Assembly (NCBI GenBank): GCA_963921795.1
Contig: OY997647.1
Span: 54,174,503-54,238,502 of the forward strand
DNA: 64,000 bases
Direction: 5' to 3'
Source of the DNA: Nannobrachium achirus
Lineage: Eukaryota > Chordata > Actinopteri > Myctophiformes > Myctophidae
In this document: positions 1 through 64,000 of the stretch, piece after piece
Position numbering within the stretch: position 1 is the first letter of the stretch
Layout of the letters: each line of letters starts with the position of its first letter
Made by a program: the position numbers and the translations under genes
The notes under the pieces: generated by a model
Database searches by the model: none
What the model was told of the DNA's origin: nothing
The model's input: the letters and a program-made list of their open reading frames with translations, nothing else

Positions 1-239
1 CACCTGATATATAAAGGCCTACTACCATTACAAGAGGCTCAGCATCCTTGCTAAGCAAGCACTATGTACCTGGTGATACACACTTCTACCTTGGTTACAC
101 AGCTCAGGATTCTCCACTGCAGGGCAGGTGCACAACAAACAGGCTCCATACGCACTCGAGATGACGTGTGAATCGGCCCTGAAGCCATCCAAATCTAATC
201 CAGCCAAACAAATTATTTTCTATGATTATAGACACACCA

Positions 240-350
240 GGGAAGGAGAATGTTAGAGAGGCAGGGGCTGAAATTTCTAAAAAGGCCCTTTTGGTGAAAA
301 TATCGAAAATAGCAGACCTCCAGAGCTTGTGAGCTTGCGACACGTTGTCT
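240..350. repeat. Fragment of a hairpin-bearing DNA-transposon-like repeat
   Basis: The stretch around 247-271 (GAATGTTAGAGAGGCAGGGG) and the following hairpin half (AATAGCAGACCTCC) closely match 45268-45400, where the same repeat has both hairpin arms. Here the right arm is degenerate. It is read as a truncated copy of a non-autonomous DNA element. Confidence 0.55.
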
Positions 351-463
351 GAGTCTGTTTGGGGATGAAAGACGGCGAAATGACAATAACATAGATACAT
401 TTTCTCAGTATTTCATTTAGTTATAGAGTATATTTAGTGGATGTGTACGGAATATTGTGTCAA

Positions 464-535
464 TTTGTGTGTGTACACGTGTGTGTGCGTGCGTGCGTGC
501 GTGCGTGCGTGTGTGTGTGCGTGCGCGTGCATGCA
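464..535. repeat. (TG)n/(TGCG)n microsatellite
   Basis: Imperfect GTGT and GTGC tract. The reverse-strand frame reading His-Ala/His-Thr through it is an artefact of the repeat. Confidence 0.9.
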
Positions 536-1050
536 CAGAACATTAATTAACATGAGATCCTGACGATCCTGTCGGTGGATGGAGATTTCAGTAATGCTGC
601 TGTATCTTTGCCAATAGGCATTGTACACTGCATTAATAAGCCTATAATCTCCAGTTGTAGGTTGACATGACAGCAGGTTGACTTCACAGAATGGAAAGAT
701 GAGACACTCAAATTAATATTGTCCTCATAAATTATTTCACCCACCGCAACCCATCCACAATTAATCACAATGATAATGTTTATGACTCAATCCGTCCCAT
801 ACCGGGATCAACCACGATGTCTGTGGATATGACAATAATCTGTGTATATCTAATACGTGCCTATCCCCTGTGGACATGCTTGTGTGAAGAATTATAAGCA
901 CGGCATGGAAAACAGGCTATGGAATGCTCATAATGTTATTTATCTATTTGAATACTGGCCCCAATGAAGACTGTTTGATTATATGCTGTATGTTGTATTC
1001 AGTTTGGTCACATGTCCAACAGTACAACCAGTAGCTGTCTTTATGGGCAT

Positions 1051-1052
<2 letters not shown>
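536..1052. other. Unannotated AT-rich stretch
   Basis: No frame of convincing composition, no repeat termini and no RNA gene recognised. Confidence 0.4.
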
Positions 1053-1089
<37 letters not shown>

Positions 1090-1097
1090 GATTGATG
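1053..1097. repeat. (TTGA)n microsatellite
   Basis: About ten consecutive TTGA units, slightly broken at the 3' end. Confidence 0.9.
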
Positions 1098-1354
1098 TTG
1101 TCAAAAATTCCTTCTGAGATCAGGACTGCATGGTGTTAGACACGTAGCATTCAATCTGGGAAAAATATCTGGTTCACATGATTTGAAATTTTGAATATTA
1201 TTCAAAAATGAAACACAGTTCTTTGATAACTTGATAACCAACTATTCCTATCTAAAAAGTTAACACTAAATACTCACCGCTCTGGTTGTTTGATGAGGGA
1301 CTGAAGACTACTGTTGTACAGACGAGCCGATTCATCTTACATAATGTGTGCACG

Positions 1355-1876
<522 letters not shown>

Positions 1877-2491
1877 CTCTAAAAAAGAGCCATATTCCTC
1901 AGTCGTCCGTGTCCCATGGTGTTCCTTCATTGCATAGCTTTATGATCCTCTTATGGCAGCTAGGAGAAGCTTCTCTCAAAAGCAGGTCACACATTACACA
2001 AGCGTTTGCCGTATTACACTGTTGACCCATTGACTGGAGAATTGATTTTACATTTCTTCTAATCATTTAAAGCAATACACAGACTGGTCCCAATTTACAT
2101 ATCTGAACTACTGTGCCCCGCAGGATCACAGGTCTATCAAAGGCCTTCTAACTATCAGCCTATCATCAGCCTAACCAAAAGTTATAGGCTAAAAACTAAG
2201 GGTGACTAAGACTATGCAGCCCCCACTCTGTGGGATCACCCTCCCCTGGCCATAGGAAACAGTCAGTTTAAAAAAAAGATGCTTGTCTTGCAATGTGTTT
2301 TCCTTCTGTGCAGTTTTTATGTCTATTGTTATATCCTGTTTTTCTGTTTTTAAATTCCTATTTTATTTCATTTATTTTATTTTATTTCATGTAATGATTT
2401 TACATTTTACAGCTCCCTGTAACTCTTGTTCTGAAAGGCGCTTTAAAGATAAAATGTACCGTACACGAGCCTGCACAGCTCAGGCATTGCT

Positions 2492-2674
2492 TTATGTAGC
2501 CCGCTGACTTTCATGAACTGCTTGCATCACACCGTTTTTGATCTCCTGCAGCTCTGCCTTCAACCTGACGTGGTCAAAGGAGTGTCCGTAGGTCTCTGAC
2601 AGCTTAGTTAATGCATCAGTTGGGAACTCTCTGTTGAAAGTTTCAAACTTTTCCGTAAGCAAACTACTGTGCAC
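2492..2674 (-). pseudogene. Possible hAT-type transposase C-terminal fragment
   Basis: A 60-codon open stretch ends in a stop. It contains a helical segment with the pattern FNREFP...LSETYG...FDHVRLKAEL, which loosely resembles the region before the dimerisation domain in hAT-derived proteins (zinc-finger BED/MYM type). Upstream on the same strand (about 2880-3130) short frames are interrupted by stops, consistent with a decayed element. There is no catalytic residue or C-terminal dimerisation motif to confirm it. The alternative is chance. It is not a functional gene. Confidence 0.25.
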
Positions 2675-2679
2675 TGTGC

Positions 2680-3389
2680 CATTTGAGAACTAAGACTGCT
2701 GTGAATCGAGTCATACACAGTGGCTTGTAATATCCTGCTGTCAGTAAATGGCCTCAAAGGTCCTCTCTAATTTTAGTTCCTCATATCTTATGTATCAGGT
2801 TCACTCACATTAATTAAAAAAGGATACATCTGTGCTGACATTAAAAAGTAAAATCAGGCAATCATATTCTTGTCTTCAGGCCATCTGCCACGTGTGAGGT
2901 GTCATTCATAGTGGGGGATCCACTCTGAGGATAGACTTCCAACCCTGTCTCAGAACGTTCAGTTGATGAGCAACGCACAAAATGTCAAACATAGGGGCCA
3001 CTTCTCGTACTTTGTCTGGTGAGCCATTAATATCTGACTGCTGCGCCATTATCAGTTTGAGCAATGAGCCTTTCAGTGACGTTTCTGAATGGCACCTTGG
3101 CTTTGGTCATCAACATCGCGGACAATGACAGACAGCTGTGAGCGACAGCTTACATTGGTAGTCTAGTCACTCTGCCATGAGAAGAAGGGAGCAGCATCCA
3201 CCTTTGTTAAATTTCATTTTTTGGTGACGATTTTAATCAGTCTGAATAGTTTTTTGACATGCCGGTGTTTCACAATGCTCCACTTAGACAGTATGTCATT
3301 ATGTCAATTACCTGAGCCAGCTCTCTGTTGAAACTGATGTATTTTTATGCTTAATAGAATGACCTAACATGAAAAATACATATTTTGCA
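2680..3389. other. Decayed repeat-like sequence, no clear gene
   Basis: Several short minus-strand frames are broken by stops. It may be the rest of the transposase remnant at 2492-2674. No RNA gene or intact element seen. Confidence 0.3.
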
Positions 3390-3555
3390 GGCGGTGAAGA
3401 GGTGGTGTGGGTGGTAGTCATTTAACCTTAACACGTTTGCTTTCCTGGGGACAGGAACAATGGAGGTCTTTTTAAAACGTGGTGAGACTGGAGCAGGGAG
3501 CTGTTGATGATGTCTGTGAAGACAACCACCAGTTGGTCTGTCTGCACACACCTTA
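3390..3555 (-). pseudogene. LINE reverse-transcriptase fragment (decayed)
   Basis: Minus-strand frames read a stretch like FTDIINSSL, then FKKTSIVPVPRK, then LNDYHPH. This pattern (segment before RT domain 1, then VPxxK and LNDYRP-like) is characteristic of fish non-LTR retrotransposon reverse transcriptases. The pieces lie in two frames, so at least one frameshift is present. Only about 55 codons remain, and no endonuclease or YxDD catalytic box is nearby. Confidence 0.4.
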
Positions 3556-3827
3556 AGGACTCAGCCAGGGATGCCGTACTGAGCTAGAGGCCTTGTTGTG
3601 TGGGTTAATCCTTTTGAAAGATTAACGTGCACGTCTGCCCTCCATTTTACCTACATGCTGAATGGAGAAATGATTACGGTATACTATTCCACATGCCAAC
3701 CAATATTGTCTGCTTCCAAATACTGTCGTCTAGCTGCTATAGTGTTAAGTATTTCAGACGTGTGTTCATTATGATTGGAGGCTTGAAACAGGCATTACCT
3801 TGATATTTGTTTCGGATTTGTTCTGTC

Positions 3828-3835
3828 CCTTAAAT
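3828..3835. repeat. Target-site duplication, left copy
   Basis: CCTTAAAT here and CCTTAAAG at 4311-4318: 7 of 8 bases match, flanking a hAT MITE. Confidence 0.75.
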
Positions 3836-4310
3836 CAGGGTCTTCAACAGGGGGTCCGGGACCCCAAGGGGATCCTCAGAGTTACTTCAGAAGGTCCTCC
3901 AAATCTTTGTGTGATAGAAACCTTTTTTCTCCTTTTTTATATGAACCACTTGAACCCTAGTGTCCATAATATTCTGAGAACTATAGCCAAAAATAGCCGA
4001 TCTACAAGCTCACAATGACTCACAGCACGAGGCGTTGTGAGCTTGTAGATCGGCTATTTTTTCTATAGATCAGCTATTATCGGCAAAGAGGTTTGGTGTA
4101 GAGGAGAAAAAAGATAAGACTAAGTATAGAGTGACAGGTCAAAATTGTTAAGTATTGACGGTTCAAGTGGTTAAATATCTGAAAACACAAACTGACATGA
4201 ATCCAAAATACACTCATAATTGTGCTGTCGAATGATTAAACTGTGGGGGTCCCTGCTTCATCTCTCTCTCAACTAAGGGGTCCTTGGCCTGAAAACTTTG
4301 AAGACCCCTG
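3836..4310. mobile_element. hAT-type MITE (475 bp) with 8-bp TSD
   Basis: Starts CAGGGTCTTCAACAG and ends TTTGAAGACCCCTG, an inverted repeat typical of hAT termini, with an 8-bp TSD (one mismatch). No transposase. The interior has GGACCCC blocks and a central hairpin (3985-4061). It belongs to the same family as 20197-20652 and 1462-1876. Confidence 0.85.
3985..4061. repeat. Palindromic hairpin module
   Basis: Arms AAAATAGCCGATCTACAAGC and GCTTGTAGATCGGCTATTTT around a CACGAGGCGTTG loop region. A degenerate half-copy (ATAGATCAGCTATTATCGGC) follows. Confidence 0.85.
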
Positions 4311-4318
4311 CCTTAAAG

Positions 4319-5397
4319 GCAATTACTTATGCCTGTAATCCATAATGATCCACCAAAGGTCTTATGTACAACAGGCAAATGCCTTGAGAGACAATGATGA
4401 GAATGGAAAGCTATTGCCTTAAAGTGACTTCATGGAGTATAAATCTAACTGGTGTCTGATGCCTTGCTCGCCAAGAAAGAATGCTAATGTGGGTAAGGAA
4501 TCTCATATTATGTGATTCAAACTGTTGTACTGTTGCTGTAATGTTGAGACCCAATGGCTGGGTGGCAATGAAACGTGGCTATTTCTGTGTGTGGCATTTT
4601 TGCAACAGAGTCTTTGGTCAGTAGTCAGGGGACAGTAGTGTAGGCCTATGGGGATTCAGTACCCATAGTTACTAATACTGTAGCTGTTTCCTCAACTATT
4701 GATTAGATGACATTAATAAAATCAATTTCTCTAGGCACTAGAAGAAAGGCCAAAGGGTTACCAAAATCAGTAGAGCTTACATAGCTAAGATGCTTGGAGT
4801 AGGGAAATCTTTTCCTTTGCAGCCGCGTCTGGGAACAGAGCATTAATTGGTGTGCCCTTTATAATGCTACAATTATATTTACAGCTTCCAAATGAAAATG
4901 TGACTTCTTGTGCACTCTCTTGTGCAACCTCCTTTTATGTGCCATCCACCCTTGTCCTTTCTTAACTGATTAACAACTTCTCTACACAGCAGAGCAGCAT
5001 AAGCAATAGGGACCAAGTCACGTAGCTAGAAATGCGTTTCCATTTTACCAACGAAATAAACGTTTTCCTGGTGCAAGGCTATCATATCAAATCAAATTTT
5101 ATCAATCAATATTCTCAACTTTTCAGTGTGTTGCATTGCTTTTGAATGTCATGTTACACTTGGCCCAAGCAGCCAATGAAATCAAACAAGAGACCTTCTT
5201 TACTAATTTACCACTGCCTTGCTGTTTTGATGCCATAGATGTGGCAGTAATGGAGGGTGGGCATTCTGGGCAATGGCAAATGCAGATGAAAAGTTTATGT
5301 ACTACTGTATTATTCAGCTTCAGTCCATTATTCAAATCAACACCAATTAGTCAGACAGGGCCACAGATTTGGTGTTTCATCATTGGTATCATCTGGG
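4319..5397. other. No recognisable gene
   Basis: Mostly unique-looking AT-rich DNA. Short frames at 5123-5438 overlap on both strands and show no domain. Nothing supportable seen. Confidence 0.4.
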
Positions 5398-5855
5398 CAG
5401 ACTGCGGCCCTTTGGTTAACTCTGACCGGCCCTTGTAGGATTAATTTTCAAATTCAAATTTTACCTCATGCATGCACTAAAGCTGCATTTCTTTTATTTT
5501 TACGTTTTTTATTCATGTACATATGGACGCAATGCGTACTTTACATCAGCACGCGTGCGTGATCATTGGATCTCAATAACAAGCAGGTGGTCAGACTGGT
5601 CACAAGTCAGGACGACCTGCCTTAATTACCTTACCCATCAAAAATGGCTTAAGTGGCTAAAAAAAAGTCAATGTCGAATGCTGGATTTTCAACAAAAATT
5701 GGACTGCTAAGTATTTATTTACTGGAGGGGGTAAAGTTGTGTGTTTAGTTTGCGGGGAGCACATCTTGCGGGGAGCACTGCCTTTTGGCCCGGCCCTCCA
5801 CAATATTTTCTGTTGTTCATGTGTCCCCCATGGTAAAAATAATTGCCCACCCCTG
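5398..5855. mobile_element. hAT (Charlie-like) non-autonomous element, about 458 bp
   Basis: The right end reads (reverse complement) CAGGGGTGGGCAATT followed by GGGCCGGGCC, typical of Charlie-like hAT termini. The left end is CAGACTGCGGCCC. ATCTGGG flanks both ends (5391-5397 and 5856-5862) as the probable TSD. The left terminal repeat is weakly matched, so it may be partly deleted. Confidence 0.6.
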
Positions 5856-5862
5856 ATCTGGG

Positions 5863-7508
5863 GGAATAATTGTCATTGAGAAGTTTCCTAGTGCTAGGAA
5901 ATATTTGATTGCATTGCGTAGGTGGAAGCTTTCTGTGTGTTATCACTCCATTTACAGCAAAAACAGATGAAGCGTTCTACTTCAAAATGATGGTTCTCTT
6001 TATTGACCCCTTTTCTTTAAAAATGGTTGGGATAAAGCTCAGACTACATGTTTTTCAGAAACTTTATTAAAATGAGCATCTCTAAAATGTTATACATTAC
6101 AGGCAGTGACAACATAGTGACCATACATAACATAAGATGTAATTTCGTTGTTTTTTAGCTTTTTGGCGGGGGTCCCTGGAGCTGCGGGGGTCCCTGGAAG
6201 GGTGGAGGTTGTGGATTGGTAGACAAGGAGTGCGTGTGGAAAATTAGTAGTGCATGACGGACAGACAGGCGGTGGAGGTTTTGATAGTAACTGCGACCTG
6301 ACGGTCGCAACAAATGTAGGCCTACATAACCTAGATTTAAAACATGTTTATACAGTATATCGTTACATAGATTCTAGGAAAATGTATTTTGGCATTTAAT
6401 AAACAAAATAAAGTGCAAGTGTGTAAATATATCCATTTAATCCAAAAAGGCCACTGAACAAAAATAAAGTTTACTTTTGATCTGCTTATCCTAGAATTAG
6501 GTGTAGGGTTGAATAGAATCCATTCCTGATGTTAATATTGCCAGGTCAATCTGACATCATGTAAGGTAATGTCAAGGTTAAATTTGACATCTTGTAGAAC
6601 AACAAATGTTAACAACTTGAACATTCATGGTTCACTTTGGTAAAATGATACAAGATCACAACATTTATATGTTGTAAATACATTCAACAACTGTATGGTC
6701 CAACTCAATCAGAATCAGAAAGTCCACCCATCGCCCTAATGATAGACCATATATTCGCATGCAACGACGGGGCGCCATTACAAAAATCGAATTAATATTC
6801 TAACACAGTTCGGCATAAGTATTGGAAAGGTTAAAGAAAGACACAGATGGTAACAAAGGCATTTATTGAAGTTCAGGGGGAGTGCAGGATGTTTGGTGTT
6901 GCTGAACTGTCTGTAGATTTCACTCTGAATATGTAGACTTGCCGCTCCCATTATACACCTGCAAATGAACAGATAAAGCACATTAGTTCTGGGAGTCAAC
7001 AGTAGTAGTATACTTTGAATTGACAAGTAGAATGGCAAGATGTGTGAAGGGAATGTAAAGCTGGGATGTGTAAACTTACCTTTGTCTGTTCTCCTCCTCC
7101 CAGGGTGGTGTTTGGGCAAAAGAGTTCCCTCTGGCAAAATTCACCCTATTTATTAGTCCTGGGAGGGTGAATCCAAGTGGGAAGTGGATAGAGGGGAGAT
7201 TGAGAATGGTTCTAATGCATTTAATAATGTATGGTGGGTGTACATATTAGTGGGCTTAGTGGTAACGGGAAATATGAATTGAAGGAGCATATACATATGC
7301 TAGTCAGTGTTTTGGGTAAATGTGTATTGTGTTTTATAGGGGTGGGAATATATTGGAGGATACCTGGGAAATGGTATGGGCCAGTCAGGTAATAGGGACC
7401 CAACATATAAAAAGGAGTCAGTCTGTGTATTTGAGATGAGATGACAGGTTGCAGATGAGACTGTCAAAAAAAGTTGAAAAAGTTTGTAAAAATAAATAAA
7501 TAAAGGTC
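5863..7508. other. No recognisable gene
   Basis: Includes a GGGGTCCCTGGA duplication near 6170-6200 and a block CGACCTGACGGTCGC (6296) that recurs near 47315. The short minus-strand frames at 6778-7137 and 7221-7406 have no recognised domain. Confidence 0.35.
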
Positions 7509-7579
7509 GCCACGGGACTGGACTCCATTGATTTGCTACCTAGGCTGCTCGGGAATCTTTACATCACATCACGGCCATC

Positions 7580-7770
7580 TTGGACTGCGTCACCACATGG
7601 CGTGGCAAAATGTCTGTGAGCCTGCATTTACAAACCATTTTAAACAATGGAGCGATGGCCCCAATTTCTTTTGACCAAATTGACAAATGGGCAGATGACA
7701 ACTTCAACATCCCCAAAAGGATTCAAAAGGAGGGCTACAGTAACTGGAAGGGTACATCCACGATATTCAA
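7580..7770 (+). CDS. Candidate isolated exon, unknown protein
   Basis: An open stretch starts at ATG 7580 and reads a plausible globular sequence (for example ISFDQIDKWADDNF) up to an AAG|GTAACA splice-donor-like site near 7770. After that, composition drifts and the frame stops. No domain recognised and no second exon identified. It may be a first exon of a host transcript or a captured exon; chance is also possible. Confidence 0.2.
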
Positions 7771-7983
7771 GGTAACATTTCTTACTTGCTACAGTATCTG
7801 TGCAGTGCTTGCTCCGCCGTCACATTAACCCCTTTAGTCCTAAGGCCGATTCTAAAAACACATTGAAATATCTTGGGAGTAAAGTGGTGGACAGATGGAT
7901 GTAAAGAAAAATACCAAATTATGGGGAAGTATGATAATAATCTTGACCTACAAGTTTGAGTACTTTACCATTATATAAACATT

Positions 7984-7995
7984 ATTATCAGTTAA
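7984..7995. repeat. Target-site duplication, left copy
   Basis: ATTATCAGTTAA, repeated exactly at 8503-8514, brackets the truncated LINE. Confidence 0.85.
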
Positions 7996-8502
7996 GGAGG
8001 GCCCTGAACGGCATGAACAGTGTATGGAACTCTAACCTCCCCCGCCAAATCAAACTTAGCTTCTTCTTTGCAACGGTGGAGTCTGTTCTCCTCTATGGCA
8101 GTGAATGCTGGACCCTGAAGCCAACCCTGCAGAAGTCTCTAGACGGGTGCTACACTAGAATGTTGCGTGCAGTACTCAACATCAACAGGAGTGCACATGT
8201 TACAAACGAGAGCCTGTATGAGGGAATACCAAAGGTAAGCGAGAAAATTGCCACCAGAAGAATGAGACTAGCAGGACACTGCCAAAGACACCAGGAGCTT
8301 CCAGCCAGCAAATTGGTACTGTGGGAGCCAACACACGGGCACCGGCCGCGAGGACGTCCCACAAAAACATACGTGGACATACTCAAGGAAGACGTAGGGA
8401 CACAGAACACCAATGAGCTGGCCAGATGTATGGAGAACCGAGATGACTGGAAACAACGATGGAGGGCTCGTCTGAGGACGACCTAGATAGATAGATAGAT
8501 AG
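7996..8502 (+). mobile_element. 5'-truncated non-LTR retrotransposon (LINE) 3' end
   Basis: This fragment begins inside the reverse-transcriptase ORF and ends in a short (ATAG)n tail. It is flanked by a perfect 12-bp TSD, the signature of target-primed reverse transcription with 5' truncation. The coding part (in frame to the stop at 8484-8486) has the fish LINE C-terminal signature: LLYGSECWTL, then YTRMLRAVLNI, RRMRLAGHC and RPRGRPTKTY. About 160 codons survive without a stop, suggesting a fairly recent insertion. The catalytic palm and endonuclease are absent, so it is dead. RTE/L2-like family assignment is tentative. Confidence 0.9.
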
Positions 8503-8514
8503 ATTATCAGTTAA

Positions 8515-9496
8515 AAATGTTATGTCAACACTACTGTAATTGTGCAGATGTTTATATGAAGGTACTCCTGTTCACTGTGCATCTTTCCCCTGAGAGAGAT
8601 TGATACTTCTTGGTGTAGCTGTCAGCTGATGTATGTACTAAGTACTATCAGGCAGTACTATCATGCACATGCAACCAAAGGCATCGTTGCTTATCGACAA
8701 AATGGATTTGCATTTGACTTTGTACCTGCTGTTGCTGCCGCATCCCCTGGGTGTCCTCATAATGCTGCATCTAATTAAACATTGAAATATTTATGGGTTG
8801 CGACTTGTTTGTCTCCTCCTCTGTGTGACAGGGGAAGAGAAAAGGCTGATTTCTCTCTCTCTACGCTTTCACTAGCTTTTATCATTCTTATTTTATTTGC
8901 TTGATGACTGAAGACAAACACGGCACAGAGAGAGAATAGAGAGACGGGTAGTATCGAAATCCAAGAGAGAACACAGAGAGATATACTGCTTCTATTGTTT
9001 ATTTATTTTCAGTGTCTTGCCCTTATGATTGACCCTGGGCCACTGTTCTTGGATTGAGATAAAGCAATAAAAATGTACAGTAGGTGTGCGAACAGTATGA
9101 ATGCTCTCCTCCACAGAGGTTACACAACATATGGACGGGTTTCTGGTCCACGTTACACTGATAAGAAGTAGATGCGTGCGCAGGTTCGGTACCAAAATTA
9201 GCCAATGAAACCAGCGCTCCCCAAAACAACAGGTTTGGGGATTGGTGGGAATTGATTACATGATACATTCAGCTGTGCATTTAGTCTCAATGTTTGTAAA
9301 CAAGAAACCTGTCTATATACTGTACTGTTACAGATGTGCATTTGTATAGTTTTGTGCCAGATAAAGCATTGGTATTTATAGGTGATGGTTTTGTAATGAT
9401 GAAGAGATACAGAAATAACTCCATTTGATTACTGTTCCATCAGTTCTCTGTAGATTCCTCCCTCTCGATCAACTTCTTGTTTCTTTGAATGTGTGT
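8515..9496. other. No recognisable gene
   Basis: Short overlapping minus-strand frames near 8992-9268 have no domain. A run of GAGAGA-rich sequence lies at 8922-8985. Confidence 0.4.
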
Positions 9497-9794
9497 GTTT
9501 TTTGCAGGTCGTTCAGTCCAAGTGTATCAAAAAGGCAACCGGGTTAAGGCAGACCGAAGCTTGTGAATGGCTGCGCGGAGGTGACGAAAGTCTGGTGGAC
9601 GGAGATACACCTAAACCTAACCTTAACCCTAAACATAACCTCAGTAAAACTAATGCTGGTGACTGCTAACCTGGTGAAATGCTAACCTGCCAACGCTGGT
9701 GAATGTTAACCTGGTGAATGTTAAACTGGTCAGACCAACGGTGCTTAACCCAGTTGCTTTTTTGATACACTCAGACTTAAAGACCTGCAAAAAA
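9497..9794. mobile_element. MITE with about 44-bp terminal inverted repeats
   Basis: Left end TTTTTTGCAGGTCGTTCAG continuing to AGTGTATCAAAAAGGCAAC. The right end is its imperfect complement (GTTGCTTTTTTGATACAC...GACCTGCAAAAAA). The interior has CCTAACCTTAACC telomere-like text and repeated CTGGTGAA..TTAACC units that recur at 60290-60430. Confidence 0.75.
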
Positions 9795-10960
9795 TACTCT
9801 CCCAGTATGAGACAGTTGAAGCTAATGAGAACAGATGGCTTGTGGGACCATGGTCTGTTGTAGTAACAGATCAATCAGGGCTGGCTGGATAGACAGTCCA
9901 CCACGCCTCCATTGTGACACTATTATCTTCCATTTAGGAAGTGAAAGCCGTATTGATTCTTGTCGTTTTGTCACTGCAAATTTGTCTCTCTTTTTTTTCT
10001 TTTTCTGTTTTGAGCAGCTGCTCTGCCTGCAAGGTAACAGCTAAATGTATTGGGACCTGTAGCAGTTTGTTTTGGGATCAATAGCAAGGTGGTGTGTAAT
10101 GGTACAAAAGTCCTTGAGAGGTAGGCCTATCAATATTATAACAACAAAGAACTCATGCTAGTTCTAGCACTAGCAGTACAGCATCCACCCAGTCAGTGGC
10201 AAAAAACGACTTTCTCGGATTGACAGCCCATACATCCAAACAGAAAAGTCTTATCTGATTGCATTAAACGACAACTACGACTAATTTTGCCACTCACTTT
10301 GCCACTCGATTTGCCACCATTCACTTCGTACCCTCTATTGTCTTCTGTTATTATGGAATTATTTGTTTAATGTGTATTTACAACTGAGATGTCAGTATTG
10401 CGTCAGTGGTTGAGCTATAGGATTGTAAACTGAACAACACGCCGGTGCCTTTAACAACGTAGCCAAACGTCACACATTTGGACTTAAAACTATTTCAATA
10501 TAAAGTACAAATGTAAAAATGAAATACAAGTTACAACCATACAACTTCTTTTTTTAAATACGTTTGTGTATGTGTGGCCTGACGCAAAGGAGTACTGTTA
10601 TGACGTCGGGTGACATACGGCAAATAACCAATTTTACGCGACGGGTATGAGAATGCTTTGCATTAGCGCCATGGTTTCTACATCTACACATGATGGAACC
10701 TCACAGCAACGCTATTTGTGACAGCAGTTGTGAAGTCTCTTTAGACATCTATTGTATGCCTGTCGGATGCTTCATCTTCAAATGTGGGTCCATTGTTTAT
10801 TTGTGGTATAGGACAACTTAGCGTTGCACATCAGCTTGCATTTGACCCTGTTTTTTTCGTTACTACATGGAGCTTCTTATACATGTCAAACTCTCATCCT
10901 TGTTGCTGTGTATCGCCCTCCCATGTGAGTGTCTGACGTGTGTGCGGGCGCGTGTATATG

Positions 10961-10963
<3 letters not shown>
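9795..10963. other. No recognisable gene
   Basis: AT-rich with a few short frames. Nothing supportable. Confidence 0.4.

Positions 10964-11000
<37 letters not shown>
10964..11000. repeat. (GA)n microsatellite
   Basis: Pure GA run. Confidence 0.9.
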
Positions 11001-11002
<2 letters not shown>

Positions 11003-11775
11003 TCTGGAGGGAATAATATTATTTTGGTATTTGTCATTAGAAAACGCCCCAAAACAGTAATTACCGGCCTAATGCAACCATGGTCTATAATATATCAATT
11101 CCATTTACACGGTTTAAATGCTGATGAAAGCCAGGGGCAGAAACACGTCAGTTTGTTTGGCTGCTGCTGCTGCCATGCATTAATAGAAGCATTTAAACTT
11201 ATTTCGTAAGTGCAGATGTTCCATTTTTTGAAGGGCACTGCAATGCACTCCCGTGCACTCATTAGATATGTGCAATATTGGCACAGTACACTCAGCATTA
11301 TTCAGTATTCTTATTATGTACAGAGAGAGAGAGGAGGAGAAAGAGAAAGACAAAAAAGGTTAAGACAGATGAGCATGGAGACGGAGGACCTTTGGACAGA
11401 TTGTTTCTATCGATTAGCAATTTGTAAACAGTGGGAGCGCGTTTTACCCAGAAGCACGGTGCCCTCTGCACAGCGCCGGTTGGATTAGTGAAGAATGCAG
11501 AGAATAGAACACCCGCTGCCCGTTGGCCTGGAAAAATGATGGAGAATAGCTGAGGGTGCCACGGGAGGGCGGGGGGCGAGGGGGCCGCAGAAGAATGAAG
11601 GATAAGAAAAGAGCGAATAGGGCCAGACGGAACACCGCGGCGTTGCATGTACTATTGATGAGTTAGAATTAGCAATTGATTTAACAGCCAGTGCCCGTCG
11701 GTTGACTGAGGACCGACAATTTATTAAGCCATTTAGACAGGGTACGCATTATTGTGTATTATTATTTTATGCTTT
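11001..11775. other. No recognisable gene; possible conserved non-coding DNA
   Basis: No coding signal. 11390-11480 is compositionally distinct (TATCGATTAGCAATTTGT) and could be a regulatory element, but this cannot be shown without alignment. Confidence 0.25.
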
Positions 11776-11992
11776 AACTATTCATGGGTTGCATTTGTAG
11801 TCCTACTTTTATGCTTTAACTATTCATGGGTTGCATAACTTGCATTTGTAGTCCTACACCAGCCATTTTGAGGACCAACACAGGTGTTTTGGTTAACGTA
11901 GAACATTGGTTCTATGCCAATCAGACAAATTGAACACCTGTGTTGGTCCTCAATATGGTCGGTTTAGGACTACAAATGCAACCCATGAATTG
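11776..11992. mobile_element. Foldback MITE with duplicated left end
   Basis: The left terminus TATTCATGGGTTGCATTTGT occurs twice (about 11778 and 11818). Its complement ACAAATGCAACCCATGAAT closes the element at about 11991. An inner stem (GGACCAACACAGGTGTT / AACACCTGTGTTGGTCC) makes nearly the whole element self-complementary. Confidence 0.8.
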
Positions 11993-12116
11993 AAAAATAG
12001 CAGATTTACTTTATTTTAGAAAAATTGTGAACATTTTAATTTTGGCCAGATTTTCACCTGATTCTATAAGTGTCTTTTGAATCCTTCTAAGGTTTTTTGA
12101 AAAACCTATGTTTCTA

Positions 12117-12385
12117 TGTTAGTGGTTCTCAAACTTTTTCATGTGAAGGACCCCCATCTATTTGGCCACGGACCCCCATCTCAAAAAAATTTGTTCCAGG
12201 GACCCCCCCCCCCCCCCCCCCAGAAGCAAAATCTGAGTTAACGTTCGCTTTAAAAATACATATATTCAAAGATTTGCACACAGTTTCACGACTTTTTCAA
12301 AAATAGCAGATCCACAAGCTCGCAGTGCGGCACTCGGTGCCGCGCTGTGAGCTTGTAGATCTGCTATTTTCTTCAATTGTTAAAG
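12117..12385. mobile_element. hAT-like MITE fragment with poly-C and hairpin
   Basis: Begins AGTGGTTCTCAAACTTTTTC, a common hAT end. It has GGACCCCCATCT repeats, a C tract at about 12207-12222 and a central hairpin (12298-12371). The right terminus is not resolved. Confidence 0.6.
12298..12371. repeat. Palindromic hairpin module
   Basis: Arms AAAATAGCAGATCCACAAGC and GCTTGTAGATCTGCTATTTT; loop region rich in CpG (GCGGCACTCGGTGCCGCGC). Confidence 0.85.
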
Positions 12386-13100
12386 CATTAAATAATTCTA
12401 GGGCCTAAATGGCTTAATGTCCGTTCCCAAAGTTCATGTTTATCTCCGTAGCATTGAGAGCTGGTGGAGGCCTGGTGGGCTACTGGCCGGGACGGTGAAT
12501 GGGCACAACAACAGGCAAGTAGGCCCAGCTGTGTACCTGAATGGAAGGTCATGCTGGCAGCTCTATGAATCACCTCAGCGGGGCTAGCCTGCCACAGAAA
12601 GCCATGATTTATCCCCGCCAGGAGAGACCAGCCGTGATAGGAGGTCAGACGCATATAGTAAGTACACGGGTGCATACATCTAGTGCATATATCCGCACAG
12701 TAGTTTAGAAAGACACACATGCTGGTGAACGCACGCACACACACACAGGCTTATACAGTAAGCATGTATGACATAGTGGCAGACACAGACATTCATACTG
12801 ACCAAAACACACAGCGCTGTAACCCCCAAGGTCATTAGCGACATAGCAACCCCCTTGCTTGCTTGTAACCATGACAAACTGCCAACAAAAAGGTGATAAG
12901 CAATGCCATCCATCTTTCTGGGCATTCAGTGGTGCTAGATCATTTATGCTAAGCAGGTACAGAGGACAGACTTGGGATATGGGCCGTACTCTATGTTGGA
13001 GATTAGGTAAATGGTGGATAATATACTCCATGGGAATTCAGTTGGATCTTATTAGGGACTCTATTTCTTTTACAGCGTTGTTAATAATGTTGGGCTGATG
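12386..13100. other. No recognisable gene
   Basis: Overlapping frames on both strands without domains, plus a short CACACA run near 12735. Nothing supportable. Confidence 0.35.
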
Positions 13101-13440
13101 TATGGATAGGTCCAGTGGCGTCACAAGGGGAGGAAAAGTGGTTGTAGATCTGCTATTATTGAAAAGTCGCGAAAATGAGTGCAAATCTTTGAAGCGACCT
13201 TTGTAACTCAAATTTTGATTCGGGGGGGGGTCCCTGGAACTAAACATTTTGAGGCCAATCATTTTGGGAGTCACATGAAAAAGTTTGTACACTGACATAG
13301 AAGGATTTGAAATATTGAAAGACAAATTTTAAAAAATAGCAGATCTACAAGCTCGCAGCGCGGTACTCGGTGCGGCACTGCAAACTTGTAGATCTGCTAT
13401 TTTTCAATATTTAAAGCACAAAATAATGCGTTCCCAGTCT
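13101..13440. mobile_element. hAT-like MITE, inverted relative of 12117-12385
   Basis: Contains GGGTCCCTGGAACTAAAC and CATGAAAAAGTTTG in reverse order relative to the element at 12117, a hairpin half at 13143-13162 and a full hairpin at 13331-13405. Confidence 0.55.
13331..13405. repeat. Palindromic hairpin module
   Basis: Arms AAAATAGCAGATCTACAAGC and CTTGTAGATCTGCTATTTTT. Confidence 0.85.
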
Positions 13441-14010
13441 AAATGGGATATATGGGCCTGCAGTGAATCCTTGTACCCAGAGCCCAGAATTTGGTGCAAC
13501 ACCCCTGGATGGTCTGAAGTCTGTGTAGTGTGTATACTGTACGTCCATAAGAGCTAGCTGTTCAGCCCCGAGTCCCACAACCTAAATTACATAATATTTA
13601 TGATCTGGTCTATTTAAGATGTAGACTGAAGTATACAGGGGACATTATATTTGGGCAGCTGCCCTTAGATAAGAACATGTAAAACATGTGATTGACAAAC
13701 AATTGACTCTTATCTTTTCTTTCTTTAGTTTCGTTTTTTGCACTGACCCTAGGATCTGTTTTGGGCTGATATCCATTTATTTACTATGTCTCTGACCTGA
13801 CCAAAAGTAAGACATCATCCTCCAGTATAAGATTTATGGCGCTTCAGCTCCTCTCCATTGAGGAAGTCAGAAATGGCAAGAGGTGAAGGTGTCTGAGGAA
13901 GTTTATAGCGGGCAGAAAGAGGAGGGGTTAAGGAGTTGTATCCCATACTATGGACTAGTCCAGTGCACACTTTAACTTTGGAGACCTAATCAATCAGGTA
14001 CAGTATAATA
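13441..14010. other. No recognisable gene
   Basis: Unique-looking sequence without coding signal. Confidence 0.4.
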
Positions 14011-14012
14011 AC

Positions 14013-14273
14013 TATATCGTCACTGTCGGGCAGAAACCTCGTATCTCCCAGGTTTCCAATGTGTACGCTTTATTTTCTTATTTCTCGTAAAGTAAAAGCC
14101 TTGCTTCATCACACAAGACTGTTGCACAAGACTAAGTGAACATAGCAGATCTACAAGCACACAACCCCTCGCACTGTGTGCTTGTAGATCGACTATTTTA
14201 CGTTTTTTAAATGATATTGCAAAACGAACGGTTTTGGACATACACGGTTTCCACCCCGACAACAACGATATGC
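14013..14273. mobile_element. MITE of the TATCGTC...CGGG family with hairpin core
   Basis: Left end ATATCGTCACTGTCGGG, right end CCCCGACAACAACGATAT. The centre (14136-14201) is the hairpin module, with arms ending in GCACACAA. Related copies are at 14975-15240 and 44050-44295. Confidence 0.75.
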
Positions 14274-14885
14274 AGTGAGGGACACATTTTTTTTATAATG
14301 ACATACAAACTGCGTGTCGTATATAGTATCACTCTGCTACACTGAAAGACAGGAAACTGCAAGCAGAGAGACATGTAAATGAGAGCTGGGTTTTGAACCC
14401 TATACGCTTGTCTCTATTTAATTAATTTGTCCCCGGGCGTTGTCTTTTGTATTTAACTATAGCAAATGTTATGTATATATTTAAATTATATCCTTACATG
14501 AACTCACTTAAGGTAACTTTTGATTAAATTGCAACACAGATGAATGAGTCCCATACATTACACGTATTATCATGCCTAATGCCTTGTTTTTCCCCTCCTC
14601 CTCCAAATAAGTGTGCATGTCCATGTCAATGCCATTCTTCTCAGCTTAGTCTTGATCCCATTTCCCAAAGGTCCAGACGCTCCACAGATTCGCAACATGT
14701 TCTGCTTGCTAGACCCTGTAGATTCCCATGAGACAGGAGGAGGTTGGCACAAACCAGTGGAATACTGCTAATTCCAGATAAGCTTTTCCAAGGGCAGGTA
14801 CATCCAAACACCCTGGATGGATGCTGACAAACACAGACGTGAGACTCATGTGCAATGTCCCTCTCCTCCCCTCTTTTCTCCTTTC

Positions 14886-15314
14886 CAGGGACGTGCTGGC
14901 CATTGGGAAAAGCGGGACAACTCCCGAACGGCCGGTTCATTCCCGGCCGGTCCAGGCCGGCCATTAGGAAAAAATTCAAAATTTCGGGCAGAAACATTGT
15001 ATCTCCAAGTTTCAAATTTATACATTTTTTCGCAAAGCAAAGCCCTGCTTCATCATACAAGGCCGTTGCACAAAAGTAGTGAAAACAGCAGATCTACAAG
15101 CACACAACGCCTCGCACCGCCGCGAGGCGTTGTGTGCTTGTAGATTGGCTGTTTTCACTAGTTTAAATCATTTTTAAAATAATAAATACAAAACAAACGG
15201 TTTTGGACGTACAAGGTTTCCACCCGACAACGACAAAATATAACTAAAAATAAATAAATGAGGGCCTCTCCAAATCTTTTTCCCGGGCTGAATCAGGGGC
15301 CCAGCATGTCCCTG
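14886..15314. mobile_element. hAT-type MITE (429 bp) with perfect 8-bp TSD
   Basis: Starts CAGGGACGTGCTGG and ends CCAGCATGTCCCTG. CTCCTTTC flanks both sides (14878-14885, 15315-15322). Inside it carries sequence of the TATCGTC MITE family and a long hairpin (15078-15160). Confidence 0.9.
15078..15160. repeat. Palindromic hairpin module
   Basis: Near-perfect arms from TAGTGAAAACAGCAGATCTA to its complement, with an inner ACGCCTCGC...GCGAGGCGT stem. Confidence 0.85.
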
Positions 15315-15322
15315 CTCCTTTC

Positions 15323-15697
15323 CTCTCTTGCATTCACCTTTCACTCACATCTAGTACCATTTTCCTAAACTCGAGAATCATTTAAGTGTACCGGACTATG
15401 ACTATGAGACTATATCACACAAATCAAACCGTAAAGAAGCCATTAGAAGTTGGTTAGCTAATAGCTAAAAGGCCAATCAATAATGACTAAAACAAGACAC
15501 ATATTTTAATAGCGCCGTTCCTTCCCTGTGCAATTGAAAAGTATTCCAGGCAGTTAGCTACATTAATTAGCAGTTATGTGGATAATTTAATAGCTTACAT
15601 CTTAAAATGTCAAATGTATATTCAGTCTCACTGTAGTGGGAGATGGCGTTCCTGCATCATTTTACAATTGGTTACAGTCATATGATGTGAATAATAT
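15323..15697. other. No recognisable gene
   Basis: AT-rich; nothing supportable. Confidence 0.4.
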
Positions 15698-15736
15698 ATC
15701 TTGAATAATGCCTACACATCACTAATGACGTGCTAA
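15698..15736. repeat. 39-bp target-site duplication, left copy
   Basis: ATCTTGAATAATGCC...GACGTGCTAA is repeated exactly at 16021-16059, around the SINE. Confidence 0.9.
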
Positions 15737-16020
15737 ATGGTAAATGGTGCATTTATATAGCGCTTTTATCCAAAGCGCTTTACAGAGATTGTGCATTACA
15801 TTCACCCATTCACGCACACATTCATACACCGGTGGTGGAGGAAACCATGCAAGGCACCAACCAGCTCACCGGGAGCAATGTGGGGTTCAGAGTCTTGCCC
15901 AAGGACCCTTCGACATTAACTCAGGGGGAGCCCGGATTCGAACTGGGAACCCTTCGGGAACCCTTCGTGCTCTAATAACGGTTTCTCTACCCCTGAGCTA
16001 TGCCGCCCCATCCTGCCCGC
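15737..16020 (-). mobile_element. tRNA-derived SINE (or tRNA-headed teleost repeat)
   Basis: Read on the minus strand it starts with a tRNA-like head. An A-box-like TAGCTCAGGGGTAGAG follows GGGGCGGCA, and a B-box-like AGTTCGAATCC comes later. The body is the common teleost repeat containing CTTGGGCAAGACTCTG, CACCGGTG and a tail with AAAGCGC...ATAAATGCACC. An exact 39-bp TSD brackets it. Non-coding. Confidence 0.85.
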
Positions 16021-16059
16021 ATCTTGAATAATGCCTACACATCACTAATGACGTGCTAA

Positions 16060-16640
<581 letters not shown>

Positions 16641-17065
16641 CAACTTTGTCTATATGAGTGAGTAAATAGAGTGAGTGAGCTAGCAGGCAAGTGAGTGGAA
16701 AATTGGGAAAATGATAGTTGATGTTCTCTGTACAAGCCACACGTTCACTCTATTTGTCTCAGAGTCAATGATTTGTATTCTGTTGGAATGCATGCAGGAG
16801 TAGAGAATCTCTTTGAGGTTGCTGATGTGTCTACGGTTGGACATTTTAATTGCAACACTCCCGTAATTAGGCTCATTAATGTTAGGACTGGTCTGCAACT
16901 CATTGTTCCTATCCTTTTCAACAATCATAGCCCCACTGTGGGACATATAAAATAAAATAGTTTTATATTCTGATTATCGACCGTTTACTGTACCAAGGGA
17001 GATATTCGGCTTTTGGGCTACAGGCAGCATGCATTGCTCTACAACTTTCACCTCCTTTAACCTGC

Positions 17066-17073
17066 CCAACCAT
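17066..17073. repeat. Target-site duplication, left copy
   Basis: CCAACCAT, exact copy at 17390-17397. Confidence 0.8.
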
Positions 17074-17389
17074 CATGGACGGATTAACCCCCGCAAGGGC
17101 CCCTGGCCGATATTTTTTTTAGCCCCCCCCCCCCCCCCACCCTCACCATAACCCCTCCTCCCTCCCGACGTGCACTAACCAGCTCGGATTTTAAGCCATG
17201 ATGATCATCTGTGGGTCAAGAAAGCACCTGTAGACAACAGGAGGGGCCGACACATTTGATTTTTAATTAACGTATACATTTAATTTTAGTAAATTGTCAA
17301 TGACTACGCAGCCAAGTTCACCCAAGGGCCCCTGAGAGCCAAGGGCCCCTGGCAACGGCCCCACTGGCCCAATGATTAGTACAGCCCTG
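17074..17389. mobile_element. hAT-type non-autonomous element (316 bp)
   Basis: Begins CATGGACGGATTAACC and ends ACTAATC-type sequence closing in ACAGCCCTG, with an 8-bp TSD. The interior has GGGCCCCTGG blocks and a C tract (17126-17139). Confidence 0.75.
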
Positions 17390-17747
17390 CCAACCATTAG
17401 GAAACGCGCTACAGTTTCCCTGCCCAAGGAAGATATTAGGCTTCTGGGCTACAGGCAGGGTTACTTTGCTATATGGAATAGCCAGTTTAGTAGACAGATA
17501 TACTGTAAACACTCGTTAGAAACACCCTTTAAAGATCCTCATTAAAATGAATAAAACATTGAATTAAATGTGGATATAAACTCCATCATGCCCTACTAGT
17601 TCGTACCCGGGGATGCATGGAGCCAAAGTAAGTTTTGTAATTAAAGTTTAGACTAAATTATTGTATCGGCCAGCCTTACTGGGTCTACTGCTATTTGTTT
17701 AAATCAAGTCCTGTATAACTTTGCAGAGTTGAGCCAGCTCCCTCTGC

Positions 17748-20188
<2,441 letters not shown>

Positions 20189-20196
20189 ATGTAGAG
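20189..20196. repeat. Target-site duplication, left copy
   Basis: ATGTAGAG, exact copy at 20653-20660. Confidence 0.85.
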
Positions 20197-20652
20197 CAGG
20201 GGTCTTCAACCTTTTCAGGCCAAGTACCCCTTAGTTTAGAGAGAGATGAAGCAGGGACCCCACAACCTTTTCATAGATTCCATATAGTTCATAATTTGAC
20301 GGCCCGAACATCAGTGTATTTTGGATTCATGTCAATGTGTGTTTTCAGATAATTAACCACTTGAACCGTCAATACTTAGTAAACTTGACCTTTCACTCTG
20401 TACTTAGTCTGCTCTTTTTCCCCTCTACACCAAAGCTTTTTGCCAAAAATAGCAGATCTACAAGCTCACAACGCCTCGCAGCACGAGGCGTTGTGAGATT
20501 GTAGATCTGCAGTTTTTGGCTAAAGTTCTCAGAATATGTACGCTAGGGTTCAAGTGGTTAATATGAAAAAGGAGAAAAAAAAGTTTCTATCACTCAAAGA
20601 TATGGAGGACCCCCTGTAGTAACTCTGGGTCCCGGACCCCCTAAGTCCCCTG
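20197..20652. mobile_element. hAT-type MITE (456 bp), most intact family member
   Basis: Starts CAGGGGTCTTCAACC and ends CCTAAGTCCCCTG with a perfect 8-bp TSD. The central hairpin is at 20441-20520. Same family as 3836-4310 and 1462-1876. Confidence 0.9.
20441..20520. repeat. Palindromic hairpin module
   Basis: GCCAAAAATAGCAGATCTAC arm with complement ending TTTTTGGC; inner stem CAACGCCTCG/CGAGGCGTTG. Confidence 0.85.
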
Positions 20653-20660
20653 ATGTAGAG

Positions 20661-22480
20661 GAAAAGTGTAACACTGTGTAGCAAGCCTGGACTGACCTTG
20701 TGTATCTAAAACATTGATTAGAAGACATTAATCTCTGTTGCCATTAGGCAGTGTGTTAAATATGTGTGATGTGCCAGACGATTATTGAAGTAGCCTTGTA
20801 AAGCATTTTGGACAAAGTGTAACAGACTAGATAAATGTATAGGCGCTAAGCTGCGAGGCTTAGCCAGTAAGTTAACAGATTGAGTATCAGTCAATCCTGG
20901 CACAAGTTTTTTTATTCTGCCTGCAGCAATCCGTGACACTGACAGGGTATTGTATAACTCACTCGGCCCAGTGAGTTTCCTGGTGTGTGTTTGTTAACAG
21001 TATGACTTTTCTCTCATTCTTTATTTGACCATTTACCCTCATTGACTGATTCAACATAGTCTAATCTAGCATTTTGTACGATCTGTCCAAGTCTGGACAA
21101 GAGCGTCTGCTTAATGCCTAAATTGCAACTGTAAACTGAGAACTTAATGGTTTGTTCAAGGTTTCTTTATTGTTTTCGTGGGTAGATTTTGCTGAAACTT
21201 GGGAACGATTAGTCGGCAGACCCCGAGAGATGATTGTGTTTTCGCACACGTCAAGGTCACAAGGGAAGTAAAACAGGAGATGTTAGTATGGTGTTGGTAT
21301 GGTACCTTCAATGGGGGTTGCACACACATTCATTGCTGTGTCTTTTCTGCACTGAACCTCACTACCTGCTGCACTGTTCATTCACAGTGAAATCCTCAGG
21401 GTTCATTTAACTCTGAGAGTGTACAAATGTTGCAGGTCCATTTGGTTGAATTTGTAGACTCTGAGTTACAAGAACACTAAGGATTTTACAGGTGTTAGCT
21501 GTGGAATTGTTTAATACACGCTGTAGGGTGTCTTGAATGTACGCAGTGTCTTGCCTTTGCTTGTAAGTTTCTTTTGCCATTTGAATTAATGGCCGTCTTA
21601 CAATTGTAATGTGTGGTGGGCCGTGGCTGCTACCTGTGTGGCAATACTGAAGTTCTCACTAATTGCATTGTAAAAGTATACCTTTGTGGCAAATGTTTAC
21701 TATCCACCACCTTCTAAAGTCCACCTATCCTGGCTCCCCACCAGAACGGATCACAGTGTTGCCAGCATATATCCGTTGGCTTCCCGGGGACAAAGTTAGG
21801 CTAAGATTAGGACTCTATTAGTGCAGTGCTGCATATAATATATCACTAGCTACCGTACCTCTTAGAACTCTCCAGGGCTTGAGTCATGTGGGAGCTTATA
21901 GCTCCCATTAGGAGAGGTCTGCTGAGCTCACATGAATCTGTGGGGGTTGCTAATACCTCACAAATAATGTATTTATCAATGTAATGTGTATTATTATACA
22001 GTATATGTAGGTGCAGTATGTGGGTATGTCGAGAATCATTCAACCTACAGAATTTGGCACATGATGTGTCGCAGACAACCAGGGGGAGTGCAGTTCCCAG
22101 TGTTGAGTAGTTTGGATAGGCGGTTGTTCAGAAAAGGCTCTGGCCGTGCCAATTGATTGCCATGGCAACCACAACCTAAGCTTGATTTGGCAAATTCCCC
22201 ACACCTGTTGAATTCCCCACACCTGCCATTTGATGATTAGTCAGTCCACTTCACTATCCATTATATTATATGCACTAATCCGGTCAGTGCTGTGTTCTAC
22301 CTGTCTGTGAAGACATTTCTTTGAAAAAGAGTATGCCCTCGTGAACTTTTCAAAGTAACTTATCTGATAGGCATTATGTGCACTGGCGTATGCGCTGGTC
22401 ACACGAATAGCCGCGGATCAAAGATTATAGTATGCCCTCAAAAAAGGTCTAGAACACACCACTGAGTCCTGTGTCTGGGG
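20661..22480. other. No recognisable gene
   Basis: Short frames only; no domains, RNA genes or clear elements. Confidence 0.35.
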
Positions 22481-22660
22481 GGTGTGCACGTGTGCACAGT
22501 ATCTAAGGGATTAGGGGTCTCAGAAGTCATGTTGGAGTGCCTGATATATGGTGTTCCATGTTGGAGTGCCCGTTGCCCGTTGGGCAGATCTTTATGCCCA
22601 TACATGTTGCTCCGGTCCCATGTTTTTTAGACATAGGACACATTACTACTTCCCTTGGTC
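22481..22660. repeat. Dispersed repeat, inverted copy at 42640-42755
   Basis: GTGCACACGTGCA-type block, TATCTAAGGGATT and GGAGTGCCCGTTG...GGGCAGATCTTTATGCCCATA recur in reverse at 42640-42755. Related GATATGGGC text lies at 62560-62930. Confidence 0.6.
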
Positions 22661-23656
22661 ACGTGGTATATACACAACGAATAAGAGTGGGGGGAAAATG
22701 AGCGATATAAACTCTTTATTTCAACAAGCTGCTTTGACTTGAGGAGTAAACAGATGAGAGACCGGTATAGGACCTTTACTTTTTGGATAGAATGTTCACA
22801 AAAGGTAAGAAGTGTTCGCGAACGGCGGAGCGCCCCCCAACGGAGCTATTGTGGTTGACGAGAGTGTGGAACCTCATCTCGTAGTTGCATAGCGGAGGGA
22901 GAGGTTCCGAAAGGAGCTAGGATAACAGGTATTGCATAACGGGGGGGCCATTTTACTACAGTAGAAAATGGCACATTAAGCCAACATGATCTTTATAATG
23001 CACTAGCCTTGCAGAAAATACTTAGGCTATGACACAAATCTGATGTTGGGCATCTCCATATCTGGACCGAGTTCCAGCCCCGGTCGCCTGTCCATTGACT
23101 TATAAACCAGTAAGACTCCCTAATCGGGAGATAAACAGAAGAGTTTAGAGTGATTTTGTACTGCTGTTCTTAAGAAATACAAAAACAAACTTTTAAAAGT
23201 ACACATACCTGCATGTGCATGCTTTTTTGAGCTGCACACCCGCACATAACGTGCGTACATGCGAGAATGAGTGCTCGCGTCGCGTATAATTGATAAAACA
23301 CCATTCACATCGTCTGTTTCACACGGGGGACTATTAACATATCAAAGATTAAAATAACGGCCGAGTGTTAACATAATGAATCAGACTGGATGCGATAGTC
23401 TCTCCTCTTCTCTTCTCCTCCTCTGAGCCCGCAGTGCACTGGCTGGCTGTGTAAGCAGCGCTGAGTCTAACCGCTACACTTCCTCAAACTGATTCAAGGC
23501 GTGCCTTGAACGGGTCCCTGGTTTGCTTGTCTCATTAGACACACCCCCACCTCCGAGGCTCCGACTCTCATTGGCCTGGTACTGCCTGAGACCAGAGAAA
23601 CTTTAGTGTCATATTACAACACCAGACCAAGAGAACCAGTCCGCTCAGAGAGTGGG
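22661..23656. other. Host DNA flanking the large element, no gene
   Basis: Contains one copy of the dispersed CCAGTAAGACTCCC...CGGGAGATAA block (23107-23134). No coding signal found up to the insertion site. Confidence 0.4.
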
Positions 23657-23662
23657 CGGGTC
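23657..23662. repeat. 6-bp target-site duplication, left copy
   Basis: CGGGTC directly abuts the left TIR. The same six bases directly abut the right TIR at 38550-38555. Confidence 0.85.
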
Positions 23663-23701
23663 AGTAGGATAAGGGGCAGTGGGGGTCGGGAGGGCAGTTG
23701 G

Positions 23702-23711
23702 TGACGTCACA
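23702..23711. promoter_or_regulatory. CRE/ATF-like palindrome near element tip
   Basis: GTGACGTCAC is a perfect CREB/ATF consensus about 40 bp from the terminus, kept in both TIRs (right copy about 38502-38511). Function is inferred only. Confidence 0.4.
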
Positions 23712-23716
23712 GTAGG

Positions 23717-23795
23717 GGCGCGTGCATGTGTGTGCATGTGCGTGCGTGTGTGCGTGCGGGCGTGTGTGTGTGTGTGTGTGTGTGTGTATGCAGGC

Positions 23796-23886
<91 letters not shown>

Positions 23887-23911
23887 TGTGTGTGTGTGTG
23901 TGTGTGTGTGT
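23717..23911. repeat. (TG)n microsatellite inside left TIR
   Basis: Starts with TGCG/TGCA units then long TG. The right-TIR counterpart (38391-38493) is shorter. Confidence 0.9.
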
Positions 23912-24811
23912 TTCAAAAGTGAATAAAGGGCCCATGTTGGGGTGTATTGTTTGGTGATCCTTCTTAAAGACAGTGGGTGTTTTATTGTTTTTCTAAAGGA
24001 TGGCTTTAGCGTGACTGTAATTACTGAATGGATGAGGGCAGCTTTGTGGGATGGGGAAACCAATGGCTTTTTTCCTGACGGGATACTGTACACTAGTTCC
24101 AACGCAGCTAGAACAACAGGAGACAGTGCATTGAATAGATCTTTCTATCAGTGGGGGCCGTGACCACAGGCAAAAGGGCAGTGGATCTTATACATTTAAA
24201 ACAAAGATAGGCTCAGGATGGGGTGGATGCGGTCTGTGAGGTTGTGCTCCTTGTGGGATGGGGAAAGCAATGGCTTTTTCTTGAGGGCGGTTTACCGATC
24301 AGCCTGGGGTTCTATTCCTTGTAGGATGGGGAGATGATGATTTTGGATTAATAGCATTGTGACTCCTCTGTCATAAAAGTGTGTGTACACATTGGTGAAT
24401 GGAGGGTCACCGTGTTGGGGGGAGATTGTGGCTCTCTTATGTATGACTTTAGTCTCATTCTGTATGTACTGGGGGACAGTGGATATGGCTGGATGGACAT
24501 GCTGCAACATGTGTGATGTCCACAACAGGGAGAGAGGATGGATCACTTTACCTAACTATGGTCCTGACCCCAGCATGGGTTAACTACAGCAGGTCCATGC
24601 CAGTAGAAGAATGGTCACACATCAGGGGGTGGTGTAAAACAATGATAGCCTACTGCTAAGCTCAGTGACCACAACACAGGGCATGCACTTTTAGTGGACA
24701 ATATATATATTTTTTCCAGTATGCACACATGGATATAGTTATAGAAACCTATTACCTAGTCAAATGTGAGAAATTCCATACATGAAAATAAAAGAATAAA
24801 TAAGTAATGAA

Positions 24812-24932
24812 AAACAGCCGATCTACCTGCTGACAGAACGAGGCGATATGGAGAGAGAGAGTAAGATGTCGCAGTGGGATAGACGCGGACAGATCTACAG
24901 TACAATTATGGCTTGTACTGAGGCTATTTTGA
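24812..24932. repeat. Degenerate palindromic hairpin module in left TIR
   Basis: AAAACAGCCGATCTACCTGC at the left and GTACTGAGGCTATTTTGATC at the right, with CAGATCTACAG inside. It is repeated in reverse in the right TIR (37278-37400). A lone half-copy (AAAACAGCAGATCCACAA) lies at 25594. Confidence 0.6.
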
Positions 24933-27370
24933 TCGTTTGGGGACAAACATATAATTTATCGATTGGGTCTCGAGATAAATAAATACCATTTAAATAAAAA
25001 ACGTTTGGTAGCAATTAGTATACACAGAGTTAGGTTATAGTGCAAATAATATTAACAGACCAGTAAATATTTAGTTATTATTTGTTTTTACATTAGCAAG
25101 CCTTAACTAACTATGTCATGGTGTCTGACATGAATTTCGTAGTCAAACCTTAACATAGTTACAGTGGTTATAACTATCAATACTCATTAGTTGGGTTTTG
25201 TGCTCCTACACTACATAAAATCAGAGTCTATTTAACCCTCAAATAAAGCCAAATGATTCAAGTCACAAAGAGTGACTGATAGGAGTGTGATGTGTAATGT
25301 TAGGCTTGTACGTATAATCACTAGTGGACTCTCAAAGCATTTACGTGTCAGGGGACAGGCCTGTAAATCCAGGGGTTCAAACTAGTCAAAATAGATGATA
25401 TACAGTATATCCATGTCAGTGACAAATTGTTAACCAAAACCTCATTCTTGCATGCTATTCTTAAAATTCTATAATGTAATATTATAACACACACACATTT
25501 CATCCTTCAACACGATTTGAAAGCTTTGAAAAACTATGTAGTTCTGTATTTAAAGAAAAAATGTGTTACACACGCTCTTACAGAAATTATACGAAAACAG
25601 CAGATCCACAATCTCACAATTAGTTTACTCTTTACTGTCACTTGACAACAATAACAATGTCTGAGGGATGTAGATTCTTTCTGTTTTTTCTTCCTATTTA
25701 TATATTTTCAATACATGATAGGGACCATAGTAATAATTAGACAACTTATTGTTTATTTCCTGGGTGTTCTGTAGGGTAACTACGTTTGTAATTAGCCTGT
25801 ACCATCCATGAGCCTCACACCATGTACGGTAGTACATTTACAGTAAAACGTTTAAGCCCATGCATAAGCTTACTATTTAGTGTTTTATCTATGACATTAT
25901 TGTATTTCACTGGCTGTATAGCGGACAGGTATAGAGGATCAGCTATTCATTTACACTATACTTGTCTATTTTCCTCTCACTACATTTTGTTTTCCCACTA
26001 CAATTAAAAAAGCTCACCGTCATACACATCAACATAACTACAAAAGCCAGTACAACATCAACAAAACATCAACACCCGTACACATTACAGCAGAACAACG
26101 CCAAAACACATGACAAAATGCAAAACATGAAACCAAAAAGTCACAATATTTTACAAACAATGTGGTCAATAGACTAGTACCGTTTCAACAACAATCGTTA
26201 ATCCTATAAGACATCTGGTAACATAAGGGTATAATATAGCCAGTTTGAATAATAGTTTGACTGAATGACTGAAAGCTTTATTAGAAGATTGCATATACGA
26301 ATGGGTGCAGTTTCATAACAGTACAGTTAATTCACTGGTACAAGGACAACTAAAAGGAGATCGTAGTATGGTTTTTGGCTTAGTTTCACGGGAAACTTTC
26401 TTTATCTCTTCCCATATTGGGACAATCATAAAGTGTAGAGGACCAAGTATACAACACAACTATGCAACATCTACAGGCCTGCATAATACCTAATCAACTA
26501 GTGTATATTCAGCACAAATATACACCACCAACAGAAATCATCAGCATTGTCACTGCACATTGGGAGTAGCACACAAAACATAACACACAAAACATAAAAA
26601 AAAACTCTTGCATTCATGTGAAGACAAAATACACAATATGTTCTAATAATAAAGTGTCCAACAGACTTTTGCTCAACAACCTTTTAATATCAATTGACTG
26701 TGTAAATAACTGAAAGCTTTTTCTTTTTTCTTTTGCATAGGTGATGGGAAAGTATGGTTTTTCAATGTATAGTTTGGATATTTGTTTTTGTCATTTTACT
26801 GTTACTGATAATGATAGGATCATGGTTTACCTATGGTCATAGCTATGGATATGCATCTTTATGTATAACCTTGTTTATCTGAACTGAAATAAGAGTGTTT
26901 TCTAAATGCCAAAACACTTCAGTAATACATAACAAAATATGATATCCTAGAAAATACATTAACATCAAACATCAACTATATCAAATTTGTCTACAGTACA
27001 CTATCTACAGTACAGTATACTGTGCATACTAAAAACCTGTAAGATTCACCATTGCATTTCGTGAAATGAAAACCTACTGTACGTTTTTAGAAGCGTGAAT
27101 AAACTTTAACTATGCCTAAAACAACATAAAAACATAGATGACATTTTGATGCAGTCACACACTATCTTATCTCATGCACGTTTCTATATGCTACACGTCA
27201 CAGTAGGTGCTTCTAGTGGCAGTGGGTCCTAGCTAGTTAGTTGTCAGGCAAGTGAGACAACCGCTGCTTTCAGCACATTTTGCAAATACATCTAATATTT
27301 TTAGAATATGGTCACAAGACTCTTTTTTTTTACTGTCATATTGGGATCCCCCAACATTAATTTGACATGG

Positions 27371-27442
27371 GACTCTGTGGCACAACGGTAGCGCGTCTGA
27401 CTCCAGATCAGAAGGTTGCGTGTTCAAATCACGTCAGGGTCA
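27371..27442 (+). tRNA. tRNA-Trp (anticodon CCA), left TIR copy
   Basis: This 72-nt sequence folds as a standard cloverleaf. The acceptor stem GACTCTG pairs with CAGGGTC (one G-U) and has discriminator A. A-box TGGCACAACGGTAGC, anticodon stem-loop TCTGACTCCAGATCAGA with CCA in the loop, and B-box region GTGTTCAAATC follow. It is very close to vertebrate nuclear tRNA-Trp and lacks an intron. No strong T4 terminator is seen in the next 50 nt, so output may be low or extended. It lies inside the mobile element and has an exact mirror copy in the other TIR. Confidence 0.93.
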
Positions 27443-27974
27443 AAGCTTTATTGATCCCAGTGAATAAATTGTTCTATGCTATTAACAGATGTAAAATGTA
27501 ATTTAAAACAAATAGTGCTTCACGGGATTAATATAATATGGAAATTTGGTGTCACACTGATAAGAACCGGGGCCAAAATAAACCGACAGCTCATTAGATG
27601 CAATGTAAAAGTGGTCACAGGCAGCACTCGCATGTAAAACTGCGACGATCAAAATCTGTAACTTATGTGACAATAAAGCTGCATATGATTCTATAAACAT
27701 ATGTCATTACTACCCATTTAAGTGAATAACACATTTGTATTTCATCTGGTAGTTTATTATACAGGGGGAAATGCAAGTCATTCAAGGATTGAAAATGGTT
27801 GGTGTAAAACACTAGCTGGTTTTGACTACACACACAAATCATTTCTTTTTTTTCTCCCTGAAATTTATGTTGTTCACATTAAAATTGTACATAGTACACT
27901 CATACTAGGACATGTGTAGGCAGTTTAGCCATATGTAACAGTACAGGTATATACATTTGTTAAAATATAAAATA

Positions 27975-28110
27975 TACAAGATTGCATGAACACCATAGCT
28001 ACTGAAAGTGGTGTACAAAATTATACACACGGATCATTAAATACAAAACTTGTTTATTTTTATTGTGCTTACAAGAATGCATGAACATCATAGCTACTGA
28101 AAGTGGTGTA
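27975..28110. repeat. Gene-tail direct repeat spanning the TIR inner edge
   Basis: TACAAGATTGCATGAACACC followed by ATAGCTACTGAAAGTGGTGTAC (27977-28015) is repeated with few changes at 28070-28110, and more weakly at 29222-29262. The inner end of both TIRs falls within this unit. Confidence 0.75.
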
Positions 28111-28141
28111 CAAATATATGCATATCAAATCGAAAATATAA

Positions 28142-28147
28142 TTTATT
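28142..28147 (-). terminator. Poly(A) signal AATAAA for the leftmost exon
   Basis: TTTATT on the plus strand gives AATAAA about 45 nt after the stop of the leftmost Cys/His-domain exon. Confidence 0.5.
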
Positions 28148-28193
28148 CACAGTAACAATGTATGCATCAATTATTAAGGTGTTTATACTTTAT

Positions 28194-28663
28194 CTAATAA
28201 TTATATAGTTCTACAGATGGTGAGTTCCTCCAGAATGTAACAAGCTCATTCAGAACTGCACACGTTTTCTTGTCTTTACCCAATACCAGATTGGCATTAA
28301 CAATCGCCTTGATATATCCTGGAATATCTTTAACACCCTTCAATTCGTGTAGAAAAGTTTCACCCACTCCTTGCACGCTAGATGGTGTTGTAATAATACC
28401 ACGAGTTTCCAACACATGCATGATTCCTGAAATAAATCGCTCAGTCCACATTCTTTTCATTAATTCTTCAAAATGATTGAAAAAATATCTTGATGGTTGG
28501 GATAGACACTGGTGATGGGGTTCTATTTCACAACCGTCACAATCCTCTTTCCATAGATCAGTTATTACAGAATCCACTAGCATTGCTACGCATACTTTTA
28601 TAATACGCAGAAAGCGTGAACCGAGCAAAGTTGCAGGTTGATCCAGATCCAGTGGTGATGTCA
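28194..28663 (-). CDS. Cys/His helical domain, copy A (start-less 3' exon)
   Basis: An open frame of about 156 codons homologous to the C-terminal halves of the genes at 29333 and 29893. Seen: a Pro/Ser lead-in, a helix (FLRIIKVCVAMLVDSVITDLWK), a CDGC...HHQCL cluster that could bind zinc, then the most conserved block WTERFISGIMHVLE and a final LNELVTFWRNSP. It has no own ATG: the frame opens through GTG (28662-28664), exactly where CCCCAG|TG forms a 3' splice site. The phase matches a donor at the end of the 29893 gene (G|GTAATT, 29913/29912), so it may be an alternative last exon. Function unknown. The frame is intact, arguing against decay. Confidence 0.6.
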
Positions 28664-29332
28664 CTGGGGAGGGCCATGAAAACGTTGGTGATGAGGAGAA
28701 AAGAAGAATTTATTTCCAACTTTAAAATATGAATATAACACACTTATAAACAGTATATATATATATATATATACATTATATACGGCAAAACTATTCTCTC
28801 AAACTACTTTCTCAAAAAAAATTCTGGAACACCTCATTTTGCGATTCTTATCCTATCCAAACTTATATTAAAGTATCCAATCAACCAATCAATGCTGAAT
28901 CATTAGTATTAGTTTTATTCACCTATTTTAATTACAAACATTATGCCAACAACACTTTTGGCTGCATAAGAAGTGAGGTAAAATGTACCTGTCTAGTGAA
29001 ACAAAACAAATTTCAACATTATTACAATATAACCAACATTCTTTAAAAAAAAAAACTATTATGACCAAATATTTAGTATAATGTAGTTGATATTTTTTAT
29101 TTTGAGAAGAAAACAGGTACACATATATACAATGATAATGATAAACAACATAACTGGCGGAATCATCATACAAAAAAAAAATACTATGTGGTAAAGCTAC
29201 GTTTTTCTTTTTTAATGCTTACAAGATTGTATGAACACTGTAATGAATGTGGACACTATACAATATAGGCTATGCACTTTCTTCCATGTAACATTGTATT
29301 TTAATAAATGATTCATGAATTCTCTAGCAATA

Positions 29333-29808
29333 CTATAGCTCAGTACTTGGTTCTACAGATGGTGAGTTTATCCAGAAAGGAATGAGTTTGTTCATTACAT
29401 TATGGTGTGTCACATCATCACCCATTTCATCAGCTGCGATATCTAACCTCAGTTCATTAAGAAAGACTTCGCAGACACCTTGCACTCTGTCTTCTGTAGT
29501 AATAATACCACGAGTTTCTAACACATGCATGATTCCTGAAATAAATCGCTCTGTCCATAGCATTTTGATAAATTCTTTATAATGAGCAAATACATAATAA
29601 CGTGACACCGGATAACTAGTTTGCGCCCCATCGCACCAATTATGTGTCAAACAACAACAAACTAATGTAAGATCCCGGTCATTACTTAGTACAACAGTTA
29701 AAAGCTTATCAATGCATGCTTTTACAATATCCATAAACACGGTGCTAACCAGTCCATCGGGTTGGTCCAGAGCCAGGGGTATATTTGTTGGAGAGGGGTG
29801 GGAATGCA
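29333..29808 (-). CDS. Cys/His helical domain, copy B (start-less 3' exon)
   Basis: Second copy of the domain. The conserved block WTERFISGIMHVLETRG is identical to copy A, but the CxxC...HxC cluster is rearranged (CCCLTHNWCDG), so metal binding may be lost. A strong 3' splice site (TTCTCCTCCTCTCCAG|TG, exon from 29808) lies 104 nt from the donor at 29913/29912 of the upstream gene. Joining them keeps phase and would give a protein with two tandem domains. The in-frame ATG at 29869 lies inside the putative intron and has no TATA box like its neighbours. Ends in a stop at 29333; an ATTAAA-like poly(A) signal lies near 29300. Function unknown. Confidence 0.6.
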
Positions 29809-29892
29809 CTGGAGAGGAGGAGAAGTGGTCAAGAAAAGAATACCTTTTAAACATGAATAAAACATACAATATATGCTGTAAAACTATTGTCT

Positions 29893-30672
29893 CTACTTTC
29901 TCAAATAATTACCAGCGTCAGAGCTTGGGGTATCAGGTGGTGTGTTACTCCAAAATGTAACAAGCTCGTTCAACACATCACGCTTCTTCTTGTTTCCGCC
30001 AAGCACATGATTATTATCAACAGCCTCTTTGATTTTTGTCTGAATTACATCCACATTCTTCAGCTCATATAGAAAAGCTTCACATATCCCTTGCACTCGA
30101 GATGTGGTAGTGACAGTTCCTTGGGTTTCCAGAACACGCATGATCCCCGAAATGAATCGATCAGTCCAGAGTCTTTTCATTAATTCTTTAAAATTTATGA
30201 AGACATAATATTTAGGGATTGGATTGAGGCACTGGTGTTGGGTCTGACTAGGATGATCTGCTTGGCAGCCGTCACATTCATCTTTCCACAGATCAATTAT
30301 TACCACATTCAGTAGCTTGATGATGCATACTTTTATAATTTCCAGAAGCTCTACATTGCCCAGACCATCTCCGTGATCCAGAGTCAGGGTTGAATTCACT
30401 GGAGATGGTGGTGAAAGCGAAAGCATTGGTGAGAAGGAGTAAGGTGTAGAGTAATTCACCGGTGAAGACGGTGGAACAGGATCTAACGCCAGATACTGAA
30501 AAAATATTGGTGATGATGGAGGTGAAGGACCACATGCAAGGGCATAGTATTCAGCGTCCGTGTCGCTGTCATTGGGTTCTGCCCATGGCTCACCTTCTAC
30601 AGTTTCCACGGGTAGAATACAGCTAGAGTTGGGTTTGTCAACTTCTTCGCTTCTTTCAGCAGATTCCTCCAT
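29893..30672 (-). CDS. 259-aa protein: shared N-terminus + Pro/Ser linker + Cys/His domain (copy C)
   Basis: Residues 1-45 are acidic and include NSSCILPVETVE, almost identical to the CARD gene at 30922. Residues 47-95 are Pro/Ser-rich. Residues 105-245 form the helical domain: DLWKDECDGC, HPSQTQHQC (a CxxC-x9-HxC-like cluster) and WTDRFISGIMRVLE. Start choice: the ATG at 30670-30672 (MEES) matches the paralogue and has a good context (ATCATGG). The longer frame's ATG at 30702 lies at or upstream of the expected transcription start, since the TATA box is at 30711-30717. A G|GTAATT donor close to the stop allows splicing to copies B or A. No known family assigned. The Cys/His pattern suggests zinc binding (inference). 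Confidence 0.75.
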   Translation of the reverse strand: MEESAERSEEVDKPNSSCILPVETVEGEPWAEPNDSDTDAEYYALACGPSPPSSPIFFQYLALDPVPPSSPVNYSTPYSFSPMLSLSPPSPVNSTLTLDHGDGLGNVELLEIIKVCIIKLLNVVIIDLWKDECDGCQADHPSQTQHQCLNPIPKYYVFINFKELMKRLWTDRFISGIMRVLETQGTVTTTSRVQGICEAFLYELKNVDVIQTKIKEAVDNNHVLGGNKKKRDVLNELVTFWSNTPPDTPSSDAGNYLRK

Positions 30673-30706
30673 GATGACTGGTAAAGACCACATTACGAGC
30701 AATAAT

Positions 30707-30844
30707 ACCCTTATATATTGTGAGAGGAATAGGCGTGGTGTGTCTTGCGAGAGGAAGAGACGTAGGAGGGTGGACCAGTAAGGGGTATGAGGAGGAGGGG
30801 CAGAAGCAGATTGAAAACAAAGAGGTTTCTTTGTTTAGACATAG
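30707..30844 (-). promoter_or_regulatory. Promoter of the 259-aa gene (duplicated module)
   Basis: TATATAAGGGT (minus strand) lies about 40 nt before the ATG. The whole 138-bp segment, including CCTCTCGCAAGACACACC and CTACGTCTCTTCC, is repeated with few changes at 32624-32762 before the CARD gene. Confidence 0.7.
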
Positions 30845-30856
30845 CATTATTATTCT

Positions 30857-30934
30857 ATAGTTCAGTACTTGGTTCTACAGATGGTGAGTTTATCCAAAAA
30901 GTAATGAGTTCGTTCATCACATTATGTTGTGTCA
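30857..30934 (-). pseudogene. Relic of the Cys/His domain 3' end behind the CARD gene
   Basis: About 78 bp closely match the last coding bases of copy B (29335-29415): in the old frame they would read VMNELITFWINSP and the terminal SVEPSTEL. The CARD frame enters this relic one base out of phase and stops at once on its TAA. This indicates that the CARD array replaced the body of a Cys/His-domain gene. Confidence 0.8.
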
Positions 30935-32586
30935 CATTTTCTTTTCTTTGTTTCTGGCTTCATGGTGTTGCCGTCTGATTTGGTTGTATGCCCATGCTTC
31001 CTTTTTTGCTGTTGTTTCACATGGCCACTAGATTTGTCCCATGGGATTGTCTTCAGAGCAGGAAACATTTTTATTACATTTCTTGTTTTCAGAATATCCA
31101 GGAAAGCATTGCAGGTTGATTCACCCTTGCCCATAATTATGTCCACAAGTTCAGTGGCCGGGTCGGCTGAGATACGATATCTATCCAGTTGTGTGATTAG
31201 TTTTCGTTCACAGATAAGCGAAATAAGCTTGAAGAGATTGTCAATATCTGACATCAGGGTGTTTTGAAGTGTTGACTTGTTTTTTCTTATACTGTCTTGT
31301 GCTCTTCTGACCGCATCTGTGCAAACCATGTATCCAGGGCGTCCTTGGTGTTGTGCTGCATAAGGCAGTGCCTTCAATTCAGGTCTAATTGCTGTTACTT
31401 CATTATTTTGTAGCATAGCAATGAACCCATAACAGAATTCTTCGCCCTTGCACACCATTTTGTCCAAAAGCTCAACAGCTGCTGTGTACGGTGAGTGAGT
31501 GTCCCTGAGTTGTCTGTAGCCCACATTGCCAACAAGATCCGATTGGAAAGCACAATCGATGAAAAATTCCACATCTGACATGATGATTTCTTGCAGTTTT
31601 GGCTTGTTTACCCTTAAAATCTCTGTAAACGACATTCCCGGCATGAAACGAAATCCTTCCCTCTCTGTTTCAAAAACCATTGGTGGAAGACCGTACCAAG
31701 GCATTTTCTCCAGATCAGGAAACCTGTCTGTAAGTTTTACGTGTTTTAGCAGAGACAGGAACACTTGGCAAATCTTTTCACCCTTGTTCATTATCTTATC
31801 AAGGAGCCTATATGATGCATCCGAATAAGACATTTGCATGAGGTCCCGGTACTCTCCAGACACCAGTAGGCTTTCGTCAATTTCGAAAACACACTGGATG
31901 ACATATTTGATATCTGGAAGCAGTATTTTTCTAAGTTCTAAACTGTTTTTCCGTATCATATCTTTTGCTGTCACACATCCATTGCCAATCACGTTTGGAC
32001 GACTGTACCATGACATGTGCTGTAGATCAGGATATGTTTCTATTGCATTTGACGCTTGTAGCAGACACAGGAACTCGATGCACGCAGTTTCACCATTGGC
32101 GATAATTATTTCCAAGAGTGCTTGAATTGTCTGTGAACTATCTGGGTTATTGTACACCATGTGCTTGATCTTATTGTAGTCCCCATGATCCATCAAATGT
32201 TCTTCATGTCCAAAAGCCAACTGGAGGAGATAAAGTATATCATGCTCCAGTATGCATTGAAGTTTTTTAGAGTTTTCTCTGATCATATCAGTTGCTGACC
32301 ATCCATATGGTAAATTTACCCCATTACTCCCGCTGGGAGCTCCTTCCTCGATCTCACTTGACAACTGCACAGCCTTTTCTCCCATCTCTGGATAGGGTGG
32401 TGAAAGCGGTGGTGAGAAGTAAGGTGTAGAGTAGCCCAGAGGTGATGGAGGAGGTACACCCGGGCATGGACAATATTCATCATCAGTTTCAGATTTGGAA
32501 TCGTGCATAGGATCGCATTCTACAGTTTCCACTGGTAGAATACAGCTAGAGTTGGTTTCATCCCTTCTTTCAATAGATTCTTCCAT
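30922..32586 (-). CDS. 554-aa protein with four tandem CARD-like domains
   Basis: Residues 1-45 share the acidic NSSCILPVETVE leader of the 259-aa paralogue, then comes a Pro-rich linker (YSTPYFSPPLSPP). Four repeats follow (about 100-191, 209-297, 321-409, 430-516). Each has helix 1 with IRxNxxxLxxxL and a hydrophobic helix 2-3. Helix 4-5 is LLDxIMxKGExxCxxFLxxLK (consensus), ending in FPxLxxxPW. This matches the six-helix CARD pattern, closest by eye to CARD9/CARD11/BCL10-type sequences. A basic tail (QKRKHG, KKRK) could be a nuclear signal. The start at MEES (32584-32586) has a strong context (CACCATGG). The upstream in-frame ATG (32604) lies about where transcription should begin. Role (inference): interference with, or mimicry of, host CARD signalling. 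The frame is uninterrupted. Confidence 0.78.
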   Translation of the reverse strand: MEESIERRDETNSSCILPVETVECDPMHDSKSETDDEYCPCPGVPPPSPLGYSTPYFSPPLSPPYPEMGEKAVQLSSEIEEGAPSGSNGVNLPYGWSATDMIRENSKKLQCILEHDILYLLQLAFGHEEHLMDHGDYNKIKHMVYNNPDSSQTIQALLEIIIANGETACIEFLCLLQASNAIETYPDLQHMSWYSRPNVIGNGCVTAKDMIRKNSLELRKILLPDIKYVIQCVFEIDESLLVSGEYRDLMQMSYSDASYRLLDKIMNKGEKICQVFLSLLKHVKLTDRFPDLEKMPWYGLPPMVFETEREGFRFMPGMSFTEILRVNKPKLQEIIMSDVEFFIDCAFQSDLVGNVGYRQLRDTHSPYTAAVELLDKMVCKGEEFCYGFIAMLQNNEVTAIRPELKALPYAAQHQGRPGYMVCTDAVRRAQDSIRKNKSTLQNTLMSDIDNLFKLISLICERKLITQLDRYRISADPATELVDIIMGKGESTCNAFLDILKTRNVIKMFPALKTIPWDKSSGHVKQQQKRKHGHTTKSDGNTMKPETKKRKCDTT

Positions 32587-32623
32587 GGTGACTGGTGAAA
32601 TCATAGTATTCTACTCTCTAAGA

Positions 32624-32762
32624 GTCCCTTATATCTTGTGAGAGGGATAGGCGTGGTGTATCTTGCGAGAGGAAGAGACGTAGGAGGGTGGATCAGTAAG
32701 GGGTATGAGGAGGAGGACCAGAAGTAGATTGAATACAGAGAGGTTTCTTTGTTTAGACATAT
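32624..32762 (-). promoter_or_regulatory. Promoter of the CARD gene (duplicated module)
   Basis: GATATAAGGG (minus strand, about 32627-32636) acts as the TATA box about 45 nt upstream of the MEES ATG, leaving a very short leader. The segment is a direct repeat of 30707-30844. Confidence 0.7.
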
Positions 32763-32831
32763 AACTATATTAGGTATAATTACTGTAGGATGATGGAAAA
32801 ATTCCATGAAAAAATATATGTTTTTATATGT

Positions 32832-32837
32832 TTTATT
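32832..32837 (-). terminator. Poly(A) signal AATAAA for the 296-aa gene
   Basis: TTTATT on the plus strand, about 190 nt past the stop codon and the nearest AATAAA on that strand. Confidence 0.35.
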
Positions 32838-33027
32838 TTGACAAGAGAACATGATACATCTTTACAGACATGTTACACTCATGTTACAATTAATATAATA
32901 TGGAAATAAAATGTGGATACACAATCTAGGGAAACACATTGAACATTCAACACATCATATGATTCGAGCAGACTATGATGCTCTCAAATCAACAGGAGAG
33001 GACACATGTATGGTAGGCCTATTGTTA

Positions 33028-33918
33028 CTATGACCCATCGGTTTCTAGCTCATGCTCCAACACACGTCTTACAGTATTACAGTTGCCCCTTGACCACTGC
33101 GTATCTTCAGGTGGTTTTATAAAATCAGCCCACCCTGGTTTATTGTACATTGAAAACAGAGTAGCTCCAGATGGTTGTGACTTTTTGGAATTTTCAGGTA
33201 CTTTTATGGAAGCAATCCAACCGGGCTTATGGTCCATTGAAAACAGAGTAGATCCAGAGGGATGATTGTGATTAGGTTCATTCAAGAGTTTTTTATCGTG
33301 CACCAGGGGTACGCGTCTTGGTTTCTTTGTAGAGAGGTAGTTCGTACGATTTACACCGTTCAGGCGATCATCCAGCAACATCATCTTGCGAGTCTCTTTT
33401 GCTTTGCTGAAAAACCCATTGATTAATTTCAGCACGTCCTGCAGAAGCCACAAATCACCAGCATGAAAGGCTAAACGGATTGGAAAATACATTTCTTTGT
33501 CCAATACAGTCGTCGGTCTTTCACAAGTTGGTCCCATTGACTTGAATCTTACCAACAACCATAAATATGATCGTAAACAGTCGATAAGGAAGGCTTCTCC
33601 GCCTGATAAACGAGTAGGCATCGCTTCATCCACTTTCATCATATCCGATGGTTTGATGTAGTCATCTTTGGCCCATCTCCCCCAGAGCAGATAATCAGTG
33701 AAATCCATGATGGCAGTCTCAAACCTCTCAAATTCAGATGCATATACTCTCACATGATGCAAATCTGCAAACAATGTTTCCCCATCTTCCACTGTATACA
33801 GATCAACAAATGGAAAAAGGTGCATGGGTGGCGAGAAATGGCATCGTAATTTACGTTCATTAGAAAGATTCCATATCAGCTTATCCTCGCCCTGGTAATT
33901 CAGGCGGTGAGAGTCCAT
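33028..33918 (-). CDS. 296-aa protein of unknown family with C-terminal tandem repeat
   Basis: I do not recognise this protein. Residues 1-60 hold a beta-like region (CHFSPPMHLFPFVDLYTVEDG). Residues 60-180 are predominantly helical with aromatic/Leu patches (FTDYLLWGRW, DCLRSYLWLLVRF, DLWLLQDVLKLI). Residues 219-275 are two copies of a 29-residue unit with the core PSGxTLFSMxxKPGWxxxIKxPE. There is no signal peptide or membrane span. The ATG at 33916-33918 follows a TATA-like TTTAAATATGA by about 30 nt, the same short-leader layout as the two genes downstream. It is the first gene of the leftward cluster. The frame is intact. A structural or host-interaction role cannot be distinguished. Confidence 0.7.
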   Translation of the reverse strand: MDSHRLNYQGEDKLIWNLSNERKLRCHFSPPMHLFPFVDLYTVEDGETLFADLHHVRVYASEFERFETAIMDFTDYLLWGRWAKDDYIKPSDMMKVDEAMPTRLSGGEAFLIDCLRSYLWLLVRFKSMGPTCERPTTVLDKEMYFPIRLAFHAGDLWLLQDVLKLINGFFSKAKETRKMMLLDDRLNGVNRTNYLSTKKPRRVPLVHDKKLLNEPNHNHPSGSTLFSMDHKPGWIASIKVPENSKKSQPSGATLFSMYNKPGWADFIKPPEDTQWSRGNCNTVRRVLEHELETDGS

Positions 33919-33943
33919 TTTTGGTGGTAAGAATTGGTCTTCC

Positions 33944-33955
33944 TCATATTTAAAG
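33944..33955 (-). promoter_or_regulatory. TATA-like box of the 296-aa gene
   Basis: CTTTAAATATGAGG on the minus strand about 30 nt before the ATG. A GAGGCGGG GC-box-like motif lies just upstream (33973-33980). Confidence 0.5.
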
Positions 33956-34757
33956 AAAAAGGATCCCGAGAGAGGCGGGTATTAGAGAGACCGAACGTTG
34001 ACCAACCAATGAAATTTAATGTAGGAGGGATCTGGATAATTGCAATAGGTTAAACTGACCCTCCCCATGACAACTGATAAAATAACTGGTACAATATATT
34101 TATACCTTGATACCGTCTAGTTCACATGAAATAAGCCTATTCGCACACAAAATAAAAATACAATACATTAAATAAAATAAGAAAGAAGTTGGCATCTATG
34201 GTGTTCATGCAATCTTGTATATTATATTTTATATTTTAACAAATGTATATACCTGTACTGTTACATATGGCTAAACTGCCTACACATGTCCTAGTATGAG
34301 TGTACTATGTACAATTTTAATGTGAACAACATAAATTTCAGGGAGAAAAAAAAAGAAATGATTTGTGTGTGTAGTCAAAACCAGCTAGTGTTTTACACCA
34401 ACCATTTTCAATCCTTGAATGACTTGCATTTCCCCCTGTATAATAAACTACCAGATGAAATACAAATGTGTTATTCACTTAAATGGGTAGTAATGACATA
34501 TGTTTATAGAATCATATGCAGCTTTATTGTCACATAAGTTACAGATTTTGATCGTCGCAGTTTTACATGCGAGTGCTGCCTGTGACCACTTTTACATTGC
34601 ATCTAATGAGCTGTCGGTTTATTTTGGCCCCGGTTCTTATCAGTGTGACACCAAATTTCCATATTATATTAATCCCGTGAAGCACTATTTGTTTTAAATT
34701 ACATTTTACATCTGTTAATAGCATAGAACAATTTATTCACTGGGATCAATAAAGCTT

Positions 34758-34829
34758 TGACCCTGACGTGATTTGAACACGCAACCTTCTGATCTGGAGT
34801 CAGACGCGCTACCGTTGTGCCACAGAGTC
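34758..34829 (-). tRNA. tRNA-Trp (anticodon CCA), right TIR copy
   Basis: Identical, inverted copy of the gene at 27371-27442, with the same cloverleaf, A and B boxes and CCA anticodon. The two copies point toward each other across the core. Confidence 0.93.
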
Positions 34830-37800
34830 CCATGTCAAATTAATGTTGGGGGATCCCAATATGACAGTAAAAAAAAAGAGTCTTGTGACCATATTCTAAA
34901 AATATTAGATGTATTTGCAAAATGTGCTGAAAGCAGCGGTTGTCTCACTTGCCTGACAACTAACTAGCTAGGACCCACTGCCACTAGAAGCACCTACTGT
35001 GACGTGTAGCATATAGAAACGTGCATGAGATAAGATAGTGTGTGACTGCATCAAAATGTCATCTATGTTTTTATGTTGTTTTAGGCATAGTTAAAGTTTA
35101 TTCACGCTTCTAAAAACGTACAGTAGGTTTTCATTTCACGAAATGCAATGGTGAATCTTACAGGTTTTTAGTATGCACAGTATACTGTACTGTAGATAGT
35201 GTACTGTAGACAAATTTGATATAGTTGATGTTTGATGTTAATGTATTTTCTAGGATATCATATTTTGTTATGTATTACTGAAGTGTTTTGGCATTTAGAA
35301 AACACTCTTACTTCAGTTCAGATAAACAAGGTTATACATAAAGATGCATATCCATAGCTATGACCATAGGTAAACCATGATCCTATCATTATCAGTAACA
35401 GTAAAATGACAAAAACAAATATCCAAACTATACATTGAAAAACCATACTTTCCCATCACCTATGCAAAAGAAAAAAGAAAAAGCTTTCAGTTATTTACAC
35501 AGTCAATTGATATTAAAAGGTTGTTGAGCAAAAGTCTGTTGGACACTTTATTATTAGAACATATTGTGTATTTTGTCTTCACATGAATGCAAGAGTTTTT
35601 TTTTATGTTTTGTGTGTTATGTTTTGTGTGCTACTCCCAATGTGCAGTGACAATGCTGATGATTTCTGTTGGTGGTGTATATTTGTGCTGAATATACACT
35701 AGTTGATTAGGTATTATGCAGGCCTGTAGATGTTGCATAGTTGTGTTGTATACTTGGTCCTCTACACTTTATGATTGTCCCAATATGGGAAGAGATAAAG
35801 AAAGTTTCCCGTGAAACTAAGCCAAAAACCATACTACGATCTCCTTTTAGTTGTCCTTGTACCAGTGAATTAACTGTACTGTTATGAAACTGCACCCATT
35901 CGTATATGCAATCTTCTAATAAAGCTTTCAGTCATTCAGTCAAACTATTATTCAAACTGGCTATATTATACCCTTATGTTACCAGATGTCTTATAGGATT
36001 AACGATTGTTGTTGAAACGGTACTAGTCTATTGACCACATTGTTTGTAAAATATTGTGACTTTTTGGTTTCATGTTTTGCATTTTGTCATGTGTTTTGGC
36101 GTTGTTCTGCTGTAATGTGTACGGGTGTTGATGTTTTGTTGATGTTGTACTGGCTTTTGTAGTTATGTTGATGTGTATGACGGTGAGCTTTTTTAATTGT
36201 AGTGGGAAAACAAAATGTAGTGAGAGGAAAATAGACAAGTATAGTGTAAATGAATAGCTGATCCTCTATACCTGTCCGCTATACAGCCAGTGAAATACAA
36301 TAATGTCATAGATAAAACACTAAATAGTAAGCTTATGCATGGGCTTAAACGTTTTACTGTAAATGTACTACCGTACATGGTGTGAGGCTCATGGATGGTA
36401 CAGGCTAATTACAAACGTAGTTACCCTACAGAACACCCAGGAAATAAACAATAAGTTGTCTAATTATTACTATGGTCCCTATCATGTATTGAAAATATAT
36501 AAATAGGAAGAAAAAACAGAAAGAATCTACATCCCTCAGACATTGTTATTGTTGTCAAGTGACAGTAAAGAGTAAACTAATTGTGAGATTGTGGATCTGC
36601 TGTTTTCGTATAATTTCTGTAAGAGCGTGTGTAACACATTTTTTCTTTAAATACAGAACTACATAGTTTTTCAAAGCTTTCAAATCGTGTTGAAGGATGA
36701 AATGTGTGTGTGTTATAATATTACATTATAGAATTTTAAGAATAGCATGCAAGAATGAGGTTTTGGTGAACAATTTGTCACTGACATGGATATACTGTAT
36801 ATCATCTATTTTGACTAGTTTGAACCCCTGGATTTACAGGCCTGTCCCCTGACACGTAAATGCTTTGAGAGTCCACTAGTGATTATACGTACAAGCCTAA
36901 CATTACACATCACACTCCTATCAGTCACTCTTTGTGACTTGAATCATTTGGCTTTATTTGAGGGTTAAATAGACTCTGATTTTATGTAGTGTAGGAGCAC
37001 AAAACCCAACTAATGAGTATTGATAGTTATAACCACTGTAACTATGTTAAGGTTTGACTACGAAATTCATGTCAGACACCATGACATAGTTAGTTAAGGC
37101 TTGCTAATGTAAAAACAAATAATAACTAAATATTTACTGGTCTGTTAATATTATTTGCACTATAACCTTTTAAAACTCTGTGTATACTAATTGCTACCAA
37201 ACGTTTTTTTTTTATTTAAATGGTATTTATTTATCTCGAGACCCAATCGATAAATTATATGTTTGTCCCCAAACGATCAAAATAGCCTCAGTACAAGCCA
37301 TAATTGTACTGTAGATCTGTCCGCGTCTATCCCACTGCGACATCTTACTCTCTCTCTCTACGACGTCTCGTTCTGTCAGCAGGTAGATCGGCTGTTTTTC
37401 ATTACTTATTTACTCTTTTATTTTCATGTATGGAATTTCACACATTTGGCTAGGTAATAGGTTTCTATAACTATATCCATGTGTGCATACTGGAAAACAA
37501 TATATACTGCATTGTCCACTAAAAGTGCATGCCCTGATTCTACACACCCTGTGTTGTGGTCACTGTAGGCCTATCATTGTTTTACACCACCCCCCTGATG
37601 TGTGACCATTCTTCTAATGGCTTGGACCTACTGTATAGTTAGCCTAACCCATGCTGGGGGACAGGACCATAGTTAGGTAATGTGATCCATCCTCTCTCCT
37701 TGTTGACAACATCAAACATGTTGCAGCATGTCCATCCAGCCATATCCACTGTCCCCCAGTACATACAGAATGAGACTAAAGTCATACATAAGAGCCACAA

Positions 37801-38390
37801 TCTCCCCCCAACACGGTGACCCTCCATTCACCAATGTGTACACAAACTTTTATGACAGAGATGTCACAATGCTATTAATCCAAAATCATCATCTCCCCAT
37901 CCTACAAGGAATAGAACCCTAGGCTGATCTGTAAACCGCCCTCACCCTACAGCTCACCATCCACCCCCCCTCACCCCACTACGGAATCCTATGCTCAATA
38001 AAATCACTCCCAACTCTTGCTGTGACATAACCTCACAGACCACTCTCACCCTACAGTTCAATATCCACCCAACCCTACGGGATCCTGTGCCTATCTTTGT
38101 TTTAAATAAGATCCACGGCCCTTTTGCCTGTGGTCACGACCCCCTGATAGAAAGATCTATTCAATGCAATGTCACCTGTTGTTCTAGCTGCATTGAAACT
38201 AATGTACAGTATCCCATCACACTCCAAAAGCCATCTCATCTCCCATCCCACAAGGCTGCCCTCTCTCCATTCACTAATTACAGTCACGCTAAAGCCATCC
38301 TTTAGAAAAACAATAAAACCCCCACTGTCTTTAAGAATGAACACCAAACAATACACCCCAACATGAGCCCTTTATTCACTTTTGAAACAC

Positions 38391-38431
<41 letters not shown>

Positions 38432-38493
38432 CACACACACACACACGCACGCACGCACGCACGCACGCACGCACATGCACACACATGCACGCG
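38391..38493. repeat. (CA)n/(CACG)n microsatellite inside right TIR
   Basis: Shorter counterpart of 23717-23911. Confidence 0.9.
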
Positions 38494-38549
38494 CCCCTAC
38501 TGTGACGTCACCAACTGCCCTCCCCGACCTAACTGCCCCTTATCCTACT

Positions 38550-38555
38550 CGGGTC
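38550..38555. repeat. 6-bp target-site duplication, right copy
   Basis: CGGGTC, identical to 23657-23662. Confidence 0.85.
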
Positions 38556-40802
38556 TATGGGCTGGAGCCAGGCAAGCCCGTTTCGTATTTATTTTTGGAC
38601 CAGGTTAGATTTTTTCAGATTTTCCGATTTTCGAAACTTAATGTAACAACACCTGAACAGGCTGGTCAGGCAAGCTGGCTGAAGGTGCGTATTATGGAAA
38701 AAACACTCAAACCACCTTCACCTAGAGATTGTGGGAAGGATTAAGATAGATACATCCTCCCTGTGGGGACAACCAATAGACTTAGTCCTTTGTGTGCCGC
38801 TAGCTATGAAGATGTAACAAGGCTCAGCTTGTTCCATAGACTAATGGAAAACAGTTCAGCACAGTACGGATACTATTAGACCTGCTTACAGTGCGTTCTG
38901 TTGTATTTTCTGTCTTGCACTAAGCACTGCTAATGGTAGTGATGCATATCAGTATTATATATTCTTTCAATTATTGATGATGTTGTTGCCTTGGATTGTG
39001 ATGTCTTTCTGTCATGCTGTATCTGCAGCACTTTTTCTTGCCCTGTCTGTATCTTAACTTTGTGGTGACTGAATTTACCTCATGGGATCAATAAAGGTCT
39101 TATTTTATCTCTTATCTTATTAACATCTTATTAACACTTATGGACACTATTTGTATCAGGAGGCAAGAAAATATCTCAAATATTGGTAAGACAAAGGACC
39201 AAATATACAATTAGTAGCTTCAAGACATTTATTTATCACTCAAACAAGTGTGTGCAGAGTGAAAAGTTGGTGTGACAGCTAGTTGGAAAATGCACTCGCC
39301 AGAGAGTGCTGTTCTAAGCCTATCATTTGTATTTCATGCTGCTGCCACAGCCCCCACATACAGTATACTGTCATTTATGTGCTTTGTATTTTCTGTGTTG
39401 AACCTAAGCAGTTCTTTTTGCACTTTTGAACCTCTGCTTTTTCTTTACGGTTTTGAAACTCTGCTGTTGCTTTACCGTTTTGAACTTCGGCTGTTTCTTC
39501 ATCGTTCTGAAATAGCTGTTTCTTGAAATGAAGGTTCACTTGTTGCTTATACAGTACAGTGTTGCAATATCTTGTGTTCCCTATTCAGGAGTAGCATGCA
39601 TTGAATTGGACACTTCATTAACATCCAAAAACCTTGCTTAAATTATGACCCTCCTGTTCATAAAACAATTTAAAAGTTCTGAATATATGAATAATAAATC
39701 AAGTACTTCTCCCAGATAAGCACATGAATACAAATTATTGTAGCACACTAGCTGGAAGTGCCATCATTCGATTTAATTCGAGTCAATGGATCAATGGATC
39801 TGTTTGGTGCAATCACAGTCAGTGATTCAGCTCTTCGACCATGACATAGTGTCTTGTCTGTGAACTTTTGTTGTAGTGATTTGTTACTATAATAAAAATG
39901 TGGATAACTCCAACAGGTAGTGTCATTGTAAAGCGCTATCCAAAAGGACTAGACATGTGGAATGTGCTCACTGCTCATGTAGCTAGGTTCAAGGTTCGAG
40001 GCTTCATTATTGTTACATCCTATATGGGTACATAAGAGTACAATATACTATATAGAATATAAAGAAATTGTGAAAATGATGAAATATTAGAACACAATAT
40101 TGACTTTCTCATCAATTAATATTCACATTTAGATATTCTGTTCAATTGATTGATTGATATTGTTGTGACCTTTGCCAGTGTCCTTGGCATTGTTCAACAC
40201 AGGCTGCACAACACAGCACAAAGGTGAAGGATCTGAGTGTGCAACCCGGATCATACAGTATTGTATGCTAACATTTAGTACACTAGACTGTAGCTAAGGC
40301 TGTGCGTTCCTTCAAGATGGGTTTGAATGACAGGGCAGCACAGAAAACAAAATTATTATTATTATTATTTTTTTCAAACAAACTCTCTGAAACAGACTTG
40401 ATTAGAGAGGTCTTCAAGTGTCATATGCATTATTTGAATAGTGCCAGGCGAGTGAACTCAGGTTTCCATGTTAAATGCATGCATTTGCAAGTGTTTTGTT
40501 TTTTTAGGGATATACCGGTAGGCCTTCTTCAGGGTTGTGGGGATTAGAGGCTGGTTCACAGAGACTATGTTCCATTGTATAACAGGACATCTGCATAGCT
40601 AGGCATCGTTGATTTTAGATGGAGCAATACGATCTATGAAACTGAAATATCAACTTCGGGGTTAATCAGCTTTGAAAGTGAACATTCAGTTGCCATTGGC
40701 GCAGCAAAAAAGAGCAAATGAATTGGTTGCACTATAAAAATGTATGCTTGACTGCTGGCATTTGTTATTGGCCTATAAATAATACATTGTGTTCTCAAGT
40801 GT
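38556..40802. other. Host DNA right of the large element, no gene
   Basis: 39066-39110 has a poly(A)-like GGGATCAATAAAGG followed by TTATCT repeats, like the tail of an old retroelement or transcript. A degenerate TTTTGAA/CTGCTTTTTC tandem repeat lies at 39425-39520. No protein domain recognised. Confidence 0.3.
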
Positions 40803-40836
40803 GAGTGTGTGTGTGTGTGTGTGGGGGGGGGGGGGC
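40803..40836. repeat. (TG)n plus poly-G
   Basis: Short TG run followed by 13 G. Confidence 0.85.
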
Positions 40837-41419
40837 TAAATCACTGGAGGTCTTTTTGGTACACTGCAGTGCAGAGACATGGCAGACTGTCGCAGACAAG
40901 GTATACAGCCTGTGTCATGAGTCTGCACTAGCTGTCACACTGACTTTAGGAATCCATGTACAAGACATGCATCATCAATAAGCATAAGGAGGAAATACAC
41001 AGATTTGCTACAGTATGTGTGGCTGCTGGCCTGGGTGAGGCCTAGGGTATTATTATGGGCATACTGTACTGTATTATAGGAATGAAATGATTAATCGAGT
41101 GACAGGAAACAAATACTTATTTAGTAGTAATAATAATAATAACTAGAAGCAGGTCTCCACCAGGTCAGGAAAGTTATTGTGGCCTCCTGGTGGCGCTATA
41201 ATATGCCAATGTGAAAAGGGTGCCATGTCTTCTTTGGCCTTTCACTGCAATCGGACTGTGTTCATGACTTGAGGCATTTTGTTCAAAAGGGAGAACAACC
41301 CCAGCCTGCTGTCATGTACAGGTACGTCATAATATTTACATGGATGATGGTTTCTCACCATATAGGGATATATTAGACAAAAATCATTCAGCATCTGGTC
41401 ACCTACACTAAACAGCTTT

Positions 41420-41423
41420 TGTG

Positions 41424-41463
<40 letters not shown>

Positions 41464-41495
41464 TGTGTGCACCTGTGCGTGCGACGTGCGTGCTT
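41420..41495. repeat. (GTGC)n microsatellite
   Basis: About 12 GTGC/GTGT units. Overlapping Val-Arg-Ala-Cys frames are artefacts. Confidence 0.9.
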
Positions 41496-41969
41496 GTTTG
41501 TGTGTGCATAACTGAGCCTGGTCTGGGGGCATACTGTACATACAGCATAGGACTGTTCGATAGGATTACAAGGAAATTGGATTTTCTATTTCTCCAAGCT
41601 CTCCCTTATAAGAAATGCATGACTAAGAAAATGTTTTTTTTTTAAGAATCGATCACCAAAAAAACTGCTCGTTCAGACTCAGAGCCGTTGTTGATTTTCA
41701 ACAAAAGATGCGAGTTTTGTGCTGCAGATGAGCCAACATGCTTTGCATATAGAGTGTATCTATTTTTATATCTACAGAACATTACTGCGCAATGTGGGAA
41801 ATGCTTGGAAAAATAACCTTTGCTGTGATAAAACAGTGAGAAATGTTTGGGCTTGGTGCCAGCATGCAAGCTGATTTGTATCTGATTTTGTACTTAAACT
41901 CTGTATACTTAGTTGACCAGGGTCTGCCATAGGTCCACTAGTTTATTCCTCTCAGGCAAAACTCTTTTA

Positions 41970-42014
41970 CCGAAAATAGTCGATCTACAAGCTCACTGCA
42001 GATCTGCTAGTTTC
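41970..42014. repeat. Short palindromic hairpin module
   Basis: CGAAAATAGTCGATCTACAA arm, minimal loop, GCAGATCTGCTAGTTTC arm. It stands outside any MITE I can delimit. Confidence 0.7.
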
Positions 42015-42639
42015 AAATGTTCAGACTAGTGACGCTATGTGGTTCAAGCCTCTTAGAGAAATTACTAGAGAATCAACCCCTCCTCTTATCTTGGATATGA
42101 TAAATGATTGATTATAGTCATTAGTCAGATAGAATACCAAGCTCGTCTCTGCATTCACCACTAATTGTATGCTGTGAGGCTGAGAGCTCGCTCTGATCTG
42201 ACTATGATAATTATGCAACTCATTCGTTTTCACCACTAAGGGCCCTAAAAACTCACCGGCCACGTCCCAATGACCTGATGTTACTGCTAATCTGCTCTTT
42301 AAAGCCACCTCTCTCTCATTACACCATTCAGTTATTATCCTCTCTCCAACACACAATCAGTTGTAGGAGGGCAGGTCTCCTTTGGGAGTCGGTGTTGCAA
42401 AATTGAGTGCACAAGTACTGTGTTCACTTAGATAATCTATTCTTTTGAGTAATCCTCGTTTGGATGACTCACTACCTGAGAGCTTCTCTCTGTAGAAGAT
42501 CTAGAATGATCTATTCTCTCCAAGTAGCATAGCACATCACTAAAAGGATTCTCCACCTTTTTCATTTCAAGGACCCCAGTGTGTGTCAGTAGTGTGTCTT
42601 CAGTGTGCTACTCTGACGTCATACTACTGACATCACAGA
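42015..42639. other. No recognisable gene
   Basis: A hAT-like scrap (CCACCTTTTTCATTTCAAGGACCCC) lies at 42553. Otherwise nothing. Confidence 0.35.
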
Positions 42640-42755
42640 CTGACCTGGACACGGAACACCATATATGGGCATAAAGATCTGCCCAACGGGCACTCCAACA
42701 TTCTGAGACTCCTACAGTCAATCCCTTAGATACTGTGCACACGTGCACTAGTTAT
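42640..42755. repeat. Inverted copy of the 22481-22660 repeat
   Basis: ACACCATATATGGGCATAAA, then CCAACGGGCACTCCAACAT and TGCACACGTGCA, mirror the block near 22.5 kb. Confidence 0.6.
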
Positions 42756-43380
42756 TATATTATTTTGCATTTATCTCTGGGACCACAATCTTCACTAGGA
42801 ACTAGTACTTATTCAACTCTGAGAGTATAGATGGAACAAAATAGACCATTCTGTAACACTCAGACCGATGATGTGAGTATGAATAAGCAGCATGCTTGAT
42901 ATAACAGTCGGATTTTGAAAGACAACCTAGGTCGTTCGATGGCAGTGAACGTGTTTTAATAGAAAAGATAATGTGTGATGAAATGAATTCATAAAAGTCC
43001 AATTTGCAACACAATTGTATATACAATATGTTGTGCGGGTCCCTGCTTCATTTATCTCAGCTTAGGGGTCCTTGACCGCTGACCATACCCCGGTTTAGAT
43101 AAGTAACACTTAAACATCTGCACTGTGGCGCTACAGTATACCTAATGGGGCTGTAGCCCAACAATATGATCCTATAGTTTCTGCTGCGGCTGCTCCACAT
43201 TGTTGCTGTAGCTAAGAATAGTCGTTTATTCACCTTCCCCGGCGAGGGAAGGGTTAAAAATCATTATGCCGCCAAAAGGGAGATTCCCTAGATTCCCTGT
43301 TTTCCCAAAGCCACCACCCTATTAGCGCAGCAGCATGAATGAAATGCAGTGCCATTTATTTTTGCTCTGCCGCTGCATGT
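42756..43380. other. No recognisable gene
   Basis: 43031-43090 carries a hAT MITE end scrap (GTCCCTGCTTCATTTATCTC...AGGGGTCCTTGACC). The rest is unannotated. Confidence 0.35.
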
Positions 43381-44033
<653 letters not shown>

Positions 44034-44049
44034 TATAGCACGAGTAAGG

Positions 44050-44295
44050 TTTGTAGACAGATACAGTATATCGTCGTTGTCGGGAAACCTTGTATGTCGA
44101 AAACCGTTAGTTTTGAATGTATCATTTTAAAAATGATTCAAAGTAGTGAAAATAGCTAGTGAAGATCTACAGTGTGCTTGTAGATCTGCTATTTTCACTA
44201 GTTTTGTGCGACAGTCTTGTGTGATGAAGCAGGACTTTACAAAAAAAATGTACACATTTGAAACTTGGTCGCCAACAGTGACGATATAGCACGAG
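44050..44295. mobile_element. MITE of the TATCGTC...CGGG family with hairpin core
   Basis: Left TATATCGTCGTTGTCGGGAA and right CGCCAACAGTGACGATATAG mirror each other. The central hairpin is at 44145-44200. A partial duplication TAGCACGAGTAAGGT flanks it (44037 and 44288). Confidence 0.75.
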
Positions 44296-44491
44296 TAAGG
44301 TATATAGACAGATGCACATACAGTATACAGATGTAAACATAGGGCAGGTGTACGGACATGTGGACAGTTGCTCTCTGCGTCTCTCCATCTTTTTCTCAAT
44401 CTCTCTCTGTCTGCCATTCCTTTCACCCTCTCCCTCTGATGCTTGATGCTCGCTTTCCTTCTTTATTCCTTTCTGCATTGCTACCCGGTCT

Positions 44492-44548
44492 TTCTCCCTC
44501 TCCCTCTCCCTCTCCCTCTCCCTCTCCCTCTCCCTCTCTCTCTCCCTC
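44492..44548. repeat. (CCTCTC)n microsatellite
   Basis: Hexamer CTCCCT repeated about nine times. Confidence 0.9.
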
Positions 44549-44593
44549 TCTGGGGACTGCCCATAAGTCCTACATCTCATTAGTCCTACTTTT

Positions 44594-44770
44594 GGTTAGG
44601 GTTAGGTTTTAGGGTTAGGTTTAGGCACAGTTTTACTGAGGTTAGGGTTATGGTTAGGTTTAGGTTTAGGCATAGTTTTACTGAGGTTAGGGTTAGGGTT
44701 TGGGTTAGGTTTAGGCACAGTTTTACTGAGGTTAGGGTTATGGTTAGGTTTAGGTTTAGGCATAGTTTTT
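44594..44770. repeat. Telomere-like GGTTAG tandem array with about 55-bp higher-order unit
   Basis: GGTTAGGGTTAGGTTT text alternates with GGCACAGTTTTACTGAGG or GGCATAGTTTTACTGAGG, giving about three repeats. The same sentence occurs singly at 60315-60355 and reversed at 9605-9645, so it is part of a dispersed element rather than a true telomere relic. Confidence 0.8.
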
Positions 44771-45254
44771 TTACCGGGTTAACATTCTGAGATGTCGGAC
44801 CAATGCCATGGCACCCCCTTTCCTTCTGTATTCCTTTCTGCATTGCTACCTCGTCTTTCTCCCTCCCTCACCCCCTCTCCCTCACCCCCTCTCCCTCTCC
44901 CTCTCTCATTGTGATGTCTGTCTCCCTCTGGCTGTCATCTCCAGGTGAGACAGGTGACTTTCAGTCCATTTGTCCACTGGCCGCCTCATCCCAGATGATG
45001 GATGGATAGACGAAAGGGGTGACAGCGATCGCCATGGAAACCCCCCTGCTCTGTCCTTTCCTCTTTTCATCTGCTGGATGATGTCTGTCACAAACCACAA
45101 CGTCTCACTCCGCTTCTCCTCGGCTATCCCTCTCTCTTCCTTCCCAATGTCTCTCTATCTGTCACTGTGAGGGACTCTTGTCTCTCACTCTCCATCTCCA
45201 TCCCCGACTCTTCGCCCCCGCCCCATCTCCCTCTCTCTGTCTGCTTATTTCTGA

Positions 45255-45440
45255 CCAGGGACGTGCAGAGAATGTTAGAGAGACAGGGGCTGACATTTTT
45301 AAAAACTGCCTTTTGGTGGAAATATCGAAAATAGCCGACCTCCAAGCTCACAACGTGTCGCGCTGTGATGCGTTGTGAGCTTGGAGGTCTGCTATTTTTG
45401 GTGCTTGATACCACACTGAACTTGGCTATTTTTGGTGCTT
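45255..45440. mobile_element. hAT-like end (CAGGGACGTGC) with hairpin
   Basis: Starts CAGGGACGTGCAGAGAATG like the MITE at 14886. The hairpin at 45326-45400 has arms GAAAATAGCCGACCTCCAAG and its complement. The base change in one arm (CCTCC) is mirrored in the other (GGAGG). TTTTTGGTGCTTGATACC is then duplicated. The right end is not found. Confidence 0.6.
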
Positions 45441-46189
45441 GATACCACACTGAACAAAGCATAATCAATTGAATACTGGAGATGTGACGTACAGAATGGA
45501 TTTCTACACAGAGAGGGCAATTCTTTCAACATAAGATGCTGCATTCAAGTTCAGGAAAGTTTGGACAAGGCTCTTGAATGCTGCATGCCTTCAGGTATGG
45601 CATGGAAAGAGGGCATTTGCGTTTCTTTCACCATAGTAATAAAATCGAACCTTGGTTCGAAGTGAAGCGGTGAATGTGTTCTAGAGCTATGAAATCTGTG
45701 TTCTAGATCTATACATTCGGTGTTCTAGATCTATACTTTCTATGTGCTTTAGTTCTATATTTTTAGAATCATTCAGAATGTGTTCTGAATGAATGAATGA
45801 TTTTGTCTGGAGAGCCAAATTGTCATGTGAATCTTGACCAATCCTCAATTCTTCATTCTGGACTGGACATGCACGGGACATGCACGGGACAGACAAAGCT
45901 ATACCTTGGAAGCGGTTTTCACCGCTTTCAAAAACTGCATTCATGGTCTGGAGAGGGCAATTTTTACAGACTGGTAAAAGGGCAGGGGCTCAAGCCCCCT
46001 TTGATGTGTACACGTGCCTGTTTCTGACTCTCTTCATGTGCCTCTCTCTCTCTCTCTCTCTCCCCCCCCCCCCTCGTATTGTGTGACCTGCTCTATACAG
46101 AAGATTGAAAGCCCTTGAATGTCCAGACCCCTGCAGTGAGCCCTCTGTGTGTAAGATCTGCATACACTTGATTGCTCAGCCTCTCGCTG
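45441..46189. other. No recognisable gene
   Basis: Has a repeated TGTTCTAGATCTATA phrase (45680-45760), a (GAAT)n stretch near 45785, and TC/C tracts at 46042-46075. No coding evidence. Confidence 0.35.
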
Positions 46190-46312
<123 letters not shown>

Positions 46313-46462
46313 GCTACTTAATAAATTGTGTTCAGCCAATGGCCTGCTGTGCCCCAAGGGTCAGCTGTGCGGAGCAGAGAGGCATTAATCATTCCTTGGG
46401 AGTGTGTGTAAGCAAACACTGGCTCAACATCAGCAGCCAGAGCATCGTCGGTCCCCAGGTCT

Positions 46463-47969
<1,507 letters not shown>

Positions 47970-49034
47970 GACAATATACGATATTATCGTTTATCGTGAT
48001 AAAAAACACTCACAATAATCATATTGTGGAGATTTAATTTATCGTGATATCATCCTCTGTCATACACTGGGATCAATTCACCTTTTATTTGCCGAGCTGC
48101 ATATCCAGTACTATTTAAACCCTCTATAATTGGTAAAAGGTACATAATATATGTACTTGATACAGTAGTTTTTCACTCTCTACCAAATCTCTTTGCCAAA
48201 AAATAGACGATCTACAAGCTCACAATGCTTCGTGCTGCGAGCTTGTAGATCTGCATGATTACTGCATGATTGATCTGTCGCAAAGCCCTCTCCCTAACTG
48301 TGAGGATTGGACGACAGCGTAGCAAAACACTTCCACCCAAAGTTGGCTCCCATAACCCGCTAAAAAGCCCGTACCTTGGCCCCCCATCGACCGGGAGAGA
48401 CGGGGCCAGCACCCAGGGGGTACCCAGGGGCCCAGCCACCGCCAGGGCTCCCCACGGACCCCCTGGGAAAAAAATATGGGAAAATAGTCAAAAGTAGCCG
48501 ATCATAAATGTGACCCGATTAGGGAGTCTTACTGGTATATATAGGCAAATTAATATCAAAAACATTTATATTACATTATTACGGCCATGGTGAAACGTCG
48601 CTGCTGGGGGACCTGCTACAGTGATTATAGCTACCCAGAACATTTGAAGGGAGCATTTTTCAAATCATTTTCCGAAACCAAAATCTGCCTTAGACTGCAG
48701 CCTGTCGATTGTAGGTATAAATTATCGATACATTTGTTGTTTTTGGGTCAGTTTTAAGTGCACTGCAATTAAGCAATGACATTGTTTTTTCCAGCGGGTA
48801 AATGCACAGGAAGAAAAATTAAGTGAATCTTTAAAATATAGCAGATCCACAAGTCTAGGTATGCAGGTCGCCGGTTCGATTCCCGATCCGGACGACCTTT
48901 GCCACATGTCATTCCCCATCTCTCTCCCCATTTCCTGTCTGTCTACTATCCTAACAAATAAAGGCATAAAAAGCCCAAAAAACTAATCTTAAAAAAAAAG
49001 AAAGTCAGGTCTGAGATTTATCACCCAGCCCTAC
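47970..49034. mobile_element. Composite MITE (GTAGGGATGGG ends) with nested insertions
   Basis: Left end GTAGGGATGGGACAATATAC, right end GATTTATCACCCAGCCCTAC: an imperfect terminal repeat of a common teleost GGGxTGGGxxATA element. Nested inside are a hairpin module (48194-48254), a copy of the CGATTAGGGAGTCTTACTGG block (48516) and a SINE (48857-48995). Confidence 0.55.
48857..48995 (+). mobile_element. 5'-truncated tRNA-derived SINE
   Basis: Retains the B-box region GCCGGTTCGATTCCCGATCC, the teleost SINE body CCACATGTCATTCCCCATCTC and the 3' end AAATAAAGGCATAAAAAGCC followed by A-rich sequence. The A-box half is missing. Confidence 0.8.
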
Positions 49035-49518
49035 TTTAATGTTGAGTTACATGTTGTATGACATCATTTTTGTAGCTGCAAGGAATAATTATGGCAATTA
49101 TAATTTGATAATTGATTTGCAGTATCTCATAAGCTACAGTGCGTTACTGCATCCCCATTATTCAGTTGCCTGCAAATGTATAAATAGGCTACTTTTTCCA
49201 GAATTATGTTTAATACCAGCGTTAGTCCAGAAACCCCCACATTTACATAAATCAAAACATCTATTTTCAATAAAGTAGTAAATGAGGATCTCCCTCAATT
49301 GATCTTTTCGAGAAATTAAATAAAGGTTGAATGAATGCAAATCTTTTGTATTGCTAAATGCTCATGATGTCCCCGAACATGCCATGACAAGGCAAATGTT
49401 TTCTTTGGATATTAATGTTATCACCACCGGCACCACCAAGATGGTTACTTTGTCAACTATCATTATTCTGATATTGCTACCATGCTGTTATGTAAAAATG
49501 TTCATATTCTGTTCACAC
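49035..49518. other. No recognisable gene
   Basis: AT-rich with short frames; no domain found. Confidence 0.35.
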
Positions 49519-49568
49519 AGTGGTTCTCAAAGTGAATTCCAGGTTGGAATCCACTTTGAGAACCACTG
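49519..49568. mobile_element. Minimal 50-bp hAT palindrome (two fused ends)
   Basis: CAGTGGTTCTCAAAGTGAAT followed after about a dozen bases by ATCCACTTTGAGAACCACTG: two hAT termini almost back to back with no interior. The flanks share only TTCA, so no clean 8-bp TSD. Confidence 0.65.
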
Positions 49569-49599
49569 TTCAGGCCCAGGGACTCTGACACTGTTGTTT

Positions 49600-50100
49600 T
49601 TGACAACAAATTTTGATTTAGTTTTGAATAAAATGTCATTTAATTTTAGTCATAATTTAGTGACCTGAAGAGTTTTAGTTTTAGTCTAATTTTAGTCGAC
49701 TAAATATCATACATTTTTAGGCGACTAAATCTACAGTTCATTTAGTCAACTAAAATGTATTTTGGCAGGCCTTGATGGCATCGTAATGAGTGATTTTACA
49801 CTTGGTTGTGTGCTGAAAATAGCAGATCTACAAGCTCACAACGCGTTGCGCGACACGTTGTGAGCTTGTAGATCTGCTATTTTCAGCACGCAACACTTGA
49901 GAACAACCAAACATAAAATGACTCTCTACTCCACTAGTCCCTCCCTAACGTTTTAGTCTAGTTTTGATTTTGTTGACGAAATTGTCAATATAATTAGTCT
50001 TAGTTTTAGTCATCACAGCTTAGTTTTTATTTAGGTTTTGTCAGTGAAAGAAATGCAATCGACAAATACTTTTCGTCATAGTTTTAGTCAACAACATCTA
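49600..50100. repeat. TTTAGTC-rich teleost repeat interrupted by a hairpin
   Basis: Both sides (49620-49780, 49915-50095) are made of TTTTAGTC/GACTAAA words, typical of an abundant fish repeat. The palindrome at 49795-49903 sits in the middle. Confidence 0.6.
49795..49903. repeat. Longest near-perfect palindromic hairpin module
   Basis: Over about 100 bp, arms run from ACACTTGGTTGTGTGCTG through AAAATAGCAGATCTACAAGC to their complements. The loop is a CGCGTTGCGCGACACG region. Confidence 0.9.
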
Positions 50101-50167
50101 CACTGCTCTGACAGTACAAATGGAACCAAATGAACACTAAGTCTCATGATGCAAGGTTAAATTAACA

Positions 50168-50340
<173 letters not shown>

Positions 50341-52183
50341 TGCCGATTGTTAACCAATTTGAGTTAAGCTCTCCTCCACTCTTTTCAAAGATTTCGCCTT
50401 GTGCAGGGAAACCCTTTCACTCATTCTTTCCACTGTAGCCCACTTGCTGATTACTAGCTTGCAATGCAATCAGCCACTGATCAAATTCACCTGTGCTGCC
50501 TGCCCATCCCCCATCCCCCATCTCCCTCACTGCACTCACTCAAAACTGTGTGAGTGAGAAGCTGCCCCTCCCCCCACAGTCAGTTGGTTTGTTTGTATGC
50601 AGTCTGTACAAGGCAAGGCTTTAAATACTGTGAATATGTGTGAAAGTAAATCCTACGTGTTACTTTATGCTTAGGGTAGTCTTACTAGTGACTATATACA
50701 AATGGAACCAAATGGAACTCATAATCTGTGTAATCTATGCACATGGCTTATTTTTTTGTTCTGGTTAGTTAAAGCAGTGGTTCTCAACCTCTGGGTCAGG
50801 GAATTATTTTGGGGAGGGGGTCCCCAGATGATTATCTAAATGACTGTGCACCATTGCTTTCTCTCTGAACAGTAAACATACAGCATAAGGTTTAAGTGTA
50901 AGGGTATCTTCAGATTTCTAAAGTACCCTTCCGTAATCAATGGGGGCAATTTACCCCTTTTTGTGCAGATATATGACCAATTTGTTGCATGTCTGAGTCA
51001 TCATGACATCACTGAGATGCCATAGACTCCTACCTACCCACTGTCTGACGTGACCTACCACTGCCGGATGCACCCACGCACACGCGCACACACGCACCTC
51101 ATCCCGGATTGTATAACAGATTTCTTAAGCCCGGTTCACAATGCAACATGCTAGCCCAGATGATCCTTTTGCCGTCCTATAACCTAAAAGCCTAACATGG
51201 GTTGTGACAGCACTGAGAGTAGAGACGTGCTACAGCCAATCAGAGAACAGGACAGGTGGCTTGTTTGATTTAATTCACACATTATTTTCTTTTATATAAT
51301 TAAAAGACTGTTTGTCTGTCTGGATCAATCCAGTGATATAACTTTAATAATTCTCGTGGGCGAATCCAGGTGTGACAGAACACTCTCAATGGAGCTATTG
51401 TAGTCCAGCCTGAGGATGCAGTAGCCTAGACTCCGAACCTCTTCAGGCGATAAAAGCAATATAGTTGCAAATTCTTTATCCTCACGTGCGTTGTGTCCCA
51501 CTTGAGCTCCTCTTTATTGTGTACTTCAAGGAACTTGTGTACTTCAAGGAACTTTAAATCCCTGCTCCCTCAAGCAAGGAGATGAGGATTAGATTTGAGT
51601 CTGGAGGAATCAAGCAGGTTAGACTGATTGTAGTCCGAGCATTTCAGGCAAAAAAGTGCGCGATTCCATCAAAATACTGCACAAACTGGCCGGACTATAG
51701 TAACATTGTGTCACATATGAGGAAATGGCATATTCGGGACAACCTTGGTAGTAGGCTAATAAGGCTATGCTTTATTCAAGCCAAACGAGACACTCTATTT
51801 GGTGCTTTATGATCCCACAGGGAATGCTACAATTTGTCAATCAGTGTCATCACCGATAAACAAACTTTTACTGCACTGTTTTTACAGTACAGTAAAAGTA
51901 CAGACAGTACAGTACAGACAGTACAGTTCAGTGATAAAAGGTCAAGGTCACAAGCTTATTTAGAATAATTTGACCTTAGAATTGTAGTAAGCTACTTTGG
52001 TGTCATATACTGTATCTGAAGGCTAGTGAAGTCACTGATCTACAAGATGTACACACAATTCGTAACACAAGAATTTTGCCTATACTGTGTAATACTGTGT
52101 AGAGGAATAATTCTAGAATCAGTATCGGGATTTAAAGGGATATTCCATTTAAAAAAACTCTGCCTTGCATGGGTCTGCCTCCC
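50341..52183. other. No recognisable gene
   Basis: A hAT-like scrap (CAGTGGTTCTCAACCTCTGGG) at 50774 and a short (CAGTA) repeat at 51885-51930. The frame at 51582-51812 has no recognised domain. Confidence 0.35.
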
Positions 52184-52503
52184 CAGGCTCAGGGCCTCTC
52201 CCCACACACACCCATTGTAACTTCAAACTCCATTATATTTTTTTCTGGTGACTCATACTACCCTCCTAATACATGAGCAGGCCATGTTTTTTTTCGATAC
52301 AATTTTTCATTTATTTGTAATAATTTTAATTTTTCAAATTTTCCCAAAGAATTATTAAAAATAAATGAAAAGGGTTATTGAGAAAACACGGCCTGCTCAC
52401 GTATTAGGAGGGTAGTATGAGTCACCAGAAAAAAATAGTGTGTGTTTTTAATGAAGTTTGAAGTTACAATGGGTGTGTATGTGGAGAGGCCCTGAGCCTG
52501 GGG
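52184..52503. mobile_element. Foldback element with about 130-bp arms
   Basis: The left arm from CCCAGGCTCAGGGCCTCTCC through TACCCTCCTAATACATGAGC is mirrored by GCTCACGTATTAGGAGGGTA through GGAGAGGCCCTGAGCCTGGG, around an AT-rich spacer. No transposase, and no clear TSD noted. Confidence 0.8.
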
Positions 52504-53589
52504 GGAAAGATAACATTTACATCAAATATATAAATATTAAAAACTGTTCAGGGTGTTCATAAAAGCCTGATTAGATGATAAAGTGACCAAAATGATCTGT
52601 AGGCTTGAACTTAATTAGCATTTTTACCCAAGGGTAAAAATGGTGCCTGGGTGCCTGCCTACTCCTGTATGTCGGAGTTAACTTAAACTCATATGTACTG
52701 TACATGATGTCATGGTCATGATGTGGTCATGTGATACTGTATATAGGAGCTACGCTGATCAGCATACATGACTGTGCAGAGCTGCTACCAGTGGTGCTTT
52801 GGGGTTTTCTTTTCAGGGCGGACGGTCATTTATTGACGTCACATGCACGAGCGCCTTTAGATGTGTGCGTGCTAACTAAAAGTTTGCTTTGAACAAATCT
52901 CATCTATCACAGTAATGGAGCCAGGTAGCCTGAGACACGCACAATGCACATACAGTCACCGCTGGAAACCTACAGTAGGTGTTAAAGTAGCCTATCCATA
53001 TGAATAGGGGGGTATGTGCAAGCCCACCACTCACTGCCTGCCTGGTAAACCTGTTATGCGAATAGCCATTTGATTACCATGGTCATCACTTGTATAGCTA
53101 CACATTTTTAAAGTGACAGTTTAAGTACTTTCTAATACCTCTAGAGTGACAGTTTAAATTAAACATTGGCCAAATTGACAAATATTATGCAGAAATTGTG
53201 AAAATAGCCAATCTACATCCTCGTGAGCATGTAGATCTGCTATTATTATTAATTTAGGGGGTTGTGTCCTGAAAAGGTTGAGAACCCACTGCATTAATCC
53301 ATTTAGGCCTGGGGCCGATTCTAAAAATGCCTTTTAAATCCGGCCAAGATTTTCATTAAGAAAACAAATGCAATTCATTAATAAAAAATAGAAACATGTA
53401 AGAACCACAAAATGTACAGTCAATTGGATGAGTGGTTTGTAAAATATGCATAGCCTCCTTGGAGTGAGCTAAAATGTTGGCAAACTTGGAAAATGGACAT
53501 ATAAACGTGATTTTTTGGGACGTTTTGATTAATTATTACACAAAATAACAATACAACAATTGCAATATCTGGTTAAATTTGTATAATTA
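52504..53589. other. Hairpin module and unannotated DNA
   Basis: A weak hairpin (AAAATAGCCAATCTAC / GTAGATCTGCTATTATT) lies at 53200-53250, followed by a hAT-end-like CCTGAAAAGGTTGAGAACCCACTG. No gene. Confidence 0.45.
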
Positions 53590-53599
53590 AGAAACATTG

Positions 53600-54366
53600 T
53601 CTGTATGTTGCAGGCCCATGGTGTGGCAAACCACCAACATGGTAGACCCCTGAACAGTGTTTATGCCAAGTTTAGTGTGGATTGGAGCAACGGTGTGCCT
53701 GTGGCAGCCAGGGGCCCCTGGGAGCCACATTGGGCCCCTTGTGTTGCTATTATAATGGCCGACCCCTGAACGGTGTTTGTTCAATCAAGTTTAGTGTGGA
53801 TCGGAGCAATGGTATGCCTGTGGCAGCCAGGGGCCCCTGGGGGCCACATTGGGCCCCTTGTGTTGCTATTATAATGGCCGACCCCTGAACGGTGTTTGTG
53901 CAATCAAGTTTAGTGCGGATCGGAGCAACGGTGTGCCTGTGTCAGCCAGGGGCACCCGGGGGCCACATTGGGCCCCTTGTGTTGCTATTATAATGGTAGA
54001 CCCCTGAACGGTGTTTGTGCCAAGTTTAGTGTGGATCGGAGCAACGGTATGCCTGTGGCAGCCAGGGGCCCCTGGGGGCCACGTGGGGCCTGTGGTGTTG
54101 CTATTATAATGGCAGACCCCCAGAACGGTGTTTGTACAATCAAGTTTAGTGTGGATCAGAGCAACGGTGTGCCTGTGGCAGCCAGGGGCCCCTGGGGGCC
54201 ACATGGGGCCCTTGGTGTTGCTATTATAATGGCAGACCCCTGAACGGTGTGTGTGCCAAGTTTAGTGTGGATCGGAGCAACGGTGTGCTTATGGCAGCCA
54301 GGGGCCCCTGGGGGCCACATGGGGCCTGTGGTGTTGCTATTATAATGGCAGACCCCTGAAGAGTGT
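53600..54366. repeat. Minisatellite, about 118-bp unit, about 6.5 copies
   Basis: GACCCCTGAACGGTGTTTGT recurs at about 53644, 53761, 53880, 53999, 54115, 54235 and 54352. Each unit contains GCAGCCAGGGGCCCCTGGGG. Open frames on both strands follow the repeat and are not credible genes. Confidence 0.92.
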
Positions 54367-54379
54367 TTATGACTAACGT

Positions 54380-54754
54380 TATTCACCCAAAATGCTATGT
54401 CATTGAAATGTTCATAAAAACATGTATGTGCATTAACAGGACTCTGACACCCAGCCAATCAGGTGCTTCAAAACATACACTGTGTGTGAATATTCATGAG
54501 CTTGTGTATGAACATGCAGTAGCATTACACAACCTATGGGGGCACTGTTCAGACACAAAAAAGTCGGGTGTATGTGTATTAACAGGACATCAAAAAAAAA
54601 AGGTGGATTTGGGCTCTCTAGACCAATAGAAACACTTCTGCTATTTCAGAATTGTCCATGAATTAGCAGGACACCAGTCCTGTCCTGCTAATCCAAAATG
54701 TCCTGTTAGTGTGGTGTGTATTCAGGCCAATTGTCCCGTTAAACCACATTTACC

Positions 54755-54755
<1 letters not shown>
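54380..54755. repeat. Dispersed repeat with ATTAACAGGAC words
   Basis: Multiple ATTAACAGGAC/AATTAGCAGGAC words and a small palindrome (GGACACCAGTCCTGTCCTGC). The end CGTTAAACCACATTTACCA mirrors TGGTAGATGTGGTTTAGC at 46643. Confidence 0.55.

Positions 54756-54788
<33 letters not shown>
54756..54788. repeat. (CA)n microsatellite
   Basis: Pure CA run. Confidence 0.9.
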
Positions 54789-54790
<2 letters not shown>

Positions 54791-54859
54791 GAAGTGTTTG
54801 GTGGACAAATAAAGCAGGAGCAGGATTGTGTGTGTATGAGTTTCACAAGTACATTAGAG

Positions 54860-55016
<157 letters not shown>

Positions 55017-55262
55017 ATGCACGCCATGCATTTGTGTGTTTGTGTATCAAAATACGATGGTCTCTGAGCGACAACTTGTGTCTGTGTGTAAGTGCATGTA
55101 TCTGTGTGCACATGTGTGTTCATGTTTTCATATGAGTGTGCCTGCATGCGTGTGTGTCACTGTCGGTGTGTAGATGGTCTGTTCTGCTCACCATACATCA
55201 GAAGTAAACATTGCTGGATACATCCGATTTAGCCTCAGGCCTATATCTCCTAGCACATGTCC

Positions 55263-55303
55263 TGCGCGCACACGCGCACGCGCACACGCATACACGCGCG
55301 CTG

Positions 55304-55394
<91 letters not shown>
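55263..55394. repeat. (CG/CA)n then (CA)n microsatellite
   Basis: GCGCACACGCG start (Z-DNA-prone alternating purine-pyrimidine) followed by about 85 bp CA. Confidence 0.95.
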
Positions 55395-55396
<2 letters not shown>

Positions 55397-55489
55397 CCCG
55401 TCACAAAGCTTCCTGTCACTGCCATTGAAAGTCATTTTTTCATTACTCACTTTCTCACGATAAATCCTAAATTTCTGTCTCTGTCCCGC

Positions 55490-55491
<2 letters not shown>

Positions 55492-55577
<86 letters not shown>
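55492..55577. repeat. (TC)n microsatellite
   Basis: About 43 TC units with one TT interruption. Confidence 0.95.
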
Positions 55578-55579
<2 letters not shown>

Positions 55580-55731
55580 GTGGCTTATCTCCCACTCCTC
55601 CTCTATCTCCCTCTATGGCTCCTCATGCGTGCACACATGCATTATCTATTAGGCGCGGCTTGTCGGGCCTCTCGTCCTGTGTAATGGGAGACAGGTGGGG
55701 CGGATCGCGTAGCATCAGATTAATTTGCCGT

Positions 55732-55822
55732 GGCTAACCATTCATACACCACCACATCCATGGCCGGGTGGGGAGGAGGCTAACCATTCATACACCACCA
55801 CATCCATGGCCGGGTGGAGAGG
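55732..55822. repeat. 45-bp tandem duplication
   Basis: GCTAACCATTCATACACCAC...GGCCGGGTGG occurs twice back to back, just before a poly-G tract. Confidence 0.9.
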
Positions 55823-55828
55823 AGGGAG

Positions 55829-55831
<3 letters not shown>

Positions 55832-55861
<30 letters not shown>
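55832..55861. repeat. Poly-G tract, about 30 nt
   Basis: Uninterrupted G; exact length is likely assembly-sensitive. Confidence 0.85.
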
Positions 55862-55863
<2 letters not shown>

Positions 55864-56214
55864 TGTCTGGGTCGGTCGCCACGGTTGGGATCAGATTCCT
55901 GCTGTCGATCCCAAGGCCCCCTCACACACCCCACAACACAGGGCCAGGGAGGCCAATTGGAAATAATAACTACCGGTATATATAATAATAATATGATGAT
56001 GATGATATAAATGCATAATAATAATAGTAATAATAATACTAATTAAAGCTGCAAGCAGCAATGGACGGGCCCTCGGAGCTCTTCCCACGTCACAAGGCCA
56101 GCAGCCAATCAGAAACCAAACAGGAAGTCAGCCATTTCGACTAATTAGTGGCGTTTTGGCGCATTTTTGGCCGCTATCACGGGTCGCACTTTAACGATAG
56201 TTTAACGTTTTTCT

Positions 56215-56565
56215 CAAAAAAAAATTTGAGAAAAAAAATTTGAGAAAAAAAAATTTGAGAAAAAAAAATGTTGAGAAAAAATTTTTTTGAGAAAAAAATG
56301 TTTTGAGAAAAAAAAATTGAGAAAAAAAAATTTGAGAAAAAAAAAATTTGAGAAAAAAAATTTGAGAAAAAAAAAATTTGAGAAAAAAAAATTTTGAGGA
56401 AAAAAAAAATTAAGAAAAAAAAAATTTGAGAAAAAAAAAATTTGAGAAAAAAAAATTTGAGAAAAAAAAATTTGAGAAAAAAAAATTTGAGAAAAAAAAC
56501 ATTTGAGAAAAAAAAAATTTTGAGAAAAAAAATTTAGAAAAAAAATGTTGAGAAAAAAAAAATGT
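56215..56565. repeat. (GAGAAAAAAAATTT)n minisatellite, about 22 units
   Basis: Units of 13-16 bp with variable A-tract length. Phased A-tracts every turn or so predict strongly curved DNA. The Phe-rich minus-strand frame is an artefact. Confidence 0.92.
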
Positions 56566-57551
56566 TATGACACCAGCCGCGAGTCTGTACGACAAACGGT
56601 TCATGAGTTATAGAGGCACTTCCTGTTTGGTGAAGGGCACTTCCTGTTTGGCGGAGGAAGCGTCAATTAAGGTTAAGGACTCTTAATCAAGTCATATGAT
56701 ACCAGCCACACAGGCCCGGGGGAACAGGCTCTGACGCTCTGGGCAGTGTACCTATGATGCGCCCCCCCCCTCCCCCCCCCATGTCCGTCCACCCCCCGGC
56801 CCCCCCCCCCCCCCCCCGTCTGTACATACCCCAAATGGGCTTCTGAAAGGTTAAATAACAACACAGAGAGACTATACTGTTTGAAAATGAAATAACACAT
56901 TTACTTCAAAATGAAATAACCATCACTTTATACTTCACAGCTACAGTAAGTGTCTAAATGGGGAGGATAAAGAAAGTCCGATAATTATAGACTACTCACT
57001 GCTATGGTCGAGTGGTCACGATGTCCATGCATCTCTATGCAACTTTGGGAAGGTTGTAAAGGCTTTGGTGGTGATCTCGTACAGTTTCCATAACATCTCC
57101 TCATAAAGAACGTCAATCGAGTGTATAAAGTTTGTTTTATATGGGTTGTTAGTTGTCCTGCGTGTCTTCCATGATTCCCGTGGGTGCACGTTGCAAGATG
57201 ACGCTGAAATGGACTGCTGTCTTCTCTCTCCCCCCAGCGCCCCGTTCGCAAATTAATGTAGGCTAAACAGTTCTGATAATACAACTTATTTTGACTGTCC
57301 ATTCATGTATAACTTAAACTGCGCGGGGTATTCCAAACCAATGCAGCTCACAGACTTTAGCGACATCATAACAAACCGACAACTAGGGCCAACCCAGCAA
57401 CAACTATCATTTCCTGTCTTACCTTCACAATAAAGTGTCTGCCGCGTATCTCCCAATGCAGCTTATTTCACATAGGTTATTATTAACAGGAAAAAGTGTA
57501 GCTTAACCCGTGTGTTTTTGTGCAACCAAACTAACGTGCATGTGAGAGTGA

Positions 57552-57554
<3 letters not shown>

Positions 57555-57635
<81 letters not shown>

Positions 57636-57656
57636 TGAGAAAGAGAGAGAGAGAGG
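57555..57656. repeat. (GA)n microsatellite
   Basis: About 45 GA units with one ACATT interruption. Confidence 0.95.
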
Positions 57657-58801
57657 GATTTGCGGTGATATTAATGAACTGCCGTGTCATTTTCAATCGG
57701 TCCTTATGACACACTGCCGACACATGGGTTGATGGGTAATTAGTAGAAATGTATTTTACTGTGAGGCGCTCAGCACACCGCACGGGGGCGCCTTCGGCGC
57801 CCCCGGTGGCTTGGCGCCTCTGGGCACTTGCCCACACTGCCCACCGTAATCGCCGCTTCTGCAGCCACAACTCTGTACGATAAACGGTTGATGAGTAACA
57901 GCCAAAAAAAGGAACAATGAAGTATGGACCAATCAGAAGAGGGGGCACTTCCTGTTTGGTGAAGGAAGTTTGACGCTACGCCACGGGCACGCCGTTTTAC
58001 GAAAACTCACGATTCGCACAACTTTTCATCGTTAAGGTGTCTTGAGTATGCCGAGCGAACTTGAAGTTGATCCGATTAACCCCCTAGGAGGAGTTCGTTA
58101 AAGTGCGACACATGAAAACGTCCAAAAATACACCAAAACGCCACTAATTAGTCAAAATGGCTGACTTCCTGTTTGGTTTCGGACGTGGCGCCGAGAGACT
58201 TTTTTGTGAGTCCGGACACAATACAGATGTGTACCGATTTTTGTACTTGTGGGTGAAACCGTCTAGTGGGGCTGTTGCGTTGAAATTTTGTAGGGGGCGC
58301 TGTTGAGCAATTAGGCCCCGCCCACTTTTTTTTTTTTTTAAATACGTAATTTTTCGCCACTTGTGATGTGCTTGCAAAGTTGCGCAACTTTTGGAGTACG
58401 TTTTGCGCCTCAAAAACGCGATTCTTTAGGGGGAAGAATAATAATAATAATAATCTTTGCAATTACAATAGGGTCCTCACACTGTGTGTGCTCGGGCCCT
58501 AATGATGATTATTTATTAACAGGGAAAGCTTTCGGTGAGTCTTTTTGCGTTGGCTATTGAAAAGTAGCAGCTATACAGTATACAGGGCCTATTCGTGCCG
58601 CGCTGCGAGATTGTACATCTGCTATTTTTGAACATTTTAGAAAAATCTTGAAAGTGTGAGATCTGCTCATATGGAAGGCATTTGCAGAATCGGCCTCAGG
58701 TCTTATTGGGCTAAAATAAAGTCATAACATAAGTGTGCCATTTTAAACACTTTAAACATGGCATCCAAAAATAGCAAGAGAGAATTGGGGCGTCCTTGAC
58801 A

Positions 58802-59069
58802 TGAAAACGTTTGGCAACTCCTACCCCGCCTTATTTTGTACTTTACTTGAATATTTCCAATTTCCAATACTTTTACTTTTACTCCACTACACCTTGGATC
58901 CACATATTGTACTTTTAGTCCACTACAATTATTTGAAAACTTTAGTAACTAGTTACTTTGCAGACATAAATTATAATACCAGTAAGACTCCCTAATCGGG
59001 AGATAAGCAACCACCAATACTTTTACTTTTACTTTTAAGTACAAAATGTGAGTACTTTTTCCACCTCTG
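58802..59069 (-). mobile_element. Teleost GTGGAAAAAGTACTC-type DNA element fragment
   Basis: Minus strand reads GCAGAGGTGGAAAAAGTACT then repeated AAGTAAAAGTA phrases, as at 63752-64000. It is interrupted at 58979-59006 by the CCAGTAAGACTCCC block. Confidence 0.65.
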
Positions 59070-60204
59070 CCCCCATCTCTTTCTGAGCTTTGTGACCTCT
59101 GACCTGTACACTCGCCTAGAACTCACACATGCTGTACGGTGTACGCTATAGATGCCCTTTCTGCTCACATTGCATACCCAACTTTTCGGTGTCTGCTGCA
59201 ATCTTTTGTGTGGGTGTGAATATGGCATGCTGACACGTTACCACAGGCAATGGAGATATAAGCGCAGCACACAGGACACACTGAGAAGTGAAGAAACCGG
59301 TCTGACATCCACTGGGGCAAAGAACACCGAGCGAACAGAGCACTGCAGGAAATGGATCTAATGCCTTGCTTGTTTCACACTGCTGTCTGTGTGTGTGTGC
59401 GTGCGTGCGTGCGTGTGTGTGCGTGCGTGCGTGCGTGTGTCATGTATGGATGGATGAATGTGTGTGTGTGTGTTTGTCTTTTTGGTAAGAGATGAGCCAG
59501 TTTATTTCCCCTTGATAAAGTGAACATAAAACGCCCAGCCACTGAACTTCACAACTTGATGCATTATTCTCACAGAATCAGAAATTGGCGACGAGACGTA
59601 AGTGTCTTAAGCCCGATTTTGGTGTGAAAAATCGCAGGGGTCTGAATTGCGCTTAAGCCAGCCTGGTGAGACTTGTCTTGTGATGATCCAGCAAGGAATT
59701 GATGAAGTCCTTCATCTCTTTCTTTAATCAACTCGTTTTGGAAGAAGCGCAGCAGATGAAGGGAGATGCCAAGATAATGAACTGAGCTTATTTGCTTACT
59801 TGCTCTATTCTGTTTGAAGTCATTTAACTATGTCTCTTCGTTATTTTCTGTGATGAAATATTTAATTCCACCAAGAGTGTAAAAGAGATAAATTAGAAAT
59901 GTGACTTACAAGTTACAGAACAAGTGTTTTTCCTTTTAATTTGTTTCTATTCCTCGTGATTGGTGAAAAACCTTCTTGTACGGGGAATGGGGAATATTTT
60001 TCAATGCATATTTTACGACGCACAAGGGTTCATCTCGATCAGAGCCACATTGACCCAGTTCAAACATTTAGTGTTGTTTGTGTGGAGTTATTTATTTGGC
60101 TTACTGCCAGCATACATAAGATATCTAATGGTGTCCGGGCATTAATGTTTTTTTTTCCCCAAGTTCTCCATTCTACTTGCCCAATCTAAATTTTGACTTG
60201 CCCT
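59070..60204. other. Microsatellite at 59390-59470, otherwise no gene
   Basis: (GTGC)n/(TG)n at 59390-59440 and 59460-59472. Short frames without domains. Confidence 0.35.
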
Positions 60205-60500
60205 GCCATGGGGGTACCGTTGTGGCTATTATGGAATCCGTAGGAGACGGTGGGGGAAGGAGCGCTTCTTTTCGGGTCATCGCCGTTGGCAGGTTTAGAT
60301 ACTCACCAGCATCAGGGTTACTGAGGTTAGGGTTTGGGTTAGGTTTAGGCATAGAGGTTAACATTCACCAGGGTCGGCAGGTTATAGCTACTCACCAGCG
60401 TCCGCAGGTTAGCATTTCACCAGGTTAACATTCACCCGCGCAGTCCAAGTGAACACAGCCGAGCGCTCCCGACCTCCGCTCCAGCCAATCACAAGCCGTG
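60205..60500. repeat. Dispersed repeat related to 9497-9794 and 16120-16200
   Basis: Carries GGTTTGGGTTAGGTTTAGGC, repeated CTCACCAGC...GCAGGTTA phrases and the reverse of GGCTTGTGATTGGCTG (CAGCCAATCACAAGCC, about 60480-60497). Confidence 0.6.
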
Positions 60501-62189
60501 CCTTCTAATTAATTCAACCCCGTCTCCTAACGCATTCCATTATCGCGTACCGATGTCAGACCAATGTACAGACATACAGTGGTGCAGTGCATATAAATGC
60601 TCTCACAATATACTTCTGAAATCCATTGCATGTTCATAGGGTGTAAAACATAACAGAACGCGAGTTTCTTCAAAAAAGGTAAAAACCGTGTCCGGTTCTC
60701 CATGCATTCATGCTGGTGAATGTCTCTCTAAGACTTAAGTCTGCGTTGCTTGCACTCTTTTTTTTTAATGAAGATTTTCACAATGGGAGGCTACAGCCAC
60801 AGAGGCCATGGCTATTTGGGGGTCCTTAGCAGGAAAAAAATGCATGTAGGCCTAACCCTTCCATGCTCTCCAAACCGATGGTTCTCAAAGTGGGGTTCGG
60901 AGCCCCACGGTCCTTGAGGAGTTTCCAGGTTGTCCCCGGAAGAATATTTTAATATAGCATCGAATGAATGTAACCCTACTGCATATACATCGGCTCAGCC
61001 AAAAGAATTACAACAATATTGAACAAATTGTGTAAGAAACACAAACCTTGTATTGGTGGCTCCCTGGCACAACAAATACAGCACACATTCATTTGAGGTT
61101 TCCTTGACAGGACAAAGTTTGAGAAGCACTACAGTATAGCTTCAAACCCACAAGCCCCACTCCCACCTCCCGTCCCCCTGGTCTGCTCATGCATCACAAT
61201 GAGCAACAGCAAGGTGTCCCTATCCTAACCGGAGGGAGCGAGGGCCATTTGTAATTTCTTAGCTGCCGCTAATTACAGCGGTAACAAGGCCCAGGAGAAG
61301 TGGCGTCTGCTGGTTTAGAGACGGCTGCCGGCCTGACAGCAGGGTTAATTAACAGACTTCCACCAAGATTAAGATGGGATGAAAACTAAATAGATCAACG
61401 TGTGCGCGTGAGCTCGCACGCACACAGGCAAGCATGGACTTGAGCGCAGGGCAAGCGTATATGCGCGTGCTCACGCGTGCGTGCGTGCGTGCAAGAGACA
61501 TCCACGCACGCCCACCAATCCATCCGTTAAGAGCCGAGATTAAGATAGCCATGCCATCCCATCTATTTCAGCCGAAAATTAGCCTTCCGCACAATTGGAC
61601 AGGCCCAGCAGACACGGAGCCAGCCATCTCTCAGGAGGTAATACGTTCATACACCTGGGTGACTTATTGATACTGACACGTGCTGGGGAATCATTTCCGT
61701 GATCCTCTGAATATGGCTCGTGAGGAATAGGCAGTGCAGGTAAATGGCATCAAGGCGAGGTGACAGCCACTGGGTGCAAACTTGTTAATGCCTCCGCGTC
61801 AACTCCCATCTGAGAGCACACCGCTGTTTCTGCCGCTGTAACCTTGTATCTCTGTATCTCAGCTTTTTATTGTTTTCACATAAAAGTATATGACTGTCGT
61901 ACAACAGTGGCCGGCAAGAGTAGTGAAAATATCCGTTCTAAGCTCATGAGTCGCAATGCGACACATTGATTTTGCCTATATGATATGTCATCAGGTTGAA
62001 CATACTGTAGTTAGCCTGTCTGTGGGTTTTAAATACTTTTATATAAAAAAGCATATTGTCATTGGATCCATTGGAACACGACACTGACATACTGATGTAA
62101 TACAATTATCCTATCCATCTTTACCTTGTGTCATACACTGTATGTACGTGGGACAGAAGGAATTGTAGAAGCCTCCCCACCACACATCA
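60501..62189. other. Unannotated; possible conserved non-coding segment
   Basis: hAT scraps at 60880-61135 (GGTTCTCAAAGTGGGGTTCG...GTTTGAGAAGCACTACAG). 61215-61640 is non-repetitive, with TGCCGCTAATTACAGCGG and similar words, and could be regulatory. A degenerate hairpin-module half lies near 61925. Confidence 0.25.
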
Positions 62190-62237
62190 CACGCATACAC
62201 GTGCACGCACGCGCACGCACGCACGCACACGCACACA

Positions 62238-62272
<35 letters not shown>
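62190..62272. repeat. (CACG)n(CA)n microsatellite
   Basis: Compound tract. Confidence 0.9.
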
Positions 62273-62275
<3 letters not shown>

Positions 62276-62329
62276 CTTGTAGAAGTAAATGTGGCACATT
62301 GTTCATTGGATTGCAGTGACATTCTCTTC

Positions 62330-62334
<5 letters not shown>

Positions 62335-62361
<27 letters not shown>
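62335..62361. repeat. (TC)n microsatellite
   Basis: 13 TC units. Confidence 0.9.
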
Positions 62362-62584
62362 TAAACCTTTATTTCAAGTCCACTGAGGAGGAGTCTTTTG
62401 CAATGGAGTCCTGCATACAAAAGAAAGGAACATTTACAGCACTGCAATTCAACAGGACATGAATTCACAATACAAACACAAATTGCTTATTCAATATAGA
62501 CGCCCAAAGGGCGAGAACCGAGGTTGCGCTGAAACAACAGACTGACACAATATGTCCATATATGGGCATTCCCAGATATGGGCT

Positions 62585-62745
62585 TAATGGTTACATGTCT
62601 CCATTCCGACATGTCTCCTTACCGACACTAACCCTATCCCTAACCGTGACTCTAAACTTAACCTCTATGGAAATGTTGCCACTCCGACAATAAGAAGTCA
62701 CTGTCGGAATGGAGACATGTCGGATTGGAGATATGTCCCCGGGCT
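62585..62745. mobile_element. Short MITE with CCGACATGTCTCC ends
   Basis: TCCATTCCGACATGTCTCC at the left and GGAATGGAGACATGTCGGA at the right are complementary. CTAACCCTATCCCTAACC lies between. Related words occur at 44792 (GATGTCGGACCAATG) and 60552. Confidence 0.7.
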
Positions 62746-63000
62746 TAATATTAATAACAGGGATCTCCATATTTGGGCAGAAAAGGGACAAGTATGGAAT
62801 TCATTTGCAAGTGTGACTCGCGTCGCGACAACCACACTGGTTACCATGGAACTGACACAATATGTCCATAATACTGTATTCCCGGATATGGGCTTAATAT
62901 TGATAACATCAGGGATCTCCATATATGGGCATAAAAGGGACAAGGACAGAATTTAATTTGCAAGTGTGGTTGCCGTGACAAAAAGGGGACAAAGCAAGGG

Positions 63001-63330
63001 GGATTTGCAGAAGATCCAGATTGCAGATCCGCTATTTTTGCTAGTTTCTGTAAAAATAAGCTCTGTTCTCCATAAAAATTAGAAAATCAAAACAGGGAAA
63101 GAAACTGGTGGGGAAAAAAAAGCATTTGCAAGACATTTTCAGGAAAATGGCAGCAAATACTGAAGAGTTAAAACGGCACATCTGTATATAGCCCACAGTC
63201 ATGGCATGTCCATTATAGGCGTAACATTTCAAAATCATTGATCATTTTTCAAATTATTGGGAAAATAGCCGGTCTAAGCTCATAACACTCCGAGATGCGT
63301 TGTGTTCGGATATTTTCTCTACTGTGAGTA
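63001..63330. repeat. Two degenerate hairpin modules
   Basis: A half copy at 63018-63041 (GCAGATCCGCTATTTTTGC) and a decayed full copy at 63261-63327 (AAAATAGCCGGTCTAAGCTC...GGATATTTTC). Confidence 0.5.
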
Positions 63331-63751
63331 TACCGTCATACGACAAACGATAAAATAGGACACTGATTTATGAAAAGAAGGCCTACTGTATGTTTTCTGA
63401 CCGATAGCGATGATGGATGCGATGCACATATGCGCTGAAGCAAATAATAATCGCAGATTTTAACGAGGAACCTCCAACATAACCCAGACAGTGTTCTTTT
63501 TAGAAAGTTTGTAAAGTAGCAAAAGTAAACAGAGCAATATGCCGCTTCCCTCTAAGATCAAGGGAATACCACGCCTTCTAAATAATACAGAGTGCAACGA
63601 TGAGTTTGAAAAGCATCTCCTGTAACAAAGCACATCAGGCCGCCCTATGATATATTCTGTCCAGGGGTTTGGAGGCATGCGTAGCACCATGCATAGCAGC
63701 TGTCCTGTCCTAATGCAACACTTTTGAGCAGACACCATGTGTGTGTGTGCA
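63331..63751. other. No recognisable gene
   Basis: The minus-strand frame 63460-63771 runs into a repeat and has no domain. Confidence 0.35.
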
Positions 63752-64000
63752 GTGGTGGAAAAAGTACTCACATTTTATACTTAAGTAAAAGTATCAATAC
63801 TATAATGTAGAATTACTCCGTTAAGTAAAAGTCTGGAATTCCAAATGTACTTGAGTACAAGTACAAGTATTGGTATCCAAATGTACTTAATGTACCAAAA
63901 GTAAAAGTACAAAAATGTTTGAAAATAGCTATTTTCAAATAGCCTTGGTATAAACTATAGGGCTAAAGTGGTTTATGTATGTTTAATAAGATTATAATGT
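63752..64000 (+). mobile_element. Teleost CAGTGGTGGAAAAAGTACTC element, cut by window end
   Basis: Starts CAGTGGTGGAAAAAGTACTC with repeated AAGTAAAAGTA and GTACTT phrases; a hAT-type terminus is likely. The 3' end is outside the window. Confidence 0.7.

What the first reader, a model, noticed from the sequence alone, without database searches (positions are those of the whole stretch)
23663..38549. Polinton-like 14.9-kb element with giant TIRs and no Polinton core genes
TIRs of about 4.3 kb make up more than half of the unit. AG...CT ends and an exact 6-bp TSD (CGGGTC) fit Polinton/Maverick integration, but polymerase, integrase, protease, ATPase and capsid genes are all missing, and only accessory-type genes fill the core. 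It may be a non-autonomous cargo carrier or an undescribed lineage.
Basis: partly seen in the sequence, partly recalled or inferred. Interest (0 to 1): 0.88.

Follow-up and report, generated by a model that had tools for sequence, protein, structure and literature searches.

The report
Coreless satellite of fish Maverick viruses
A 15-kb mobile DNA element in a fish-like genome carries its own conserved genes but no replication or capsid genes, and appears to depend on a separate virus-like Maverick element that has the same DNA ends, so one mobile lineage seems to be split into two partner elements.

Summary
In detail: a 14,887-bp unit (23663-38549) with ~4.3-kb inverted repeats (58% of the unit), AGTAG...CTACT ends, an exact CGGGTC duplication and no match to Maverick core genes. 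The assembly holding the window shows what it is. The same tips flank two kinds of element. Type A (window-like) has five accessory ORFs, including a multi-CARD protein. Type B1 (3 copies) carries pPolB, ATPase, protease and a probable capsid gene; integrase was seen in the one copy whose ends I fetched. A second pair (A3/B2), 66-79% identical in protein to the first, shares its own ends: 96% over 1,281 bp, and a 132-bp repeat identical in three A3 and one B2. A genes stay open and constrained between clades (dN/dS 0.35-0.49). Of 44 tabulated CARD loci none lies within 20 kb of a Maverick protease. The giant repeats carry a captured tRNA-Trp gene; palindromic derivatives suggest copy-back replication. 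Best reading: a gene-bearing satellite or second segment mobilised in trans. Against: one A2 subgroup shows no helper with its tip, other A2 tips are unexamined, and B2 polymerase frames are interrupted.

The parts
23657..23662 (.). left target-site duplication CGGGTC
23663..27998 (+). left terminal inverted repeat (4,336 bp)
23663..24850 (+). outer TIR, about 91% identical to its right counterpart; among the ends compared, closest to another element (C2, 94.9%)
23702..23709 (+). TGACGTCA (CRE/ATF-type octamer; factor name recalled) at position 40 from the tip; at 39-40 in 30 of 30 clade-1 tips
24851..27998 (+). inner TIR, 2 mismatches and about 10 gap columns to the right copy
26409..26422 (-). 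acceptor-stem remnant of a tRNA-Glu-like gene that is present in relatives (L009, L015) and deleted here
27371..27442 (+). tRNA-Trp (CCA), 62.3 bits, one mismatch from apparent host tRNA-Trp genes
28194..28583 (-). ORF p130 (129 aa), p266 family
29333..29854 (-). ORF p173, p266 family
29893..30693 (-). ORF p266; Cys-rich motif CxGC..DHPSQxQHxCL shared with accessory ORFs of core-bearing Mavericks
30922..32604 (-). ORF of 560 aa with repeated CARD domains (Pfam reports three stretches; four repeats by eye) and a p266-like N-terminus
33028..33918 (-). ORF p296, no Pfam family; a 37% homologue sits in the same element as the integrase in a monopartite Maverick (L053)
34196..38549 (-). right terminal inverted repeat (4,354 bp)
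34758..34829 (-). tRNA-Trp (CCA), second copy
38503..38510 (-). TGACGTCA at position 40 from the right tip
38550..38555 (.). right target-site duplication CGGGTC

Best explanation
The unit (type A) is a coreless, gene-bearing partner element of a Maverick/Polinton (type B). SHOWN: A and B share tips, 6-bp duplications and TGACGTCA near the tip; A carries conserved accessory genes and no detected core gene; B carries core genes; two diverged A/B pairs each share ends. INFERRED: the B integrase and protein-primed polymerase act on the shared tips, so A is replicated, packaged and integrated in trans, while A adds accessory functions (a multi-CARD protein that could jam death-fold signalling, the p266 and p296 proteins, and a Pol III tRNA gene). 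INFERRED: the giant repeats and the palindromic derivatives come from copy-back during strand-displacement replication, which keeps a gene-poor genome near packageable length. A satellite that helps or taxes its helper is somewhat more likely than an obligate second segment.
For: Same tips on A and B1. B1 has PF03175 E 7e-42, rve plus chromodomain, A32-like ATPase, adenain-type protease and a weak DJR capsid hit, in the order described for vertebrate Mavericks. Exact 6-bp duplication in 14 of 15 elements with both ends seen. Pair 2: A3 and B2 share 95.7% over 1,281 bp, and a 132-bp repeat is identical in B2 at C8 and A3 at C1, C13 and C6, although A1/A3 CARD is 79%, A1/A3 p296 66-68% and B1/B2 protease 76% identical. 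Selection: dN/dS 0.35-0.49 between clades, upper bootstrap limits at or below 0.65. Of 44 CARD loci 0 lie within 20 kb of a protease locus; of 64 p296 loci 7 do, all in a diverged monopartite family. Recombination at ends: the window's left and right outer repeats are 91% alike and each is closer to another element. Size: 28 elements, 14.8 kb, SD 1.45 kb.
Against: The A2 subgroup whose tip I searched shows no core-bearing locus (40 of 1,514 and 40 of 48 candidates scored); about 13 further A2-like p296 loci were not among those hits and their tips are unexamined. Sharing in pair 1 is limited: 90% over 376 bp on the left, much of it a TG tract, but about 80% on the right, and 69-79% in the 150-560 bp stretch by a crude measure that gives only 60-73% between B1's own two ends. 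B2 polymerase frames contain a stop or are split, and B2 integrase was not looked at. Within A1, p296 dN/dS is only 0.62, partly neutral decay. No transcript, particle or extrachromosomal DNA was examined; trans-mobilisation is inferred.
Confidence: 0.78

Rival explanations
1. Obligate bipartite virus: A and B are two segments of one Maverick genome, each needing the other, packaged separately or together.
For: The monopartite relative L053 has p296, a p266-like gene and integrase in one element, while B1/B2 have no p296 hit nearby and A lacks the core, as if one genome had been partitioned. The split is seen in two tip-matched pairs and element sizes are similar.
Against: B1 has the core set plus its own p266-family gene. 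16 of 23 protease loci, including distant lineages, have no detectable p296 within 20 kb, so p296 looks dispensable, unless it is too diverged to be found there. A outnumbers B: 54 p296/CARD clusters without protease, fragments and palindromes included, against 5 B1/B2 loci.
Confidence: 0.27
2. Plain non-autonomous deletion derivative of a Polinton, with no function of its own.
For: No core genes; shares ends with a core-bearing element; palindromic derivatives exist.
Against: A genes are not leftovers of B1: no CARD or p296 hit lies near B1/B2 loci. They stay open across clades with dN/dS well below 1.
Confidence: 0.08
3. Segmental inverted duplication or host gene cluster, not an insertion.
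For: Long near-identical arms inside a chromosome.
Against: 14 of 15 elements with both ends seen are bounded by an exact 6-bp duplication at different places, with related tips.
Confidence: 0.02
4. Assembly artefact (fold-back chimera or collapsed repeat).
For: Near-perfect arms, and palindromes with spacers as short as 2 bp.
Against: The architecture recurs at many places with element-specific differences; exact duplications also surround the palindromes at C2, C9, C4 and C15; the window's arms differ outside.
Confidence: 0.03

Closest known systems
Vertebrate Maverick/Polinton (Barreat & Katzourakis 2021, PMC8097293; passages, section 7)
   Same: AGT-type ends, exact 6-bp duplication, similar size, accessory genes beside the core in related elements
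   Different: no core gene; TIR 4.3 kb against a reported 46-1,447 bp (mean 402); the passages seen describe mining and modelling by core genes, so coreless elements would probably be missed (inference)
Adintoviruses (Maverick-like animal viruses; original description recalled, not read)
   Same: the type B partner has the same core modules
   Different: type A has none of them
Segmented bidnaviruses (passages of PMC11071296: parvovirus-type viruses with an adintovirus-class PolB, some with up to twelve segments)
   Same: an adintovirus-type PolB lineage with genes divided over molecules
   Different: parvovirus helicase and capsid; not integrating Mavericks with a double-jelly-roll capsid
Bipartite densovirus (PMC10267136, abstract start seen in a listing)
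   Same: an animal DNA virus with a divided genome
   Different: ssDNA; mutual dependence is not shown for A and B
Satellites, virophages and non-autonomous transposons (recalled)
   Same: dependence on a helper; outnumber the helper
   Different: A has no capsid genes, and its p266 and p296 genes have homologues in Maverick accessory regions

Membership tests
Polinton/Maverick (autonomous) | protein-primed PolB and retroviral-type integrase in the element | tested here: not met
   no match in 23663-38549; present in tip-sharing B1
Polinton/Maverick (autonomous) | capsid, protease and ATPase genes | tested here: not met
Polinton/Maverick lineage (by ends) | AGT/AG-type terminal motif with exact 6-bp duplication | tested here: met
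   AGTAGG ends, CGGGTC; motif as, with AGTAGG rather than AGTAGT
Polinton/Maverick lineage (by ends) | termini shared with a core-bearing element | tested here: met
   second pair
Non-autonomous deletion derivative | genes are remnants of the autonomous partner and evolve neutrally | tested here: not met
Obligate bipartite virus | each component needs the other | not testable with these tools
   no infection, expression or particle data
Satellite | replicated and packaged only by helper functions | not testable with these tools
   inferred from absence of core genes

The most novel reading that the evidence does not exclude
A fish Maverick virus whose dsDNA gene set is divided between a core element (B) and an accessory element (A), a second segment or long-lived satellite, with common termini. 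The division lasted long enough to diverge into at least two matched pairs, with endogenised copies of both, TIR expansion as length filler and captured tRNA genes in the repeats. It would be a first divided or satellite-bearing Maverick proper (segmented bidnaviruses with a related PolB are known).
Probability: 0.4. Interest if true: 0.92.

Novelty: new variant of a known kind. Interest (0 to 1): 0.8.

Why it matters
Surveys that find Mavericks by their polymerase, integrase and capsid genes would overlook a coreless partner class. If A is a satellite or segment, it offers a vertebrate case of gene partition in an integrating dsDNA lineage. It makes testable whether multipartite organisation arises by moving accessory genes to a helper-dependent molecule. 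The palindromes and giant repeats may be a fossil record of copy-back replication and packaging limits, which bears on whether Mavericks make particles.

Tried and rejected
Viral-contig scans with the CARD and p296 proteins gave no relative. Homology searches gave 3, 2 and 2 proteins, the only named one from Lampetra planeri. The p296 model had pLDDT 45, so no fold search was made. CARD matches to solved structures were weak: NLRC4 and NOD1 at E 0.58-0.91, no better than chance hits to a SUMO protease. A tip for A3 was first missed because the right flank fetched stopped short of it. A helper for one A2 subgroup was sought and not found. The TCA 'tRNA-SeC' calls were not read as suppressors: they are degenerate relatives of the tRNA-Glu copy, 29.1 bits. 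Papers: 8 searches; in the 10-28 rows shown of each I saw nothing on coreless, bipartite, palindromic or tRNA-bearing Mavericks. The library lacks most subscription papers, so this is weak evidence of novelty; that Repbase has non-autonomous Polinton entries is recalled.

For dN/dS copies with broken or shortened frames were left out: CARD of L020, p296 of L010 and L024, and others. Sizes leave out elements whose ends were uncertain or not both seen (C5, C7:3.97 Mb, C21, C3:13 Mb, single ends), C12:6.9 Mb and the A3 copy at C11; A2, A3 and B2 lengths come from search coordinates, not inspected tips.
Full report
WHAT IS THERE. The window lies in a 1.66-Gb assembly at C10:54174503-54238502. The species is not given; size and content suggest a fish (inference). 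The unit spans 23663-38549, has TIRs of 4,336 and 4,354 bp, AGTAGG tips and CGGGTC duplications. Five minus-strand ORFs fill the centre: p296, a 560-aa CARD-repeat protein (PF00619 E 3.7e-13), p266, p173 and p130. The last three are paralogues, and the N-terminus of the CARD protein also resembles p266. None of the integrase, polymerase, ATPase, protease or capsid ORFs of the relative matches the window.

A FAMILY OF ELEMENTS. A 600-bp TIR tip gives 52 matches in the genome, 40 of 58 candidates scored. By my reading these are 17 inverted pairs 11.5-16.6 kb apart, the window's included, and 6 single ends. I fetched 10 kb from 20 of the other 22. Ten have the window's gene set: L009, L011, L015, L016, L019, L020, L024, L026, L027 and L028. 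Among these the CARD frame is broken in L020, p296 is shortened in L024, and no p130 frame of 120 aa or more is seen in L009, L011 and L024. L010 is a decayed copy. L017, L022 and L025 are core-bearing. L012, L013, L014, L021 and L023 are wholly or largely palindromic. L018 carries an unrelated 1,582-aa ORF. Of 14 elements with both tips found, 13 have an exact 6-bp duplication; C5 does not, and its right tip is damaged. At C21 the left tip was not found, and at C3:13 Mb only the left end was fetched. The palindrome at C15 adds GAGAGG, giving 14 of 15.

THE CORE-BEARING PARTNER. L029, L017 and L030 (one element, three separate stretches) contain integrase with chromodomain (PF00665 1.7e-11, PF00385 8e-10), DNA_pol_B_2 (7e-42), Peptidase_C5 (1.5e-4), Pox_A32 (9e-5, just under its cut-off) and a weak double-jelly-roll hit (0.029). 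Gene order and strands match the published vertebrate Maverick plan. L022 and L025 have the polymerase, ATPase, protease and capsid frames; their integrase region was not fetched. The left tip is 90% identical to the window's over 376 bp, much of it a TG tract; the right tip is about 80%. The duplication is CATATG.

A SECOND PAIR. L052 (clade A3: CARD 79% and p296 66-68% identical to the window) and L058 (clade B2: protease 76% identical to B1) begin at the same base with AGAGAAGATGAATGACACC and are 95.7% identical over 1,281 bp. A whole-genome search with the B2 tip (37 of 37 candidates scored) finds both B2 elements and five A3 elements, one of them with a diverged tip; a 132-bp right repeat is 100% identical to that tip in B2 at C8 and in A3 at C1, C13 and C6. 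Against: the B2 polymerase at C8 holds a stop and at C23 is in two pieces, and B2 integrase was not examined. A3 repeats are short, and its right arm matches the window's TIR in single copy: L052 at 82-87%, and a piece of L056 at 87%; L055 has no match. So the giant repeats of A1 probably arose by copying that arm to the other end (inference).

MUTUAL EXCLUSION. Of 64 tabulated p296 loci, 7 lie within 20 kb (6.2-6.4 kb) of a protease. All seven belong to the 37-44% identity family, where L053 shows p296, a p266-like gene, integrase and capsid-module genes together. Of 44 CARD loci none is near a protease; of 23 protease loci 16 have no p296 hit. The polymerase census follows the protease loci, apart from the palindrome at C4 with two polymerase pieces and fragments at C1:58.98 Mb. 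Result against a simple story: some 20 elements with the A2 tip of L057 include no protease locus. That tip covers one A2 subgroup; about 13 other loci with 77-82% p296 (such as C1:27.6, C5:57.6, C3:62.2 Mb) were not among the hits, and their ends and partners are unknown.

SELECTION. Across A1 copies the pooled dN/dS is 0.51 (CARD, 12 copies), 0.62 (p296, 11), 0.39 (p266, 11), 0.45 (p173, 11) and 0.55 (p130, 9). Between clades it is 0.49 (95% 0.38-0.65) for CARD, 0.36 (0.26-0.51) and 0.35 (0.22-0.57) for p296, and 0.39 (0.27-0.56) for p266. These are Nei-Gojobori pairwise estimates, not a tree-based test.

COPY-BACK, TIP EXCHANGE, SIZE. Palindrome spacers range from 2 to 1,441 bp; the arms come from either end of A or from the polymerase side of B. 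In the two elements tested (C10-57M and C2-11M) left and right outer repeats are 100% identical, but the window's are 91% alike and lie closer to others (left to C2 94.9%, right to C3 94.0%), while its inner 3.15 kb has two mismatches. The window copy is therefore best read as a mosaic. It is not unique: C3-30M and B1 at C7 also match the query better at one end than the other. 28 elements average 14.8 kb, SD 1.45 kb, range 11.6-18.4; the cited survey also infers a constrained size (passage).

tRNA AND TIPS. Nine of the 21 elements read (window plus L009-L028) carry tRNA-Trp(CCA) in the repeats, two of them palindromic (L012, L021). It is one mismatch from clustered, apparent host genes; 40 of 149 candidates were scored. 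It varies at 3 of 72 sites against 88 of 492 in flanks (Fisher p 0.0017). Without the divergent L021 this becomes 1 of 72 against 31 of 508 (p 0.16), and, post hoc, without L019 too, 0 of 72 against 29 of 508 (p 0.038), so conservation is suggestive only. A second tRNA-Glu-like gene is decaying. TGACGTCA lies 39-40 bp from the end in 30 of 30 A1/B1 tips (counting palindromes and L018's element) and at 80 bp in the A3 and B2 tips; the A2 tip lacks it.

CONCLUSION. By ends and relatives this belongs to the Maverick lineage, but it is not an autonomous Maverick. It works like a helper-dependent satellite or second segment; which of the two is open.

Noticed in passing
L018 (C12:6914260-6924259): Element with related tips and an exact TGCTAG duplication whose centre is a 1,582-aa ORF with DUF6589 instead of Maverick genes.
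   Followed up: partly
C17:2399782-2418359, C13:32572027-32587280, C11:44010870-44022598, C1:86151875-86172447: Pairs of B2/A3-type tips with no CARD, p296, protease or polymerase hit between them; content unseen, possibly further partner types.
   Followed up: no
L009 408-479, L015 150-221, L013 1710-1783: Second tRNA gene in the repeats, Glu-like, decaying in several copies.
   Followed up: partly
C1:80.68 Mb, C5:69.21 Mb, C24:37.77 Mb, C518, C70: Another set of loci with 39-62% matches to the CARD repeats, frames of 236-305 aa; nature unknown.
   Followed up: no
window 53639-54368 and 56216-56563: Minisatellite-like direct repeats.
   Followed up: no
window 7947-8486: Open frame that looks by eye like the C-terminal part of a LINE reverse transcriptase.
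   Followed up: no
C21:55551335-55665431 and C8:51335073-51378857: Clusters of apparent host tRNA-Trp genes.
   Followed up: no
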